Shown here piece by piece: positions 1 through 64,000 of a stretch of DNA of 64,000 nt. The stretch is from Roseofilum reptotaenium CS-1145 (GTDB lineage: Bacteria; Cyanobacteriota; Cyanobacteriia; Cyanobacteriales; Desertifilaceae): assembly GCF_028330985.1 (NCBI RefSeq), contig NZ_JAQMUE010000082.1, positions 62,001 through 126,000 of the forward strand, given 5' to 3'. Below the pieces are notes generated by a model. The model saw only the letters and a program-made list of their open reading frames with translations. It was not told where the DNA came from and made no database searches. The stretch's first letter is position 1; each line of letters opens with the position of its first letter. The position numbers and the translations under genes are program-made.

Positions 1-41
1 GCATATTCTTCGTGGCCATTGATGATGAAGATATTTGGCAT
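1..41 (-). CDS. Start of an MdaB-like NAD(P)H quinone oxidoreductase (partial)
   Basis: Only the first 13 codons lie in the window; the gene runs off the left edge. They read MPNIFIINGHEEY, which resembles the N-terminus of the MdaB/flavodoxin-like NAD(P)H:quinone reductases (pattern: M-x-N-I-hydrophobic-I-N-G). An AGGA Shine-Dalgarno-like sequence lies 9-12 bases upstream of the ATG. The gene starts 46 bp downstream of the peroxiredoxin gene on the same strand, so it is probably the third gene of a GST-peroxiredoxin-quinone reductase operon. The family reduces quinones by two electrons with a flavin cofactor, limiting semiquinone formation. The assignment rests on very few residues. Confidence 0.55.
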   Translation of the reverse strand, partial: MPNIFIINGHEEY

Positions 42-87
42 GGTTGAAATTTCCTGGGGTTATGGTTGATAGGGGCAATCGAAGTTA

Positions 88-732
88 TTACAGCCCTTTC
101 AAAGCATCTACAATAACACTCGGTTCTGCCCGTTTGGTGTAATCGACATCTGTAAAGGCATACACAATTTCGCCATTGGGTTGGATGACATAGGTGGCGG
201 GAATGGGTAATTCAAAATGGTCATTGCCATTATGAGCCGCCACATCAATGCCGAAACTTTGATAAATAGGAAGCAGAGAAGCGGGCAACTTAAAGACCAG
301 CCCAAATTGTCGAGCGACCTGATTGTCCACATCACTTAAGACGGGAAACGCTAACTCATTTTTCTCTTGCGTGGTTAAGGAATTATCTGGAGTTTCGGGC
401 GAAATGGCGACTAGAGTGGCTCCAGTCTCTTCAATACTTGCCAGGGCATTTTGCAATGCCTGGAGTTCTAGGTTGCAGTAGGGACACCAACCGCCGCGAT
501 AGAATGCGATCGCTACAGGGCCTTTCGTCAAAAGTTCTTTAATACTCACAGGTTGCCCTGTAGCGTTTGGCAAAGTGAAGTCTGGAATGGTATCGCCCAC
601 CTTGAGCGTTTGCTTCAGAATCCCGGAGTCCCCTAAGTCCGTGGTAGCCTGCTGCATTACATTCTGTGTTTCTTGGGGAACATTACTGCGAAATTGTTGT
701 TGGAAAGCTTGTAAGTCGTTTGCGAGCGTCAT
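88..732 (-). CDS. Peroxiredoxin-like (AhpC/TSA) family protein
   Basis: This 214-residue thioredoxin-fold protein is probably a thiol peroxidase or redox protein of the AhpC/TSA superfamily. A helical N-terminal extension of about 40 residues precedes the fold (GDTIPDFTLPNATG). The redox motif GGWCPYCNLEL carries Cys83 and Cys86 as a CxxC pair rather than the single PxxxT/SxxC cysteine of typical peroxiredoxins. 'PLLPIYQSFGID' and 'ATYVIQPNGEIVYAF' type segments complete the fold. It lies 32 bp downstream of the GST gene and upstream of an MdaB-like gene, suggesting an operon controlled by the divergent HxlR regulator. Substrate and reductant are not evident from sequence. Confidence 0.85.
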   Translation of the reverse strand: MTLANDLQAFQQQFRSNVPQETQNVMQQATTDLGDSGILKQTLKVGDTIPDFTLPNATGQPVSIKELLTKGPVAIAFYRGGWCPYCNLELQALQNALASIEETGATLVAISPETPDNSLTTQEKNELAFPVLSDVDNQVARQFGLVFKLPASLLPIYQSFGIDVAAHNGNDHFELPIPATYVIQPNGEIVYAFTDVDYTKRAEPSVIVDALKGL

Positions 733-764
733 GTTGAATTCTCCAATGGGTATTAAGTGTGAGT

Positions 765-1469
765 TTACGCATTAAACCGTGAGGCATTTTCGGCTTGGGA
801 AGCGGCTTCATCCCCTTTGCCAAAGAATGCTGAGAAGGGTTTGGGAATCGTGACGGCCTTTTGAGTGGCAGGTCGAGCATCGATGCGATCGCACCAAGCT
901 TGGAGGTTATCGAGTCCCTCAATGGAAACTTTTGCCCAAGGGTACGATCGCACCCAGGGATACGTGGCAATATCAACAATGGTGAAGTCGTCTCCCAATA
1001 AATAGGCTTTGCCTTCGAGTTGCTGGTCTAGCACTTCTAGCAATCTCCGTGACTCGGCCACGTAGCGATCGATCGCGTATTGGTCTTCAATTCCTTTAGG
1101 GGCGGCAATGCGTTGAAAGTACATGGCTTGCCCCATCATTGGCCCAATGCCACTCATCTGAAACATCAGCCATTGCAAGGCTTGAGACCGGGCTTTTTCG
1201 TCGAGCGGAAGAAACTTCTGGTACTTTTGTGCGAGATACCAGAGAATTGCTCCCGACTCGAAAACGACAAAGTCATCATTGCCGCGATCAATAATTGTCG
1301 GAATGCGGCCATTGGGGTTGAGCTTCATATACCACTCAGATTTTTGCTCTTTTTTCCCAAAGTCAATGTAGGTCAGTTCGTACTCAACCTCCGCCTCTTC
1401 GAGAAAGATGACGGGCTTCCAACCATTCATCGTGGAAGCGGTGTACAGATGAATATCGGGGGATGCCAT
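765..1469 (-). CDS. Glutathione S-transferase family protein
   Basis: This 234-residue cytosolic GST has an N-terminal thioredoxin-like domain (residues about 5-90) and an all-helical C-terminal domain. The N-terminal segment TASTMNGWKP resembles the YfcG/YghU-type GSTs. NPNGRIPTI holds the conserved cis-proline, and FESGAIL is the glutathione gamma-glutamyl recognition loop. 'DFTIVDIATYPWV' is the N-capping box of the C-terminal domain. YfcG-type enzymes often act as disulfide reductases. It is the first gene of a leftward cluster with a peroxiredoxin and a quinone reductase, and starts 164 bp from the divergent HxlR-type regulator. The ATG start is supported by the conserved N-terminus. Confidence 0.9.
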   Translation of the reverse strand: MASPDIHLYTASTMNGWKPVIFLEEAEVEYELTYIDFGKKEQKSEWYMKLNPNGRIPTIIDRGNDDFVVFESGAILWYLAQKYQKFLPLDEKARSQALQWLMFQMSGIGPMMGQAMYFQRIAAPKGIEDQYAIDRYVAESRRLLEVLDQQLEGKAYLLGDDFTIVDIATYPWVRSYPWAKVSIEGLDNLQAWCDRIDARPATQKAVTIPKPFSAFFGKGDEAASQAENASRFNA

Positions 1470-1610
1470 AACAACCTCTGATCATGAAAGGATGTAAATC
1501 GGATATAGGAGACGGCTAGTGCTTGTCGTCATCCCAAAATCCGGCCAGTGATGGTACAGGTGAGCTATATATCTTAAGATAAATAATCTAGTAACTAGCG
1601 TCAACCAGTA

Positions 1611-1621
1611 TACTTTTAGTA
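1611..1621. promoter_or_regulatory. Candidate HxlR operator (TACT-TTT-AGTA dyad)
   Basis: The intergenic region between GST and hxlR contains the inverted repeat TACT-TTT-AGTA, 12 bp before the regulator's ATG. A nearby CTAGTAACTAG palindrome lies at about 1588-1598. TACT/AGTA half sites are known for YodB-type HxlR regulators, although with wider spacing. Assigning it as the operator of the adjacent regulator is inference. Confidence 0.35.
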
Positions 1622-1633
1622 ACCAAATTTATT

Positions 1634-1996
1634 ATGAGTACTGTTACCAACATCACCACAGATAGCAAGGGTCGCAAGAGTGCAGTAGAGCCTTGTTTAG
1701 AACCCTGCCCCATTGAGCGAGGAATGCGCGTGTTGGGGGGCAAATGGAAAGGCTCAATTCTCTGGCATCTCAAAGATGGCCCGGTGCGCTTCAATGATTT
1801 GGTGCGACAGTTAGGGGGAGCCAGTAAAAAGATGGTGAGCCAGCGGCTGCAAGAAATGGAAGAATCGGGTTTGGTCAAACGGGAAGTAGTGAGCGATCGC
1901 CCGATCGCCGTCGCCTACGAAATCACCGAGTTTGGCCAAACTGCGCTCGGCTTTTTGGAAGAACTCAAAAATTGGTCAGAAGCTAATAATATCTAG
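1634..1996 (+). CDS. HxlR family winged-helix transcriptional regulator
   Basis: This 120-residue protein is a MarR-like winged helix of the HxlR/DUF24 family. The signature runs from 'CPIERGMRVLGGKWKGSIL' through 'LKDGPVRFNDLVRQL' and 'KMVSQRLQEMEESGL' to 'AYEITEFG'. Cys21 and Cys25 lie just before helix 1; the corresponding cysteine in YodB, HypR and QorR senses quinones, diamide or other electrophiles. It is divergent from the GST-peroxiredoxin-MdaB cluster, which is the classic arrangement for a local redox-sensing repressor. The ATG at 1634 fits the family N-terminus. The target and inducer are inferred from context. Confidence 0.88.
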   Translation: MSTVTNITTDSKGRKSAVEPCLEPCPIERGMRVLGGKWKGSILWHLKDGPVRFNDLVRQLGGASKKMVSQRLQEMEESGLVKREVVSDRPIAVAYEITEFGQTALGFLEELKNWSEANNI

Positions 1997-2139
1997 AGGA
2001 ATTGCAGATTTTCAGGTATGCTAAGGCATAATTGGAAAAAATCACCACGTAAATGAAGGGTTTGGGAATAGGCAGAAGTTGCTGTTGTGACCCAATCTAT
2101 AGCGATCGCCTTATCCAATACTATACAGACATTGACCTT

Positions 2140-2598
2140 ATGCGACATATAGGCTGCTGTATAATTACCCTTGTGTTGACCCTCATTCCATTGCCGTCAT
2201 TTGCAGAACCTCTAGCACAGTTCTTAATAGGTGAATAGACATGCCAACCGACAGAAGGAGGTACAGCATTCACATGGAGAGTTACGGACGAGGTTGGCTT
2301 ATTGGAAAGGGATTTGAAGACAATCGTTTAAGCTCAGTCGAAACCTGGTCTTTTAATTCCGAAGGCCAGCTAATGGAGCGGCGACAGTTTTCATCTAATG
2401 GAGCGTTTATTGAGCTTTCTGTGGTTGAGCGTGGTCAACAGAATCTCTCCTCTAGGGGTCAACTAACCCGTCGTACAGGTGAAAGGGTTCAAATTCAACA
2501 TTCTCTAAGGAAAATAGACGAGAATCATATTGAAGTGACGTGGGAGGCTTACATGGATAACAGTTGCTGATGAGATCTGTGTGCGCCGAGAAATTTAG
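2140..2598 (+). pseudogene. Decayed gene for a small secreted protein (nonsense plus two frameshifts)
   Basis: Three frame pieces join into one plausible protein. Frame 1 from 2140 gives the signal peptide MRHIGCCIITLVLTLIPLPS followed by FAEPLAQFLIGE, then TAG at 2236 where a Trp would fit. Frame 1 continues TCQPTEGGTAFTWRVTDEV. Near 2295 the reading moves to frame 0 (GWLIGKGFEDNRLSSVETWS onward, ending WEAYMDN). Near 2560 it returns to frame 1 (TVADEICVRREI, stop at 2596). The pattern looks like a small lipocalin-like/DUF1579-like periplasmic protein, but I do not recognise the family firmly. The pieces at 2053-2238 and 2241-2570 are remnants, not two genes. Confidence 0.65.
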
Positions 2599-2865
2599 GC
2601 TTTGACATTACCCCATGGTTAACTGTCAAGTTCTTGAAAGAGCATGTATGATGATAAATAGGGATGCATAACTCAAAAGTCATACCTAGATTGTGATTGA
2701 TGATTGGATTGCTCTGCCAGTCGCTTGGTATAATTACTCTCAACTCCCAGATAAAGGTAGTAATTAGAGCGACAATGACGATCGAACACCTGCTTAACTT
2801 GCGTCATAATCAATCTAGGATAGCCCTATCCTGGCAGTCAAACTTAAGAAGCGAGTAAGGCCTCA

Positions 2866-4452
2866 ATGAGCTACTGCGTTAACCCGGTTTGTCCAAATCC
2901 AGAAAATTCTCCCAATGCTCAAGTTTGTGCTGCTTGTGGCTCCAAACTGCTGCTTCGAGAACGTTATCATATCTCTAAACTCTTGGGACAAGGTGGATTT
3001 GGGGCAACTTTTCTGGCTCAAAATTTATCCCTTCCAGGGAATCCCTATTGTGTGATTAAGCAATTGCGCCCGGCTTCTACCTCTCCTCAAACCCTGCAAA
3101 TGGCTAGAGAGCTGTTTCGACGAGAAGCAAAGACCCTGGGTAAAATTGGCAATCATCCACAGTTACCTGGTTTGCTCGATTATTTTGAAACTGAACAGGA
3201 ATTTTATTTGGTTCAGGAATACATTAGCGGAGCAACCTTAAGCCGAGAGGTAAAACGGGGAGGGCCATTTACGGAAGCCGGAATTAAGCAGTTTTTAAGC
3301 GAGCTGTTGCCAGTCATTGAGTATATTCACTCCAATCAGGTTATTCATCGAGATATTAAACCCGCTAATTTGATTCGCCGCAATCAGGATAAGAAGTTAG
3401 TGTTGATTGATTTTGGGGCAGTTAAGGATCAGGTAAATCCGACAGCAGTAGATAATAGTTCAGAACAAACTGCTCTAACGGCTTTTGCGATTGGCACTCC
3501 AGGATATGCCCCCCCAGAACAAATGGCTCTGAGACCCGTTTATGCCAGCGATATTTATGCAGTGGGTGTAACTTGTATTTATTTGTTAACCGCTAAATCT
3601 CCAAAGGATTTGGGTTACGATCCGGCGACCGGCGAAATTCTTTGGGAACGACAGGTACAAATTAGCGATCATTTAACTCGCGTGTTGAAGAAAATGCTCG
3701 ATGGGTCAGTTAAACATCGCTATCAGTGTGCCCAAGATATTTTGAAGGCTTTAGAGTTAGAGCCTTATTTGGATAGTTTAGCCCAAGGGATGTTAACGGG
3801 GCCAGTGAAACCGACAACGGAGACCTCTTCTAGGGGGACAGGAGGGCGCAATACTGGGAATTCTGGCCCAAGTAGCCATCTCTCTCGTTTCGGGGTGTCG
3901 ATTCGTTCGCGCCAATCTAGATTGCGAGGCGGTAATACAGGACTTTCTAATACCTCAATTTCAACTCAAGCCAATTCTGGCCCAACTTCGGGAGGAAGTT
4001 CGGGGGCAAACAAGCCAAAGATTCCCACTCGTTTGAAGGAGCAAGAGCTGCTCACCTATTATGCCAAGGGTCGTAGGGATTTTGTCGATCATGACTTGAG
4101 TGCCCTTAATCTTCAGGAAATGGTGTTTCCAGAGGCAAATTTCCGAGAATGTAAGTTTGTGAAGACAAATTTCACTCGTGCCAATTTATTTCGCTCGGAT
4201 TTTACAAAGGCGCGTTTAAAACAGACAATTTTGCGGGATGCGAATTTGAGTCGCGCTTATTTTAATTATGCGAATTTAGAGGGGGCGGATCTGCGGGGCG
4301 CTGATTTGAGTTATGCCTATTTGAGTAGTGCCAATTTGAATGGGGCAAATTTATGTGGGGCGAATTTAACGGGGGCTAAGGTGACCGATCAGCAGCTAAA
4401 GCGGGCGCGAACGAATTGGAGGACGGTGTTACCCAAAGGGCGCGGAAAGTAG
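2866..4452 (+). CDS. SpkB-like Ser/Thr protein kinase with pentapeptide repeats
   Basis: This 528-residue kinase has three parts. The N-terminal Cys motif (Cys4, Cys9, Cys21, Cys24) resembles a zinc ribbon. The kinase domain spans about residues 33-300, with the glycine loop LGQGGFGATFLA, catalytic HRDIKPANL, magnesium-binding DFGAV and the activation segment GTPGYAPPEQ. A Ser/Gly/Thr-rich linker (about 315-395) leads to a C-terminal pentapeptide-repeat helix (about 405-515, A(N/D)L repeats such as ANLEGADLRGADLSYAYL). This architecture matches SpkB of Synechocystis, which has been linked to oxidative stress, and the cysteines may act as a redox sensor. All catalytic motifs are intact. It appears monocistronic. 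Confidence 0.92.
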   Translation: MSYCVNPVCPNPENSPNAQVCAACGSKLLLRERYHISKLLGQGGFGATFLAQNLSLPGNPYCVIKQLRPASTSPQTLQMARELFRREAKTLGKIGNHPQLPGLLDYFETEQEFYLVQEYISGATLSREVKRGGPFTEAGIKQFLSELLPVIEYIHSNQVIHRDIKPANLIRRNQDKKLVLIDFGAVKDQVNPTAVDNSSEQTALTAFAIGTPGYAPPEQMALRPVYASDIYAVGVTCIYLLTAKSPKDLGYDPATGEILWERQVQISDHLTRVLKKMLDGSVKHRYQCAQDILKALELEPYLDSLAQGMLTGPVKPTTETSSRGTGGRNTGNSGPSSHLSRFGVSIRSRQSRLRGGNTGLSNTSISTQANSGPTSGGSSGANKPKIPTRLKEQELLTYYAKGRRDFVDHDLSALNLQEMVFPEANFRECKFVKTNFTRANLFRSDFTKARLKQTILRDANLSRAYFNYANLEGADLRGADLSYAYLSSANLNGANLCGANLTGAKVTDQQLKRARTNWRTVLPKGRGK

Positions 4453-4539
4453 GCTGAATGAAGTTGGAACCCGAAAACTTAATCAAGGTTTAATAGTGAA
4501 AACCCAGGTTTAGGGCTGACAATCTTCTGAACTCTTGAG

Positions 4540-5124
4540 TTATCGATCGTGTTTTTCTCGCCATATTTGAGCTGTTAACTCCATCCTTAACATATCCTCT
4601 ACACTACTATCAGGCATAGTCCATGAACTATAGAGGATTGTTTTCACAACAAATCCTAATTTCTGGAAAAGGTTTACTGAAGCCCTATTAGATACTAAAA
4701 CGGCTGCTCCAATAAGTTCAAAGTTCAATTCCTCAAATGTGTAATCAATTAATTGCCCGATCGCTAATGTCCCATATCCTCTATTTCTGTACATTTCATC
4801 CAAGATTGCGATACCAATTTCTGCGGTTCCTATTTCCCAATTAATTCCCTTAAGAACAGCATATCCAATCGGCAGGATTTCGGTAACATAATAAATCCCA
4901 AAGGCTAGGGGGTCACCCGATCGAGAATAGGGGAAAGCAAACAATGAGATGGCTTGTATGAATTCTTCGGTTTGATCGAGTTCAAAATATGGATTCCAGC
5001 CTAACAAAAGACTTAACTCTGGATTGCGAGCCAGCTTTATTAAGTGACTCACATGCCCACTTTCCATAGGCTGAAGAAAGATTTTGTTTGGACTCTTGGG
5101 TTCTAAAATTACTTTCTTATCCAT
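4540..5124 (-). CDS. GNAT family N-acetyltransferase (RimJ/RimL type)
   Basis: This 194-residue protein has a GNAT fold. The acetyl-CoA pyrophosphate loop is RNRGYGTLAIG (R/Q-x-x-G-x-G/A), preceded by AEIGIAILDE and followed by VLVSNRASVNLFQKLGFV, the usual RimJ/RimL-like C-terminal segment. I place the start at the ATG at 5124 (MDKKVILEP), preceded by a purine-rich AGAGAAAG; a start at 5160 would add 12 residues inside the upstream gene. It overlaps the end of the methyltransferase gene by 8 bp, so the two are translationally coupled. The substrate is unknown and may be shared with that methyltransferase. Confidence 0.8.
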   Translation of the reverse strand: MDKKVILEPKSPNKIFLQPMESGHVSHLIKLARNPELSLLLGWNPYFELDQTEEFIQAISLFAFPYSRSGDPLAFGIYYVTEILPIGYAVLKGINWEIGTAEIGIAILDEMYRNRGYGTLAIGQLIDYTFEELNFELIGAAVLVSNRASVNLFQKLGFVVKTILYSSWTMPDSSVEDMLRMELTAQIWREKHDR

Positions 5125-5956
5125 GACTTTCTCTTTTCTCACGTAAAGGTTTAAAGGCAATCAACCAAACTTCTTGTGGAAAATAGTACGAAGAATCCCG
5201 ATACAGGGATTTAAGATATTTTGCCATTCTAGGGCGAGCAAGCAACATCTCTAGGAAAATATTTCTAGAGGTATCTAATTGAGTATGTTCCTTATCTTTA
5301 TTGAAACTGTTAATGGTCGCTTCGTGTTTAATATAATGTTCTATGGCTGCGAGATCGTCAGCTTGGATTTGCTCTTCATAGACAATACGGTAGACCTGAT
5401 GCTCGATTCTACAGGATGAGAGGGCTGCGACAATATCTTCTGCTGAGGTAAAGCGATCGCCTCTCCCTTCTGCAAAGATATGCCGATATTGCTCGTAGAA
5501 ATTAACATAGAAAGACCTCTGAGTCGCCAGCGCAATAAATCCAACTCCAGTCTCATTGAGCGAACCCGCACATTTTTGTAAGACCGATTCTAAATCTTGA
5601 CGGGGAACCATGTAGAAACCATGCATTGACCACAGCAGATCGTAGGCATTGGGATCGAGTTCAGCCTCCTGAATTGTGCTATTGTATTGCTTCTCCTGGC
5701 GGAAAGGATGATACATCTTCTGTTGAACTTGAGTAATAGCACTTTCAGAGGGATCTAATGCGTCATAGATAATTGATTCAATTGCTTCGTCGAGTTGAAC
5801 ATAGCGATCGAACGCCTGCAACCATCTTCCCGTACCACAGGCAACATCGAGTAACCGAAGGGGGGATGGTTGAGTTGGGCTGTTTAATTTTTGCTGATGT
5901 TGTTTGAAGAAAGTTCCCGACCAATCAAATTGTCGAGCCAGTTGCCAATAATCCAC
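5117..5956 (-). CDS. Class I SAM-dependent methyltransferase (C-terminal domain of the interrupted gene)
   Basis: This is the longest uninterrupted piece of the broken fusion and could still be made alone from a GTG at 5956 (279 residues). Motif I LLDVACGTGRW binds SAM; 'YDALDPSESAI' is the acidic post-I loop; 'NAYDLLWSMHGFYMVPRQDL' contains motif IV; 'NETGVGFIALA' is motif V. Homology-like sequence continues upstream of this GTG to the TAG at 6088, so an independent start here is a fallback and not the ancestral one. The 3' end overlaps the downstream acetyltransferase by 8 bp. The substrate is unknown. Confidence 0.6.
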   Translation of the reverse strand: MDYWQLARQFDWSGTFFKQHQQKLNSPTQPSPLRLLDVACGTGRWLQAFDRYVQLDEAIESIIYDALDPSESAITQVQQKMYHPFRQEKQYNSTIQEAELDPNAYDLLWSMHGFYMVPRQDLESVLQKCAGSLNETGVGFIALATQRSFYVNFYEQYRHIFAEGRGDRFTSAEDIVAALSSCRIEHQVYRIVYEEQIQADDLAAIEHYIKHEATINSFNKDKEHTQLDTSRNIFLEMLLARPRMAKYLKSLYRDSSYYFPQEVWLIAFKPLREKRESHG

Positions 5957-6085
5957 GACTGGATCTAAATCATCTGGTTTTCTTACAGCAGCGTTGTCTG
6001 GAACAGCTTGGAGAACAAAAACACCCAGAGGTTCCTGAATAAATGCTTTGCCAGAGTCATCAGTTTCAGCTAACTGCGAAAATGC

Positions 6086-6601
6086 CTAGAGAACCTTCGC
6101 AAATTTTGCCTCGTGCAGTTGGCGTAGATCGCATTCCATGCAAAAGGACCTAATTTTGATGCCTGTATCCGATCGCACTAAGCATGACGTGACATCTAAT
6201 TGAGCATCAACAGGATAAAACTGGTATGGCCAAGATTGGCGATCGAGTAAATTTTGAATATCATCTGCGGTCAACAGTTCATCCTCATTGCCCTTAATAT
6301 CGAGCATATACTCGCGCTGGATTTGAGGAATACCGGTAGCCGCTTGGTGAACGATAATGACTCTCCCATTCGGTTTGGTATGAGCTAGGGCATGTTCAAT
6401 GGCTTGAGGTGGATCGTCAAAGTAGTATAAAACATGGGTTAACAACACCAGGTCATACGGTTCTTGAGAAAGGGGTTGATGTGGATCGAAGGAATCTTCA
6501 CGTACCGATACGTTTATGGTATGTGCTAAAGAGGCGTGGTGAAGGCGATCGAGGAAGCGATCGCGATGAATCGGATTCGGTTCAAGAGCAACATAGTGCA
6601 A
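6086..6601 (-). pseudogene. HNMT-like methyltransferase fragment between the two stops
   Basis: This is the central piece of the interrupted gene, readable as 171 residues only from a TTG at 6601. That start would discard SAM motif I (SIGSGEGD, encoded at about 6662-6682), so it cannot make an active enzyme alone. It retains YDLVLLTHVLYYFDDPPQAI and NGRVIIVHQAATG, typical of HNMT-like proteins. Confidence 0.6.
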
Positions 6602-7010
6602 CTGTTGCCACGGGCGATCGGCTTGAGGAGCGAGACTCTTAATGATTTCCAGATCGATATCCCCTTCTCCGCTACCGATGCTGAGTACCGATAATGTATC
6701 ATCATTGTGCAGGGGCGATCAGGATTGCATTAACACGGTCAAATTGCTCTGAAACCACTCAATTGATGCCTTAGTCATCGTTGAGGCAGCTTTACGCAGC
6801 TCATAACTTTCAGCGTAAAATCGATCGTCTAATGCTGGCGCAAAGAATAGTGGCGAGTTTTTATGGCCTTCTTTTTCTACATTATGTTCTAAGCTTCCTG
6901 TCACTTCATCTGAAATTATCATTTGGAAAACCAATGGTAGATAGTAGACCAGTTTAATCTCTCATACTCAGACATATAATGACAATGCTTTCTTTTTAAT
7001 GAGAACGATA

Positions 7011-7065
7011 AAGGGCGATCGCAAAGATCGCCCTTTTGCATCAAAACACTCCCAACTAGGGGAGT
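7011..7065 (-). terminator. Tandem terminator hairpins after psaD
   Basis: Reading leftward from psaD, the hairpin ACTCCCC-TAGTT-GGGAGT is followed by GTTTT (7048-7065). A stronger hairpin follows, AAGGGCGATC-TTTGC-GATCGCCCTT (7011-7035), with A/T-rich flanks on both sides. The second contains the HIP1 octamer in one arm and may also stop rightward transcription. Confidence 0.7.
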
Positions 7066-7104
7066 CTTTTGCTCGTTTTACTCAAGGCATATGAGTTGAG
7101 CGCC

Positions 7105-7530
7105 TTAAACCTCGTAGGGTTGTTTACCACTAAATTTAAGGGTGGCTGGCTCAGGATTGCTGCCGATATTGCGGTCAACTTTACCGTTAAATTGCCGACC
7201 TTCGTTCACTTTTTCAGGGAACACACCATCTGCGGGATGAAGATACTGAATTTCACCATTGGGATAAACCCGGTAAATTTTATAATCGTTGATCTTAAAT
7301 TTGGGCCGCAGTTGGCGATAGGCGAGGGCCAAGCATTGTTCTTTGCGAGCCAGATACAGAAGGTTTTCACCTTGTTGCATAGTGGCTGCACCACCGGTGG
7401 GCATCTCAAAGACTTGGGCTTTGGGCGATGTCCAAGTGATGGCGTATTTTTCTTCTACTGATGCTTTGGTGAGTAGTCCACCAGTACTTCCCCCAAATAG
7501 GGGAGCTTGTCCGGTCAGTGTCTCACTCAT
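7105..7530 (-). CDS. psaD: Photosystem I reaction centre subunit II (PsaD)
   Basis: This 141-residue stromal-side subunit of photosystem I forms the ferredoxin docking site. Family segments are all present: [72 protein letters not shown] and the C-terminal [10 protein letters not shown]. The ATG at 7530 ([10 protein letters not shown]) matches the family start and has a GAGGAGAGA Shine-Dalgarno region; an extension to 7578 is not supported. The gene is flanked by strong terminators and is likely monocistronic. Length is normal for cyanobacteria. Confidence 0.98.
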
Positions 7531-7648
7531 GGTTACAGCTCTCTCCTCTAAACCAAGATTTTTATGGCATCGTATCACTGAGATGGGGGTGGACTAGAGA
7601 TTTTGTTAGGAACTGTTACAGTTGTTCATAATTCATGGGCAGTAAGTC

Positions 7649-9724
7649 CTATTTGTGTCGTCCAATAGTGGGTGACTGACGACGGGAACGGGAGGGGCGA
7701 TCGCCTCTTGATGAGCCTCTTGATGGGCCTTTCGATGAGCCTTTATCTACGATAGGCAGGGTAAATCGGAATTGAGAGCCTTGGTTTTTCCCTCCAGATT
7801 CAGCCCAAATCTGTCCTCCCCAGTTGGTGACGATTTGACGGCAAATGGCTAAACCGAGACCTGTACCACCGGTACTGCGACGTAGGGCCCCTTCTTCTTG
7901 ATAAAACCGATCGAAGACCGTTTCTAGGCGATTGGGTTCAATCCCGCGCCCACTGTCTTCAACGGTGACTAAAATCATCGGTTGGTTATTCTGCGGTCGT
8001 TTTTGGGGAGGAACTCGCTCTTGAAACGGCTTGGTCTGGGTACTACAGATGGCTTGGATGGTGACCTGTCCCGGAGATGGAGTAAATTTACAGGCGTTAT
8101 CGAGCAGTTTCGATAAGACTTCAACTAACCATTCTCCATCGACGTGAACCAGGGGTAGAGTCCTGGGCAGATGGGTAATAATCTGGGGTAAGTCCTGATT
8201 GGGTTGATGAGAGCGAATACTGCTGATGGCCAGGTCAATACATTCTTCCAAAGGTAGGGGTTCGGGATTCCAGTCTACTGAGCCACTTTCAAGGCGAGAA
8301 AGGGTCAGGAAGTCTTGGATCAGCTCTCGTAGGCGTTCAGCATCATCTAGGGCGGTATTGAGCATCACCTGGCGCAAGTCCTGGGGCATATCTGGTTCAC
8401 TGGCCAAACTTTCTAGACAAACTTGGATGGTCGAAAGTGGGGTGCGCAGTTCGTGACCCGTGATAGCGATCAAGTTACGGGTGGTGCGATCGAGGGCTTC
8501 GAGTTGTTGGTTGAGGTCTTCGAGGTTAGCATAGGCCTGGGCTTGGATGAGGGCGACCCCAATTTGGGAAGCGATCGCCTGAACCATTTCCAATTGACTC
8601 GATGCCCAAGTATAAGAACTCTCGCCACAGTGGTGAATTTCAATCATTCCGAGAAGTTCCTCTTTGTAGAGTACAGGAACCATTAACCAGGAATGGATTT
8701 TGGCGGGGGTGACTTGATCGGTTAGGGTCGGGTGATTGAGGGCATCTGGGTTTAAGTTACTCAGATAAGCGCGGTGATTTTGCTTAATGACATGGGAAAA
8801 TAGGGGATGATCGGTTAGGGGCCAAGTTTTTCCTTTCAAGGAAGAGAGCTTACCGGAGTTCATGTATTCATATTCGATGATCACCTGTTTTTGAGACGCT
8901 TTACAGGGATATATCAGACAACGACAGCTCTCCATTGCTTGACCGAGTTCTTTGGCAGCAATCTGAAAAATTTCTTCTGGATTGAGGGAGCGACGAATGG
9001 CATCAGTAATGGAGTTGACTAAGCGTTCTTTTTTCTCTTGGTTGGCGATCGCGGTATAGGCCTTCACCAGTTTATATTGACCGGCTTGTAAATAGGTTAC
9101 TAGACGCTCGGCGAAGGGAGCCGGATCGAGATGAGAGATCTGACAGGCAGGCGCTTGTGTGATCCGAGTTTGGGCTTGTTCCACTTTAGCCGCTAATTCC
9201 GGACGATACTCTAAAATTCGAGACAGTAAGGCCTGGGCTGCCTGTTCGCAAATTTGGCGATCAAATGTCCAAATGCCCTCAAAGCGTCGTGCTTGATCCA
9301 TCGTCATCAAGGGAATTTCGGGCAATCCCATCCCTGATGGATCGCGTTCGCGACAAATTAAACACGTAGCATACTGCTGACCAATAATCACCAAATGCCA
9401 TTCATGCTTGAGTTCGTCCTGGGAACTAAAGGCAATCGTTTCATACTCTTGGGAAGCATTCTTAAATTCCGTTTCTGGAGCAGCCAGAACATAAACCTGG
9501 TCAGTTTTTTGAGCAATGCGGCGATAGCGATGAGACTCTTGGCGATAAAACCGTTCTCGCTGGAAATTAGCAATGACTAAGGGCTGATCGGCCCCAGCCC
9601 CAGCCAAGACCTGGTCTTCCATAGCATGGGAAAGGGCGGTCAAAGACGGCTTAAAATAGATTTGCGATCGCAGTTGGGGTAACCTTTGTAAAAGGTCTGC
9701 CAACACGGAAGGATAATTACTCAT
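7649..9724 (-). CDS. DICT-GAF sensor histidine kinase
   Basis: This 691-residue soluble sensor kinase has no clear membrane segment. Residues about 1-190 resemble the DICT sensory domain found in cyanobacterial kinases and cyclases (MSNYPSVLADLLQRLPQLRS start). Residues about 230-395 form a GAF domain. The HisKA domain has the phospho-acceptor motif ITGHELRTPLS (about 420-430). The HATPase has LLDNACKFTP (N box), DSGRGIEP (G1) and GTGLGLAI (G2). A basic Ser/Arg-rich tail (about 665-691) follows. There is no receiver domain and no adjacent response regulator, so its partner is encoded elsewhere. Three TTTAAGTTT-like repeats lie just upstream of the start. The signal is not predictable. Confidence 0.93.
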   Translation of the reverse strand: MSNYPSVLADLLQRLPQLRSQIYFKPSLTALSHAMEDQVLAGAGADQPLVIANFQRERFYRQESHRYRRIAQKTDQVYVLAAPETEFKNASQEYETIAFSSQDELKHEWHLVIIGQQYATCLICRERDPSGMGLPEIPLMTMDQARRFEGIWTFDRQICEQAAQALLSRILEYRPELAAKVEQAQTRITQAPACQISHLDPAPFAERLVTYLQAGQYKLVKAYTAIANQEKKERLVNSITDAIRRSLNPEEIFQIAAKELGQAMESCRCLIYPCKASQKQVIIEYEYMNSGKLSSLKGKTWPLTDHPLFSHVIKQNHRAYLSNLNPDALNHPTLTDQVTPAKIHSWLMVPVLYKEELLGMIEIHHCGESSYTWASSQLEMVQAIASQIGVALIQAQAYANLEDLNQQLEALDRTTRNLIAITGHELRTPLSTIQVCLESLASEPDMPQDLRQVMLNTALDDAERLRELIQDFLTLSRLESGSVDWNPEPLPLEECIDLAISSIRSHQPNQDLPQIITHLPRTLPLVHVDGEWLVEVLSKLLDNACKFTPSPGQVTIQAICSTQTKPFQERVPPQKRPQNNQPMILVTVEDSGRGIEPNRLETVFDRFYQEEGALRRSTGGTGLGLAICRQIVTNWGGQIWAESGGKNQGSQFRFTLPIVDKGSSKGPSRGSSRGDRPSRSRRQSPTIGRHK

Positions 9725-9762
9725 TAACGCTGCTTGGCCCAGTCAGGACAACTCCACACTTA

Positions 9763-9800
9763 ACTTTAAGTTACTTTAAGTTTAGTTCGTTTAAGTTTTT
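9763..9800. repeat. Direct repeats TTTAAGTT in the upstream gap of the histidine kinase gene
   Basis: ACTTTAAGTT is repeated head to tail at 9763-9772 and 9773-9782, with a third degenerate copy (CGTTTAAGTTTTT) to 9800. The array sits between the kinase gene start and the end of the upstream membrane-protein gene. It could be a regulator binding array or chance slippage. Confidence 0.5.
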
Positions 9801-10102
9801 ATTCTATCGAGTTCCTGGGCCCTTTGATACGGTTTATAGTCCAGGCAATCGATCGCCCGCTCAGAATTGGCATAGTGAGGATGTACGGTACATTTGAGCC
9901 GATGGTCATTCGTAAAAAATTGACAATGGGCACAGGGAATCTGATGCATTTGTTTGGCCTGAGCTAGAGTATCTCCCATGGCTCTACCTAATGTCCAGGC
10001 GATCGCTGCCATGAAAACCCAAGCACTGACGAAGCAAATCGGAACCCCCAAAGGCTGTATACTTTGAAGCAGTTGAAAGAAAAAGTCAATCATCGTGAGC
10101 AT
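9791..10102 (-). CDS. Small membrane protein with Cys-His motif, conserved hypothetical
   Basis: This is about 103 residues from the ATG at 10102, which is preceded by AAGGATCGAG; the frame also opens from a TTG at 10135. A hydrophobic N-terminal half (about residues 10-45, PICFVSAWVFMAAIAWTLG) is a likely membrane anchor. A C-terminal segment carries four cysteines and a histidine: CAHCQFFTNDHRLKCTVHP and AIDCLDYKP. The CxxC...C...C pattern suggests a metal- or cofactor-binding site. I recognise the pattern as typical of a cyanobacterial conserved hypothetical, with no known function. It is 66 bp upstream of the DICT-GAF kinase on the same strand. Confidence 0.75.
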   Translation of the reverse strand: MLTMIDFFFQLLQSIQPLGVPICFVSAWVFMAAIAWTLGRAMGDTLAQAKQMHQIPCAHCQFFTNDHRLKCTVHPHYANSERAIDCLDYKPYQRAQELDRIKT

Positions 10103-10338
10103 AAACGTATTCTCGATCCTTAAAAGTCTGGACAAGCAAGTTACAATCCGTTATAGCAGGAAGAGAGGCTCAATGAACTGGGGGATGACGATTCTAGATT
10201 GTGGCGATCGCCTCAGATATCTTAAAGCGTGAAATAAAATAACGAATTGTAAACCCTCTAAAATCTGAAATCTCCTATGAGAGGATAGTATTTGATGTCC
10301 AATCACTAACCGAACTACGATCGAAAAAGGATAGTTTT

Positions 10339-10977
10339 ATGAGTCTCCGACTAGGTGATACAGTTCCTAATTTTACTCAAGCCTCTTCCGAAGGTGATAT
10401 TGACTTCTATAGCTGGGCAGGAGATAGCTGGGTTGTACTCTTTTCCCATCCCGCAGACTATACTCCCGTTTGCACCACAGAACTGGGTATGGTTGCCAAA
10501 CTCAAACCCGAGTTTGATCAACGCAATGTTAAAGTCATTGCTCTGAGTGTCGATGGTGTAGAATCCCATAACGGATGGATTGGGGACATTAACGAGACCC
10601 AGAAAACAACCGTCAATTATCCCATTTTGGCTGATGAAGACAAGAAAGTCTCCGATCTCTATGACATGATTCATCCAGAATCCTTGAATAACTTAACTGT
10701 TCGTACCGTTTTTATCATCGATCCCCAGAAGAAACTGCGCCTGAATATAACCTATCCAGCGAGTACCGGACGTAACTTTGATGAAATTCTACGGGTGATT
10801 GACTCCTTACAATTAACAGATAATTATCAAGTGGCTACCCCCGTCAATTGGCAAGATGGAGGCGATTGCGTGATTGTACCTTCTCTCAAAGATCCAGAAG
10901 TCTTGAAAGCAAAATTCCCTAAAGGATATGAAGAAGTTAAACCCTATTTACGCATGACTCCCCAGCCCAACAAATAG
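10339..10977 (+). CDS. 1-Cys peroxiredoxin (Prx6 family)
   Basis: This 212-residue thiol peroxidase reduces hydrogen peroxide and organic peroxides. The catalytic motif HPADYTPVCTTELG (PxxxT/SxxC) gives peroxidatic Cys47. LDD-type residues are replaced by KVIALSVDGVESHNGWI, and the C-terminal arm NWQDGGDCVIVPSLKDPE...FPKGY is diagnostic of the Prx6/1-Cys branch, which lacks a resolving cysteine. Length is normal. A run of AAAAAGGAT precedes the ATG and serves as Shine-Dalgarno sequence. The next gene, cysteine synthase, is 121 bp downstream with a repeat between, so co-transcription is possible but not shown. Confidence 0.95.
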   Translation: MSLRLGDTVPNFTQASSEGDIDFYSWAGDSWVVLFSHPADYTPVCTTELGMVAKLKPEFDQRNVKVIALSVDGVESHNGWIGDINETQKTTVNYPILADEDKKVSDLYDMIHPESLNNLTVRTVFIIDPQKKLRLNITYPASTGRNFDEILRVIDSLQLTDNYQVATPVNWQDGGDCVIVPSLKDPEVLKAKFPKGYEEVKPYLRMTPQPNK

Positions 10978-10978
10978 G

Positions 10979-11072
10979 TTATAGCGCTTCACGCTAGGAT
11001 GAGGAAGTGGGGAAACGGGGACACGGAGACGCGGAGGGAGATTCTTGCCTAGTTCCCTATTCCCTATTCCCT
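10979..11072. repeat. Interspersed palindromic and heptad repeats
   Basis: The gap holds an imperfect TAGCGCTTCACGCTA palindrome, a GGGGAAACGGGGACACGGAG purine-rich stretch, and tandem heptads TTCCCTA. Similar material recurs at about 20400, 21060, 33690, 44835, 46045, 47280 and 61065, marking a dispersed repeat family. Confidence 0.6.
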
Positions 11073-11098
11073 AAAGATAAAGTTCGGTAACTAAACGG

Positions 11099-12073
11099 AT
11101 GGATATCAAAGCAGGATTTATAGCCACAGTGGGCAATACGCCCCTCATTCGATTAAACAGCTTTTGCGAAGAGACCGGGTGTGAAATTCTCGGTAAAGCA
11201 GAATTCCTCAATCCAGGGGGTTCAGTAAAAGACCGAGCCGCCCTGTATATCATTGAAGATGCTGAAAAACAAGGACTCCTCAAACCTGGCGGCACAGTCG
11301 TTGAGGGAACTGCTGGCAACACAGGAATTGGTTTAGCCCATATTTGTAATGCTAAAGGATATCGCTGTAAAATTATCATCCCTGAAACCCAATCCCAGGA
11401 AAAAATAGAGGCCCTGCGAACCCTCGGTGCAGAGGTTCAAACTGTCCCTGCTGTACCCTATCGAGACCCAAATAACTATGTGAAATTATCGGGGAGAGTA
11501 GCGGCTGAACTCGATAATGCGATTTGGGCGAATCAATTTGAAAATTTAGCCAATCGTCAGGCCCATTATGAAACTACAGGGCCAGAAATTTGGCAACAGA
11601 CTGACGGTAAAATTGATGGTTGGGTTACGGCTACGGGAACCGGGGGAACTTATGCAGGAGTGGCCCTATACCTAAAGGAGAAAAACCCCAATATTCAGGT
11701 GGTGGTTGCTGACCCCATGGGGAGTGGTTTGTATTCCTATGTGAAGACGGGAGAAATTAAGCCAGAAGGAAGTTCGGTAACGGAAGGAATTGGGAATTCT
11801 CGGATTACAAAAAACATGGAAGAAGTTCCGATTGATGATGCCATTCAAATTGACGATACTGAATGTATTCGCGTTCTCTATCAGCTATTACGCCGGGATG
11901 GTTTATTTATGGGTGGTTCTGTCGGTATTAATGTGGGAGCTGCGGTAGCTTTAGCGAAACAAATGGGACCCGGACATACGATTGTGACGGTCTTATGTGA
12001 TGGGGGCGCTCGCTATCAGTCCAAGCTTTATAATCGAGAGTGGTTAGCCTCGAAGAATTTGCTACCGGATTAA
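11099..12073 (+). CDS. cysK: Cysteine synthase A (O-acetylserine sulfhydrylase)
   Basis: This 324-residue PLP enzyme of fold type II converts O-acetylserine and sulfide to cysteine. The PLP lysine lies in GGSVKDRAALY. The substrate loop is EGTAGNTGIGLA (consensus T-S/A-G-N-T). The phosphate-binding glycine loop is ATGTGGTYAG, and GGSVGINVGAA lies near the C-terminus. The N-terminus GNTPLIRLN is canonical. The EGTAGNT variant (Ala for the usual Ser) is seen in one cyanobacterial CysK branch. It lies downstream of a peroxiredoxin gene, and cysteine feeds thiol-based redox systems, but a direct functional link is inference. Confidence 0.93.
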   Translation: MDIKAGFIATVGNTPLIRLNSFCEETGCEILGKAEFLNPGGSVKDRAALYIIEDAEKQGLLKPGGTVVEGTAGNTGIGLAHICNAKGYRCKIIIPETQSQEKIEALRTLGAEVQTVPAVPYRDPNNYVKLSGRVAAELDNAIWANQFENLANRQAHYETTGPEIWQQTDGKIDGWVTATGTGGTYAGVALYLKEKNPNIQVVVADPMGSGLYSYVKTGEIKPEGSSVTEGIGNSRITKNMEEVPIDDAIQIDDTECIRVLYQLLRRDGLFMGGSVGINVGAAVALAKQMGPGHTIVTVLCDGGARYQSKLYNREWLASKNLLPD

Positions 12074-12140
12074 TATGACCCTTTGCGTGGTAATGGATAA
12101 TAGGTAATTGCCACTCTAAACCTTGAGGAACCAAAAACCA

Positions 12141-14117
12141 ATGAAAATGAAACGTAATCTTTTCATATTTGTGGGAATTATATTGATTTCCTTAGTTTTG
12201 GTGTTATTCAAGCCATACCATCAATTAAGGGATATTTATCTTAGTAAATACTACCCATTAAATACTCATTCTGGTTTCATACAGCAGGACATCGGTTTTT
12301 CTTACTCACTATTTGACTTAGGTGTAGCTGAGATTAATCAAGACAGGTTTTTAGATATATATTCTACAAATCACAATAGTCGCCAACTCTTCTTAATGAA
12401 TCAACAAGGAGAAGATTTCAAAGATGGGATTACAGAGTTGGGTTTACCCCAAAACTATGAAGCGACATACTCACCCGTGCCCGATCCTCTGTTAAATAAG
12501 ACAGAACCCGGATTATATATCTATTGGCATAATTATGAATTAATAGTTGCCTCCCAAGGTCTAACTAATTTAGAAAATATGAGAGGTCTGATTATTGTTC
12601 CTCTCTTAGCAACCTCTACAGAATCCGGTGAAATATCAACAAAAATAGACAAGAAACCTGCCCTATCAGCAGGAATTGATAAGGTACAAGTGGCAAAATT
12701 TAAGGTGAAAGGAGATGGGCGATTATCTATTAAGTTTCCAGCATTTTATCCGTTTTTTCAACCGCTATTTAAGTTGAACACTGGAGCTGATATAACTCAT
12801 GTTTACATCGGTTCTCGTTTTGAATCTCCGACTTCCGTTGATTTTGCTCTACCTCCTATTTATGCTTTACCTTATATGGATCGACACGGTATGGCTTGGA
12901 ATGATTATAACAATGACGGGAATATGGATGTAGCGATTGCCAGAGCAGGAATGCAAGGTAAGATATCAGAATTTGATCCGGATGCTAAAGATGAATTAAT
13001 GCTGCAAACCAGTTCCGGTTTTGAAGATATTGGAGGGAATGTAGACCTGGATAAAGAGGGTTGTGCTTCACGACAAGTGGCTTGGGTTGATTTTGATCGA
13101 GATAATCTTTTAGACCTTTACATTATGTGTGGACGGCATTTGCCACCTAATTCTATATATCCGAATCAACTGTATCGCCAAACTGCTGAAGGTCGTTTTG
13201 TCAATGTTTCTGCTGAAAAAAATGTAAATATACCCGAAATGGGGTGGTTTGCTTGGTTAGATATAGATAACGATATGGACATGGATTTATTTTGGGCTGA
13301 TGAAATAAGTTTTTGGCTCTACAGAAATGAATCAGGAACGTTTATTGCTGAAAAGTTAGGGGAAAATAAGCGTAAGAGCTTAGTGAATCAATTGACGATC
13401 GCTGATTATGATGGAGATGGAGACCTAGATTTATTCTCCGCTTCCAGAAAACAGAGTATATTATTTACCAATGTGCAGGGTAAATTGGAAAGGGTCGATC
13501 CAGAATTAATTGGACTACCCGATCGAGCATTTGCAGCGAACTGGGTTGATTACGATAATGATGGGTTGATAGACTTACATACTTTACGGTATGGAATGTA
13601 CCGCCAACTGTCAAATCACACATTTGAAAAAATAAATTTATTAGAAGTTAGTGCACCAAACACATTCGGGGGGTATGCTTACTGTACTTGGTTCGATGCA
13701 GATAATGATGGCGATCGCGACTTACTCATGGGAAAATCTGAAGAAATGTCCTGGTGGGAAAAGCGGCAAAGAAAAGCACAAGATATTGCGGAGTTAACTA
13801 AATACAGTAAATCCAAAGTGTTACTGTATCGAAATCTGGGAAATAACAATCATTGGTTACAAATTGAATTGAAAGGTTCCCCCGGAAACTCGGTCGCGAT
13901 CGGTGCTAAGGTCAAAGTCACTACGGCTAATGGTACACAATTGCAACAAGTCGGACAGTCGGAAGGAGCTTGGCGATCGCAAGGGCATTACCGCCTATAC
14001 TTTGGTTTAGGAAAACAAGAGGCAATTCACTCAATTCAAGTTACATGGCCTGATGGTAAAGTTCAGGAAATCCTAAATCCCGACCTCGATCGATTATTGA
14101 TTATTGAGCAAGCATAA
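12141..14117 (+). CDS. Membrane-anchored FG-GAP/VCBS and ASPIC/UnbV domain protein
   Basis: This 658-residue exported or anchored protein has an N-terminal hydrophobic segment (FIFVGIILISLVLVLF). At least six calcium-loop repeats of the FG-GAP/VCBS type follow: DYNNDGNMDVAI, DFDRDNLLDLYI, DIDNDMDMDLF, DYDGDGDLDLFS, DYDNDGLIDLHT and DADNDGDRDLLM, consistent with a calcium-binding beta-propeller. The C-terminal roughly 100 residues match the ASPIC/UnbV module (NHWLQIELKGSPGNSVAIGA to YFGLGKQEAIHSIQVTWPDG). The ATG at 12141 is preceded by GAGG; a TTG at 12123 is unlikely. The gene is visibly more A/T-rich than its neighbours. The function is probably extracellular adhesion or matrix, which is inference. 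Confidence 0.85.
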   Translation: MKMKRNLFIFVGIILISLVLVLFKPYHQLRDIYLSKYYPLNTHSGFIQQDIGFSYSLFDLGVAEINQDRFLDIYSTNHNSRQLFLMNQQGEDFKDGITELGLPQNYEATYSPVPDPLLNKTEPGLYIYWHNYELIVASQGLTNLENMRGLIIVPLLATSTESGEISTKIDKKPALSAGIDKVQVAKFKVKGDGRLSIKFPAFYPFFQPLFKLNTGADITHVYIGSRFESPTSVDFALPPIYALPYMDRHGMAWNDYNNDGNMDVAIARAGMQGKISEFDPDAKDELMLQTSSGFEDIGGNVDLDKEGCASRQVAWVDFDRDNLLDLYIMCGRHLPPNSIYPNQLYRQTAEGRFVNVSAEKNVNIPEMGWFAWLDIDNDMDMDLFWADEISFWLYRNESGTFIAEKLGENKRKSLVNQLTIADYDGDGDLDLFSASRKQSILFTNVQGKLERVDPELIGLPDRAFAANWVDYDNDGLIDLHTLRYGMYRQLSNHTFEKINLLEVSAPNTFGGYAYCTWFDADNDGDRDLLMGKSEEMSWWEKRQRKAQDIAELTKYSKSKVLLYRNLGNNNHWLQIELKGSPGNSVAIGAKVKVTTANGTQLQQVGQSEGAWRSQGHYRLYFGLGKQEAIHSIQVTWPDGKVQEILNPDLDRLLIIEQA

Positions 14118-14191
14118 ACTTGGATCGATCGGATGGCTCCCCCATACTTTTTGAGAGACTAAAGAAACAATATAAAAAAAGAGGGTGAAAT

Positions 14192-14491
14192 ATGGATGAA
14201 ACCGCACTAACCAAACAGGTGCGCGTGTGTCAGCATCAAAGTTGCCGTCATTTGGGAGCCGCTCAGGTGTTGGAGGCGTTTGAACTGCACCGGGTCGATA
14301 GGGTCGAGGTTGTAGCCGTTCACTGTTTGGGGCAATGTGGGAACGGGCCGATGGTTTTGGTTTTACCCGAAGAAGTTTGGTATTATCGGGTTTCTCCCCA
14401 GGAAGTGCCTGCGGTGGTTGAGCGGCATTTAAGGGGAGGAAACCCGGTCAAGAGAATGTTATATCCGAAGTTTCATCCCCCTAACAGTTAA
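14192..14491 (+). CDS. Thioredoxin-like [2Fe-2S] ferredoxin domain protein
   Basis: This 99-residue protein has the thioredoxin-fold [2Fe-2S] pattern: VCQHQSCRHLGA provides two cysteines (CxxxxC) and VHCLGQCGNGPMV the other two. The spacing matches the NuoE/HoxE-like and Shethna-type thioredoxin-like ferredoxins. The short length and 'CGNGPMVLVLPEEVWYYRVSPQEVPAVVERHL' C-terminal half agree with the stand-alone cyanobacterial '(2Fe-2S) ferredoxin domain-containing' family. It may shuttle electrons, but the partner is unknown. Its 3' end faces desC, with only 6 bp between the stop codons, so the genes converge tightly. An AGAGGGTGAA Shine-Dalgarno sequence precedes the ATG. Confidence 0.85.
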   Translation: MDETALTKQVRVCQHQSCRHLGAAQVLEAFELHRVDRVEVVAVHCLGQCGNGPMVLVLPEEVWYYRVSPQEVPAVVERHLRGGNPVKRMLYPKFHPPNS

Positions 14492-14497
14492 ATTAAA

Positions 14498-15340
14498 CTA
14501 GGATTCATTGGGAAGGCGAACTTTGGTGATTAAGCCGACTCGATGCAAGAGGCTAATGACTCCCCAACTCGGATCGATTTCCCACCATTTTAAGCCGCAA
14601 CGGGCAGAATAGGGAAAGGCATGATGGTTATTGTGCCAACCTTGTCCGTAGCTCAAGGGGACTAACCACCAAACATTGGTCGATTTATCATTGGTGTCAT
14701 AGTTACGATAGCCGAAGGTGTGAGCCACACTGTTGACCCCCCAGGCACCATGCCAAAGGAGAACGACGCGGACGATGCTTCCCCACATGACCCAAGGTAA
14801 GCCTCCCAGGGCAAATAGGATGGCAGCGAGACCAAAGTGCAAAACTAGGAGATAGCGATCGCAGAATAGATAAAACGGATCGTCTTTAATATCTTTGGTC
14901 ACTTTAGCAATTTTGTCATCTAAGTCTGGTTTGTGATAGAGAATCCAGATAAAATGGCTCCACCAGAATCCTTTATTGATATTGTGATAATCGCCCTCTT
15001 GGTCTGAATGGGCATGATGAATTCGATGGGTTCCAGCCCAATCAATAGGGCTAGATAAACCGCTAAACGTTCCACAGAACACAAAAAAATATTCAACCCA
15101 TTTAGGACAAGTAAAGCTACGGTGACTGGCTAAACGATGCCATCCGATTTCCACTCCCGATCCGGTGATCATGTGCAAAACCAGAAAAACGCCAACCGCA
15201 GACCAACTAAAAAATGGCGGGAAAAAGGCTAAAACCACCCCGATATGCATAGCAATCATCACCCCTACGATAATCCAGTTTAATTTGGGGGAGGCTTCGG
15301 TTTCAGCAAGGGTTGCTTCAGAACTAATTTGTTCGATCAT
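14498..15340 (-). CDS. desC: Acyl-lipid Delta-9 fatty acid desaturase
   Basis: This 280-residue integral membrane di-iron desaturase has the three histidine boxes of the Delta-9 class: HRLASHRSF, HRIHHAHSD and HNNHHAFPYS. Four hydrophobic segments surround them. Cyanobacterial DesC introduces the first double bond at Delta-9 of lipid-bound stearate, using ferredoxin. It is last of three leftward desaturase genes, 84 bp after the desA gene, so the cluster supplies successive desaturation steps. Length and motifs are normal, and the ATG at 15340 fits the family. Confidence 0.95.
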   Translation of the reverse strand: MIEQISSEATLAETEASPKLNWIIVGVMIAMHIGVVLAFFPPFFSWSAVGVFLVLHMITGSGVEIGWHRLASHRSFTCPKWVEYFFVFCGTFSGLSSPIDWAGTHRIHHAHSDQEGDYHNINKGFWWSHFIWILYHKPDLDDKIAKVTKDIKDDPFYLFCDRYLLVLHFGLAAILFALGGLPWVMWGSIVRVVLLWHGAWGVNSVAHTFGYRNYDTNDKSTNVWWLVPLSYGQGWHNNHHAFPYSARCGLKWWEIDPSWGVISLLHRVGLITKVRLPNES

Positions 15341-15424
15341 TAAACGTTACCTTGGATAAACTTGTTTAGCTGATGAATTAGGAGAGGGATTACCGGTTAA
15401 GTATCCGCTCTAAGTGAACTTTAA

Positions 15425-16474
15425 TTACCCGTTTTGGGTAAAGGGTTGATAGCATTTATCTTCATCATATAAGTGACAAACGCTGGTAATTTTCCAGAGG
15501 GAAGAGAGGGAAAACTCATTGGTGGTCATATATTTTCCCCAGTTTTGTTCCAGACTGGCATGAGCCTGACGCAGATTGTACCAGGGAATGGCGGTGGAGA
15601 TGTGATGGGGGATATGCACATTGATGTCATGGGCCATCCATTCAAACCATCTGGGATATTGACAATGGGCTGTTCCCATAAGTTGGGCTTCGGCTTCATT
15701 CCATTCTGATTTGGGTTTGAAGGCAATATCGGTTTTGGTGTGATGCAGGAGGGTGATGGTACTCATCCAGAAATGGAAGACGAGCCAAGGCATGAGCCAA
15801 TAGTTGACCCATCCCCACAATCCGGTAGTGGCAATGAGTAAGGGGAATCCGATTGCCATTTGAGCGATGACAAAGAGGGCTGAAAATCGAACTTGTTCCC
15901 GTTCTTTACCGGCAAATGTCCACCATTGGAAGTGTAGGTTTGCCCAATGAACGGCGGAGGCTAACCACCAAAATTTACCCCGCAGGCCCCGATAAGCCCA
16001 TTTTTCAATCGGATGAAAACTGTTGTATTCTTCACGAGAATAGGCTTTCCACGCATTATCTATTTCGAGACAGTTGGTATATTTATGATGGATGTTATGT
16101 TTAATCCGCCAACCATGAAAGGGATAAATGCAGGGAATGAAAACAAGATGGCCAATGAGGTTATTAATCCATTTGCGATTGGCAAAGGAGCGGTGTCCAC
16201 AGTCGTGACCGATGACGAATAAGCCGGTGAAGGCGCTACCGGTAAAGAGCCAGAGCAGGGGTAAGCAATACCAGGGGGCGATCGCCGTGCCCCACCATCC
16301 TAAACCAACGAGGATCAGGTTAATGATTAACCCTGACCAGGCTTTGACGGGATCTTTACTAAATACTTCTCTGGGAAGGGTGTTGATAATATCTCTGAGG
16401 CGGATATTGGAGTCGAGGTGGATCTTTTCGTCTGTTTGCGGCCGTGCAGACGGATAAGCGATCGCTGTTTTCAT
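15425..16474 (-). CDS. desA: Acyl-lipid Delta-12 fatty acid desaturase (DesA, copy 1)
   Basis: This 349-residue membrane di-iron desaturase has histidine boxes HDCGHRSF, HNIHHKYTN (preceded by WRIKH) and HIPHH, and HHTKTD in the last third. The HRSF form of box 1 and INVHIPHH fit the Delta-12 DesA class rather than DesB (omega-3), whose box 1 is HGSF. The start MKTAIAYPSARP is closely similar to that of the next gene upstream, a paralogue 90 bp away, so the pair arose by tandem duplication. The C-terminal VCHLYDEDKCYQPF is shared as well. Which positional specificity each paralogue has cannot be told from sequence by eye. Confidence 0.9.
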   Translation of the reverse strand: MKTAIAYPSARPQTDEKIHLDSNIRLRDIINTLPREVFSKDPVKAWSGLIINLILVGLGWWGTAIAPWYCLPLLWLFTGSAFTGLFVIGHDCGHRSFANRKWINNLIGHLVFIPCIYPFHGWRIKHNIHHKYTNCLEIDNAWKAYSREEYNSFHPIEKWAYRGLRGKFWWLASAVHWANLHFQWWTFAGKEREQVRFSALFVIAQMAIGFPLLIATTGLWGWVNYWLMPWLVFHFWMSTITLLHHTKTDIAFKPKSEWNEAEAQLMGTAHCQYPRWFEWMAHDINVHIPHHISTAIPWYNLRQAHASLEQNWGKYMTTNEFSLSSLWKITSVCHLYDEDKCYQPFTQNG

Positions 16475-16564
16475 TCAACGTTTTCCTGTTTGATTTGTTT
16501 CGGATCTAGGGCAATCTAAAAATATACGCCCATAGAGGAGTGGTCTTCAAGTCCTACGAAAAAA

Positions 16565-17617
16565 TTACTGAGATTCGGAAAAGGTACGATAACCCTTATC
16601 TTCGTCATACAAGTGACAAACATCAGTTATTTCCCAAAGCAGGCGGAAAGAAAACCGTTTTCTGGTGATATATTTGCCCCAATTTTCTTCAAGGCTGGCA
16701 TGGGCTTTGCGCAGGTTATACCAGGGAATAGCTGTAGTTAAATGATGGGGAACATGAACATTAATATCATGGCAAATCCATTCAAACCACCAAGGATATT
16801 TACAATCGGTGCTACCTACGAGCTGGGCAGTGACTTCATGCCATTTTCCGTCGGGTTCAAATTTGAGATCGGGCAAAGTGTGGTGCAGGAGGGTTACAGT
16901 ACTGAGCCAAAAGTGGAAGACAAACCAAGGCACGCACCAGAGGGAAAACCAGCCCCACCATCCCGTAGTGGCAATGAGTAGAGGAAAGCCAATCGCCATT
17001 TGTGCAATCACCAATAGGGCAGAAAATTTGAATTGTTCCCGTTCTTTTCCTGGCTTGATTGTCCACCATTGAAAGTGGAGTTGGGCCCAATGGACAATGG
17101 AACCTAACCACCAGAATTTACCATGGAGGGAACGATACACAATTTTTTCAAAGGGGTTGAGGGATTGATACTGTTCCACGTAGAATGGATTCCAGGTATT
17201 ATCGCGATCGATGTGGTTGGTGTATTTATGATGAATATTATGTTGAATCCGCCAGGGATGGAAGGGATAAATGCAGGGAGTGAGGGCAATATGACCAACC
17301 AGATTGTTTACCCATTTTTTATTGGCAAAGGAACGATGACCGCAGTCATGGGCAATGACAAATAAGCCGAAAAAGCCCGTTCCAGTGAAGAGCCAGAGCA
17401 GGGGAAGTAAGTACCAAGGGGCGATCGCGATTCCCCACCATCCTAAACTGACGAGAACGACATTGGAGATAAACCCAAACCAAGCTTTAAATTGGTTTTT
17501 GGCAAAAACATCTTTGGGTAAGGTTTTTAAGACATCTTTTAAGCGCAAATTCCGATCGAGCTGGGGTCGTCCCGCTGATATAAGCTCCGCCGAGGGATTG
17601 GCGATCGCTGTTTTCAT
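16565..17617 (-). CDS. Acyl-lipid desaturase, DesA paralogue (copy 2)
   Basis: This 350-residue paralogue of the adjacent desA has the same histidine boxes (HDCGHRSF, HNIHHKYTN, HVPHH) and the same C-terminal VCHLYDEDKGYRTF. The ATG at 17617 (MKTAIANPSAEL) aligns with the start of copy 1; a longer start at 17746 would add 43 unrelated residues and is rejected. Differences include HHTLPDLKF against HHTKTDIAF near the active site and KPGKEREQF against AGKEREQVRF in the loop. It may have a different chain position or temperature response from copy 1. It is first of the leftward desaturase trio and probably carries the promoter. Confidence 0.88.
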   Translation of the reverse strand: MKTAIANPSAELISAGRPQLDRNLRLKDVLKTLPKDVFAKNQFKAWFGFISNVVLVSLGWWGIAIAPWYLLPLLWLFTGTGFFGLFVIAHDCGHRSFANKKWVNNLVGHIALTPCIYPFHPWRIQHNIHHKYTNHIDRDNTWNPFYVEQYQSLNPFEKIVYRSLHGKFWWLGSIVHWAQLHFQWWTIKPGKEREQFKFSALLVIAQMAIGFPLLIATTGWWGWFSLWCVPWFVFHFWLSTVTLLHHTLPDLKFEPDGKWHEVTAQLVGSTDCKYPWWFEWICHDINVHVPHHLTTAIPWYNLRKAHASLEENWGKYITRKRFSFRLLWEITDVCHLYDEDKGYRTFSESQ

Positions 17618-17781
17618 GCTCAATGTTCCTCTATTAACAATTGCATCATTATACCCTCTACTTCCGCAATTTTCATGAATTTTAGAAAAGCAAATTTTGC
17701 TCTTCAATTCAGAAATTTGACATCCATAAAAAGGACATCTTTTCAACCGTACAAATACTTATTCTTTGTGCAAGAAAACCT

Positions 17782-18396
17782 TTAGTGCTCTTCCAAGGGC
17801 GTGCGAGGGCTATGGGCCTTGGCGGGGGTTCCCCAGCAAATATAAGATTCTGGTAATGAGCGAAACACACTACTACGGGCCCCAACCACGCTATTCGCTC
17901 CAATTTTAACCCCTGGAGACACAAAACAATCTGTGGCAATCCATACTCCATTTCCAATCTTAATGGGGTCAGTAACTAGGCGAAAACAGGGGTCTGTAAT
18001 ATCATGGGAACCCGTACAAAGATAGGTTTTCTGGGAAATGACACAATGTTGGCCAATTTCAATCTGGTCTAAGCTATAGAACACCACATCATCGCCAATC
18101 CAACTATAATCTCCAATGCTAACTTTCCAGGGATAGGTAAACCGGGCTGTGGGCCGAATGACCACTCCTCGGCCAATTTTTGCCCCGAACCAGCGCAACA
18201 ACATGACCCGAATACTATGCCAATTATGTAGCGTTAAGGGAAACGTAATAGCCTGTATGAACCACCAAAGAATAATCACCCAGGTGGGACGACCGCGATC
18301 GAAATTGGATTGGTCATACTGGCACAAATCGACCCAGGACGGGGAATCGAGGCGATAGGATAGGGAGGATTCAGGATTTAACTCAGGAGTTGACAT
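17782..18396 (-). CDS. WcaF-like hexapeptide-repeat acetyltransferase of polysaccharide synthesis
   Basis: This 204-residue protein is a left-handed beta-helix acyltransferase. Hexapeptide repeats include IGRGVVIRPTARFTYPWKVS, IGDYSWIGDDVVF, IGQHCVIS and IGNGVWIATDCFVSPGVKIG, with GTPAK at the end (WcaF/NodL/LacA type). It overlaps the upstream glycosyltransferase gene by 14 bp, implying coupled translation and a shared polysaccharide. WcaF-like proteins of this type, next to GT2 genes, occur in cyanobacterial exopolysaccharide loci, including those called hormogonium polysaccharide (hps) genes. A specific HpsU assignment is possible but not demonstrated here. Confidence 0.85.
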   Translation of the reverse strand: MSTPELNPESSLSYRLDSPSWVDLCQYDQSNFDRGRPTWVIILWWFIQAITFPLTLHNWHSIRVMLLRWFGAKIGRGVVIRPTARFTYPWKVSIGDYSWIGDDVVFYSLDQIEIGQHCVISQKTYLCTGSHDITDPCFRLVTDPIKIGNGVWIATDCFVSPGVKIGANSVVGARSSVFRSLPESYICWGTPAKAHSPRTPLEEH

Positions 18397-19324
18397 GGGT
18401 CGGGGAAGATTGAGTGCCAGAAGATTGCGCTTTCATGGGATTAATATGCCCTCCAAACTGGCGTAGTTCAAATAACTTTACGCCAATATTGTATTCATAC
18501 TGACTCAGAAGTTTGGCATAGATATATCCTGCTTGCCCATCTAAAAATCCCAGTTGGAGAATATAGTGTAAGATAAAGCGAATTGTCGGTTTAAAAGGTA
18601 AGCGCACCCATATTTTTTTTAGCCACCGTTTGCGCTGTACGGCATCTCCAAATAAGTTAGAACCAATGGTATTCCCTTCGTCCATACCTTCGATGAGATT
18701 GTAATAGACTCTAGCTTCCCAATTTGAATAGCGGTTATGACGAGCTAACCAAGCGTAAATATCCCGGAAATCTTCATGGAGCATATCTTCTTTGAGATAA
18801 CCGACATTCCCCGCCAGGATTACATGTTCATGAACTTCATTATCACCGGCATTTCTAACATCTTCCACGTTCAAATTTTCGTAGCGACCTTTTTGATGTT
18901 TGAATAGCCGTAAATTCCAGTCTGGATATCGTCCCCCATGGCGAATCCAAGCCCCTAGGAAAATGACTCGGCGATTGAGATAATAGCCATTCATGTTGGG
19001 GTCTTGAATGGCTTGTTTAATTTCTTTCCATAATGGGGGAGTAATCCGTTCATCACAATCAACAATCAAAATCCATTCATTACGAAAGGGGAGGTTGTCT
19101 AATGACCAGTTTTTCTTTTTTGGCCATGACCCATTAAACTTAAATTGAACAACTGTTGCCCCTAAGTTTTCGGCAATTTCTGCGGTGCGATCGCCACTTT
19201 GGGAATCAACTACGAAGATTTCATCTGCCGGGTGCAAACTATCAAGGCAAGCGGCAATGTTATCTTCTTCATCTTTTGCTGGAATAATAATCGATACCGG
19301 GACTTTAGAAGCTTCAGAGGTCAT
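18383..19324 (-). CDS. Family 2 glycosyltransferase
   Basis: This protein is about 313 residues from the ATG at 19324; a TTG at 19348 would add eight. The GT-A nucleotide-binding N-terminus is VPVSIIIPAKDEEDNIAACL, followed by DEIFVVDSQSGDRT and the metal-binding LIVDCDERI (DxD-like). The second half, PDWNLRLFKHQKGRYENLNV and VHEHVIL, resembles the WaaE/KdtX-like branch of GT2. It probably transfers a sugar onto a lipid-linked or cell-surface glycan at the inner membrane face. It overlaps the hexapeptide acetyltransferase gene at its 3' end and lies downstream of another GT2 gene, forming a polysaccharide cluster. The donor sugar is unknown. Confidence 0.88.
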   Translation of the reverse strand: MTSEASKVPVSIIIPAKDEEDNIAACLDSLHPADEIFVVDSQSGDRTAEIAENLGATVVQFKFNGSWPKKKNWSLDNLPFRNEWILIVDCDERITPPLWKEIKQAIQDPNMNGYYLNRRVIFLGAWIRHGGRYPDWNLRLFKHQKGRYENLNVEDVRNAGDNEVHEHVILAGNVGYLKEDMLHEDFRDIYAWLARHNRYSNWEARVYYNLIEGMDEGNTIGSNLFGDAVQRKRWLKKIWVRLPFKPTIRFILHYILQLGFLDGQAGYIYAKLLSQYEYNIGVKLFELRQFGGHINPMKAQSSGTQSSPTHVNS

Positions 19325-19460
19325 AAGGGCACGGGAGGTATGAGACAACGTTTAGGATATCAGATCAATCTCAAACTTTGGATTGTGACATCTGCAATTT
19401 TTCTCCTTTAGTTATAACAGGTCTGGTATAACGGTGAAGATGAATAGGGCACAGATAGAT

Positions 19461-20390
19461 TTACTTCAATGGAGGATTGCGAGACCACAAGCCTTCGATC
19501 GCCGTAGTCAGATAGCCGATTTGACCATAAGCATAGACTAGATTATCAAAGCGCAGAGCTGGATCGCTGATATATTTCACTGATTTATAAAGTCCCCGAA
19601 TGATGCGCTCTCCCCCCAGTGAAAATTGATGAAGTCCTCCTCGGTTGGAGAGTTGTTCGCGGTAGCATTCACTCACCCCTTGCCACCATCCTCGGCGCAG
19701 AAACCAAGAGCGGTTGACTCGCTCTGGAGCAACATTGTGAGCAACTAAGGCTTCAGGGATATAGCTGACTTGCCATCCTGATTTTAGGGCCAATTCGGTC
19801 ATCACCAATTCTTCGTTGGAGAGCAATTTTTTTCCTACCCGTCCTAAATTGGGGTCAAATCCACCAATTTCTTCTAGGAAACTGCGTCGGAGGGAGTAGT
19901 TTAAGCCTCTGGGGGTATTGCCCGGTTGGGTAATTAAGACCGGACTATCGCCTAAATCATAGGCTCCTAGATTACCGGCTAGACCCTCTGAAAGCCAAGG
20001 GGGAGGGGTAATATCAGTCGGCCAAATGAGGGTGACTTTACCGCCAGCGATCGCCAGTTTATCGTTTTCTGCATAGGCTCTGGAGAGGACTGTTAACCAG
20101 GACGGGGTAGCGATCGCATCATCATCTAAATAGGCTAAAATTTCTCCACTGGCGTTTTTTGCCCCTGTATTGCGAGCGACAGATAAACCAGTCACTGGTT
20201 CATAGACCGATTTTAGACGGGGATGGGGTTGTAAGGATTTGATAACTTCTTGGGTGCGATCGCTCGACGCATTATCAACAACAATGACCTCAAAGTCAGG
20301 ATGATCTTGATTGAGCAAGCTTTCTATTGCGCCACCAAGATATTGATCTCGGTTATGGGTACAGATAATAGCTGAGATTTGGATGCTCAT
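19461..20390 (-). CDS. Family 2 glycosyltransferase
   Basis: This 309-residue GT-A glycosyltransferase has ISAIICTHNRDQYLGGAIES at the nucleotide-binding start, FEVIVVDNASSDRT, and LAYLDDDAIATPSWL with the DDD metal site. FDPNLGRVGKKLLSNEELVM carries the acceptor-side ED/EE motif, and 'SWFLRRGWWQGVSECY' is C-terminal. This type occurs in cyanobacterial exopolysaccharide (hps-like) loci. It lies 137 bp upstream of the next GT2 gene on the same strand. The ATG is certain from the conserved N-terminus. The donor and acceptor cannot be inferred. Confidence 0.9.
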   Translation of the reverse strand: MSIQISAIICTHNRDQYLGGAIESLLNQDHPDFEVIVVDNASSDRTQEVIKSLQPHPRLKSVYEPVTGLSVARNTGAKNASGEILAYLDDDAIATPSWLTVLSRAYAENDKLAIAGGKVTLIWPTDITPPPWLSEGLAGNLGAYDLGDSPVLITQPGNTPRGLNYSLRRSFLEEIGGFDPNLGRVGKKLLSNEELVMTELALKSGWQVSYIPEALVAHNVAPERVNRSWFLRRGWWQGVSECYREQLSNRGGLHQFSLGGERIIRGLYKSVKYISDPALRFDNLVYAYGQIGYLTTAIEGLWSRNPPLK

Positions 20391-20518
20391 TGGGGAATAG
20401 GAGAGTGGGGACGTGAGGAAACGAAGACGTGGGGATAGATGACTTTAGGACTTTTTGGGATCGTATAGATTAGATTCCATCTCTGTTTTACCCAATTTTC
20501 CAATTTTGTCCAATCCCC

Positions 20519-21061
20519 CTATCTCTCCATCCCCCCATCCCCCAATTGGCGATGCAAACTCTTTAAGGATTGGGCTAACTGAGATAGACGCTCTTCTAGC
20601 ATATGCTTTTGGTTCAGAAACTGTCGCAATTGTTGATAGCGGTGAATCGCTAAACTCATGGATGCCACTTCTTCTGATGGACAGGGACGACTCCAAACTT
20701 CTCCATTTTCATTGAGTCTACAGAGTCGATAGGATGTGCGAGAACTTGCGCTAGAATTCCCATGGGTTGAATTAGGGGTAGATTCAAGCCATCCCTCAAT
20801 AATTGGCCCCTGATGATAAAGGGCTGTAATTTGATCGTGGATCTGGTCTAACCGATCTTGCCATTGGCAGGCGATCGCCTCAATATCATGAAGTACATCA
20901 ATGGCTAAATTGGGAGAATATTGATTTTGATAACGGCTTAAGCGCGTCGGTTTATACTTGGGAAAAGGGGGCAGTTCAGTGGGCCGATGAACCTCGGCTG
21001 TGCCTAATCTTCTCTTATTCGTTGGTTCAAGAGGATTGGAATTGGGTGGATTAATGTCCAT
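20519..21061 (-). CDS. Conserved hypothetical coiled-coil protein
   Basis: This 180-residue soluble protein has a proline-rich, probably disordered start (PPNSNPLEPTNKRRLG, PTELPPFPKYKPTRLS). Two helical stretches likely form coiled coils: about residues 55-85 (AIDVLHDIEAIACQWQDRLD onward) and about 140-175 (HRYQQLRQFLNQKHMLEERL onward). The middle reads TSYRLCRLNENGEVWSRPCP. I do not recognise a family; the pattern suggests a cyanobacteria-specific scaffolding protein. It sits between lpxD and the polysaccharide genes on the same strand, with dispersed repeats on both sides. Confidence 0.65.
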   Translation of the reverse strand: MDINPPNSNPLEPTNKRRLGTAEVHRPTELPPFPKYKPTRLSRYQNQYSPNLAIDVLHDIEAIACQWQDRLDQIHDQITALYHQGPIIEGWLESTPNSTHGNSSASSRTSYRLCRLNENGEVWSRPCPSEEVASMSLAIHRYQQLRQFLNQKHMLEERLSQLAQSLKSLHRQLGDGGMER

Positions 21062-21147
21062 AGCGCTTTGCGCGGCAGAAGGGTAATAGGGAATAGGAAA
21101 TGGGGAATCTCTGCGTCGGGAGCGTCTCCCGATCTTTTTCTACTGGT

Positions 21148-22188
21148 TTAGCGCGATTCTAAATGACTCAGCCGCTTTTGCAACTCCTTCAAAGACTGGT
21201 ATAAATCCGGTAGACGTTTGTAAATGGCCGATGCTTTGAGATAAATGGGATGATTCACCGCAGGGTTTCCAGAAACTACGGAGCCAGGAGCAATGTTTCC
21301 ATGGACTCCGGCTTTCGCGGAGGCAATCACGTTATCACCAATGACCGTATTGTTGGCAATTCCCACTTGTCCCGCGAGAAGGACTTTATTCCCTATTTTT
21401 GTGCCACCTGCCATACCGGTTTGACCGGCGATCGCACAATTCGAGCCAATCTGAGAACCATGTCCAATCTGCACTAGGTTGTCAATTTTAGTATCGCTAC
21501 CAATGCGGGTTTCTCCAACGGCTGGACGGTCAATGGCGCTATTACATCCTACTTCCACTCTGTCTTCTAAGACGGTTCGTCCAGATTGTTCCATCTTAAA
21601 CCAGCCTTTAGGGGTAGGAACAAAGCCAAATCCTTCCGAGCCGATCGCTGCACCACTATGAATAACACAATTTTGACCAATCAAAGTCCGTTCATGGATG
21701 GTACAGTTGGCATGAAGAACGGTGCGATCGCCGATTTCGGCTTGGGGATAAATGACTACATTGCCATGAATACAAACTCCATCGCCAATTTTGACCCCAG
21801 ATTCAATGACCACATGGGGGCCAATATAAACTCCTTGTCCCAACTGTACATCCTCGGCGATCGTGGCGGTGGGGTGAATCTGCGGTTGAGGATGAAATGG
21901 TTGATAAAAGAGGGTAATGACTTGGGCAAATAAGAGGCGCGGCTCCCGGGTAGCGATCCAGGCAATTCCGCGCTCTGTGGCAGATTCGATTAAATCAGGG
22001 GGGATAATTAAGGCGATCGCCTCAGTGGTGTTAATCTGATTGATAAACTTCCTACCCTCAATGAAACTCAGACTTTGTGGAGTCGCTTGATCTACAGGTG
22101 CAACTCCCGTAATCTCTGGATCGAGATCGGGTAGGGAATTTTCTGAGGCCACCTTACCCAATTTTTCAATAATCTCGCTGAGTTTCAT
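21148..22188 (-). CDS. lpxD: UDP-3-O-acylglucosamine N-acyltransferase
   Basis: This 346-residue enzyme of lipid A synthesis adds the N-linked hydroxyacyl chain to UDP-3-O-acylglucosamine. The N-terminal uridine-binding domain (about 1-100) includes SLSFIEGRKFINQI. A long left-handed beta-helix follows (IGPHVVIESGVKIGDGVCIH, IGSEGFGFVPTPKGWFKM, IGHGSQIGSNCAIAGQTG), then a C-terminal helix. The IGSEGFGF...PQ/KGW block and the catalytic His in QIGHGSQIG are diagnostic. I choose the ATG at 22188 (MKLSEIIEKLG) over a TTG at 22203. Length is normal. Other lpx genes are not in the window. Confidence 0.95.
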   Translation of the reverse strand: MKLSEIIEKLGKVASENSLPDLDPEITGVAPVDQATPQSLSFIEGRKFINQINTTEAIALIIPPDLIESATERGIAWIATREPRLLFAQVITLFYQPFHPQPQIHPTATIAEDVQLGQGVYIGPHVVIESGVKIGDGVCIHGNVVIYPQAEIGDRTVLHANCTIHERTLIGQNCVIHSGAAIGSEGFGFVPTPKGWFKMEQSGRTVLEDRVEVGCNSAIDRPAVGETRIGSDTKIDNLVQIGHGSQIGSNCAIAGQTGMAGGTKIGNKVLLAGQVGIANNTVIGDNVIASAKAGVHGNIAPGSVVSGNPAVNHPIYLKASAIYKRLPDLYQSLKELQKRLSHLESR

Positions 22189-22424
22189 AGATCTAAGCAC
22201 CAAGTTTTGAGGGTTGAGAACTGCATCTTTGCAAAGTTTACAGTAGTTTTCACCACAAAATGCAAAACTGGGTTTTAACCTTTCCTTCCTATAAAATGTG
22301 AAAATTGATCGTTTTTATTATTCTAAGGGCACTTTTTCAACGACATGTCCACTACTACATCGAGATGAGCTAGGGAACCCTCTGTCTATCTCAACGCGCT
22401 AAAGAGGATTAGCCTGATAGAATA

Positions 22425-25358
22425 GTGCCATTCGTGCGATTGCAGCTAAGGGCTATCCACCAAACAGTGAATCAACGCATCGTTTTCAAAATGGGTTCTG
22501 GGGATTTTGATCGAGGGTTTCCAGTAACGCTACAACTGGGTGAGGAAGGACGAACCCCACAGCTTGAGTTGACCCGGTTTTTAGATGCAGCTCCCGATTT
22601 ACCGCCCCTTTATCAGCAGTGGGTGTCAGCTTATCATCAGTTGGGAGGTTTGGATACTCGGATTCGGATTCCGACTATGCCAATTACCCATTTGGGGGTT
22701 CCAGAAGCGCACCACAACTGTCGAGAAGCCGCGGAGAAGTTGCGATCGCACTTTAACCACTGGTTACGTCAACCCAATATTCTCGATTTACGCGAAGCCA
22801 TTCTCGAAACCCTAAATCGCCAAACCCCAGTACGCATTATTATCCAAACTCAAGATTGGGTTCTCCAGAGACTCCCTTGGACAGTTTGGGACTTTTGGCA
22901 GCGCTATCCTCAAGCCGAAATTGCCCTCAGTTTACTCGATTATCAAGGCGTTAAACCCGAACTGACGCTACAGGGAACGGCGAATATTTTAGCCGTATTT
23001 GGGGAAGATCGGGGCTTAAATTTAGCCTCGGATCGACACAGTTTAGATCGCCTCTCTAATGCTCAGATTACTTATCTAGAGCGTCCCAGTTTTTCCCAAC
23101 TATCGCGAAGCCTATGGTCTCAACCTTGGGATATTTTCTTTTTTGCCGGCCATAGTTCCAGTCAATCTGGCGGTCAGTTTCAACTCAATCCCCAGGAACG
23201 TTTAAATTTAGACCAGTTGAAATATGCCTTAAATCGCAGTATCGATCGCGGATTGAAATTAGCCATTTTCAATTCCTGCGATGGATTGGGATTAGCTCAA
23301 CAGTTAGCCGCTCTCAATTTGCCACAAATGATTGTCATGCGCGAGCAAGTCCCCGATCGCGTCGCCCACGAGTTTTTACAGCATTTCTTGTATCAGTTCT
23401 CCCAGGAAACCCAGTTATACGAGTCCGTGAGATTGGCACGGGAAAAATTACAGGGTTTAGAGGATCGATTCCCTTGTGCTACCTGGTTACCCGTCATTTT
23501 CCAGAATCCCGCGTACTTACCTTTGGTATGGAAAAAAACCGAGGTTGAGTTAACGCCTCAATCGAGTTTAAGTCGCTTAGAACTTCGCAATCGTCAAATT
23601 TTACTCAATAAGGTGAATCTATATTGGGTGAAAGGGGTTTTGGAGGCTTCGCTCCATGGACGGGTGTTACTGGAGTTGGGGATTGAAGAGCGCTATGATG
23701 CGATCGCCCATCCTTGGGGCTTAGTTTGGGAGAGCAGCGAGCAAATGCAACCGGTTCGAGTGACTCACCGTTCGGCAATAGAAAAATTCGAGGCTTTAGG
23801 AATGGGGAGATCGCTCCTCATCTTAGGCGAACCCGGTTCTGGAAAAACCACCACCCTTTTAGAATTAGCACGGGAATTCATTCATCGAGCCAATCAAGAT
23901 CACCATCTCCCCATCCCAGTTGTCTTTAACTTATCCTCTTGGTTAGGCGAACAACAATCCATTTTAGATTGGTTAATTCAGGAACTCTATACCAAGTATC
24001 AAATCCCGAAAGAACTCAGCCAAAATTGGATCGACGACTCTGCACTCCTCCTGTTACTCGATGGCTTAGATGAAGTCGCTGTCAACAAGCGCCAAGCTTG
24101 CGTCACTGCCTTAAATGAATTTATGCAAAACCATGGCACTCTAGAAGTTGTCATTTGTAGTCGCCACCAAGATTACGATCAACTCTCACAAAAATTGCGC
24201 GTTTTAGCGGCTATTTATCTCCAACCTCTAACCCAGGATCGCATTGAACAATATTTACAATTTTGTGGCTCGGACTTATCCGGATTACGGCAAGCCATGC
24301 AAAGCGATATCATTTTACAAGATTTAGCCCAATCTCCCCTAATGCTGAATATCATGGCTTTAGCCTATCAAGGCATGAGTTATGATGATTTCCCTAAGCA
24401 GACAAAAGAACAATATCATACTCATTTATTTGATGCTTACATTGAACGCATGTTTAGCCGAAAAATCGGTGAACATTTTTATTCTAAGGCTCAAACCAAG
24501 AACGGGTTGATCCAACTCGCCCAATGGATGGTCAAAGAATCACAAACGGTGTTTTTAATCGAACGAATGCAACCGAGTTGCTTAAAGACAAAATCTGAAA
24601 AATTGAGATATTGTGCTTTAATTGCCCTCATTGGTGGTATCTTCAGCGCTTTAGGAATTGGGTGTAGTGTTGGACATATTGCTGGTAGTCATATCGGATT
24701 ACTCTCTGGAGCAATTTTAGGCATTGCTGGAGGACTAGCGGGAGGGATTATTTTAATGTGGGTGTTACCTCGGATTGAACCCGTAGAAAAAATGAAGTGG
24801 TCTTGGCACAAAATGAGGATCAATCTGATTCCAGGATTGCGAGTCGGATTGATTGCGGGTGGATTTTATGCCTTAAGTGTTGCCTTAATCTTTAATGTCA
24901 TTTATGGCTTAAACATGGCAGTTAAGGAGCTATTGATTTTTTGGCTATCTGGATTAAATTTAGGCGTGATGTTTATTTTACTCAGAGGTTTAACTGGAGG
25001 AGACATCAATACCCACACTGTACCCAATCAAGGCATCTGGTTAAGCGCTCGAAACGCCTCCTTATTTGCAATCCTAGGCATCTGTACCTTAATCGTCCTA
25101 GCGAAAATTGTAGGACATCCAACCTTGTTTGGCGCGATCGCCGGTTTATTAATTGGTCTATTTTCCCCTAGCAGCATCGCCTGTCTACAACACTTTACCC
25201 TGCGAGTTGTTCTCTATGGTTCTGGAAAAGTTCCTTGGAATTATGCCCGCTTTCTCGATTATGCTACCAGTCTCATTTTCTTACAAAAAGTGGGTGGAGG
25301 CTATATTTTTATCCATCGTCTGTTGTTGGAACACTTTGCCCAACTTTCTCTAGAATAA
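22425..25358 (+). CDS. CHAT-NACHT NTPase with C-terminal membrane region
   Basis: This 977-residue protein has a GTG start preceded by AAGAGGA. Residues about 130-370 form a CHAT (caspase-like) protease domain with putative catalytic His in FFFAGHSSSQSGG (about 241) and Cys in AIFNSCDGLGLAQQL (about 285). Residues about 455-640 form a NACHT STAND ATPase: Walker A LILGEPGSGKTTTLLEL, Walker B LLLLLDGLDEVA, sensor VVICSRHQDY. From about residue 725 there are several glycine-rich membrane helices, ending in the conserved-looking YIFIHRLLLEHFA. Such proteins resemble bacterial cell-death or defence sensors in which nucleotide-driven oligomerisation activates an effector. All catalytic motifs are intact. 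The target is unknown. Confidence 0.88.
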   Translation: MPFVRLQLRAIHQTVNQRIVFKMGSGDFDRGFPVTLQLGEEGRTPQLELTRFLDAAPDLPPLYQQWVSAYHQLGGLDTRIRIPTMPITHLGVPEAHHNCREAAEKLRSHFNHWLRQPNILDLREAILETLNRQTPVRIIIQTQDWVLQRLPWTVWDFWQRYPQAEIALSLLDYQGVKPELTLQGTANILAVFGEDRGLNLASDRHSLDRLSNAQITYLERPSFSQLSRSLWSQPWDIFFFAGHSSSQSGGQFQLNPQERLNLDQLKYALNRSIDRGLKLAIFNSCDGLGLAQQLAALNLPQMIVMREQVPDRVAHEFLQHFLYQFSQETQLYESVRLAREKLQGLEDRFPCATWLPVIFQNPAYLPLVWKKTEVELTPQSSLSRLELRNRQILLNKVNLYWVKGVLEASLHGRVLLELGIEERYDAIAHPWGLVWESSEQMQPVRVTHRSAIEKFEALGMGRSLLILGEPGSGKTTTLLELAREFIHRANQDHHLPIPVVFNLSSWLGEQQSILDWLIQELYTKYQIPKELSQNWIDDSALLLLLDGLDEVAVNKRQACVTALNEFMQNHGTLEVVICSRHQDYDQLSQKLRVLAAIYLQPLTQDRIEQYLQFCGSDLSGLRQAMQSDIILQDLAQSPLMLNIMALAYQGMSYDDFPKQTKEQYHTHLFDAYIERMFSRKIGEHFYSKAQTKNGLIQLAQWMVKESQTVFLIERMQPSCLKTKSEKLRYCALIALIGGIFSALGIGCSVGHIAGSHIGLLSGAILGIAGGLAGGIILMWVLPRIEPVEKMKWSWHKMRINLIPGLRVGLIAGGFYALSVALIFNVIYGLNMAVKELLIFWLSGLNLGVMFILLRGLTGGDINTHTVPNQGIWLSARNASLFAILGICTLIVLAKIVGHPTLFGAIAGLLIGLFSPSSIACLQHFTLRVVLYGSGKVPWNYARFLDYATSLIFLQKVGGGYIFIHRLLLEHFAQLSLE

Positions 25359-25372
25359 AAGTTTTGTATATT

Positions 25373-25400
25373 GTAGGGGCGAAAAATTTTTCGCCCCTAC
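25373..25400. terminator. Perfect palindrome between convergent genes
   Basis: GTAGGGGCGAAAAA is followed directly by its complement TTTTTCGCCCCTAC. It lies between the ends of the CHAT-NACHT gene and kaiC and could terminate both. Its core GTAGGGGCGAA also occurs downstream of chlI (52144), so it is also a dispersed repeat. Confidence 0.6.
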
Positions 25401-25448
25401 TGTCCTTGTAAACCAATCATAAAGGAAAGGAAGGGCAAAACTGGGTTT

Positions 25449-25475
25449 TCCCTATTCCCTATTCCCTATTCCCTA
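25449..25475. repeat. Heptad tandem repeat (CCCTATT)
   Basis: About four head-to-tail copies of CCCTATT lie immediately after the kaiC stop codon. The same heptad family occurs in other intergenic gaps of the window. Confidence 0.75.
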
Positions 25476-25478
25476 GCA

Positions 25479-27053
25479 CTATAACATATCTTCTTCTTCC
25501 TTATTCTGAACCCCGCGCATAATTCGAGAAAGTTCACTTTTTTCATTCACAGAAATTCGACTCGGTGAACCACTAATAATTCCTTCATAGTTCCGGAAAG
25601 AATCCTTGATTTCTGCACCATGTTCTGTAATCGCATATTCTCGAATGCCTTTATCATGCCACGATCCGCGCATCTTAAAGACATTGATCGCTCGCGACAT
25701 TTCCCCACGAATTTCTACATATTGTAGCATTAAAATCGTATCCGTAATCGTCGAAATATGAGATTCAGTAATCGAATGAGACCCCATAAACTGATCCGTC
25801 GTATTAGTAAAGAAACCGGTAATTTCCTCCTGTTTTGCATATCCCGTTACCCCAATCACAAATTGACGGAAAGCATTATTACTCACCCCTCGTGCTAAGG
25901 CAGACAGGGAATCAATGGCAATTCGAGATGGTTTGAATTCTGTAATTTTAGATTTAATCAATTGCAAATGATCTTCTAATCCCGCTGACTCTGGATACGC
26001 ACACAGAATTTTCAGCAGTCCTTGATTTTCCAATTCTTCAAAATCAATTCCCCAAGAGTTCGCATTCCGGAAAAGCTGGGCCCTCGATTCTTCATAGGCA
26101 AATAAAATGGCTCGTTCTGAATTCTTACAGGCATTTTCTAGAAACTTACTAACCAATAGGGTTTTACCGGTTCCTGTTGCTCCAGTGGCTAAAATAATCG
26201 AATCTTTGAAAAATCCGCCACCACACATTTCATCTAAAGTGCTAACTCCGGAAGAAACTCTAGCATTAGAAGAGCGTTGAGTAAGTCGCATCGCACCGAG
26301 CGGAAAGATATTAATTCCATTATCGGTAATGGTAAAAGGATATTCTCCTTTCATGTGCGTTGTTCCTCGAAGTTTGAGGATTTCTACGGTTCGTCGTCGT
26401 CGTTCTCCTTCTAAGGCGTTGCGAACAATAACTACATTATCGGAGACAAACTCTTCTACCCCAAAACGAGCAACTGGCCCATATTCTTCTTCCCGTTCTG
26501 TCGTCATGACGGTGGTGACACCGAGTTGTTTGAGTCTGGCAACTAGGCGAAAAATTTCTCGGCGCACCACAGAAGCGGCATCATATTGTTGAAATACAGC
26601 AGTTACGGAGTCAATGGAGACGCGCTTGGCTTTGTATTTACGAATGGCATATTGAAGCCGTTCTATTAGGGCAGAAAGGTCAAAGTTGCCGACAATATCT
26701 TGACCTTCTGGGTCAGGAGATGCATCTAATATAAATAATTTGCCATCATCTATGAGTTGCTGTAAGTCCCAACCAAAACTGGCGGAGTTTTGAATAATAT
26801 CTGTAGGAGATTCTTCAAAGGTGACAAAAATACCGGGTTCATTAAAATAGGTAATGCCATTGTAGAGAAATTGAATGGTCAGCATGGTTTTACCTGTCCC
26901 TGATGTCCCACTGACTAGGGTGCTGCGACCTTGGGGTAGTCCACCATGACTGATGTCATCAAAACCTTCAATTAGGGTTCTAATTTTGGTGATTCCAGTA
27001 AGTTTTTTATGGGGAGTCTTTTCTGGTTCGCTAATTTGATCAAATGTACTCAT
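25479..27053 (-). CDS. kaiC: Circadian clock ATPase/kinase KaiC
   Basis: This 524-residue double-domain RecA-like clock protein has CI (about 1-255) with Walker A GTSGTGKTML and catalytic EE in VTFEESPTD, and CII with GATGTGKTLL and FAYEESRAQL. The autophosphorylation pair Ser-Thr lies in TESHISTITDTILML, and the nearby VEIRGEMSRAINVFKMRG is fully conserved. The C-terminal tail GSPSRISVNEKSELSRIMRG includes the A-loop region that KaiA binds. It is the last gene of kaiABC, 80 bp after kaiB. All residues needed for the phosphorylation cycle are visible. Heptad repeats and a palindrome follow the stop. Confidence 0.99.
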   Translation of the reverse strand: MSTFDQISEPEKTPHKKLTGITKIRTLIEGFDDISHGGLPQGRSTLVSGTSGTGKTMLTIQFLYNGITYFNEPGIFVTFEESPTDIIQNSASFGWDLQQLIDDGKLFILDASPDPEGQDIVGNFDLSALIERLQYAIRKYKAKRVSIDSVTAVFQQYDAASVVRREIFRLVARLKQLGVTTVMTTEREEEYGPVARFGVEEFVSDNVVIVRNALEGERRRRTVEILKLRGTTHMKGEYPFTITDNGINIFPLGAMRLTQRSSNARVSSGVSTLDEMCGGGFFKDSIILATGATGTGKTLLVSKFLENACKNSERAILFAYEESRAQLFRNANSWGIDFEELENQGLLKILCAYPESAGLEDHLQLIKSKITEFKPSRIAIDSLSALARGVSNNAFRQFVIGVTGYAKQEEITGFFTNTTDQFMGSHSITESHISTITDTILMLQYVEIRGEMSRAINVFKMRGSWHDKGIREYAITEHGAEIKDSFRNYEGIISGSPSRISVNEKSELSRIMRGVQNKEEEDML

Positions 27054-27133
27054 AGGTGATATAGCTCTAAATTAGAATAATAAAAGAGATGATGAAAAAA
27101 GATGGTCTTGGTCATTCCTGTTTTATCCTAGAT

Positions 27134-27448
27134 TTATCCTAGACTTTCATCATCGCGCAGTTCATCATATAATAAATCGAGTCCAATCAACACTTTTTCG
27201 CGATCTGAGAGATCTCCAATGATTTTACGGACAGGAGGGGGGAGTATTTTGGCAAGGGTGGGCGTGGCGAGAATTTTATCTTCTTCAGCAAGTTGTGGGT
27301 TTTTTAGAACATCAATCACTTTGAGGGCATAAACTCCTTGGAATTCTTGTTCGAGAATGTCGTTAAGTGTTTTTAGAGCGCGTACTGAGTTGGGGGTATT
27401 TCCAGCAACGTAGAGTTTGAGAATGTAGGTTTTTTTTAGGGGACTCAT
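27134..27448 (-). CDS. kaiB: Circadian clock protein KaiB
   Basis: This 104-residue fold-switching thioredoxin-like clock protein binds the KaiC CI ring, sequesters KaiA and competes with SasA. The family signatures are [20 protein letters not shown], the long [21 protein letters not shown] segment, and [20 protein letters not shown]. Length and C-terminal acidic tail match canonical clock KaiB rather than the non-clock paralogues. It is the middle gene of the kaiABC operon: 62 bp after kaiA and 80 bp before kaiC. Confidence 0.99.
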
Positions 27449-27510
27449 GGTTGTTCTGTGTCAAAGGGTTCTAGATAGTGTTGTCATTCAGGACTATGAA
27501 TTCACAAGAG

Positions 27511-28425
27511 TTAGGATTCACGAGGAATTGAGCGGCGATACATTTCACACAAATGGGCAATAGTATCAATTAGGGTTAAACGATAGTCAAGTAAAATCTC
27601 TTCACTCCGTCCTTCTAGCTGTAATTGTTTGGAAAATTCTTCCATTAGTTCCATGTGAATTTCAACAATTTGAGACACAGAAATATCGGCAAAAAAAGCG
27701 ATGTTTACAAACTCGTCAATTTTGGAGTTGGTTCCTTCATCATCGGAGAAATAAGTCAGTATTATATCCTCATAGTCTTTTTTTAAGCAATCGAGTAAAT
27801 CTTGTTGTTTTTCATAAGATAAACGACGGAAAAAGTTTTTGGGGTCTCGTTTGTAATACACGCCGAGATATCCTAGTCGTTCTTTAAGTTTCTCCGCTAA
27901 ACGTCGTTGCTGACGTTTTAGGGAGTTTTGAATGGCGATCGCATCGATCGCATTTCCGGGTTGTGCGCTGGTCGATTTTTGGGTGGTTGATAGTTCCAGA
28001 AATTTGGCGATCGCCCGATTAATGACCGAGGGAACTTCTTGCAGTTGCTCGGCCGTGACTTCTAAAACTGCATCATGGTATAATCGCCTTATCCCTGTTA
28101 GATTAGGACGGTCTAAATTATCCGTTTCTTCTTCATTCTTTGAGTGAAGTTCTAGAGGTGGGCTTTGTGCCATAGATTCCCCGATCGCCACTAGAGGTAA
28201 ATAGGTTTTTTGTTGCCGCAGTTTACCTAAGAGTTCCGATATCTCCGGGGTCTGTTCTACCACCAAACAGTCAATTTGCTGTCTGTGCTGATCGACATAT
28301 TCGATTAACTCACCTTCAGAAAATAAGCGAGTGTGAGCATGGCGAGTGTCTTCTAGGCATTGCTCTAAGGCATCGCCAAGGGACGCGGATCGGACAAAGG
28401 TACAGATAGACAGTTGAGAGGGCAC
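27511..28425 (-). CDS. kaiA: Circadian clock protein KaiA (full length)
   Basis: This 304-residue protein stimulates KaiC autophosphorylation. The N-terminal pseudo-receiver domain (about 1-140, LSICTFVRSASLGDALEQCL start) is present. It is linked to the C-terminal four-helix dimer/KaiC-binding domain, which contains LGVYYKRDPKNFFRRL, FFADISVSQIVEIHMELMEE and LDYRLTLIDTIAHLCEMYRR. Heterocystous Nostocales often keep only the C-terminal part, so the full length argues for a non-heterocystous lineage. It is the first gene of the leftward kaiABC operon and is divergent from a kinase-like gene across a 279-bp gap that must contain both promoters. Confidence 0.98.
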   Translation of the reverse strand: MPSQLSICTFVRSASLGDALEQCLEDTRHAHTRLFSEGELIEYVDQHRQQIDCLVVEQTPEISELLGKLRQQKTYLPLVAIGESMAQSPPLELHSKNEEETDNLDRPNLTGIRRLYHDAVLEVTAEQLQEVPSVINRAIAKFLELSTTQKSTSAQPGNAIDAIAIQNSLKRQQRRLAEKLKERLGYLGVYYKRDPKNFFRRLSYEKQQDLLDCLKKDYEDIILTYFSDDEGTNSKIDEFVNIAFFADISVSQIVEIHMELMEEFSKQLQLEGRSEEILLDYRLTLIDTIAHLCEMYRRSIPRES

Positions 28426-28704
28426 GCCAAGGTGTTAAAAGAAACTACAGGTATCGGCTTCGCCTATAGAAAAAAGCGTTGCGTCAATAATCGAGTAAAT
28501 TTATTTTTTTACAAGTCTTTATATCAATGTAAACATTCTAGACTTAATTGTAAATAAATTGTTATGTTTCTGGGAAGTTTTCCGGTCTGCTTAGGGCTAC
28601 CTCCCTGAAATTCTGGTTAATGATCCAGAATTAGGTGAGCGATCGCTTACTGATTTCAGGCTTAAGCCACCAGGTGTTGCTGACATTGTGGTTACCTAAC
28701 GTTC

Positions 28705-29913
28705 ATGAACCCTCCTTTGCTCCAAGCTTTTACTTCTCCAGTGGTCGTCTGTCCACAAACCACTCTGCTCGAAAGGGCCTTAATAGAATGGAGTTTAACG
28801 GATCGAGAGCTGCTTGTGGTTATCGATCCGGCCCAATTCCCGATCGCCTGTATCCAGTTTTCCCGGTGGTTACCGTATTGGCTGCATCAAGACTCCCAAG
28901 GGGTTCATACTCCTTCATTACTCAAAATCAACCCTCAATTATACCAAATTGGAGAACCGATATTAGAAGCGATCGCCTGTTTTGCCAGCGACCTAGAGAT
29001 CGGCGCACTTCAAGAGCAACTCCAACAGTTTAATCCGGCGATCGCCTGCCATTATGCTCTCATCAATCAGGAACGGGAATTTGTGGGATTGCTCGATAAC
29101 CAGCGCTTGCTTCAATATTCCTTAGATCAGAAAGCGGCTCATGGACTAGAGCGAAGAGAAGCAGGAGGACGGGAGATCTTCCTGAGCGATCGCACCTTGG
29201 ATACTCACCCCTTCTCCCAAACCCTTCCCTCACCCCTGTTTTCCTCCTCCCATACAGACAATCTCTCCCAGCTCTCTCCAGAGTCTCCAGCCGACTGGCA
29301 ACTTCAAACTCTCTTGACTCGCGTTACTCAATTGGTCAAGGAAAATCATGCCAAAGACCAGATCTTAGCCTATATCAGCCATGCTCTAAAAACACCAATT
29401 ACCTCAATTTTAGGTTTATCCAACCTATTATCCCATCCCCATCACTCCCTCAGTGAACCTCGACAACAGCAGTACTTAAATTTGATTCATCAAGGAGCCA
29501 AACAACTGAGGATGATGACTGATGATGTAGTCACTTGGACACAGCTCGAACTGGGAGAAGTCGTGTTAAAGAAATCGCCAGTTAAGCTCTCCCAATTATG
29601 CGATCGCATCTTAGCCAGCTTTCAAGAATTGGTGCAAGATCGGGTCGAACCACCCTACCTGAATCTCACCCCAGATCCCGATCTTACCGATGTAATGGCT
29701 GATGAATTTTGGGTGCGGCAAATGCTCAACCGACTATTATCGTATAACGTATGGGCGATCGGCGATGGGTCGCATTATCGCTCTCCCCAACCTCTCTCCA
29801 TGGCTCTCGAACTTGAGATCCAAGCTCAAGGAGGATTTTGGATTAGCTTTCGTTTAACCAATCCTCACTTAACAACCCCGATTGTTGGTATTCCCTTGTT
29901 TGGTTTCTCCTGA
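28705..29913 (+). CDS. Histidine kinase-like protein with degenerate ATPase domain, divergent from kaiA
   Basis: This 402-residue protein has an N-terminal region (about 1-150) resembling a CBS-like pair (TTLLERALIEWSLTDRELLV, ACIQFSRWLPYWLH). A low-complexity linker follows, then a HisKA helix pair with a phospho-acceptor histidine in LAYISHALKTPITSILGLSN (about residue 226). The following region begins like a HATPase (ADEFWVRQMLNRLL), but I see no G1 (DxGxG) or G2 (GxGxG) box and the protein ends early. It may be a phosphotransfer or scaffold protein rather than an active kinase. Its position next to kaiABC suggests, but does not prove, a role in clock input or output. Confidence 0.75.
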   Translation: MNPPLLQAFTSPVVVCPQTTLLERALIEWSLTDRELLVVIDPAQFPIACIQFSRWLPYWLHQDSQGVHTPSLLKINPQLYQIGEPILEAIACFASDLEIGALQEQLQQFNPAIACHYALINQEREFVGLLDNQRLLQYSLDQKAAHGLERREAGGREIFLSDRTLDTHPFSQTLPSPLFSSSHTDNLSQLSPESPADWQLQTLLTRVTQLVKENHAKDQILAYISHALKTPITSILGLSNLLSHPHHSLSEPRQQQYLNLIHQGAKQLRMMTDDVVTWTQLELGEVVLKKSPVKLSQLCDRILASFQELVQDRVEPPYLNLTPDPDLTDVMADEFWVRQMLNRLLSYNVWAIGDGSHYRSPQPLSMALELEIQAQGGFWISFRLTNPHLTTPIVGIPLFGFS

Positions 29914-29999
29914 TTCTGAACTAGCGGTTTCTACTCTGTTACAAGTGATTAAAATAGCTGCAAGTCAGGGATAGGGGGCGCTCCCTGAGCCAAGCTATA

Positions 30000-30269
30000 T
30001 GGATTGTTTCATCTAAAATAGGGCTTTGTTTGTAGTAATATCAAATCTATTTATTTACGCTACAGAGATCTGTAGGGGCGGGTTATACCCAAATCTTGTA
30101 GACTAACAACTATTGCAAGTAAACCCACCCTCCTCCACCATGTCTCTACTTGTAGCAACCATTTAAGGATTTGATATAAGCACGAAGAGTGCTTAAAAGC
30201 CTAGCTGGAGAGGGTTAAAACCCTCACTAGAAACAAAATCTAATGCACCAAATTAGGTGAAACAGTCCA
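30000..30269. mobile_element. MITE-like element A, copy 1 (interrupted by element B)
   Basis: The ends are inverted repeats: TGGATTGTTTCATCTAA on the left and the complement of TGGACTGTTTCACCTAA on the right. Interior blocks are shared with the copy at 47976-48104, including GGGCTTTGTTTG, AAGCACGAAGAGTGCTTAAA and AGCCTAGCTGGAGAGGG. This copy is about 140 bp longer because of a nested insertion. Its right end abuts the stop codon of the Uma2 gene. No ORF is present, so it would move only with an outside transposase. Confidence 0.8.
30038..30177. mobile_element. MITE-like element B nested in element A
   Basis: About 140 bp absent from the other copy of element A, bounded by the perfect inverted repeat ATATCAAATC / GATTTGATAT. 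It contains no ORF. The break separates GGGCTTTGTTTGTAGTA from AAGCACGAAGAGTGC, which are nearly adjacent in the 47976 copy. This shows that B inserted into a pre-existing A. Confidence 0.75.
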
Positions 30270-31037
30270 CTACAAAGAATCAGGATCGATATTTAACTGT
30301 CGCAGTTTCTCCCGTAGCTGTTGTAAGTCCGATTCGGCACTTTCAGCTCGCTCTGTGGCGCGATCGCGCTCTAATTCAGCACTGTTAGCTCTGTCCCGCT
30401 CTAGTTCTTTTTCCTGACGTTGGCGATCGCGCTCTTGCACGACATCCTCATAAGTCCCGAACGCTTCCCCACTCGGCGTGAATAACTGCAATGTTTGCTC
30501 GCTGCTACTAAAACTCACCTGTAATAGCGGACTTTTCCAACCTTCCATTTGAGGAATTTCTGTTAATATTCCCCCACTTCTCAACCATCCTTGCAGTTGA
30601 TTCTTTTTCGGATTGTAGACATAATATTCTTCCACGCCATAATAGTCGTAGAACTCAAACTTATCGTCCATTTCGCCTTTACTATTACTCGGCGAGATGA
30701 TCTCAAATGCCACTTGAGGCACAATATTTCCTTCTTCCCATTGTTTATAGGAGCCTCTATCTTTTTTCTCCACTCCCAAAACCACCATGATATCCGGTGC
30801 TTGGCTAAACGGTAAATTTTCTTCTGCTACTGTTAACGTTCCCGCTTTTTTGGGATACCACAACAAATCACCCGCCACAAACACATTTTCTCGCTCTTGA
30901 AACAGAGCCGACAATCCTCCGACAATGGTGGTAATTAAACGAAATTGAATCGTATTATCCGCCATCGGTTTTCCATCACTTTCTGGGTAGAGTCGAGCGG
31001 CAACTTGCGATTGAGAAAGTAATTCTTGTACCATCAT
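30270..31037 (-). CDS. Uma2 family (DUF820) restriction endonuclease-fold protein
   Basis: This 255-residue protein of the PD-(D/E)xK-like Uma2 family is abundant in cyanobacteria. The core includes VAGDLLWYPKKAG, APDIMVVLGVEKKDRG, QVAFEIISPSNSKGEMDDKF (the E...SpS/K motif) and YDYYGVEEYYVYNPKKNQL. The final roughly 60 residues form a charged coiled coil with ERDRATERAESAESDLQQL-type repeats, typical of the family. Its biological role is unresolved; many are found near mobile DNA. The stop codon lies directly next to the end of a MITE-like element, so the element may have inserted exactly at the gene end. Confidence 0.88.
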   Translation of the reverse strand: MMVQELLSQSQVAARLYPESDGKPMADNTIQFRLITTIVGGLSALFQERENVFVAGDLLWYPKKAGTLTVAEENLPFSQAPDIMVVLGVEKKDRGSYKQWEEGNIVPQVAFEIISPSNSKGEMDDKFEFYDYYGVEEYYVYNPKKNQLQGWLRSGGILTEIPQMEGWKSPLLQVSFSSSEQTLQLFTPSGEAFGTYEDVVQERDRQRQEKELERDRANSAELERDRATERAESAESDLQQLREKLRQLNIDPDSL

Positions 31038-31170
31038 TTCGACCTGAATACCGATCGTGTTTGCACTCCTATTTTGAGGATACCATACAGCTTTGCTGTA
31101 GTGGAGGAATGGGGAGATAGGGGGATCGAAAGGTAGCGCATAAAGGGCGAAAACTTCTGTCAGCCTCTAC

Positions 31171-31473
31171 TTAAGACTCAAATGTCTCTTTTACTCCAGA
31201 ACCCGTGGCTTCTTGAATCAAGGCTTCGGCGCGATCGCCATCTTGATAGAGTAATTCTAAAAACTCCCAGGGTTCCATCCCGACTAACCGGGCGTAAAAT
31301 CCAACTTCACCCATAATTCTGGCTTCTGACTGGCGCAAATACATACTGAGGCAGTGATGGGCCTGGTTTTCGGGTTGGCGTTGGGTACGGAAAAAGGCTA
31401 AAGCATTGAGTAACCGGTCTTCATAGGGCGCGAGGGGTCTAATGTTCAGGTTTTGGGGAGTGCGTTGAGTCAT
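31171..31473 (-). CDS. Conserved cyanobacterial hypothetical protein
   Basis: This 100-residue, mostly helical soluble protein reads MTQRTPQNLNIRPLAPYEDR at the start, then LLNALAFFRTQRQPENQAHH and an end rich in acidic residues (ELLYQDGDRAEALIQEATGS). It has no transmembrane segment or recognised catalytic motif. The composition and clean ATG look like a genuine conserved small protein of cyanobacteria, but I assign no function. It lies between the Uma2 gene and the ycf46 promoter region, leftward. Confidence 0.7.
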   Translation of the reverse strand: MTQRTPQNLNIRPLAPYEDRLLNALAFFRTQRQPENQAHHCLSMYLRQSEARIMGEVGFYARLVGMEPWEFLELLYQDGDRAEALIQEATGSGVKETFES

Positions 31474-31652
31474 AGGGTTACAGCCGTAATGGATAATGGG
31501 AACACCCTGTAGGGGCGATCGTAGAGCTGGTTAACGGGGAAAAAAAATAAGCAAATAAGGCTCAAGCCCTCTCAGTGACTGCCTCCGACGCTCGGAACGA
31601 AAATGCGTTGTTTCAGCGATTGGCTGAGGTGCGTCGGTTTTATAGCGCTATG

Positions 31653-31715
31653 GGCGGGTAAGGGGAGTCTATACTATAAATTTACAATATTTAAACTGAG
31701 TCTCCTATACCCGCC
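31653..31715. promoter_or_regulatory. Long imperfect stem-loop upstream of ycf46
   Basis: GGCGGGTA at 31653-31660 pairs with TACCCGCC at 31708-31715, and the stem extends inward through GGGGAGTCT / AGTCTCC with mismatches around an A/T-rich loop (ACTATAAATTTACAATATTT). It ends 13 bp before the ycf46 ATG, so it could fold in the leader and affect translation, or be a small dispersed repeat. Confidence 0.5.
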
Positions 31716-31728
31716 AACTTGATAGTCC

Positions 31729-33228
31729 ATGAGTTTTAAGGAAGAATTTGAACTACTACTGCGATCGCGCTATCCCATCATCTACATTCCCACTGCCGAA
31801 GAAGAACGGGTGGAAAGGGCGATCGCCGAATCGGCCAAAAACCTCGGCAGTCGGGGAGTCTATACCTGGGATTTCGTCGATGGTTATCAGGGCAATCCCA
31901 ATGATAACGGGTTTGGTCGTCGCAACCCCCTCCAAGCCTTAGAATTCGTCCAGAAAGTTCCCCCCACAGCCGCCGGGATTTTTGTTCTCCGGGATTTTCA
32001 GCGCTTTTTGGAGGATATTTCCATCTCGCGGAAACTGAGAAATTTAGCCCGCAGCCTCAAATCGGAAGCCAAAAACTTGGTGATTCTAGCTCCAGAAATT
32101 GCCATCCCCACCGACTTAACCGAAGTGATTACCGTCTTAGAATTTCCCTTACCCCAGAGTGGAGATATTCGAGAAGAAGTCAGGCGGTTACTGATGGGAT
32201 TAGGACAAGTCATTGAGCAAGAAGTCCTGGAAGAAATTGTCCGCTGTTGTCAAGGTCTTTCCCTAGAGCGCATTCGTCGAGTATTGGGAAAAGCGATCGC
32301 CACCCATGGGGAATTGCGCCCGGAAGATGTAGACCTGATTTTAGAAGAAAAGCGGCAAACCATTCGCCAAACCCAAATCCTCGACTTTTATCCCGCTCAA
32401 GAACAAATTTCCGACATTGGTGGTTTAGAAAACCTCAAAGACTGGCTCTTGCGGCGCGGTGGCGGGTTTTCCGAGCAAGCTAGAGCCTACGGACTGCCCC
32501 ATCCCCGTGGTTTACTGTTAGTGGGCATTCAAGGAACGGGGAAATCTCTGACGGCAAAAGCGATCGCCCACCATTGGCATCTTCCCCTCCTGCGCCTCGA
32601 TGTGGGACGACTATTTGCCGGACTCGTGGGAGAATCGGAATCGAGAACCCGGCAAATGATTCAACTGGCTGAAGCTCTCGCTCCTTGCATTTTATGGATT
32701 GACGAAATTGACAAAGCCTTTAGCGGCATGGGATCGCGGGGAGATGCAGGTACAACGAATCGGGTATTCGGAACCTTTGTCACTTGGCTAGCAGAAAAAA
32801 CCTCACCGGTTTTTGTCGTTGCCACCGCTAATAATATCCAAAGTTTACCCCCAGAACTATTACGCAAAGGGCGATTTGATGAAATCTTTTTTGTGGGACT
32901 CCCCACCCAAGAAGAACGACAAGCCATTTTTGAAGTTCATCTTTCTCGGTTGCGTCCCCAAAGTCTGAGAAATTATGAGTTCAAACGTCTTGCCTATGAA
33001 ACCCCGGATTTTTCCGGGGCAGAAATTGAACAAATGATTGTAGAAGCCATGCACATTGGCTTTAGTCAAAACCGGGATTTTACCACCGATGATATCCTAG
33101 AGGCAGCCAGTCAAATTGTTCCCTTAGCTCGCACGGCTCAAGAACAAATTGAATTGTTACAATCTTGGGCAGCATCCGGTAAAGCGAGACTTGCCTCTCG
33201 TTCAAGTGGTTTAAAACCGCCCTTGTAG
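31729..33228 (+). CDS. ycf46: Ycf46-type AAA+ ATPase
   Basis: This 499-residue AAA+ protein has N-terminal [19 protein letters not shown] followed by a degenerate P-loop-like domain (about 1-200). The active AAA+ module contains Walker [19 protein letters not shown], Walker [11 protein letters not shown], sensor 1 VVATANN, and arginine finger region [13 protein letters not shown]. Ycf46 is conserved in cyanobacteria and some plastids; the Synechocystis homologue has been linked to inorganic carbon/stress physiology and thylakoid association. The gene is 27 bp upstream of an SH3-domain protein and may be co-transcribed with it. An imperfect stem-loop precedes the start. Confidence 0.92.
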
Positions 33229-33255
33229 TCGTTATTATTTTCCAGATTTATTCTT

Positions 33256-33687
33256 ATGGTTGGTAGATTAGTTTCCGGATTTTTTCAAGTATTTTTGGGG
33301 ATCGCGTTGGCGATCGCCCTGATGTTAGTCGGTGGATTAGCCGCTGCCCGTTATTTTATGGCCAGAATGACCATTGACCCTCCCAAACCGGAGTTTCCAG
33401 AGGCACAAGAGGCTAAACCGGCTTCTGCTTCCCTGTCTACTCCTGCTGAAGTCCAAAAGCCAAAAGAACCGGAACTTCCAGAAGGAGCCTACAAAGCGAG
33501 AGTCACTTGGCCCGATGGTCTGATCTTGCGGAATGCCCCCAGTTATGAGTCGGGGTCTATTGGTGGAGTCGGTTATAATGAAACGTTGTATGTGATTGGA
33601 GAAAGTGAAGATAAGATTTGGCAAAAAGTTCGGGTTGCTTCTCGAGATGCCTGGGTGAAAGGGGGAAATGTAGAGAAAGTGGAATAG
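33256..33687 (+). CDS. Membrane-anchored SH3b domain protein
   Basis: This 143-residue protein has an N-terminal membrane segment (FQVFLGIALAIALMLVGGLA) and a Pro/Glu/Ala-rich spacer (about 40-80). A C-terminal bacterial SH3 domain follows (ARVTWPDGLILRNAPSYESG, YNETLYVIGESEDKIWQKVR, DAWVKGGNVEKVE). SH3b domains in the periplasm usually bind cell-wall peptides. It starts 27 bp after ycf46, suggesting a bicistronic transcript. A run of heptad repeats follows the stop codon. Confidence 0.82.
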   Translation: MVGRLVSGFFQVFLGIALAIALMLVGGLAAARYFMARMTIDPPKPEFPEAQEAKPASASLSTPAEVQKPKEPELPEGAYKARVTWPDGLILRNAPSYESGSIGGVGYNETLYVIGESEDKIWQKVRVASRDAWVKGGNVEKVE

Positions 33688-33688
33688 A

Positions 33689-33735
33689 AGGGAATGGGGA
33701 ATGGGGAATAGGGAATAGGGAATAGGGAATGGAGA
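33689..33735. repeat. Heptad tandem repeat (GGGAATA)
   Basis: Six to seven copies of GGGAATA/GGGAATG run head to tail directly after the SH3 gene. The heptad matches copies in other gaps, read on either strand. Confidence 0.8.
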
Positions 33736-33740
33736 TGCAA

Positions 33741-33828
33741 TTCTCTCTTCTATGAAGTACAGCTTGAAGCCTCAGACCCTAAGTAATACAAGCTATTGCC
33801 TGTTGCCTATTGCCTAGTGCGAAGCGCA
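33741..33828. repeat. Dispersed repeat, copy 1 (inverted copy at 44834)
   Basis: This roughly 88-bp stretch, from TTCTCTCTTCTATGAAGTAC through GCTTGAAGCCT and ACAAGCTATTGCC to TGCGAAGCGC, reappears reverse-complemented at 44834-44924. The end at GCGAAGCGC is part of the TAGCGCTTCGCGCTA palindrome family. There is no coding potential. Confidence 0.75.
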
Positions 33829-33960
33829 AATTAAATGTTAAGAAATATCTCTAAACCTCAAGCTTGATTGCAATTTAGGGGCAATTATGCACTGAAAAGA
33901 AACTTGGGTGATACCCTGAGAAGACAAAATTGATCAGCACTCATCCAGAAATCATCTTTT

Positions 33961-34134
33961 ATGTATAATAAGTCTTCTAATTCGGATTGGCTTGAAGCGA
34001 TCGTTACTGGTAGTATCGGTGCAGGTATTGTAACTTCTTTTGCCGTCAGTCAAGGACAACACCCCCTAGTCGGTTTAGCCATTACCTTATTTGCGGGTAT
34101 CTGCGCTTGGTTAATCGATCGGCAAATGCACTAA
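33961..34134 (+). CDS. Small one- to two-helix membrane protein (57 residues)
   Basis: The short open frame reads MYNKSSNSDWLEAIVTGSIG, then AGIVTSFAVSQGQHPLVGLA and ITLFAGICAWLIDRQMH. Two hydrophobic stretches separated by QGQHP suggest a helical hairpin in the membrane. Codon use looks normal and HIP1 sequence occurs within it. The stop is immediately followed by the TTG that opens the peptidoglycan-binding frame, hinting at coupling. No clear Shine-Dalgarno sequence is visible. I know of no function; it resembles other cyanobacterial small membrane proteins. Confidence 0.6.
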   Translation: MYNKSSNSDWLEAIVTGSIGAGIVTSFAVSQGQHPLVGLAITLFAGICAWLIDRQMH

Positions 34135-34152
34135 TTGATACTGATTCAATCC

Positions 34153-34872
34153 ATGTTTACCCTTGTGTTACCATTCGGTAAATTCATCTTTTCGGGTTCT
34201 CGCTTAATCCAAAGCTTGCTAACAATAACCCTGATTCTGGGGTCGTTGACCCTCTCAGTCAGAGCTATAGAAATAGGAGATGATGGGCCGCAAGTGCGGG
34301 AATTGCAGCAACAACTCCAAGATTTAGGGTATTTTGATTTACAACCTACAGGACGATTTCGGGAACTGACCCAAGAGGCAGTCATCCGATTTCAACGCGA
34401 TCGGGGATTAATTCCCGATGGTATTGTGGGCGCAGAAACTTGGAGTCGATTGCGATCGGGAGGAAACCAAAGATCGACATTAGACAATTCTCCTGTACTC
34501 CAGCGCGGAGACCAAGGCCCGGAAGTCACGGCTCTACAGGAAAACCTGATGGCCAAAGGCTTTTTTAATGGCCCCATTACGGGATTATATGGTTCCTTAA
34601 CCGAGGAAGCGGTTCGCTCCTATCAACAAGTCCAAGGCTTAACCCCAGATGGCATTTATGGCCGCCGAACTCAAGCACGACTCGAAAACGGAGCGCCAGT
34701 GGGTCAGTCCTTAAGTTCCAGGTCAGATCCCCAAGTTCTAGAATTACAGCGCCGTTTAAAAGCCAGAGGATTGTATGATGGCCCCTTAGATGGAATCTTA
34801 GGCCCCCTAACCCAAGAAGCCATATCCAGAGCGCAACAGAAGTATGGCATTAGTCCAGAAGATATTCGCTGA
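34153..34872 (+). CDS. Secreted peptidoglycan-binding protein with three PG_binding_1 repeats
   Basis: This 239-residue protein (ATG 34153; the frame opens from TTG 34135) has a hydrophobic signal or anchor segment (LIQSLLTITLILGSLTLSVR). Three peptidoglycan-binding modules follow, each with (V/P)xxLQxxLxxLGYFDLQPTG and TQEAVIRFQRDRGLIPDGIVG type motifs, at about residues 45-105, 117-178 and 190-238. It has no hydrolase domain, so it probably anchors or senses cell wall. A related but longer protein is encoded 126 bp downstream on the same strand; the two form a paralogous pair. Confidence 0.85.
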   Translation: MFTLVLPFGKFIFSGSRLIQSLLTITLILGSLTLSVRAIEIGDDGPQVRELQQQLQDLGYFDLQPTGRFRELTQEAVIRFQRDRGLIPDGIVGAETWSRLRSGGNQRSTLDNSPVLQRGDQGPEVTALQENLMAKGFFNGPITGLYGSLTEEAVRSYQQVQGLTPDGIYGRRTQARLENGAPVGQSLSSRSDPQVLELQRRLKARGLYDGPLDGILGPLTQEAISRAQQKYGISPEDIR

Positions 34873-34998
34873 GTTTCTCTAGGTGGTGGCCCTCTGAACC
34901 AAAGAAATTGCAAGTGAGCAATCTTGAGTCATTTTGCTCGAAAAGATCGCCTAAAATAGGGGCAGCATCGACACCTGGATTAAGATCTCCTACTCTCT

Positions 34999-36030
34999 AT
35001 GGACTCTCTAGCCTATCTCCATCTAGCCCTAGCCTATCAAGACCCGACCAGCACCAAACGGGTTTTACGAAAATCAATCCAGCAATTTTGGCAACAGTTG
35101 CTGGCTAAACCAATTTCTAGTCGATTGATCCTACGATTACTCTCTTTAGGCATCGCGCTGGCGATCTTGACTTTAGCGCAAGTAGCTCTAGCTCTACGAT
35201 TCGGAGATTCTGGCACAGATGTAGCTCAACTTCAGCAAAATCTCCAGCTATTAGGATACTATCGAGGCCCCATCACCAGAGTCTTTGATGGAGCAACTGA
35301 GCAAGCAGTACTTGGTTTCCAACGTGATGCTGGTATTGGGGTCGATGGCATAGTGGGTTCGGAAACTCAATCTGCGATCAATCGGATCTTGTTCAACCAA
35401 TTGCCACAAGCAGGATTCAATACGTTCCCTCAAATTCTGCCCCCTCCTCCAGCACCTTTTAATACGCCATCTTTTACCCCCGGTATCACTTTTGGCGATC
35501 CCTTTCCGAATTCCTTTAATCCGGCTCTGGGTCAACCCAACTTTAATCAACCCTTTGGGACAAACTTTGGATTACAGCAAGTAACACCCAGTTCTCCGAT
35601 CGGGCAGATTCAGCTACTGCAAAGTAGACTGCAAGATCTAGGATGGTATCGAGGCACAATTGATGGCATCTATGGCCAACTGACAACAGAGGCTGTGGAG
35701 CAGTTTCAGCGCTTCAGAGGTTTATTTCCTAGTGGCATAGCTGATAGCAGAACTCTAGCAGAATTAGGTTTAGGATCGGACCCAATAGCCGGAGGAAACA
35801 ATACTTTTCCCCGTGTAACACTCCAAGGATATGTTGTCGTGATTCCAACCGGTAATAATTTTGTATATCAACAAATCCGCATACGGTATCCCAGCGCTAT
35901 ACAAACTCGAAATCGAAGAGGGAGATTTGTTTATATACAAGCCTATGACAATCGCGATCGTGCGGAGAGTCAGTCGGCTTTATTACGATCGCAAGGTTTT
36001 ACTAATGCCAGAGTCGTCTATTTCCGTTAA
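34999..36030 (+). CDS. Peptidoglycan-binding protein with SPOR-like C-terminus
   Basis: This 343-residue type II membrane protein has a cytoplasmic head of about 45 residues, one transmembrane helix (LILRLLSLGIALAILTLAQV), and a PG_binding_1 repeat (VAQLQQNLQLLGYYRGPITR to AVLGFQRDAGIGVDGIVG). A Pro/Asn/Phe-rich spacer and a second PG_binding_1 repeat follow. The C-terminal 75 residues end in RFVYIQAYDNRDRAESQSAL and GFTNARVVYF, which resembles a SPOR-type fold that recognises denuded glycan. It may act in envelope maintenance or septation. It pairs with the upstream three-repeat protein. Confidence 0.82.
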   Translation: MDSLAYLHLALAYQDPTSTKRVLRKSIQQFWQQLLAKPISSRLILRLLSLGIALAILTLAQVALALRFGDSGTDVAQLQQNLQLLGYYRGPITRVFDGATEQAVLGFQRDAGIGVDGIVGSETQSAINRILFNQLPQAGFNTFPQILPPPPAPFNTPSFTPGITFGDPFPNSFNPALGQPNFNQPFGTNFGLQQVTPSSPIGQIQLLQSRLQDLGWYRGTIDGIYGQLTTEAVEQFQRFRGLFPSGIADSRTLAELGLGSDPIAGGNNTFPRVTLQGYVVVIPTGNNFVYQQIRIRYPSAIQTRNRRGRFVYIQAYDNRDRAESQSALLRSQGFTNARVVYFR

Positions 36031-36118
36031 GCTCTAAATATCAAGGATAATGATTCCTGTGGCGATCGCCCTTGAACACTCACTTACCACCTAAACCTGT
36101 TACTCCTATTGATCCTCT

Positions 36119-36703
36119 ATGACTGAACCTGTTGCCGATCTCAATACCCAAGCTCCTATGGCGACTCGCATCCGTAATCTGGTGGTGGCGTTAACGGCGA
36201 TCGCCTTAAGTGTAGCTTTGTTTCTAGGTCTACAAACCCAAAATCCGTCTACGTCTCTGTCTGAGTTGGCCGAAACCTCTACACCGCTAGAAGTTGCCCT
36301 AGAGAATGAGAAGCCAACGTTAATGGAATTTTATGCCAATTGGTGTTTAAGTTGCCAAGCCATGGTTCCTGATATGGTAGCGTTGCGAGAGGGCTATGGG
36401 GCACAAGTCAATTTTGTGATGTTGAATGTGGATAATACCAAATGGTTGCCAGAAATGGATGCCTATCGCGTCGATGGCATTCCCCATTTTGTATTTTTAG
36501 ATCGTCGGGGAGAGGCGATCGCCGAAACCATTGGCGAATTACCCAAACCCATTCTCAAAGATAAATTAGACGCTCTCGTGGCGGGTGTCCCCATTCCCGA
36601 CGCTGGCAATATCGGCAAAGTATCCAGCCTAGAATCGGGTTCACGAAGTGAAGTCCCCATAGTTTCCGATCCCCGCAGTCATGGATCTCAGGTCGTGCAG
36701 TAG
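36119..36703 (+). CDS. txlA: Thylakoid membrane-anchored thioredoxin-like protein (TxlA/HCF164 type)
   Basis: This 194-residue protein has an N-terminal transmembrane anchor (NLVVALTAIALSVALFLGLQ, about 18-40) followed by a thioredoxin domain with active site EFYANWCLSCQAMVPDM (WCxxC). The cis-proline is in DGIPHFVFLD, and a disordered tail rich in Ser follows. TxlA and its plant homologue HCF164 pass reducing equivalents to apocytochromes and other lumenal thiols, and are needed for cytochrome b6f and PSI assembly. Length and topology match the family. The ATG at 36119 is supported by the family N-terminus. It is likely monocistronic. Confidence 0.88.
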   Translation: MTEPVADLNTQAPMATRIRNLVVALTAIALSVALFLGLQTQNPSTSLSELAETSTPLEVALENEKPTLMEFYANWCLSCQAMVPDMVALREGYGAQVNFVMLNVDNTKWLPEMDAYRVDGIPHFVFLDRRGEAIAETIGELPKPILKDKLDALVAGVPIPDAGNIGKVSSLESGSRSEVPIVSDPRSHGSQVVQ

Positions 36704-36808
36704 GCGATCGGATGTCTCCAGGAATTTTATATCAAGTGGATTGTGAATGTTGGATAGAAGAATATTATTCAATACTTTCATCATAACCGTTTCATTGGTT
36801 TCCCTCCT

Positions 36809-37594
36809 CTAAGATAAATTGATAAACCGATCGCGATATAAAAAACCTTGAACGTAATCAATTTGCATTCGTTGCGCAAAAGCCAAATCCTCTTCGGTTT
36901 CCACTCCTTCTAAAATAATTTTTTTTTCTGTGCCATGCACATAATTAGTCAAGAACTGAACTAAACAAATTAGATTTTTGTTTTGTTTATTCTGAACAAC
37001 ATATCGATCCAGTTTAATAAAATCAACCAGTTGCATGACTGATGTGGAGATCATCGATTGTGGATTACAAACATCATCAAGAGCCGTCTCAATTGTGGCG
37101 TTTGATAATTCATGGATCATGGACAAACTCATCATAGCATGATTGATTTCAGTATTTTCAATTAACTCGACGACAATTCCCTCACTATTTTGATAATTAT
37201 GAAATAACTCTACAAATGGATTTTTTCCAGAATGGGTTTTGCATTGTTCTCTACTACAGGAAAAATACGAATCTTGATCGAGGTTGACAAAAAGCTTCGT
37301 CTTTTTGGGGGCATGAGCTAATTGCAGTATTTTTTGTTGATATTCAACCTCACAGAGTTGGAGTGGTGTGTTGTGTAAAGCCCGATATACTATATCTGGT
37401 GGAATGGCTTGATTAGAGGCATCAAAAAAGCGGGCTAAACACTCGAATCCATAGATCTCTTGACTCTTGACTTCAACAATCGGTTGATACTCTACTCCAT
37501 ATCTTTGTTCCGAGATTAACTCATCTATACTCTTAGACCAATTGACCCAAGCATCTATCTTTTTTACTTTCAAACCTGAGCTGTTTAACTGCAT
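36809..37594 (-). CDS. EAL domain protein (cyclic di-GMP phosphodiesterase or sensor)
   Basis: This 261-residue stand-alone EAL domain has no receiver or PAS domain. Visible motifs are YQPIVEVKSQEIYGFECLAR (EAL replaced by ECL), FVNLDQDSYF (Asn metal ligand), GIVVELIEN (Glu), TALDDVCNPQSMI in place of DDFGTG, DFIKLDRYVV (Lys and Asp) and ILEGVETEEDLAFAQRMQID with VQGFLY. Most metal ligands and the catalytic Glu-Val-Glu are present, but loop 6 is altered, which often lowers activity. It sits next to a membrane histidine kinase on the same strand, 165 bp away, and they may share a signalling path. Confidence 0.85.
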   Translation of the reverse strand: MQLNSSGLKVKKIDAWVNWSKSIDELISEQRYGVEYQPIVEVKSQEIYGFECLARFFDASNQAIPPDIVYRALHNTPLQLCEVEYQQKILQLAHAPKKTKLFVNLDQDSYFSCSREQCKTHSGKNPFVELFHNYQNSEGIVVELIENTEINHAMMSLSMIHELSNATIETALDDVCNPQSMISTSVMQLVDFIKLDRYVVQNKQNKNLICLVQFLTNYVHGTEKKIILEGVETEEDLAFAQRMQIDYVQGFLYRDRFINLS

Positions 37595-37758
37595 TTTTTC
37601 TACTTTTCTTCGTTTTTGTCTAGAAGATTTGAATAATGTATGAAAACCAACATTTTTTCTCTGTTGTCAATTCAATGAATGTGTCGTTGCACTAGCATAA
37701 GATGATTTAGCCTTCTTACTCCTTTTGTCTTGGGTACTTAAGACTAAGGATTTTGAGC

Positions 37759-39474
37759 TTAACTGGTGACCAATGGAGATGATCCATGACCAGCGCCTAG
37801 AACGATAGCATAGTTACACATATTGAGTTGAGTGGCAGATAGGGATTGAGATCCAACTTTACTTGGGGATGGCGATCTCGATATTGGTAGATTGATCAAG
37901 AACGTGGTTCCTTCTCCTATTTTAGACTGGCACAATAGCTGACCACTGTGCTTATCAACAATTATCTTATAGCTAATTGACATCCCTAAACCGGTCCCCT
38001 TATCCGCCGATTTTGTAGTGAAGAATGGTTCAAATATTTTCGCTTTTACTTCATCAGACATTCCTAAGCCATTGTCAACAATTTTGATTTGCACTTGGTT
38101 TTCTTTTGCCACAGAAGTTTGAATTTTAATTTCACCTTTTTCGAGAGAAATACCCTGCTCTTTCTGCTTTTTACTTCGCTCATCGAGTACATCAATGGCA
38201 TTGGCGATAATATTAAGAAACACTTGGTTTATTTGCCCACTGTAACCTTCGACTTTGGGAATCTCTCCATATTCTTTGATAATGGCAATTTCAGAGCGAT
38301 AATCTTTGGCTTTTAATCGATTGTATAAGATCAACAAAGTACTGTCTAAACCTTCATGGATATCTACCGGTTTCATCGTGGATTCATCAACATGAGAAAA
38401 AGTCCGCATGGATTGAACAATCTGGGCTATGCGTTCGGTCCCCACCTTCATGGAATTGAGTAAATCAGGAAAGTCTTCCATCATAAATTCGAGATCGGAT
38501 TCCTCACTATAGTCAACAATGGCTTCGACTGGTTCGGGATAATATTCTTGATATAATTTGAGGAGGGTCAAAAGAGATTCGCAGTAGTCTTTAAGTGGCA
38601 CTAAGTTACCTCCGAGAAAATGGAGGGGGTTCTTGATTTCATGAATGATACCCGCTAACATTTGACCCAATGCCGACATTCGTTCGCTGTGAACGAGCAT
38701 GGCTTGAGTGTTTTGTAATTCAGTTAGGGTCTCTTGTAGAGTATTGGCTTTCTCCGTTTGCTTTCTGAGGAGTTGTTCAATTTGGAGCATGTAGCGCTGA
38801 GAAGCTCTGAGATAAATGCTCAGAAAGGTAATTAAAGCTGTACTGCCGATAATGATGCTCCAAGTCCGCCAATATTGATCGGGGGCAATGTATTGAGCAG
38901 TAGGGATCAGTAACCAAGAAATTTCACGATCGCTCACCTTTAGCGATCGCTGACAGGGTAGCGTCACGGAATTTCGCGATCGCCGCAGTTGACGAAATGC
39001 TTGCCCAGAAGCTGAACTCGTCGGCGGGGCAAATTCTGGACATAACCACCCTCGACCAACCAGACTCGGAGGGTTTTCCTCAAGATTGTTGATAAATAAT
39101 CGCTCATTCACTTTATAGAGCGCTACGGGTTCTAGATCTTGTTTCAGGTTACCTTGCCAAAAATAAATCTCTAGCTCGGTTAGATTCAGCCCCCGTAGGG
39201 AGTGTTCTAGTAATGTCTGAATTAATTCACTTGATGTCAGCCTTTCGATCTGCTCTGGACGGATTTTTTGTTGAGTAGAGAATTGTTGTTCTAAGGAATG
39301 TTGAAGGCGATCGGCTTGAATCTGTAAGCTATTTCTCAATTCGCGCCGCTCCCATTGCCAAGTTGCAGAAGCAAGAATCATCGCGAAAATTGCACTAAGG
39401 ATGGTGAGGGCTGTAACGGGTACATTACGATATAGAGCAATGCCGCGACGATTGCGATCTAAAAAATAAGTCAT
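37759..39474 (-). CDS. Membrane-bound sensor histidine kinase
   Basis: This 571-residue protein has a transmembrane helix at about 20-40, an extracytoplasmic sensor region (about 45-205), a second helix at about 208-228 (WSIIIGSTALITFLSIYLRA) and a coiled coil. HisKA follows with phospho-His in LAGIIHEIKNPLHF, then HATPase_c with N box VFLNIIANAIDVL, G1 IVDNGLGM, F box EPFFTTK and G2 GTGLGMSIS. This is the NtrY/AtoS-like class (HEIKNPL). It has no receiver domain. The sensor part is not recognisable. A Cys-containing tail after the ATPase (NMCNYAIVLGAGH) is unusual. The EAL gene is next downstream. Confidence 0.92.
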   Translation of the reverse strand: MTYFLDRNRRGIALYRNVPVTALTILSAIFAMILASATWQWERRELRNSLQIQADRLQHSLEQQFSTQQKIRPEQIERLTSSELIQTLLEHSLRGLNLTELEIYFWQGNLKQDLEPVALYKVNERLFINNLEENPPSLVGRGWLCPEFAPPTSSASGQAFRQLRRSRNSVTLPCQRSLKVSDREISWLLIPTAQYIAPDQYWRTWSIIIGSTALITFLSIYLRASQRYMLQIEQLLRKQTEKANTLQETLTELQNTQAMLVHSERMSALGQMLAGIIHEIKNPLHFLGGNLVPLKDYCESLLTLLKLYQEYYPEPVEAIVDYSEESDLEFMMEDFPDLLNSMKVGTERIAQIVQSMRTFSHVDESTMKPVDIHEGLDSTLLILYNRLKAKDYRSEIAIIKEYGEIPKVEGYSGQINQVFLNIIANAIDVLDERSKKQKEQGISLEKGEIKIQTSVAKENQVQIKIVDNGLGMSDEVKAKIFEPFFTTKSADKGTGLGMSISYKIIVDKHSGQLLCQSKIGEGTTFLINLPISRSPSPSKVGSQSLSATQLNMCNYAIVLGAGHGSSPLVTS

Positions 39475-39836
39475 GTTAGATTACTCCATTATCGCCAATG
39501 AAGATTGGGAGCATTGGTAGTTGTTGAGAATATTTCTTAACTATAAGGGTATGAAGTCCCAAAAATTGGTGATCTGAATCACATGAAAATTAAAGATTAG
39601 ATTAAATCTTAGGTTTTTCTTACTCCCCACTGCCAACTCCCTGCTTGTCCTGAGTGGAGTTACAGCGATTCAAACCCAGGAGTTGTCTGGGGGTACATGG
39701 CGAAAAGGAATTTTACAGTGTACTCCATAACAGCAGTTTCCATGGTTATCGGTATCTTTCCATCAGAGTGACGGCAGGGGAATTAACGATCCACTAGAAT
39801 TTAAACTATTCCTACTCTCTGAACCCAATTAAGTTC
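39475..39836. other. Intergenic region between divergent kinase and helicase genes
   Basis: These 362 bp separate the divergent histidine kinase and the 1477-residue helicase gene, and must hold both promoters. There is A/T-rich sequence around 39585-39620 (AAAATTAAAGATTAGATTAA). I see no ORF, RNA fold or repeat that I would name. Confidence 0.5.
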
Positions 39837-42800
39837 ATGTACGTTTATCGCACAGATCAAGTTAAGCACAAAGCCAAGCAGCATAATCTGGAGAGCCACA
39901 TTAATCGATTCTGTGATGAACTGTTGCCTCAGAGTGTCGATCAAGCCCAAGCTCATTTTAAGCGCCTGTATCCTTATCTCAAGCGCAAGGTTGACCATAA
40001 TTATCGATTGATTGCTCGCATGGTACGGGTGCAGGGAGAAAGTGGGGGGGAGGATGTTTTGGTGTTGCTCGATATCCTCAAGCGGGGAGCAAAAGACTAT
40101 GAACATTTTCTTAGAGACCGGGAAGGGTTTGGCCAGCAGTATCTCGATCTTCAGATTCAGCCTGGGGAATTGGAGAATTGGCTATTGGGTCAACACAATT
40201 TAGAGCAGGTTCCCCATCGGGTGCGGCCTTTGGTGCAGGAAAACCCCGATTTATTACCCTGGTTGGAACCTCCAGGATGGAAACGGGAAAACCAGGGTGC
40301 ATTAATTTATGAGAGTGAAATTTGGTTTGGGGAGTTAAGTAGTGCAGCGATGCGATCGCATGCTTCCCAGTATACCCAATTAGTAGAAGTGATTCAGAGT
40401 CCCCAATCGACGGAACAGACGACTGAGTGGCCGGGAGTGTTGCTTTATGGAGCAGGCGATCGCTATATTCTCTTTAGTCGGATTGTCTGTGGGGATCAAT
40501 CATCGTCGATTCTGTTTCTCTTGTGTCCGTTTTCCCATTATCCCACGCCTGAGGAAATCAGTGCTATTGGCGATCGCACCTATCTCTACAATCAAACTGT
40601 CAATTATCTGAACGGCCATTTTAACCTCAATTCCATTACTGCCCTAGCTCGCCGAGCCTATCCCAATTATTTGCTCGCCCATGAGGATTGGCTAATCCTT
40701 GAGGGTTCCCCGAAGGTCAATTTAGCCCTGTCTGCGGAAGAAGAGAGCCTCTTAAACTTTGTCTCAACCCCAGGTAATCACGCTCTTCCCTTGTTTTTAA
40801 ACGGACAAGCAGGAAGTGGTAAATCAACGCTCCTCTTTTATCTGTTTGCCGACTATTGCTATCGCAAATTCTATTATTATAGCGATCGCCTCTTACCTGG
40901 CAATCCCCTATTTTTAACCTACAATGAGCGGCTGCTAGAGGTTGCCAAAGACCGAGTCCAAAAACTATTAAAATTTCATCATCGCTTTGTTTCCCAACAA
41001 ACCAACGACGATCCGATTCCCAATATTCGACATTTTTTTAAACCTTTCCAGCGTTTTTTGCTTAACCTTTTACCCCCAGAATATACCGAAAAATTTGCCT
41101 TAGACCGCTATATTTCCTTTCATCAATTCAAGGTCTTATATCAGCACTGTCCCCTCCCCACCGCCCACCATTACTCCCCGGAACGGTGTTGGCATGTCAT
41201 TCGCACGTTCATTAAGGGATATGGCTTGGAAGAGATCACCTTAGAGGACTACGAGTTTGAAGTTCCACGTAAGGAACGAACCGTTCCCATTCAAGAGTTT
41301 AAAGATATTTATACCCTTTGGCAAAATTGGTATCAGAGAAAAGCACAAGAATCCGGATACTGGGACGATCAAGACTTAATTAAACAGGTCTTGCAACTGC
41401 CCCTGGATTTAGCCCGCTATACCGCGATTTTCTGTGATGAATCCCAGGATTTTACCCGTATTGAGCTACAATTAATTTTAAGGCTTTCTATTTTTTCTCG
41501 CTACGATCTGGGATATCAAACCCTAGAAAACTTTCCGTTTGTGTTTGCAGGCGATCCGTTTCAGACCCTGAATCCAACAGGATTTCGCTGGGATAGTTTT
41601 AAGGCCGCATTTTATAGTGAAGTGGTGATTCAACTCGATCCCACCCGTCAATTGGGGTTAGAAATGAATTTCCAAGAATTAGAATGCAACTACCGTTCAT
41701 ACGCTCCAATTGTAAAATTCAATAACCTGATTCAATTCTGGCGCTATCTCTTATTTAATCACCGAGATCTGAAACCTCAAAGAGTTTGGAAGCAAGGACA
41801 ACTATTACCAGAAAAATTCATCTTAGAAGACAATTTGCCTCGGGAAGTATTTAAGGAATATATCCAAAATACAATTATCATTATTCCCTGCGAAGAAGGC
41901 GGAGAAATTGCCTATATCCAAGAGGATGAAGTCTTGTCTGAAGTAATTGAAGGATGGAGTGATGGGGAGCCGCCCAAAAATGTCCTCAGTGCGATCGCCG
42001 CCAAAGGACTCGAATTTAAGCGGGTGATTTTGTATAAATTTGGGGAAGCCTGTCATCACCGGTTTTGGACGCTCCTAGAAGCCGATCGCCCCGAATTGAG
42101 CATTGAAGTGGAATACTTCTTTAATAAGCTCTATGTGGCAGCTAGTCGCGCCATTGAACGCTTATTTGTCGTCGATACCCCCTTGGGCGATCGCACCCTA
42201 TGGGATCAGATCAACGATCCTCATCACGTAGAAACCCATTGGGGACGGGTAAAAAATCTCCAGGACTGGCAACAACGGATACAATTTTTGCAAACTGGAA
42301 CCGATGAAAGTGCGAAGGATTTGCAAGAAGATGACTTACCCTCCGTTGCTCTAATGCTTAGAACCGAAGGCTTAAACGCCCAAGATCCCAAACTGCTACG
42401 GCGAGCCAAACAATATTATCGAACCATTGGTAATTTAGAAGACGGCCATCTTTGTGAAGCTTGGGCGCTCAAATTTGAACAACAGTATCAAAGAGCTGGG
42501 TCAGAATTTTGGCAACTGGGAGAAGAAGAAGAAGCTTGGGATTGTTTTTGGCAAGGCTCCTGTTGGGCTGACCTATATCAATGGTATCAGGATGTGGCCG
42601 ATCGCCCGGAACTTAGCGATCGCCATAGCCTCGAACAACCTCTGATTAACTTCATGGTCTCAGAATTTGACCAGGAAGCCATACAAACCTTCACCCAAGC
42701 ATTACAGGTTTATCACCATAATCAGACCCAAATTTTAGAGCAACATCGTTTTAGTCCCCAATGGGCAACAGCGATCAAAACCTATCAGCAAAACATCGAA

Positions 42801-44270
42801 GAAATTAACGACGAAAGTACCTTACAACCCGCCATTTGGTACAATATCGGTGAAGTTCTGCAAGCTTTATCAGATGCTGGATATCCAGGTCTACTTACTT
42901 CAGCCGGACTTTGCTTCTATCGCGGAAAAGCCTATCAAGAAGCCGTAGATTGTTTCACCTCTGCTCAAGCAACTGAACAACGGGAATATTATCTTGCCAA
43001 ATCCCAATTAGTCGGACTTCCCGAAGGCTTAGAATATCTGAAACTGGCTTCAAGTGCTAGAGGATCGATCCCAGCCAAGAGTCATTCCGATCTCGAACAT
43101 CTCATTTATCAATCTTGGAATGAAGCGGGATCGCCCAAAGATCCTGCCTGGTTACGCTATGTTGCTCCTATTTTAGAAAACCAGAACTCTTACTATCATG
43201 CCTTTATGGCCTATCTGTATTTAGACGATACCGAAGCTCTAAAGCGCTGTTTTGAGCAGATTTCTGAACCCAGAGAACAGCGCCAAGTTTTACCCCTATG
43301 GCTGCAATATTTAATCCGTCGGGAATCTTGGCCAGAATTACCGGAAATTTTTGAGCAATGCACCCGCGAACGGTTAACCGATATTGTCGAAAAAACTCAA
43401 GTTTTGGCGGTAGTGATTTATGAATTAGCCCATTCTAATTTGCATCCCAATCGCCTCTCAATTCCCGATCGCCAACGCTACGAATATTTAATTAAAGACC
43501 AGTTTCTGGGTCAATCCAACTGGCAAAATTATCTCTTGATGGAACAAGTGGGCATTGCCCTAGAAAAAATCGGCGGTTTGGGAGTTACCCTAGAATTTTA
43601 TCAAACCTTCTGCGAGGGCAATTATCCCGCCAACACCCAACAGCTTGCCCGCACGCGCTGGTTAGCCACCAAGAAAAAACAGGAAGACTATTACACCACC
43701 AAGGGCAAAACCAACCGCCTGATCCGCATTCGCTCGGAACTAGCGCAAAAATCCCGCAGTTGGAAAATCCCCCTAGATACGGTATCAGCAACTCCTCCCT
43801 CTGCTCCCCAACACCGTCCTTCCCCTCCCCAACCCCAGCAGAAAAATCCCCCTCCTGTTCCAGAGTCTACTAAGACAGCCCCTGCACATCAATCGGTTGA
43901 ACGCTCTTTAGATCTGCCGACGACTAACGAGCAGACTATTCACCCGGTCGAAATTTTAGGCTTACCCAAAGAGGTGGAGGTGAAGCACATTAGCCATGGA
44001 GTGCTGTGGTTCACCCTTAAAAACCTCGTGATTAAGGTTACTCCAATGGTCAAACAAGTGTTAATTGCCGATATCCTCAGTGGCGATCGCCTGCGGGTCG
44101 ATTTAATCAACTCTAGCCTATTGTTCAAAACCATGTCTATGAAAGGTTCTGGCAATGAACCGCTCATCTTTAGTTGCTTTAATGCCAGCTACGAAGGACG
44201 CTTAGAACCCGGCGATCCACCCCAATTATTCCTCAATATTGCCGAACATCAACTGTGCTTCAAATTCTGA
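39837..44270 (+). CDS. Giant UvrD-like SF1 helicase protein with RelE-like head and helical-repeat tail
   Basis: This 1477-residue protein is divided as follows. Residues about 1-110 (YLKRKVDHNYRLIARMVRVQ, VLVLLDILKRGAKDYEHFL) resemble a RelE/ParE-type toxin fold. Residues about 310-800 form an SF1 helicase core: Walker A FLNGQAGSGKSTLL, Walker B IFCDESQDF, motif III FAGDPFQTLNPTGFRWDS, motif IV LECNYRS, motif V AAKGLEFKRVIL, motif VI LYVAASRAIERLFVVD. Residues about 830-1290 form TPR/HEAT-like helices (AGLCFYRGKAYQEAVDCFTS). A proline-rich linker (about 1310-1345) and a novel C-terminal domain follow. The GD-Q-N-FRW motif is reminiscent of TRANK1-like helicases. Such large proteins often act in genome defence or RNA surveillance. 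The catalytic residues are intact, but the substrate is unknown. Confidence 0.85.
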   Translation: MYVYRTDQVKHKAKQHNLESHINRFCDELLPQSVDQAQAHFKRLYPYLKRKVDHNYRLIARMVRVQGESGGEDVLVLLDILKRGAKDYEHFLRDREGFGQQYLDLQIQPGELENWLLGQHNLEQVPHRVRPLVQENPDLLPWLEPPGWKRENQGALIYESEIWFGELSSAAMRSHASQYTQLVEVIQSPQSTEQTTEWPGVLLYGAGDRYILFSRIVCGDQSSSILFLLCPFSHYPTPEEISAIGDRTYLYNQTVNYLNGHFNLNSITALARRAYPNYLLAHEDWLILEGSPKVNLALSAEEESLLNFVSTPGNHALPLFLNGQAGSGKSTLLFYLFADYCYRKFYYYSDRLLPGNPLFLTYNERLLEVAKDRVQKLLKFHHRFVSQQTNDDPIPNIRHFFKPFQRFLLNLLPPEYTEKFALDRYISFHQFKVLYQHCPLPTAHHYSPERCWHVIRTFIKGYGLEEITLEDYEFEVPRKERTVPIQEFKDIYTLWQNWYQRKAQESGYWDDQDLIKQVLQLPLDLARYTAIFCDESQDFTRIELQLILRLSIFSRYDLGYQTLENFPFVFAGDPFQTLNPTGFRWDSFKAAFYSEVVIQLDPTRQLGLEMNFQELECNYRSYAPIVKFNNLIQFWRYLLFNHRDLKPQRVWKQGQLLPEKFILEDNLPREVFKEYIQNTIIIIPCEEGGEIAYIQEDEVLSEVIEGWSDGEPPKNVLSAIAAKGLEFKRVILYKFGEACHHRFWTLLEADRPELSIEVEYFFNKLYVAASRAIERLFVVDTPLGDRTLWDQINDPHHVETHWGRVKNLQDWQQRIQFLQTGTDESAKDLQEDDLPSVALMLRTEGLNAQDPKLLRRAKQYYRTIGNLEDGHLCEAWALKFEQQYQRAGSEFWQLGEEEEAWDCFWQGSCWADLYQWYQDVADRPELSDRHSLEQPLINFMVSEFDQEAIQTFTQALQVYHHNQTQILEQHRFSPQWATAIKTYQQNIEEINDESTLQPAIWYNIGEVLQALSDAGYPGLLTSAGLCFYRGKAYQEAVDCFTSAQATEQREYYLAKSQLVGLPEGLEYLKLASSARGSIPAKSHSDLEHLIYQSWNEAGSPKDPAWLRYVAPILENQNSYYHAFMAYLYLDDTEALKRCFEQISEPREQRQVLPLWLQYLIRRESWPELPEIFEQCTRERLTDIVEKTQVLAVVIYELAHSNLHPNRLSIPDRQRYEYLIKDQFLGQSNWQNYLLMEQVGIALEKIGGLGVTLEFYQTFCEGNYPANTQQLARTRWLATKKKQEDYYTTKGKTNRLIRIRSELAQKSRSWKIPLDTVSATPPSAPQHRPSPPQPQQKNPPPVPESTKTAPAHQSVERSLDLPTTNEQTIHPVEILGLPKEVEVKHISHGVLWFTLKNLVIKVTPMVKQVLIADILSGDRLRVDLINSSLLFKTMSMKGSGNEPLIFSCFNASYEGRLEPGDPPQLFLNIAEHQLCFKF

Positions 44271-44386
44271 TTCACTACTCCCTTGATCCAGCCTGAGTCA
44301 TCCTTTGTGCTTTTATAATTTGTCCTCACAGATTGAGTTAGAATTAAACTAACTCAGTAATTTTTTTAGTAAAATGAGTCCAGAAG

Positions 44387-44835
44387 ATGAAAACTTTATC
44401 TGTACGACTTCCAGAAACCGTGTACTGTTCAAGAGCAAACCAGCAGAGCTGCTGAATCAGTTATTTACCGATAGTTGCGTTCCTATGGCAGTAGTCACGG
44501 AAATTATGAGTGCCGAAACTTCAGATTTAGCCAAGCAAAATTTACCAGAAAAAAATTGGCTCAGACCCGTCGATCAAAGTATTGCTCCTATTATCCAAAG
44601 CTGGAATTTAGGTGCGGGAGAATCAACTGTTCTTAGTTTTGCCTTAGAACATCCAGATTACCGTACTGTCATTGACGATCGTGCGGCTCGTCGTTGCGCT
44701 CTTTCTCTGGGAATTTGAACCCTAGGAACAGGATAAATTTTAGTGTTCGCCAAACGACGAGGCTTAATTGATTCAGCCACTCAAGCCATTGAATAGGTAC
44801 GAAAAGTTGGCTTATGGTTATCTAATGATGTATAG
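44387..44835 (+). pseudogene. Collapsed toxin-antitoxin locus (RHH-like antitoxin start, PIN/DUF3368 toxin remnant)
   Basis: An ATG at 44387 opens MKTLSVRLPETV, the start typical of small antitoxins of this class, but the frame is lost within 22 codons. Another frame then carries most of a PIN (DUF3368-like) toxin: LLNQLFTDSCVPMAVVTEIM, NLGAGESTVLSFALEHPDYR, VIDDRAARRCALSLGI. Past its TGA at 44716 the same frame continues with TLGTG, ILVFAKRRGLIDSATQAIE, VRKVGLWLSNDV, interrupted by TAA (44734) and TAG (44794). The toxin's N-terminal DSSPLI-type segment is missing, so a deletion fused antitoxin to toxin. The locus is non-functional. Confidence 0.7.
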
Positions 44836-44924
44836 CGCTTCGCGCTAGGCAATAGGCTCTCTAGCAATAGCTTGTATGGCTTAGGTTCTAAGGCTTCAAG
44901 CTGTACCTCATAGAAGAGAGAAAC
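44834..44924. repeat. Dispersed repeat, copy 2 (inverted relative to 33741)
   Basis: It begins with the palindrome TAGCGCTTCGCGCTA, followed by GGCAATAGGC, AGCAATAGCTTGTAT, GGCTTCAAGCTGTACCTCAT and AGAAGAGAG. This is the reverse complement of 33741-33828 with some divergence. It overlaps the last codon of the decayed toxin frame. Confidence 0.75.
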
Positions 44925-45050
44925 GATGTAGTCAATTTATTGAAAGATAAAGCAGGCAAATAATAGTTAAGTCATTCAAAAATAAGGAAACTATCAGCAC
45001 CATCGTGTGTCATCCATTAAAGAAGGATTGCCAACTCTGGGTAAAGAACC

Positions 45051-46046
45051 ATGATTCAACCAAAAACTTTATTCCTGTCCACCCTAGCAGCGGGATTGAT
45101 ATTCACCCCACCCGCACTGAGTCTACCCGAAGCATCCGTACTGGCTCAGTTTAGTAGCGAAGAACAAACGCGGATTCAAGTCTATAGCCAAGCCAGTCCT
45201 GCGGTAGTGACGATTAAAGCTGGACGAGGTTCAGGTTCTGGGAGTATTGTCCGCTCCGATGGTTTAGTGTTGACCAATGAGCATGTGGTTTCTGACGCGA
45301 GACGGGGAAGAGTGGAGGTGAGAACAGCCCAAGGACAACGATATCAGGGTTATGTCATTGCAGTCGATCGCCGCAACGATCTAGCCTTAGTTTATCTGCA
45401 AACCAACGATACCCTACCCACGATCCCGATCGCCAATCGCCAAGGCGTACAAGTCGGTCAACAAGTTTATGCTATTGGTAGTCCTTTTGGCCTTTCCGGA
45501 ACCATTACCACGGGTATCCTCAGTCGCATCGACCCAGAAAACAGAGACCTACAAACCGATGCAGCGCTTAATCCTGGTAATTCAGGCGGCCCCTTACTCA
45601 ACTCCCGTGGAGAACTCATAGGAGTCAATAAAGCCATTTTAAGTCGAGATGGAACCAATAGCGGTATCGGCTTTGCCACCAATGCCTCAATTGCCCGCGA
45701 GTTTATTGTCGCCAATGGCAATCAACGCGATCCTGGCTTTCCAGATGATAGTGTGGCTCGACGCAATCCCAATTATCCTCCAGATCATGGCAATAGTCGC
45801 GATCGCTTTTCTGACCGTCCTCGTTTAGGCGTTACCGTCGATCAAGACTTAATTGTACTAGAGGTAGAACGGGGTTCTTTAGCCGCAGATATTGGATTTC
45901 GACCCGGCGATCGCCTCTTGGCCATTAATCACCGTCGTTTACGCGGAGTCAATGACCTGATCGGCTTCCTGGAAACCCGTCCCCGCTCGATGTTGCTCAC
46001 CGTGCGACGTAATCGGAGAATTGCCGAAGTCTTGGTTGAGTTTTAG
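45051..46046 (+). CDS. Periplasmic S1C (HtrA/Deg-like) serine protease with PDZ domain
   Basis: This 331-residue exported trypsin-fold protease has a signal peptide at about 1-30 (LSTLAAGLIFTPPALSLPEA). Catalytic triad motifs are VLTNEHVVSD (His), RRNDLALVYL (Asp) and NPGNSGGPLLNSRGEL (Ser). One C-terminal PDZ domain follows (LIVLEVERGSLAADIGFRPG, DRLLAINHRRL). It is shorter than the three cyanobacterial Deg proteins HhoA, HhoB and HtrA (around 400 residues), and the segment before PDZ is basic and proline-rich. It probably degrades damaged envelope proteins. A 90-bp gap with repeat sequence separates it from the DUF58 gene downstream. Confidence 0.9.
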   Translation: MIQPKTLFLSTLAAGLIFTPPALSLPEASVLAQFSSEEQTRIQVYSQASPAVVTIKAGRGSGSGSIVRSDGLVLTNEHVVSDARRGRVEVRTAQGQRYQGYVIAVDRRNDLALVYLQTNDTLPTIPIANRQGVQVGQQVYAIGSPFGLSGTITTGILSRIDPENRDLQTDAALNPGNSGGPLLNSRGELIGVNKAILSRDGTNSGIGFATNASIAREFIVANGNQRDPGFPDDSVARRNPNYPPDHGNSRDRFSDRPRLGVTVDQDLIVLEVERGSLAADIGFRPGDRLLAINHRRLRGVNDLIGFLETRPRSMLLTVRRNRRIAEVLVEF

Positions 46047-46136
46047 AGCGCTAGGCAATAGGCAATAGTCTGTCCCCATCCCCCCATTCCCAAAAGCGCT
46101 ATAAAAGATAAGGGGAAACGATTCAGGAGTAAGAGC

Positions 46137-47270
46137 GTGATACAGGCGATCGCCGATTGGTTAGAGAGAAAATGGGTAAACCCAGCCTATGCTGGATGGT
46201 TGCTGGGTGCTCTGATGGTCTTTTTCTTTGGGGCAGCGACCAATACCATGGTGGGATGGTTATATGTGATGAGTGGTATTATCGCCGCTCTGCTGTTTAT
46301 AGCTGCTATTTTACCCGTGCGATCGCTACGCGGCCTAAAGATCCATCGCCGTCGCATTCGCCCCATCAGCGCTGGCGATCATCTCACCCTTGAACTCGAT
46401 ATCGAAAATTGCACCAACCAACCCAAAACCCTGCTCCAAGTTCAAGACCTACTGCCCTTTGTCCTCAGTCCTCCCCAAACCACAGCGATCGCCCATATCC
46501 CCGCTCACAGCGCCTACAAGTGGATTTACGATCAACCGACCCAAAAAAGAGGAATTTATCGTTGGAGTACCCTACAGCTTAGAACAGCCGCCCCTTTGGG
46601 GTTATTTTGGTGTCGCCGTCGCCGAGAAGCCCCTGCTACGGCGATCGTTTATCCCCAAGTGTTGCCCCTGCGGACTTGTCCCCTGATTGATGACCTAGGA
46701 CAGGACCAAAGCCCCAAATTTAAACGCGACCATCAGGGAGTACAAAATGCCACAGAAGGTCTGACTCGATCCTTACGCCCTTATCGCACTGGAGATCCCT
46801 TAAGGCTAATTCACTGGCGTACCAGTGCCCGCTATGGAGACTTAAGGGTAAGAGAATTGGAAATTATGGCTGGTGGTGACGATGTGGTGATTGCTCTCGA
46901 TACGGAGTTTGCTTGGCATCCAGAAACCTTTGAACAAGCGGTTATTGCTGCGGCTTCTCTCTATTTCCACGCTTCCCGGCGGCAAATGAATGTTAAACTC
47001 TGGACCGCGTATACGGGACTTATTCAAGGTTATCAAGTCGTCTTAGAGAGCCTTGCGGGAACTACCTTTGGCGAACAGGCGCGTAATTTACCCAATTTAC
47101 CCTTAATTGTACTCACTCAAAATAGCGATCGCCTCAAGCAACTCCCTATCGGCAGTCGTTGGGTCTTTTGGCCCCCAGGAGATTGGTCTGGTAGCCTTAA
47201 AGAAGATTTTAAGGGTTTACAAATTGTGGATGATCGCCCCCTAGAGTCCCAATTGCAACAGCCTCTTTGA
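46137..47270 (+). CDS. DUF58 domain membrane protein
   Basis: This 377-residue protein (GTG start with AGGAGT upstream) has two N-terminal membrane helices (about 18-60, WLLGALMVFFFGAATNTMVG). A beta-rich middle follows, then the DUF58 signature SLRPYRTGDPLRLIHWRTSA with RELEIMAGGDDVVIALDTEF, which resembles a von Willebrand A-like fold. DUF58 proteins usually work with MoxR-type AAA ATPases and transglutaminase-like proteins in envelope assembly; no moxR is adjacent here. The C-terminal roughly 60 residues are variable. Confidence 0.88.
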   Translation: MIQAIADWLERKWVNPAYAGWLLGALMVFFFGAATNTMVGWLYVMSGIIAALLFIAAILPVRSLRGLKIHRRRIRPISAGDHLTLELDIENCTNQPKTLLQVQDLLPFVLSPPQTTAIAHIPAHSAYKWIYDQPTQKRGIYRWSTLQLRTAAPLGLFWCRRRREAPATAIVYPQVLPLRTCPLIDDLGQDQSPKFKRDHQGVQNATEGLTRSLRPYRTGDPLRLIHWRTSARYGDLRVRELEIMAGGDDVVIALDTEFAWHPETFEQAVIAAASLYFHASRRQMNVKLWTAYTGLIQGYQVVLESLAGTTFGEQARNLPNLPLIVLTQNSDRLKQLPIGSRWVFWPPGDWSGSLKEDFKGLQIVDDRPLESQLQQPL

Positions 47271-47316
47271 GAGGATGGGGGAATGGAGAACACGGGGATG
47301 CGGAGACGCGGGGAGA

Positions 47317-47346
47317 GCGCTCCCTTCGACTCCGCTCAGGGAGCGC
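47317..47346. terminator. Stem-loop after the DUF58 gene
   Basis: GCGCTCCCT and AGGGAGCGC form a perfect 9-bp stem around a 12-base loop. No T-run follows, so it may act by pausing or as an RNA stabiliser; it may equally be a dispersed repeat. Confidence 0.45.
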
Positions 47347-47389
47347 AGATGGGGGAAGATGGATAATTATTAATTATTAATTAGAAATC

Positions 47390-47959
47390 ATGCTTTCTAA
47401 ACGCTTTGAAGATGCCCTCATCTTGGCACACCAACTACACCAAACCCAAATCCGTAAAGCTTCAGGAGTTCCGTATATTGCCCATCTTCTGGGAGTTGCC
47501 AGCATTGCACTGGAATATGGTGCAACTGAAGATGAGGCAATCGCTGCCCTATTGCATGATGCCATAGAAGACCAAGGAGGAGAAGCCACCCGCGATCGCA
47601 TTCGAGAACAATTTGGAGATAGTGTAACGGCCATAGTCGAAGGATGCACCGACGCTTACACCACCCCCAAACCTCCTTGGAGGGAACGCAAGGAAGCGTA
47701 TCTTGCCCACCTTCCCCAAGCTTCTGCTTCCGTTCGCCTCGTCTGTGCTGCCGATAAACTCTATAATGCTCGCTCCATTGTCAAAGACTATCGCCAAGTG
47801 GGAGAGAGCATCTGGGACAGATTCAAAGGAGGAAAAACCGGAACCCTATGGTACTATCAATCCCTAGTCGAAGCCTTCCAACAAGCAGAAAATACGCCCA
47901 TAGTCCAAGAACTGACGCGAGTTGTGAATGAAATGACGCTGTTAGGTAATAGGGAATAA
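47390..47959 (+). CDS. HD domain phosphohydrolase (SpoT/MESH1-like)
   Basis: This 189-residue protein consists of an HD fold. Motifs are FEDALILAHQLHQTQIRK, GVPYIAHLLGVASIALEYGA (His), AIAALLHDAIEDQGG (the HD plus ED pair) and LVCAADKLYNARSIVKDYR (Asp/Asn). These correspond to the (p)ppGpp hydrolase half of SpoT and the small alarmone hydrolases. It has no synthetase, TGS or ACT domain, so a stand-alone hydrolase role for ppGpp or another nucleotide is plausible. Metal ligands are intact. It is followed by a MITE-like element. Confidence 0.85.
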   Translation: MLSKRFEDALILAHQLHQTQIRKASGVPYIAHLLGVASIALEYGATEDEAIAALLHDAIEDQGGEATRDRIREQFGDSVTAIVEGCTDAYTTPKPPWRERKEAYLAHLPQASASVRLVCAADKLYNARSIVKDYRQVGESIWDRFKGGKTGTLWYYQSLVEAFQQAENTPIVQELTRVVNEMTLLGNRE

Positions 47960-47975
47960 GTAATAGTACCAGTAG

Positions 47976-48104
47976 TGGATTGTTTCACCTAAAATAGGGC
48001 TTTGTTTGGTGTAAGCACGAAGAGTGCTTAAAAGCCTAGCTGGAGAGGGCTAAAGCCCTCACTACCAACAAAATCTAATGCATCAAATTAGATGAAACAA
48101 TCCA
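47976..48104. mobile_element. MITE-like element A, copy 2 (uninterrupted)
   Basis: This 129-bp element has inverted ends TGGATTGTTTCACCTAA and (complement) TGGATTGTTTCATCTAA. The interior holds the hairpin AAGCAC-GAAGA-GTGCTT and AGGGCTAAAGCCCT. It is co-linear with 30000-30269 minus its nested insertion. No ORF and no clear target duplication were found. Confidence 0.82.
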
Positions 48105-48195
48105 GATTGGTGCGTTAGCGAAGCGTAACGCACCAATCTGCTATATATGGAGTCGTTGCGTCAGTCCTAGAGTAATTGGACATTTCCCATTCCCC

Positions 48196-50001
48196 TTAAA
48201 ACGGAGGATCTTCATCATCGTCCATTGATTCTAAATAGGACGATTCGTCCTTAATACTTTCTGGTTTAGGTAAGTCTATTTTTGCTTTTAAGTTCATTAT
48301 TTCTCCATCAAAAAAATCGGCAAACCCTTCGGCTGCTTGTCTGACTTTCTGTTTTTCCCGTTGTTTTTCCTGGTCTAAACTTGGTTGTGGTGGAGGAGTT
48401 GGCGATCGCCTCGCAACTGATTCTTGCACAATCTCTGGTTTTTGAGCTGGAGGTAGTGGATTAAGAGGTATTTTTTTTTCTGTATCATCCAGAAGCTGAA
48501 ATTTCAAACTAAAGGGATGATGGAAGGTTTTCTTAAAGGCTTCTTGTAGTTGGGGTTGAACACCTTTGACTAAATTTTGCGCTCCTTTCCTATTAATGCC
48601 AATCTGGGCGGTTTTATCATTTAAGCTTAATAAGCTGCAATGCTTGGAAATTAAAACTTTGGTTCCTGGTAATTCTAAGTTATCAATGACGGTTTGCCAA
48701 AGCTGTTCTAAGTTGTCAGTCTTCACCGGAGTTACCGGTTCAGTTGGTTGTGTGTCTTGTGCAGGAGAGGGTTGGGGATTTGGTTGTGGTCGAGCAACAG
48801 GTTTTGTCCCTGGAGAAATGGCGGGTTTTGGCGCAGGCAAAATACTGGCAGCAGGAGTATTTACGACAGGTGCAGGACTGGCTTGAACGGGGGGTTGGTT
48901 GGCTGAGAGTAGGCCTAATAAACTAACTTCTAACCAGAGTCGCGGTTGAGTCGTATTTTTCAGTTGAGTTTCGCTCTCTTGAAGATGGGTTTGAGCCGCT
49001 AAAATTTGGGGTAAACTGAAGTGTTGAGATAATTCGATTAAGTGCTTCCAAGTAGAAGCAGTGAGAGCCACTAAATCTTGTCTTTGCGGTGCGGTTTTAG
49101 CAATCAGTAAATCGCGATAAAAGCTAGTTAAGTTATGAAGTAAGGTTAAGGGTTCTCGTCCCCGATCTAAGATATTTTTAGTTAAGTCGAGAATATCAGC
49201 CGGATTGGGTTTGCTAATTGCCTCTAATAACTGTAATAAATCACGCTCTGGTACTGACCCCACTAAGTCCCAAACCTGTTCTGCACCCACTTCGGTTACG
49301 TCATCTGCACCGACTAATAAACTGAGTTGATCGAGTAAGCTTTCGGCATCCCGGAGTCCCCCTTGGGAAATTTGTGCCACTAAAATTATTGCTTCCTCGG
49401 TAATAGCGATCGCCTCTTTGTTCGCGATATCTTTTAAGTGATGCACCATCGACTCCAGGGGAATGCGTCGAAAATCGAACCGTTGACACCGGGAAATAAT
49501 CGTTGGTAATACTCGTTGCGGATCGGTGGTTGCCAGGACAAAAACAACGCGATCGGGCGGCTCTTCCAAGGTTTTCAGCAATGAATTAAATGCCGCTGTA
49601 CTCAGCATATGACACTCATCAATTACATAAACTTTATACCGACATTGAACCGGTGCAAATTGCGATCGCTCAATAATTTCCCGAATATTATCAACCCCCG
49701 TATGACTCGCAGCATCGAGTTCCATCACATCCCAAGAAGAGCCTTTTGTAATAGAGACACAAATCTCGCACTCACCGCAGGGAGTAGCCGTGGGCCCCTG
49801 GGTCTGAATACAATTGAGAGACTTGGCTAAAATCCGCGCACTAGAAGTTTTCCCCGTTCCCCTCGGCCCCGTAAACAGATATGCGGGGGCGATCTTATTC
49901 CGGTTTAACGCATTCGAGAGCGTTTGCGCGATCGCCTCCTGTCCCACCAACTGGGCAAAGGTTTGGGGTCGATATTTATGATGGAGCGGTTCGTAATTCA
50001 C
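48196..50001 (-). CDS. dnaX: DNA polymerase III subunits gamma/tau
   Basis: This 601-residue clamp-loader ATPase has Walker A FTGPRGTGKTSSARILA, zinc cysteines in NCIQTQGPTATPCGECEICV, Walker B VYVIDECHMLS and sensor 1 VFVLATTDPQRVLPTI. A proline-rich segment (about 375-435) and a tau-like C-terminal region follow. The start is a GTG (VNYEPLHHKYRPQTF). Dispersed DnaX inteins are known in some cyanobacteria, but here the P-loop region is continuous, so no intein is present. The gene lies directly downstream of a PIN-type toxin pair on the same strand, 18 bp after the toxin's stop. Confidence 0.96.
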   Translation of the reverse strand: MNYEPLHHKYRPQTFAQLVGQEAIAQTLSNALNRNKIAPAYLFTGPRGTGKTSSARILAKSLNCIQTQGPTATPCGECEICVSITKGSSWDVMELDAASHTGVDNIREIIERSQFAPVQCRYKVYVIDECHMLSTAAFNSLLKTLEEPPDRVVFVLATTDPQRVLPTIISRCQRFDFRRIPLESMVHHLKDIANKEAIAITEEAIILVAQISQGGLRDAESLLDQLSLLVGADDVTEVGAEQVWDLVGSVPERDLLQLLEAISKPNPADILDLTKNILDRGREPLTLLHNLTSFYRDLLIAKTAPQRQDLVALTASTWKHLIELSQHFSLPQILAAQTHLQESETQLKNTTQPRLWLEVSLLGLLSANQPPVQASPAPVVNTPAASILPAPKPAISPGTKPVARPQPNPQPSPAQDTQPTEPVTPVKTDNLEQLWQTVIDNLELPGTKVLISKHCSLLSLNDKTAQIGINRKGAQNLVKGVQPQLQEAFKKTFHHPFSLKFQLLDDTEKKIPLNPLPPAQKPEIVQESVARRSPTPPPQPSLDQEKQREKQKVRQAAEGFADFFDGEIMNLKAKIDLPKPESIKDESSYLESMDDDEDPPF

Positions 50002-50019
50002 GGCAGAAAAAATGGCAGA

Positions 50020-50469
50020 TTAATTGCCCAATACATCTTCAGGAGTAACAATGGTCATTTGAGGCACACGAATAAAATCATTAGGGTTAAACGTTAACAA
50101 ATAGGAAATCTGATAAACATCCATAAACGCCATTAATCTCAGATCGTGCGTTCGTTTACCCTTAACTTTGTACTGGGTTACCCATTGAAACCACTGCTGA
50201 AAAATACGCTCATTTTCTTCAAGCATCCTAAATTGATCCATAAACTGTACGAGGACTTCAGCCGTCAATTCAGGAGTCCATCCTAAACCATTGACCTCTA
50301 CTGGACGAGTGGCCACAACCCAAAACTCAATTAAAACTTGAGCTGTAATCACACATTGATCGCCTTGATTAAAAAGTTTAGCGATCACCCCTGATGCCAA
50401 ACTATGCTGTACGGAAGTGCGATCGGCAACTCGAAGTAAAATATTTGTATCCAGTAAGTACCAAGTCAT
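50020..50469 (-). CDS. PIN domain nuclease (VapC-like toxin)
   Basis: This 149-residue PIN ribonuclease has the first acidic residue in WYLLDTNILLRVADR. A middle acid lies in ITAQVLIEFWVVATRPVEVN (conserved Glu), and the later acids are in HDLRLMAFMDVYQISYLLTF and NPNDFIRVP. The family toxins cleave tRNA or rRNA and are neutralised by a cognate antitoxin. The protein encoded 15 bp upstream on the same strand is the likely antitoxin. All acidic residues of the PIN pocket appear present, so the toxin should be active. The dnaX gene follows closely. Confidence 0.88.
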   Translation of the reverse strand: MTWYLLDTNILLRVADRTSVQHSLASGVIAKLFNQGDQCVITAQVLIEFWVVATRPVEVNGLGWTPELTAEVLVQFMDQFRMLEENERIFQQWFQWVTQYKVKGKRTHDLRLMAFMDVYQISYLLTFNPNDFIRVPQMTIVTPEDVLGN

Positions 50470-50484
50470 AGGAATATTGCCGGG

Positions 50485-50853
50485 TTAATCATACATGCTA
50501 TCTCGATGCAAAGCTTCATCAGGTAACAGGGAACTCTTTTCAGGTAAACCTTGCACAAAAGTTAACCATTTTTCTGTTCTTTCTTCTGGAGTTAATGAAG
50601 TATTAAAGTGATTCAGGCCTTCCATCATCAAATCATAATTAATCTCTTCCACAGAACGCTTGGGGTGACGATTCTGTAATTCTTCGATGAACGCCACAAA
50701 TGAAGACCGCTTGCTTGGAGCAGGATGGGAGAAAACCACAAACACATCCACCTCTTGACCTTCATAACCAGAGGGGACTTGAATTTCCACTTTATCGCCC
50801 GGCAAAACTTTGGTCGAGACCCGAAGCGCAGACTGCATCATAGGAGGATTCAT
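50485..50853 (-). CDS. Putative antitoxin partner of the PIN toxin
   Basis: This 122-residue protein (ATG 50853; alternative ATG codons at 50841 and 50838) has an N-terminal half TKVLPGDKVEIQVPSGYEGQ with EVDVFVVFSHPAP, which looks beta-rich, as in SpoVT/AbrB- or Phd-like start regions. The C-terminal half (KRSVEEINYDLMMEGLNHFN, LPEKSSLLPDEALHRDSMYD) could be the toxin-binding arm. No family is recognised with confidence. Its 15-bp spacing before the PIN toxin gene supports its role as the cognate antitoxin. There is no obvious Shine-Dalgarno sequence. Confidence 0.7.
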   Translation of the reverse strand: MNPPMMQSALRVSTKVLPGDKVEIQVPSGYEGQEVDVFVVFSHPAPSKRSSFVAFIEELQNRHPKRSVEEINYDLMMEGLNHFNTSLTPEERTEKWLTFVQGLPEKSSLLPDEALHRDSMYD

Positions 50854-51027
50854 GGTTGGGTACTAGATATGGGGTCAGCACTACTCTATCGCAATCGTCC
50901 CGCGATCGGCCGGTAGCCCTGAGTTTTGCCATCCTCTTCAAAACCGCGCCCTTTTCAGGGAAGATAAGTAGAGAGGGTTTATACTCTCCTGATGCGATCC
51001 TAATGAACCAATAGACTAAGCAACCTT

Positions 51028-52137
51028 ATGAATTCAGTCCTCGCCCCTGAGCAGAACTCAACCAGTCAAACCCCCTTATCTCCTGTGCAGCAGAGCCGCC
51101 CTGTTTTCCCCTTTACTGCTATTGTGGGACAGGAAGAGATGAAACTCGCCCTACTGCTCAATGTGATTGACCCGAAAATTGGGGGAGTGATGATTATGGG
51201 CGATCGCGGTACAGGTAAATCTACCACTATCCGTGCTTTGGCCGATTTATTACCCGAAATCGAAATCGTCGCTGATGACCCCTTTAATAGTGACCCCCAC
51301 GATCAAGAACTGATGAGTGATGAAGTCAGAGAACGGGCGACCCTCCAAGAAAACCTCCCTATTACTCGCCGCAAAGTAATGATGGTGGATCTACCCCTGG
51401 GAGCAACTGAAGACCGGGTATGTGGAACCATTGATATTGAAAAAGCACTCTCGGAAGGGGTGAAAGCCTTTGAACCGGGACTCCTGGCTAAGGCGAACCG
51501 AGGGATTTTATATGTAGATGAGGTTAACCTTCTTGATGACCATTTAGTCGATGTCTTACTCGACTCTGCCGCCAGTGGCTGGAATACGGTAGAGCGGGAA
51601 GGGATTTCCATTCGCCACCCAGCCCGGTTTGTGCTAGTCGGTTCTGGAAACCCAGAAGAAGGGGAACTCAGACCCCAATTATTAGACCGGTTTGGAATGC
51701 ACGCCGAAATTCGCACGGTTAAAGAGCCGGATCTACGGGTGAAAATTGTCGAAGAGCGCTCTGCATTTGACAGTCATCCCCAGGAGTTTTTACAACGCTC
51801 TCAAACCGAGCAAGAAGCGCTGCAACAAAGATTGGTACAAGCTAGAGAACGCCTATCTTCTGTCAACATTGATTATGAATTGCGGGTGCAAATTTCCCAA
51901 GTCTGTTCAGAATTAGATGTGGATGGTTTACGGGGCGATATTGTCACCAACCGCGCAGCTAAAGCGTTGGCAGCATTTGAAGGACGCACAGAGGTTACTC
52001 TAGAGGATATTCAACAAGTGGTTACCCTCTGCTTGCGCCACCGTCTGCGGAAAGACCCCCTAGAATCGATTGATTCTGGCTATAAGGTGCAAAAGGTCTT
52101 TTGCCGGGTGTTTGGTTTAGCTGAACCGGAAGCATAA
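51028..52137 (+). CDS. chlI: Magnesium chelatase ATPase subunit I
   Basis: This 369-residue AAA+ ATPase of chlorophyll synthesis forms a hexamer that drives ChlH/ChlD to insert magnesium into protoporphyrin IX. It has [20 protein letters not shown] at the start, Walker [18 protein letters not shown], Walker [16 protein letters not shown], sensor [20 protein letters not shown], and arginine finger downstream. The C-terminal helical domain [17 protein letters not shown] is normal. Length agrees with cyanobacterial ChlI. It appears monocistronic, with a palindromic repeat 6 bp after the stop codon. Confidence 0.98.
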
Positions 52138-52146
52138 AAGGTTGTA

Positions 52147-52168
52147 GGGGCGAACAATTGTTCGCCCC
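52147..52168. terminator. Perfect palindrome between convergent genes
   Basis: GGGGCGAACAA and TTGTTCGCCCC form an 11-bp perfect stem immediately downstream of chlI and before the stop of the opposite gene. Its core GTAGGGGCGAA is shared with the palindrome at 25373. Either a bidirectional terminator or a dispersed repeat, or both. Confidence 0.55.
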
Positions 52169-52181
52169 ATCTCCCCACAGC

Positions 52182-53243
52182 CTATTCTCGGTCTTCAACC
52201 CAACTCGATCTCCAGGCATGTTCGGCTTGGGCGATCGCATATTCTTTTTGTTTGCGCTGATAGTCTTGTCCCTTCGAGTACAAGCGATCTTGTAAATGAC
52301 GCAGTTGCTTGCGGTAGCTTGTTACCTTAGCATCACTAAACTCGATATCCAATAGGCGCAGGTTAATCAGCATGATTTTCAGAGGCAGAGAAAAGGGTAA
52401 AAGGGCGATCGGATCGCGATCGTCATCTTCATCCTCATCGTTATCTTCATCCTCATCTGGATCGTAGTCTCCCTTCTGTAAGCCAATAATTACTGGAGGA
52501 ATTGAGTCTTCATATTGCTTGAGTAAGCGTTCTGGCAATTCAATCTGGCCTTTCAACTCTCCTTTTCTTCTAGGAGTGAGAAAGTTTTCTGCCTCAATCA
52601 CTAGATTTAAAATATTCGGTAAACTGGGAGCGAGGGACTCTTGAGTGCCCATGGCCTGTTTAGCCACTTCTATCAAAGGTTCAGGTATATTTTCGGTAAA
52701 AATATTGGCTTTTCTCAAGAGCTGATTCACTTCATGGGAGAAGTGCTCTAATCGCTTGAAGATCTGTTTTTCTATATTTTGTTGCCATTGAGCTAAGGCT
52801 TCTGGATTCTTGATTAAGGGGTATTCTTCCTCTGATTCCACTACCTTTGAGTCTAAGGAGGGTTCGTTACGCTCTTCTGGGTTCTCATCCTCCTCGTCCT
52901 CCTTGTCCTCCTCATTCTCCTCTTCTGCTTCTTCTGAGGGCAGAGCCAGAGGGGTTTCTAGAGGGCGGCTGACTATTCCCTGAATTTCCGCTTCTGCTTG
53001 TTGGGCTAAACGTTTAACCCTTTCCTGTAACTTCTGTCTTCCGGTTAACGAGAGTTCCAAAAACTCGTGAGGATATCCTTGGGTACAAATCTGATAACTG
53101 GCTACAATTAACTGTTGGCGTACCGCTTGCCCTAAGTATTGGGTATAGTGACCATAGGCTTGATAAAATTCTTCTGCTAAAGAGGCGATCGCACTTTCCA
53201 ACTCCTCGATCTCTCGTTCGATTCGCTGTAGGGGTCTAGCCAT
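52182..53243 (-). CDS. Acidic coiled-coil protein, conserved hypothetical
   Basis: This 353-residue protein has an N-terminal helical half (REIEELESAIASLAEEFYQA, QKLQERVKRLAQQAEAEIQG). A strongly acidic disordered stretch follows at about 110-140 (EEAEEENEEDKEDEEDENPE), then more helices. A second acidic run (DPDEDEDNDEDEDDDRDP) is followed by the C-terminal helix LSDAKVTSYRKQLRHLQDRL. I see no enzyme signature. The two acidic low-complexity runs may be variable spacers. It is encoded convergent to chlI and upstream of tsf; no operon is evident. Confidence 0.75.
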   Translation of the reverse strand: MARPLQRIEREIEELESAIASLAEEFYQAYGHYTQYLGQAVRQQLIVASYQICTQGYPHEFLELSLTGRQKLQERVKRLAQQAEAEIQGIVSRPLETPLALPSEEAEEENEEDKEDEEDENPEERNEPSLDSKVVESEEEYPLIKNPEALAQWQQNIEKQIFKRLEHFSHEVNQLLRKANIFTENIPEPLIEVAKQAMGTQESLAPSLPNILNLVIEAENFLTPRRKGELKGQIELPERLLKQYEDSIPPVIIGLQKGDYDPDEDEDNDEDEDDDRDPIALLPFSLPLKIMLINLRLLDIEFSDAKVTSYRKQLRHLQDRLYSKGQDYQRKQKEYAIAQAEHAWRSSWVEDRE

Positions 53244-53382
53244 AATTTTATATTTACTCTAGGATTTTCTATCAATTCCACCTGGAGATAGCAAAGGAGC
53301 GTAAACTCTACGCCCCTTATCTAAGCCAGCAAACTTCCACTAGCTCACGGGGTAGGGAGGCCGTTTGCCCCCCTAGCATCCC

Positions 53383-54042
53383 TTATTTACCACTGGCTTG
53401 AGCAGCTACTTCTTCAGCAAAGTTGCTCTCTTCCTTCTCAATGCCTTCACCCAAAACAAAGCGAGCGAAGCGACGCACCTGAATATTTTCACCTAACTGG
53501 GCGATCGTCTCAGTCACCAATTCACCAACCGTCTTGGCTTGGTCTTTAACATAAGCTTGATCCAGTAAGGTTAACTCTTTCAGGCGTTTTTCAATCCGTC
53601 CAGCAACGATTTTTTCCTTGATGTTATCGGGTTTCTTGGCTAAATCATCCCGTTCCATCTCAATCGCTTTTTCTTTCTCGACGATCTGCGCCGGAATTTG
53701 GTCTATGCTGACATACTCAACATTCGGACACGCGGCGATTTGCATCGCAATATTTCGCACCAGGGTTTGGAAAGCTTCCCCACGAGCCACAAAATCGGTT
53801 TCGCAGTTGACTTCTACCAAAACTCCAATTCGACCACCCGTATGGATGTAGCTATCCACTAAACCCTCTGCTGCAACACGAGAGGACTTTTTCCCAGCCG
53901 AAGCAATCCCTTTTTTCCGCAGCCATTCTGAGGCTTTTTCCAGGTCGCCATCGTTTTCTGTGAGCGCTTTTTTGCAATCCATCATGCCAGCGCCCGTTTT
54001 TTCCCGTAGCTCTTTAACCAGTTTTGCTGAAATTTCTGCCAT
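53383..54042 (-). CDS. tsf: Elongation factor Ts
   Basis: This 219-residue EF-Ts is the nucleotide exchange factor for EF-Tu. The UBA-like start is [20 protein letters not shown], and the EF-Tu contact motif [11 protein letters not shown] with the upstream VLVEVNCE identifies the N-terminal half of the core. The short core (about 220 residues) is the normal cyanobacterial form. It should follow rpsB in an operon; here about 500 bp of IS200/IS605-like sequence lies between the two genes, so transcription may depend on readthrough or a new promoter. The ATG at 54042 is certain from family alignment by eye. Confidence 0.97.
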
Positions 54043-54100
54043 GTTAATTCAGATTTTTGATTACACCAAAGTGCTTACGCACGGCTGCTTACTCTTTCTT

Positions 54101-54511
54101 GACATCCTCACCGGGTTGAAGACCCGGTGATTCCTTCTTTATGTCTGCGAAGCGGAAACCTCACCTGAGTGAGAACTACCCTCCGCAGGAGGCTTTAGGT
54201 TTCTGCGAAGAGTGCAACTGCCTCCACCCACTGACGAGTTTATGGTCTTACAGAAAGCTCCACAGACTATCCCCGCAAGTTTTGCGGTTTTTATGGGTCA
54301 TTCTTCAACAAAAAAACTTTGTTGTTAGTTGATTCAAGGGTTGGATTGCCCATTACCCCATCCTCTTTTCCCGATTTACCGCAGCTCTGTGCGCCACTGG
54401 TTAAAACCAGATGTCGTCACGTAAAGGCTGTCTGTTACGTCTGCATCGCGGGTGGGTCATTGACCACTTCATATTATATTGTAAAGCCGTGCTAGAAGGA
54501 CGGGCTTTCCC
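54101..54511. mobile_element. IS200/IS605-like non-autonomous remnant between rpsB and tsf
   Basis: The stretch is bounded by two hairpins: CACCGGGT-TGAAG-ACCCGGTG at 54109-54129 (preceded by TTGACATCCT) and AAAGCCGT...ACGGGCTTT at 54483-54508. Such TTGACATCC-hairpin ends are familiar from cyanobacterial IS200/IS605 elements. The inside shows no tnpA or tnpB; the small open frame at 54141-54332 (63 residues) looks fortuitous. It includes CGGAAACCT...AGGTTTCTG inverted sequences. I call it a solo/MITE-like derivative; the exact ends are uncertain. Confidence 0.5.
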
Positions 54512-54558
54512 ACCCAAACTTTTGAAGATTCGGCCATGATAGGCTATCAAGGCGATCT

Positions 54559-55356
54559 CTAGCTTTCGTTACTCTCCTCCTCCTCTTCTTCTCCATCCTC
54601 ATCAAAGTCTTCATCATCGAAGTCTTCTTCAGCATCTGGATAATCCGTATCCTCTTGGTCATCTACATAAACTTCGCCATGATGACCTTCATAAATGGCA
54701 TCTGCCAGTTTACCCACAATTAGCTTAATCGAGCGAATCGCATCATCGTTGGCGGGAATCGGATAATCAACTGGATCGGGATTGCAGTTCGTATCTAGAA
54801 GGGCTACAATCGGGATATTGAGTTTAATGCACTCCTGAACAGCGTTATACTCGCGCCGTTGGTCAATCACTACTACGATATCGGGCACTTTACGCATCGT
54901 TTTAATGCCGCCGAGATATTTTTGTAGTTTACCCATTTCCCGACGTAATACGGACGCTTCTTTTTTCGGGCGCAAATCCAACGCACCACTATTTTCGAGG
55001 CGTTCGAGTTCTTTTAAGCGTTCTACCCGGTTTTTAATGGTTGCCCAGTTGGTGAGCATTCCACCTAACCAGCGCTGATTAATATAGTATGCACCACAGC
55101 GAGAGGCTTCTTGGGCAATAATTCCGGCTGCTTGCCGTTTGGTTCCCACAAACAAAACTTTTCTGCCTTGTTCAGACATGGTACGCATGTACCGATAGGC
55201 TTCTTCGATTTTCTGGGCGGTTTGTACCAGATCGATGATGTGTACCCCGTTGCGCGAAGTGTAGATGTACTGGGACATCTTGGGATTCCAGCGACGGGTT
55301 TGGTGTCCGAAATGAACTCCAGATTCTAATAACTGAGCGAGTGAAACAACGGGCAT
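54559..55356 (-). CDS. rpsB: 30S ribosomal protein S2
   Basis: This 265-residue protein starts at the ATG at 55356 ([20 protein letters not shown]), preceded by AAGGAG at the right distance; the frame open to 55452 adds 32 unrelated residues and is rejected. Core motifs are [40 protein letters not shown] and [20 protein letters not shown] with [10 protein letters not shown]. The last about 35 residues form an unusually acidic tail ([20 protein letters not shown]), a cyanobacterial extension. The tsf gene follows at 54042, interrupted by mobile-element-like sequence. Confidence 0.97.
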
Positions 55357-55472
55357 AGGGTTTAATTCTCCTTTCGGGTTTATCCTCCATCTAGGTGGAT
55401 TGATTTCCATATAGGAAACACCCGAACCTCCTAGATGTGCGTGTTTAGACAACCTTACTATTAAACCACAGT

Positions 55473-56117
55473 TTAGGGGAATTCGCCACCCATTTCCGAA
55501 GTCGGACGGTTGCCTTTCGAGCTACTGCTGCTATATTGCCATTCCTGAAGTACCGCGCGACATTGAAGACAGGTCAAATCTTGGTAAAGCTGATGGAGAC
55601 CTTCGGAAGTATGGGGATAGACAGCGCCGAGGCGATCGCGCTCTACTGTAATCTTGGGATCGATCTGAGCCACACATCCATACAATTTCTGATTAGAAAA
55701 GGAACTATTAATCAGCCATCCTTGTTCATTGAGTAACTGAATCTGCAAAATATCCCCTTCTCCAATCCCCAATTCACGATCGAGAATATGGGGAACAACC
55801 TCCAAGGGCTTTCCTTCGTTTGGCACCCGTCCCCCAGGAAAATCCAACGTGATGCCCTGCACGCCGGGACGATACTGGGGCACAGGCAAGATGACGCGAT
55901 CGCCTTGAATTGTCACAATCACCACGGAATCAGCTTTTTCGACTCGCCAATAGTCCAACACTTGACCCTGATGATCCTCAAGCTGCTCTCCAATCAAGGT
56001 CATCCACTGAGAAGAAATTCTGACTAATGGTTTAAGGAGTTTCCAGGTTTGATCCGATTGAAGTTGCTGCATCAAGTCTATTAGATTTAATGATTCATCG
56101 ATATAACTTAGAGCCAA
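55473..56117 (-). CDS. Nudix-like protein with incomplete Nudix box
   Basis: This 214-residue protein resembles the ADP-ribose pyrophosphatase branch of the Nudix fold: [20 protein letters not shown] then [20 protein letters not shown] and [20 protein letters not shown]. The box shows G-G and R-E-L but lacks the E-E-x-G acids that normally bind metal. It may therefore be a non-catalytic sensor or bind nucleotide without hydrolysis. A Cys-rich C-terminal segment with [13 protein letters not shown] could bind metal or be redox-active. It lies upstream of rpsB on the same strand, 116 bp away. The function is uncertain. Confidence 0.65.
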
Positions 56118-56204
56118 GATATAACTTAGAACAAAATGAGCTTAGTGGTGCAGAAAACTCCTGAAAAACCAATATGCTCAACTGGAATTCTCCAAGGTAC
56201 ATTT

Positions 56205-56228
56205 CCACGGTCAAACCATTGACCGTGG
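56205..56228. terminator. Perfect hairpin downstream of sbtB
   Basis: CCACGGTCAA-ACCA-TTGACCGTGG has a perfect 10-bp stem and 4-base loop, 36 bp beyond the sbtB stop codon in the direction of transcription. No T-run follows on that strand, so it may be a pause or processing signal. Confidence 0.5.
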
Positions 56229-56264
56229 ACAACACCGTTCTCTGCACTCCTAAGGGGTTTTGAA

Positions 56265-56627
<363 letters not shown>

Positions 56628-56941
56628 TCAGGAAAACGGAAGCACAACAAGCTATTGCACTGATTAGAGCCAACAAAAAGAATGTCATTGGGTTCCTATC
56701 AGATTGCGTAATAGTGCGCTTGCCATAGTAAGCACGGTAACATTATGCTAATCGATCAGTCAAGAGGAAGCGCACCCCAGAAAAACTTATGATTTGAATT
56801 AGACATTGCGTTTCAAATTCATGGTGGAGAATGCACAAATTTGTACAGTTTTAGGATAGACTAATAATACATAAAATTCAAATCTTGATAGATTAGAATC
56901 TATGGAAGCAGGTGGAAAATCGCTATCATCTTCCAATCGTG

Positions 56942-57081
56942 TTCAGAGAGGATCCTTCTCTGAATACCCCGTCAACAGGTTCTTCTATAACACCTGTGCT
57001 GTAGGGGTGAAGCTCCCCTACTTTATTAAGCTCACTTATCATAATTATCACCTCTCGTAGAGGAGGTGGAAGGAGGTATTC
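56942..57081 (+). promoter_or_regulatory. Hairpin-rich leader of sbtA with alternative SD pairing
   Basis: Four hairpins precede the sbtA ATG at 57082. H1 is TTCAGAGA/TCTCTGAA (56942-56964). H2 is ACAGGT/ACCTGT (56975-56997). H3 is GTAGGGG-TGAAGCT-CCCCTAC followed by TTTATT (57001-57021). H4 is CACCTC/GAGGTG (57049-57068). The ACCTC strand of H4 (57050-57054) can equally pair with GAGGT of the main Shine-Dalgarno sequence GGAGGT at 57072-57077. This would make the leader bistable: H4 formed leaves the site free, while the alternative pairing hides it. A regulatory function is inferred. Confidence 0.5.
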
Positions 57082-58206
57082 ATGGATTTCTTATCCAATT
57101 TCTTTACGCTCTTCCTGGGGAAATTGCAGTCCCCGACACTCGGCTTTCTGATTGGTGGTATGGTCGTTGCGGCCGTCAATAGCCGATTGCAAATTCCAGA
57201 TGCAATCTATAAGTTCATTGTATTTATGCTGCTCATCAAAGTGGGTCTGAGTGGCGGTATTGCTATCCGTAATGCCAATCTGTTGGAGATGCTGTTACCC
57301 GCATTTTTCGCCGTGATCCTAGGGATTCTTATCGTGTTTATCGGGCGCTATACCTTGGCCAACCTGCCAAACGTCAAAGTTGTGGATGGTATTGCGACTG
57401 CGGGCCTGTTCGGTGCGGTAAGTGGCTCTACCCTCGCAGCCGGCCTGACAATCATGGAATCGGAAGGCATGACATACGAACCCTGGGCCGCTGCTCTCTA
57501 TCCTTTTATGGACATCCCAGCGCTCGTAACGGCGATTGTCTTGGCGAGCATTTATGTTAGTAAGCAAAAGCAGCGTCGTGAAGCACAGGAGCAGCTCAGT
57601 AAGCAGCCGGTTGCCGCAGGGGAGTATTCCAGTAGCGAAGGCGGATATACCAGTGACCAAGGCATTATTGCAAGTGGATATCCTAAACAGGATGCCGGAA
57701 GCGATCGCGTCAAGATCTGGCCCATTGTTCAGGAAAGTCTTCAGGGTTCTGCCCTATCCGCACTGCTGCTTGGCCTCGCTCTAGGTTTGTTCACCCGGCC
57801 GGAAAGGGTCTATGAGAGCTTCTTCGATCCCGGCTTTCGCGGCCTGCTTTCGATACTAATGCTGGTCATGGGGATGGAAGCCACGGCAAGGATCGGTGAA
57901 CTACGCAAGGTGGGCCAATGGTACGCCCTATATGCCTTTATCGCACCGCTCCTCCATGGATTTATCGCCTTCGGTCTCGGCATGATTGCCCATGCCATCA
58001 CAGGATTCAGCCTTGGCGGCGTTGTTCTACTGGCTGTCATTGCTGCCTCTAGTTCAGATATCTCAGGGCCGCCCACGTTACGAGCTGGTATCCCGTCAGC
58101 TAATCCCTCCGCCTACATCGGTTCCTCCACAGCCGTTGGTACGCCAGTTGCCCTTGCTTTGGGAATACCGCTCTTCATCGGGCTAGCTCAAGCGCTGGGT
58201 GGCTGA
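57082..58206 (+). CDS. sbtA: High-affinity sodium-dependent bicarbonate transporter SbtA
   Basis: This 374-residue inner-membrane transporter (about ten helices) imports bicarbonate with sodium for the CO2-concentrating mechanism. Family hallmarks are NFFTLFLGKLQSPTLGFLIG, FMLLIKVGLSGGIAIRNANL, GLFGAVSGSTLAAGLTIMES and AASSSDISGPPTLRAGIPSA with NPSAYIGSSTAVGTPVALAL. A hydrophilic cytoplasmic loop at about 160-215 is the SbtB contact/regulation region. The gene is visibly richer in G+C (33 of 60 in one 60-base line at 57841) than bicA or sbtB, suggesting later acquisition. Its leader has multiple hairpins. SbtB is encoded divergently. Confidence 0.97.
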   Translation: MDFLSNFFTLFLGKLQSPTLGFLIGGMVVAAVNSRLQIPDAIYKFIVFMLLIKVGLSGGIAIRNANLLEMLLPAFFAVILGILIVFIGRYTLANLPNVKVVDGIATAGLFGAVSGSTLAAGLTIMESEGMTYEPWAAALYPFMDIPALVTAIVLASIYVSKQKQRREAQEQLSKQPVAAGEYSSSEGGYTSDQGIIASGYPKQDAGSDRVKIWPIVQESLQGSALSALLLGLALGLFTRPERVYESFFDPGFRGLLSILMLVMGMEATARIGELRKVGQWYALYAFIAPLLHGFIAFGLGMIAHAITGFSLGGVVLLAVIAASSSDISGPPTLRAGIPSANPSAYIGSSTAVGTPVALALGIPLFIGLAQALGG

Positions 58207-58321
58207 ATCCCAGACGGGTCGGGTCTGCCGGCGCTCCTGTCCGGCGACCAACATGCTGGCTATGGCGATGATTCGGAATCTAGACCGCTTCCCCGCCCTT
58301 TACCCTTTACCTTTGAGTACT

Positions 58322-58861
58322 ATGGAACCCTTATCATCAAACCCTTCTCCTCGCTGGTGCAGTTGGTTTAATGGAGACCGCATCGTTCGTTTTCTAGAAC
58401 TCGTGCAGGACTTAATTGTGATTTCGGTGTGCATTGGTTTGTTTAGCTTCATGGTGATGCAGTTACGAGAGATGTTTCTGTCGCTGTTGCCACCTTTGAA
58501 CTTTCCTCGGGTTACTGCCGATATTTTGTTCTTGCTCATTCTGGTGGAATTGTTTCGATTGCTGATTATTTATTTAAAGGAGCATCGAATTTCGATTGGA
58601 GTCGCAGTGGAGGTCTCGATTGTATCGGTACTGCGGGAAATCATTGTTCGAGGCATTTTGGAAACTCCGTGGGTGCAGGTTATGGCGGCCTGTTCTTTTC
58701 TCATCGTGCTGGGAGGTTTATTAGTGGTCCGTGCTTGGATTCCACCTACTTTTGATGGCATTGACCCAGAGCAGAATGTGTCCCGCCGTCACCGGATACG
58801 CTTTGGTCAAACATTGACAGAAAGAGACAGCAAAATAGATGCTCAATCGTTTCAACCCTAA
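58322..58861 (+). CDS. PsiE-like membrane protein
   Basis: This protein has 179 residues from the ATG at 58322 (MEPLSSNPSPRWCSWFNGDR); the frame is open from 58199, overlapping the sbtA stop, but the extra 41 residues look unstructured. Four transmembrane helices are visible: VQDLIVISVCIGLFSFMVMQ, TADILFLLILVELFRLLIIY, VAVEVSIVSVLREIIVRGIL and AACSFLIVLGGLLVVRAWIP. These fit the phosphate-starvation-inducible PsiE family, whose biochemical function is unknown. It lies between sbtA and bicA, so it may belong to the same carbon-uptake unit, which is inference. Confidence 0.75.
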   Translation: MEPLSSNPSPRWCSWFNGDRIVRFLELVQDLIVISVCIGLFSFMVMQLREMFLSLLPPLNFPRVTADILFLLILVELFRLLIIYLKEHRISIGVAVEVSIVSVLREIIVRGILETPWVQVMAACSFLIVLGGLLVVRAWIPPTFDGIDPEQNVSRRHRIRFGQTLTERDSKIDAQSFQP

Positions 58862-59028
58862 AATAGGGCAGTCCTGATGCTACTTGCATCTATCCTGTGG
58901 TACTGCCATCAAGAGTTAAGAGTTCGTTCTTACTTGATTCACCTCATCGATCGCAAACTACAACCATTATGTCCGGGTCAATGACTTCTTCGCTGGTGTC
59001 AATGTCCCTCTGGCACAAAATACGGCTA

Positions 59029-59062
59029 CCTAAAAAGCCGGGGTAATACCCCGGCTTTTTAG
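59029..59062. terminator. Strong rho-independent terminator before bicA
   Basis: AAAAAGCCGGGGT-AAT-ACCCCGGCTTTTT forms a long stem with a short loop and T-run on either strand. It ends the sbtA/psiE transcript, so bicA must have its own promoter downstream. Confidence 0.85.
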
Positions 59063-59119
59063 TTCGATCTATTGGATTTTTTAGGGTACTATGTACAAAG
59101 TCTTAATAAATTATTATTA

Positions 59120-59191
59120 AATACATAGATTCCAATAATATGTATTGTGATAGATAAGTTTAAGACTTTTTAGCTGTATATTGATATACAG
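59120..59191. promoter_or_regulatory. Two dyads in the bicA upstream region
   Basis: AATACATA (59120-59127) pairs with TATGTATT (59139-59146). A second palindrome, CTGTATAT-TG-ATATACAG (59174-59191), lies 30 bp before the bicA ATG and is followed by TTTTT. The whole stretch is A/T-rich. These are candidate binding sites for a carbon-responsive LysR-type regulator such as CmpR or CcmR; the assignment is inference. Confidence 0.4.
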
Positions 59192-59221
59192 TTTTTACCC
59201 CTAATCAAAACTCGTTCAACA

Positions 59222-60949
59222 ATGAAAGTCTTTAACAGGATCAATTTTAATAACCTACAGGGGGATATCTTTGGGGGGCTAACCGCCACGGTCATTGCCC
59301 TCCCGATGGCTCTCGCCTTCGGGGTCGCCTCTGGTGCAGGGGCCCAAGCTGGACTCTATGGTGCAGTTTTGGTCGGCTTGTTTGCGGCCATATTTGGGGG
59401 AACGCCTACCCTCATTTCTGAACCCACCGGGCCGATGACGGTAATTATGACCGCTGTGATTGCCAGCTTGGTTGGTGAATATGGTCCAGAACAAGGTCTG
59501 GGCATGGCCTTTACTGTGGTGATGATGGCTGGGGTATTTCAGATTCTCTTTGGAGTCCTGAAGTTGGGTAAGTATGTGACTCTGATGCCTTACACGGTAA
59601 TTTCTGGGTTCATGTCTGGGATTGGTTTAATCATGATCATCCTGCAACTGGGGCCCTTCTTAGGTCAGGCAAGTCCCAAAGGCGGTGTGGTTGGAACCAT
59701 AACCTCCCTACCTGATTTATTAGCTAATATTCAACCCACAGAATTAGGTTTAGCTGCACTCACTGTAGCGATTCTCTTCTTAACACCTTCAAAAATTAAG
59801 CGCAAAGTCCCCCCCCAATTGATTGCTTTAGTTGTGGGAACGATTGTCTCGGTTACTCTCTTCGGAGGCACAGACTTAAGGCGGATTGGTGAAATTCCGA
59901 GCGGTTTACCTAGCTTGCAATTCCCTGTTGTCACGTTTGAAGCTCTGAGAACGATGGTGGTTGATGCTCTGGTTTTAGGGATGCTCGGATGTATTGATGC
60001 CCTGTTAACTTCTGTGGTGGCTGATAGTTTAACCCGTACCCAACATGATTCTAATAAGGAATTAATTGGTCAAGGTTTGGGGAATATCATGTCCGGTTTA
60101 TTCGGAGGAATTGCCGGTGCTGGGGCAACCATGGGAACGGTGATCAATATTCAAACTGGAGGACGTACTGCTCTCTCTGGCATAGTTCGTGCAGTTGCTT
60201 TACTCTGTGTTGTTCTGTTTGCTGGCGGATTAACCCAAAATATTCCCTTGGCAGTGTTGGCAGGGATTGCCTTGAAAGTGGGGATTGATATTATTGACTG
60301 GGGCTTCCTGAAACAAGCTCATAAGGTTTCGATGAAAGCAGCCCTGATTATGTATGGGGTGATCGGATTAACGGTATTTGTAGATTTGATTACAGCCGTT
60401 GGTGTTGGGGTCTTTATTGCTAATATCTTGACGATTGACCGGTTAAGCGAACTTCAATCGAATGATGTGAAGACGATTACGGATGCTGATGATGCCATTT
60501 TGCTCAATGATGAAGAGAAAGAATTGCTCGATCGCGGAAACAACCGGGTACTGCTGTTCCATTTAAGTGGGCCCATGATTTTCGGGGTGGCTAAGGCGAT
60601 TTCCCGCGAGCATACGGCGATGGAAGACCATGATATCCTGATTGTTGATTTGACGGATGTGCCGGTAATGGGAGTTACATCTTCTTTGGCGATTCAAAAT
60701 GCGATTCAAGATGCTCTGGATGAAGGCCGTCAAGTGATGATTGTTGGTGCTTCGGGTAAGGTGAAACGGCGGTTAGAAAAGTTGGGTGTATTAGCTGCAT
60801 TGCCTCCCAATCACTTGTTTGTAGACCGTACAGAAGCTTTACGTCAGGCGATCGCCCTGCTGGAGTATCAACAATATGAGCCTGAAAGCAATGGTGCTGC
60901 TAGTGTTCCCTCTTCTACTGATTTATCTCACTCTTCAATGAATAATTGA
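59222..60949 (+). CDS. bicA: Sodium-dependent bicarbonate transporter BicA (SulP family)
   Basis: This 575-residue SulP-family transporter gives high-flux, low-affinity bicarbonate uptake. Its transmembrane part (about 1-420) contains NLQGDIFGGLTATVIALPMA, GGTPTLISEPTGPMTVIMTA, GMLGCIDALLTSVVADSLTR, and NKELIGQGLGNIMSGLFGGI with AGAGATMGTVINIQTGGRTA, as in characterised BicA. A cytoplasmic STAS domain (about 455-560, RVLLFHLSGPMIFGVAKAIS, DVPVMGVTSSLAIQNAIQDA) ends the protein. The start ATG matches the family. It is downstream of a strong terminator and two dyads, so is controlled separately from sbtA. It completes a sbtB-sbtA-psiE-bicA carbon region. Confidence 0.96.
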   Translation: MKVFNRINFNNLQGDIFGGLTATVIALPMALAFGVASGAGAQAGLYGAVLVGLFAAIFGGTPTLISEPTGPMTVIMTAVIASLVGEYGPEQGLGMAFTVVMMAGVFQILFGVLKLGKYVTLMPYTVISGFMSGIGLIMIILQLGPFLGQASPKGGVVGTITSLPDLLANIQPTELGLAALTVAILFLTPSKIKRKVPPQLIALVVGTIVSVTLFGGTDLRRIGEIPSGLPSLQFPVVTFEALRTMVVDALVLGMLGCIDALLTSVVADSLTRTQHDSNKELIGQGLGNIMSGLFGGIAGAGATMGTVINIQTGGRTALSGIVRAVALLCVVLFAGGLTQNIPLAVLAGIALKVGIDIIDWGFLKQAHKVSMKAALIMYGVIGLTVFVDLITAVGVGVFIANILTIDRLSELQSNDVKTITDADDAILLNDEEKELLDRGNNRVLLFHLSGPMIFGVAKAISREHTAMEDHDILIVDLTDVPVMGVTSSLAIQNAIQDALDEGRQVMIVGASGKVKRRLEKLGVLAALPPNHLFVDRTEALRQAIALLEYQQYEPESNGAASVPSSTDLSHSSMNN

Positions 60950-60973
60950 ATTCAATTTCTCTGTTGGTCGATT

Positions 60974-61008
60974 AACCTGGCATTTACTTCGGTAATGCCA
61001 GGTTTTTC
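60974..61008 (+). terminator. Terminator after bicA
   Basis: AACCTGGCATT and AATGCCAGGTT form the stem, with a TAC-TTCG-GTA UUCG-type apex, followed by TTTTTC. Classic rho-independent terminator 24 bp after the bicA stop. Confidence 0.88.
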
Positions 61009-61160
61009 TATGGGCGATCGAGCTTCACGGCGGTTGAAGGAAAGGGAAAACTGGTTTTCCCTATTGCCTATTGCCGTATTTATAGCGCTATGTTTTATGG
61101 TTAGGACATTTCTAAATCCTATAAGTCTTTCACAGTCTACTGTTGCCTGCTGCCTGTTGC

Positions 61161-62540
61161 CTAGCGCGTAGCGCTATAAAGGCTACTTTCAATGACCTGG
61201 CGATATTGGCTTTTTTGTTTCACTCCTTTGAGTTCTTGTAATAACTCCTTATCCTTAAACACTTGTACGGTGGGAGTCCCAGTAATACCAGCATTTTCAG
61301 CAATGTCTTGATCGGCTTCAATGTCAATTTGCACATAATGAATTTTGGAGTCAAATTCATCTATAACTTTGCTGAGAATCGGTTTTAGGGTATGGCAGGG
61401 GCCGCAGGTGGGAGAGGTGTACATTACCAGTAAGGGGCGATCGCTTTCATGGAATAATTTCCGTAGGGCATAGCCTCCCTTATGGCGTGTTTCTTCCAAC
61501 TTAAATGTCTCTTGTGTATCAGTTTGGGTCGTCGCAGTCGCAGCAGTTTCCGATAACGTCTCTCCTTCTTCCTGCTTAAATTCCTGACCCAACCCTTTCG
61601 CTGATAACCACCGTTCGGCTAACATCGCTCCCATACAGCCCGTTCCAGCAGCCGTGATTGCTTGCCGGAATTCATGGTCTTGTACATCTCCAACCGCGTA
61701 AACCCCCTCCACGCTGGTTTGTACCTCATGTTCAGTGACCACATAGCCCACATCATCTAACTCTAATTGCCCTTGGAACAGTTGAGTATTGGGAGTATGG
61801 CCAATGGCATAGAATAACCCACCCGCAGGCAAATCTTTCTCCTCTCCCGTTTGCTTATTCTTAACTTTCACACCCCCAAATTTTGCCCCTTCTCCATAGA
61901 CATCCACCGCTTCCGTATGCCAATGCACCGTAATTTTAGGGTGATCTAGTACCCGGTCTTGCATCGCCTTAGAAGCCCGCATTTCACCCCGTCGTACCAG
62001 TAGATGAACATGAGACCCATATTTGGTCAAATAGACGGCTTCCTCGGCTGCGGTATCTCCACCACCAATCACCACCAGTTCCACCCCCTTAAAAATTGGA
62101 GTCGCACCATCGCAAATAGCGCAAGCGGAAATGCCGTTACTCCAAAACTCCTGTTCGTGGGGAAGACTCAGCCGTTTTGCGGTTGCACCCGTAGCAATAA
62201 CGATAGTATGAGTTTTGAACTCCCGTTCGTCAGAGCGTACCGTAAACGGCCGTTGACTTAAATCAACAGAAACTACATCTTCTGTATATAGTTCCGCTCC
62301 CCATCTAACTGCTTGTGCTTTCATTCGATCCATTAGTTGCGGCCCCGTAATACCATCAGGAAAACCAGGGAAATTCTCCACTTCTGTCGTGGTCATCAAT
62401 TGTCCCCCAGGAATTCCCCCCATCTGATACCCTTCAAAAACCACGGGCTTGAGGTTCGCCCGACCCGCATAAATGGCAGCCGTAAACCCGGCTGGCCCGG
62501 AACCAATAATCACCAGATTCTCTACTGTAGAGTTGCTCAT
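61161..62540 (-). CDS. NADPH-thioredoxin reductase C (NTR-thioredoxin fusion)
   Basis: This 459-residue flavoprotein fuses a thioredoxin reductase with a thioredoxin. FAD motif [16 protein letters not shown] is at about 11-26, the redox pair is Cys140/Cys143 in [13 protein letters not shown], and NADPH motif [16 protein letters not shown] follows. FAD motif [20 protein letters not shown] precedes a low-complexity linker (about 320-345). The thioredoxin domain has active site [14 protein letters not shown] (CGPC). NTRC of cyanobacteria and plants supplies electrons to 2-Cys peroxiredoxins and regulates chlorophyll synthesis and Calvin cycle enzymes. The stop codon lies inside a TAGCGCTACGCGCTA palindrome repeat, giving the short C-terminus LYSATR. 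Confidence 0.96.
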
Positions 62541-62671
62541 ATTTATCTAAACTCATAACGACTACGCTTAGTATAGCGCATGAATAGGTTAAAAAGAACT
62601 AAAAATGTGAGTTGCAGTGGATAAACAGGTTAAACTTAATGAGAAAGACTCAGCAAGAAGAGATTAATATT

Positions 62672-63982
62672 ATGAGTAATATTGATGAAATCCGGAATCA
62701 ATTCAACTCTACACCTTATTATAATTGTCCTTTGGAAGATTCCCCTAAGAACAATAGGATTCAGCTCTACTGTCATAATATGGTGAATGCATTCTATCTT
62801 AGAGATCAACAAGTGATTAGCTCAGAAGGGAAAATTATTTTGGATGCAGGGTGCGGTAGTGGCTATAAATCGCTAATATTAGCCGAAGCCAATCCAGGGG
62901 CAAAAATTGTCGGCATTGATATGTCAGAGAAATCTGTAGAAATCGCACGAGAGCGTCTAAAACACCATGGATTTTATAATTCGGAATTTCATTGTATGCC
63001 CATAGAAAAAATCCCTAGTTTAGGGATTGAATTTGACTATGTCAATTGTGATGATGTCCTATATTTGGTTCCTGGTGTGACCCCTGTTCTAAAGGCGTTT
63101 AAGTCCGTTTTAAAGCTCGATGGTATTATTCGGGCCAATTTACATAGCTCTCTTCAGCGACAGGCATTTTTTAGGGGACAAAGAATTTGGGGGAAACTGG
63201 GTTTGATGGACGATGCTCCAGTAGAAGAAGATAATGAAATAGTTCGCTCAGTCATGCGGAATCTCAAGGATATTGTAGACCTAAAAAAAACCACCTGGCA
63301 TGAGCCGCAGTCAGAGTCGATTGAGTGGCTTGGAGCAAATTATTTATTGCTTGGAGATACTGGATTTGAAATCCCTGACTTATTTGCGTTTCTTAGAGAA
63401 AGCAATTTAGAATTCATTAGTATGCTCAACTGGCCTTACTGGGATCTGTTGAAATTGTTTAAGAATTGGGATGAGCTGCCTATGAATCTAATGTTTCAAT
63501 TGTCCGAGTTGTCCATAGAAGAGCAACTCCACCTTCATGAGTTATTCCACCCCAAACAACGGCTGCTCGATTTTTTCTGTGGCCATCCTCAAGGCGATTG
63601 CACCATCGTCCCTGTTGAGAAATGGACAGATGAGGATTGGCAGCAAGCGCAAGTCCACTTACATCCGCAACTGAGAACCGAAGATCTCAAAGAAGAAGCC
63701 ATGACGGCAATCGCCGAAACCAGAAGTCTCAACTTCAATGATTACTTGTGCATCGATCCACTTTCCCCTTCCACAATCGAGAGTACGGCTCTAGGCACTC
63801 TGCTGCCTCTGTTCGATGCTCCTTGTTCGTTTCTACAACTTCTCCAGCGCTGGCAAACCCTCTACCCCATCAATCCAGTAACCTGGGAAGCAAATACCGA
63901 AACTGAAGCAACCCAACAGCTACAAGGTGTCCTCATCCCCCTCTATGAGTCGGGTCATTTGCTTCTAGAGTCCCAGGAATAA
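62672..63982 (+). CDS. Class I SAM-dependent methyltransferase with C-terminal extension
   Basis: This protein has 436 residues from the ATG at 62672 (AGAAGAGA upstream); alternatives are ATG 62639 and TTG 62612. The N-terminal methyltransferase carries motif I IILDAGCGSGYKSLILAEAN, the acidic loop VGIDMSEKSVEIARERL, and motif IV FDYVNCDDVLYLV. The remaining about 250 residues are helical: LGANYLLLGDTGFEIPDLFA, LHELFHPKQRLLDFFCGHPQ and a final ALGTLLPLFDAPCSFLQLLQ. They resemble a regulatory region known in cyanobacterial methyltransferases, but I cannot name it. The substrate is unknown. Confidence 0.8.
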   Translation: MSNIDEIRNQFNSTPYYNCPLEDSPKNNRIQLYCHNMVNAFYLRDQQVISSEGKIILDAGCGSGYKSLILAEANPGAKIVGIDMSEKSVEIARERLKHHGFYNSEFHCMPIEKIPSLGIEFDYVNCDDVLYLVPGVTPVLKAFKSVLKLDGIIRANLHSSLQRQAFFRGQRIWGKLGLMDDAPVEEDNEIVRSVMRNLKDIVDLKKTTWHEPQSESIEWLGANYLLLGDTGFEIPDLFAFLRESNLEFISMLNWPYWDLLKLFKNWDELPMNLMFQLSELSIEEQLHLHELFHPKQRLLDFFCGHPQGDCTIVPVEKWTDEDWQQAQVHLHPQLRTEDLKEEAMTAIAETRSLNFNDYLCIDPLSPSTIESTALGTLLPLFDAPCSFLQLLQRWQTLYPINPVTWEANTETEATQQLQGVLIPLYESGHLLLESQE

Positions 63983-64000
63983 CACCATTTCAGAAAAAAA

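Follow-up and report, generated by a model that had tools for sequence, protein, structure and literature searches.

The window analyzed here, the whole 64,000-nucleotide stretch of DNA from Roseofilum reptotaenium CS-1145, contains on its minus strand (5117..6922) a frame encoding two SAM methyltransferase domains with stop codons inside it, which raises the question of whether the locus holds a dead gene, a gene read through its stops, or two genes. Conceptual translation yielded 602 codons (the closing TAA counted) that are interrupted by just two stops, a TGA at codon 68 (6719..6721, minus strand) and a TAG at codon 279 (6086..6088, minus strand), in exact agreement with the first-pass annotation, which had described a two-domain frame broken at these two codons only. 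We consider it likely that the window copy is a recently inactivated pseudogene of a genuine fused two-methyltransferase enzyme, and that the gene had itself been acquired recently.

Eleven orthologous loci came from a pattern-based scan of species genomes, and 8 of them (L010 to L015, L018, and L019) carry an uninterrupted two-domain open reading frame of 567-598 residues, that of L014 being counted from position 4926. The homologues aligned co-linearly with the window frame, without frameshift, well past anything that chance would produce; identity was highest for L010 (74%; from the Cyanothece sp. SIO2G6 MAG), lowest for L018 (46%), and 60-62% for the seven others. At the site of codon 68, towards the 5' end of the frame, the relatives have CGG (L010), TAT (six genes), CTT (L018), or AAT (L016); at the site of codon 279, CAG is found in 8 of the 9 other aligned genes and CAT in L018, and the TAG of the window copy is one C-to-T change from CAG. 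A stop is present at neither site in any of these nine genes. Full-length orthologues with residues at both stop positions are thus present, and orthologues consisting of separate genes split at these stops were looked for among the same loci with a negative result, upholding one fused gene. Since sense codons occupy both sites and the two-domain gene is uninterrupted at most loci, the two domains were genuinely fused in the ancestral gene, and both stops are derived; relative to its intact orthologues, the window frame is disabled.

The remaining three loci are damaged in other ways. L016, from Hormoscilla, is broken by its own TGA at a different codon, while in L020, from Okeania sp. SIO1I7, a deletion has left a remnant. 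In Moorena sp. SS36440bin_2 the gene lies over two contigs, with its front piece in L007 and the remainder in L017, on a contig shared with L003; the contig ends at the break (L007:1983-2038 and L003:1-95) form a perfect 14-base inverted pair, and the break in L017 looks like a mobile-element insertion. Because L016, L020, and L017 are broken in different ways, the gene has been lost repeatedly. The L016 locus, from Hormoscilla sp. GM7CHS1pb, contains a second interrupted gene: an in-frame TAG splits a gene for an aromatic amino acid lyase (L016:8967-10604) that lies close to the methyltransferase. A rearranged duplicate was found in Moorena bouillonii, where a 152-residue open reading frame (L011:8645-9103) is 97% identical to the C-terminal part of the methyltransferase and also matches the aminotransferase.

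The two-domain methyltransferase family is rare in cyanobacteria. Of 388 genomes sampled across the class, 4 gave a match at E <= 1e-20, one of them over domain 1 only, and among nearer genomes 6 of 59 matched at E <= 0.001, some weakly over one domain. No two-domain copy was found in plasmid records, where the single match covered 34% of the query at 29% identity, and a search of PHROGs gave a weak match.

From Pfam matches, motifs, and predicted folds, both domains are members of the class I SAM-dependent methyltransferase superfamily. The first part of the protein matched Methyltransf_23 (E=1.3e-14) and the second Methyltransf_25 (E=8e-10), both above the Pfam cut-off, and the segments LSIGSGEGD and LLDVACGTGRW, which we take to be the SAM motifs, are near-invariant in the orthologue alignment. 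No NCBIfam model matched the methyltransferase parts above its cut-off.

Domain 1 (6005..6844, minus strand; limits transferred from residues 27-307 of the L010 model) had been called histamine N-methyltransferase (HNMT)-like on first inspection, and both sequence and fold bear this out. Against PDB sequences, the window part matched human HNMT at E=1.3e-10 with similarity over about 190 residues, a domain 1 profile of nine relatives matched it at 5.7e-10, and L010 alone did so at 1.6e-4. A structure predicted for the intact L010 protein (mean pLDDT 71, pTM 0.50) was compared with HNMT; residues 27-307 superimposed with a Z score of 27.8 (rmsd 2.8 over 275 residues), compared to 19.1 for the next family. 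Human HNMT (PDB 1JQD and 2AOU) thus has its fold in common with domain 1 of L010 over nearly the whole chain, although the structure-based identity is just 16-17% and the HNMT-like domain is here fused to a second methyltransferase. The counterpart of HNMT Gln143 (numbered by counting from the alignment), presumably a histamine contact, is a histidine (H164 of L010) that is invariant in all eight orthologues aligned; histamine therefore need not be the substrate. Judged from sequence and the predicted fold, domain 1 shares the HNMT fold and sequence similarity and departs from HNMT at Gln143, and we classify it as HNMT-like rather than as an HNMT.

Domain 2 (5147..5974, minus strand) is a class I methyltransferase by the same kinds of evidence. 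For the model of the window domain 2 (mean pLDDT 67, pTM 0.68), VIA gave its top Z score, 19.2, to HNMT and about 16.9 to NTMT1-type N-methyltransferases, scores that lie within the range of many methyltransferases with no clear separation; absence of a family from the VIA lists was not counted against that family. Foldseek ranked phosphoethanolamine methyltransferases first for this model, and in a search of PDB sequences domain 2 alone found nothing below E=0.12. A profile comparison of domain 1 with domain 2, as a test of recent duplication, gave a probability of 15% (E=0.0018) with shallow profiles. The phosphoethanolamine N-methyltransferases (PMT) of plants and nematodes have two methyltransferase domains in one chain, and for the whole model they ranked just behind HNMT in Foldseek, aligning over both domains; because their whole-chain superposition was poor (TM 0.2-0.3, rmsd about 20), a like domain arrangement is not supported.

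The methyltransferase frame occupies, together with a GNAT N-acetyltransferase gene, an insertion at 4462..7009, whose ends were taken from the alignment with the same-genus genome G001 and lie within about 12 bases of the ends of the G004 alignment. The GNAT gene (4540..5124, minus strand) is open, and its start overlaps the methyltransferase stop (ATGGATAA). On one side lies a protein kinase/pentapeptide-repeat gene (2866..4452, plus strand), named by eye from its sequence, and on the other a gene at 7105..7536 (minus strand) whose product we take to be PsaD, photosystem I subunit II. In the same-genus genomes G001, G002, and G004 the insertion of about 2.5 kb is missing and psaD directly adjoins the kinase gene; in G003, psaD has other neighbors. 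This comparison of the psaD site covered G001 to G004, and a search for the methyltransferase in the five same-genus genomes G001 to G005 returned no match. The flanks of the insertion share 95-97% DNA identity with G001 (dS 0.123 over eight gene pairs), and the cassette shares 77% DNA identity with L010 over 4550-6844. The simplest reading is that the cassette was gained after the split from G001, although it may instead have been lost in the other same-genus genomes.

Under the pseudogene reading, insertion of the methyltransferase and GNAT genes next to psaD would have been followed, very recently, by the two stops. Domain 1 spans both stops. The TGA falls in a variable stretch upstream of the SAM motif and would remove everything from that motif onward. 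The TAG falls in the final long helix of domain 1, ahead of the closing strands; it is located within that domain, whose end is near residue 307 in the model of intact L010, and not at the domain boundary. Given both positions, no active two-domain enzyme should be made. The next in-frame ATG, GTG, or TTG 3' of the TGA is a TTG at 6601, past the SAM motif SIGSGEGDID, and 3' of the TAG it is a GTG at 5956, from which most or all of domain 2 would be retained. A search of the window genome, a draft of 113 contigs and 5.67 Mb, gave one methyltransferase match at E <= 0.001, the window copy itself, and this broken copy would probably be annotated as separate fragments.

We examined how long ago the frame was disabled by comparing its changes with those of L010. 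The counts of changes excluded the row of the broken L016, all columns containing gaps or X, and the final 14 columns. With five outgroups, the window copy did not differ significantly from L010 in relative-rate tests (largest chi-square, 1.45). At columns that are otherwise invariant, the window copy has 0, 0, and 7 unique changes in its three segments and L010 has 1, 5, and 7, i.e., 7 in total compared to 13 in the intact gene; without the L018 row, the counts were 3, 7, and 16 and 1, 9, and 12, respectively. The dN/dS of the methyltransferase frame against L010 was 0.144, a rough value given a dS of about 1.1, and that of the GNAT gene was similar (0.152). In 3,000 runs of a neutral simulation with 20 mutations, at least two stops arose in 22%, and invariant codons took 4.4 changes on average, whereas about 111 neutral mutations would be expected had the gene been dead since the split from G001; with so little decay, death must be recent. 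The earlier proposal that the gene was intact very recently thus agrees with the data, in that no significant excess of amino acid change was detected, and death would be too recent for relaxed selection to leave such a signal.

Because the stops are so recent, conservation by itself does not discriminate between a gene that has just died and one that is read through. Both stops sit in a conserved frame that shows no significant loss of constraint, and before codon 279 the window copy has no unique change at an otherwise invariant column (10 without L018, as in L010), as would be expected if ribosomes passed both stops, by read-through or recoding, to make the whole two-domain protein. Two different stop codons would both need to be suppressed, however, and no CTA, TCA, or TTA anticodon was found in 51 ARAGORN calls (52 matches), a tRNA list that is incomplete, as scoring covered 150 of 360 candidates and the calls include no tRNA-Ile. 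The genome also encodes RF1, above its cut-off, and neither stop is conserved in the aligned genes. Read-through, which the first-pass annotation had offered as an option, accordingly finds no positive support beyond conservation, and we regard it as very improbable; the more specific version, in which UGA and UAG are read through efficiently and the full enzyme is under conditional control of translation termination, strikes us as no less far-fetched.

Sequencing or assembly error at one or both stops, leaving the gene intact, would explain why the frame shows little other sign of decay, and the genome is a draft in 113 contigs; yet two separate substitution-type errors that both create in-frame stops in one gene would be an unlikely coincidence, and this explanation is in our judgment improbable. 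A split gene, with domain 2 made as a separate protein from GTG 5956 and translated together with the GNAT gene, draws on the 322-codon frame after the TAG, which contains a methyltransferase domain and whose stop is overlapped by the GNAT start. By eye, however, there is no obvious ribosome binding site ahead of GTG 5956, and domain 2 is no better kept than domain 1, with 7 unique changes after codon 279 compared to none before it (16 compared to 10 without L018). We therefore think a split quite improbable, somewhat more so than an error. Against the death of the gene stand the absence of any frameshift, the little decay beyond the two stops, and the open state of the GNAT gene and of partner-type aminotransferase and reductase genes elsewhere in the genome; recent inactivation nonetheless remains the reading that we prefer.

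The survey of tRNA genes in the window genome also revealed a six-tRNA array (L094; G000:C35:46700-47500) with Asp, Met, Trp, Glu, Gln, and Lys tRNAs, and called four tRNA-Trp genes, three of them nearly identical.

The genes around the methyltransferase were compared across loci. Of 12 loci, 5 (L010, L014, L018, L020, and the window) have a GNAT relative adjacent to the methyltransferase or no more than 4 kb away, in line with the initially proposed link to the GNAT gene; in the flanks compared at the other seven loci, some of them short, none was seen. A class II aldolase/adducin gene, a GhrA-like 2-hydroxyacid dehydrogenase gene on the other strand, and an LL-DAP-type aminotransferase gene, all named from the L014 proteins, stand beside the methyltransferase in 6 of 11 loci (L011, L012, L014, L015, L017, and L019, from Moorena, Hydrocoleum, Okeania, Calothrix, and Symploca). 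L016 has the aldolase and dehydrogenase and L013 a shortened aldolase, and none of the three genes was found near the methyltransferase in L010, L018, or L020. In the window genome, relatives of the aminotransferase (56%) and dehydrogenase (54%) lie side by side on another contig, and the aldolase had no match; in G001-G005, no relatives of the first two as close as these were found. PDB relatives of the class II aldolase neighbor include TqaM and the decarboxylase NovR; nothing applicable was found in the literature on TqaM/NovR-like aldolase-decarboxylase chemistry.

Judged from its gene content, the partner set resembles a small pathway of biosynthesis, one that filamentous cyanobacteria carry. 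The neighboring aminotransferase and 2-hydroxyacid dehydrogenase would convert an amino acid to a keto acid and then to a hydroxy acid, and the gene neighborhood suggests that intact orthologues probably transfer methyl groups to that product in two steps; the aldolase-fold enzyme and the GNAT may tailor it further, giving a methylated and perhaps acylated compound. The idea that methyl and acetyl groups are transferred to a small amine was not supported, as the recurrent neighbors would point rather to amino acid/keto acid chemistry.

Several further arrangements were observed. In the window genome, a second LL-DAP-type aminotransferase, a GhrA-like reductase, and a small SET-domain protein are encoded in a row (L046; G000:C75:160000-178000, 6707-9379), the first two resembling the methyltransferase partner genes of other cyanobacteria. 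A gene for a small SET-domain protein adjoins a GNAT relative at L051:5605-6623, L052:6651-7669, L054:2790-3831, and L020:6843-7911, a pair that recurs in these four loci, three of which have no methyltransferase. A 52-residue GNAT remnant lies at about 7496-7651 of L053 in the window genome (G000:C59:14000-29000), a site where a GNAT-SET pair is intact in the same-genus genomes G004 and G005.

Among the literature matches listed, only WelM3 and DsyGD looked comparable. WelM3 of the welwitindolinone clusters is described as a putative histamine N-methyltransferase, one of three methyltransferases there, with no purpose assigned (PMC4236562); its likeness to the present family is one of annotation, WelM3 being filed as an HNMT within a biosynthetic cluster of cyanobacteria. 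An HNMT-like enzyme had been called unusual in cyanobacteria, which is right in part, as WelM3 had already been proposed as one.

The aminotransferase-reductase-methyltransferase set led us to consider DsyGD, a bifunctional enzyme of DMSP synthesis in Gynuella and some filamentous cyanobacteria, whose gene in Gynuella adjoins a predicted MTOB reductase (PMC11306096). Like the present family it is, in that account, a fused enzyme with a leading SAM methyltransferase found in some filamentous cyanobacteria; its C-terminal domain is a ureidoglycolate-lyase-like decarboxylase (PF04115), whereas here the second domain is a methyltransferase. Neither the window frame nor L010 or L018 matched PF04115, and membership was rejected because DsyGD, as described there, ends in this domain. 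That the pathway shares the logic of DMSP synthesis, namely, transamination, reduction, methylation, and decarboxylation, is a guess by analogy. The small SET-domain proteins were also considered as a connection to DMSP, because BurB is a SET enzyme (PMC12542666); in a search of PDB sequences, one small SET-domain protein matched lysine methyltransferases (best E=1.8e-6), none of them labeled BurB. A published description of this two-domain family, or of the pathway suggested by its neighbors, was not found among the matches listed for fused or HNMT-like cyanobacterial enzymes in the literature searched, mostly without subscription papers.

Altogether, the window copy is most likely an ordinary, very young pseudogene of an uncharacterized enzyme family. 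As a pseudogene it is unexceptional: the insertion is specific to the strain, its inactivation is fresh, and the family has been lost repeatedly. The greater significance may lie in the intact enzymes, rare fusion methyltransferases that are HNMT-like and have recurrent partner genes.
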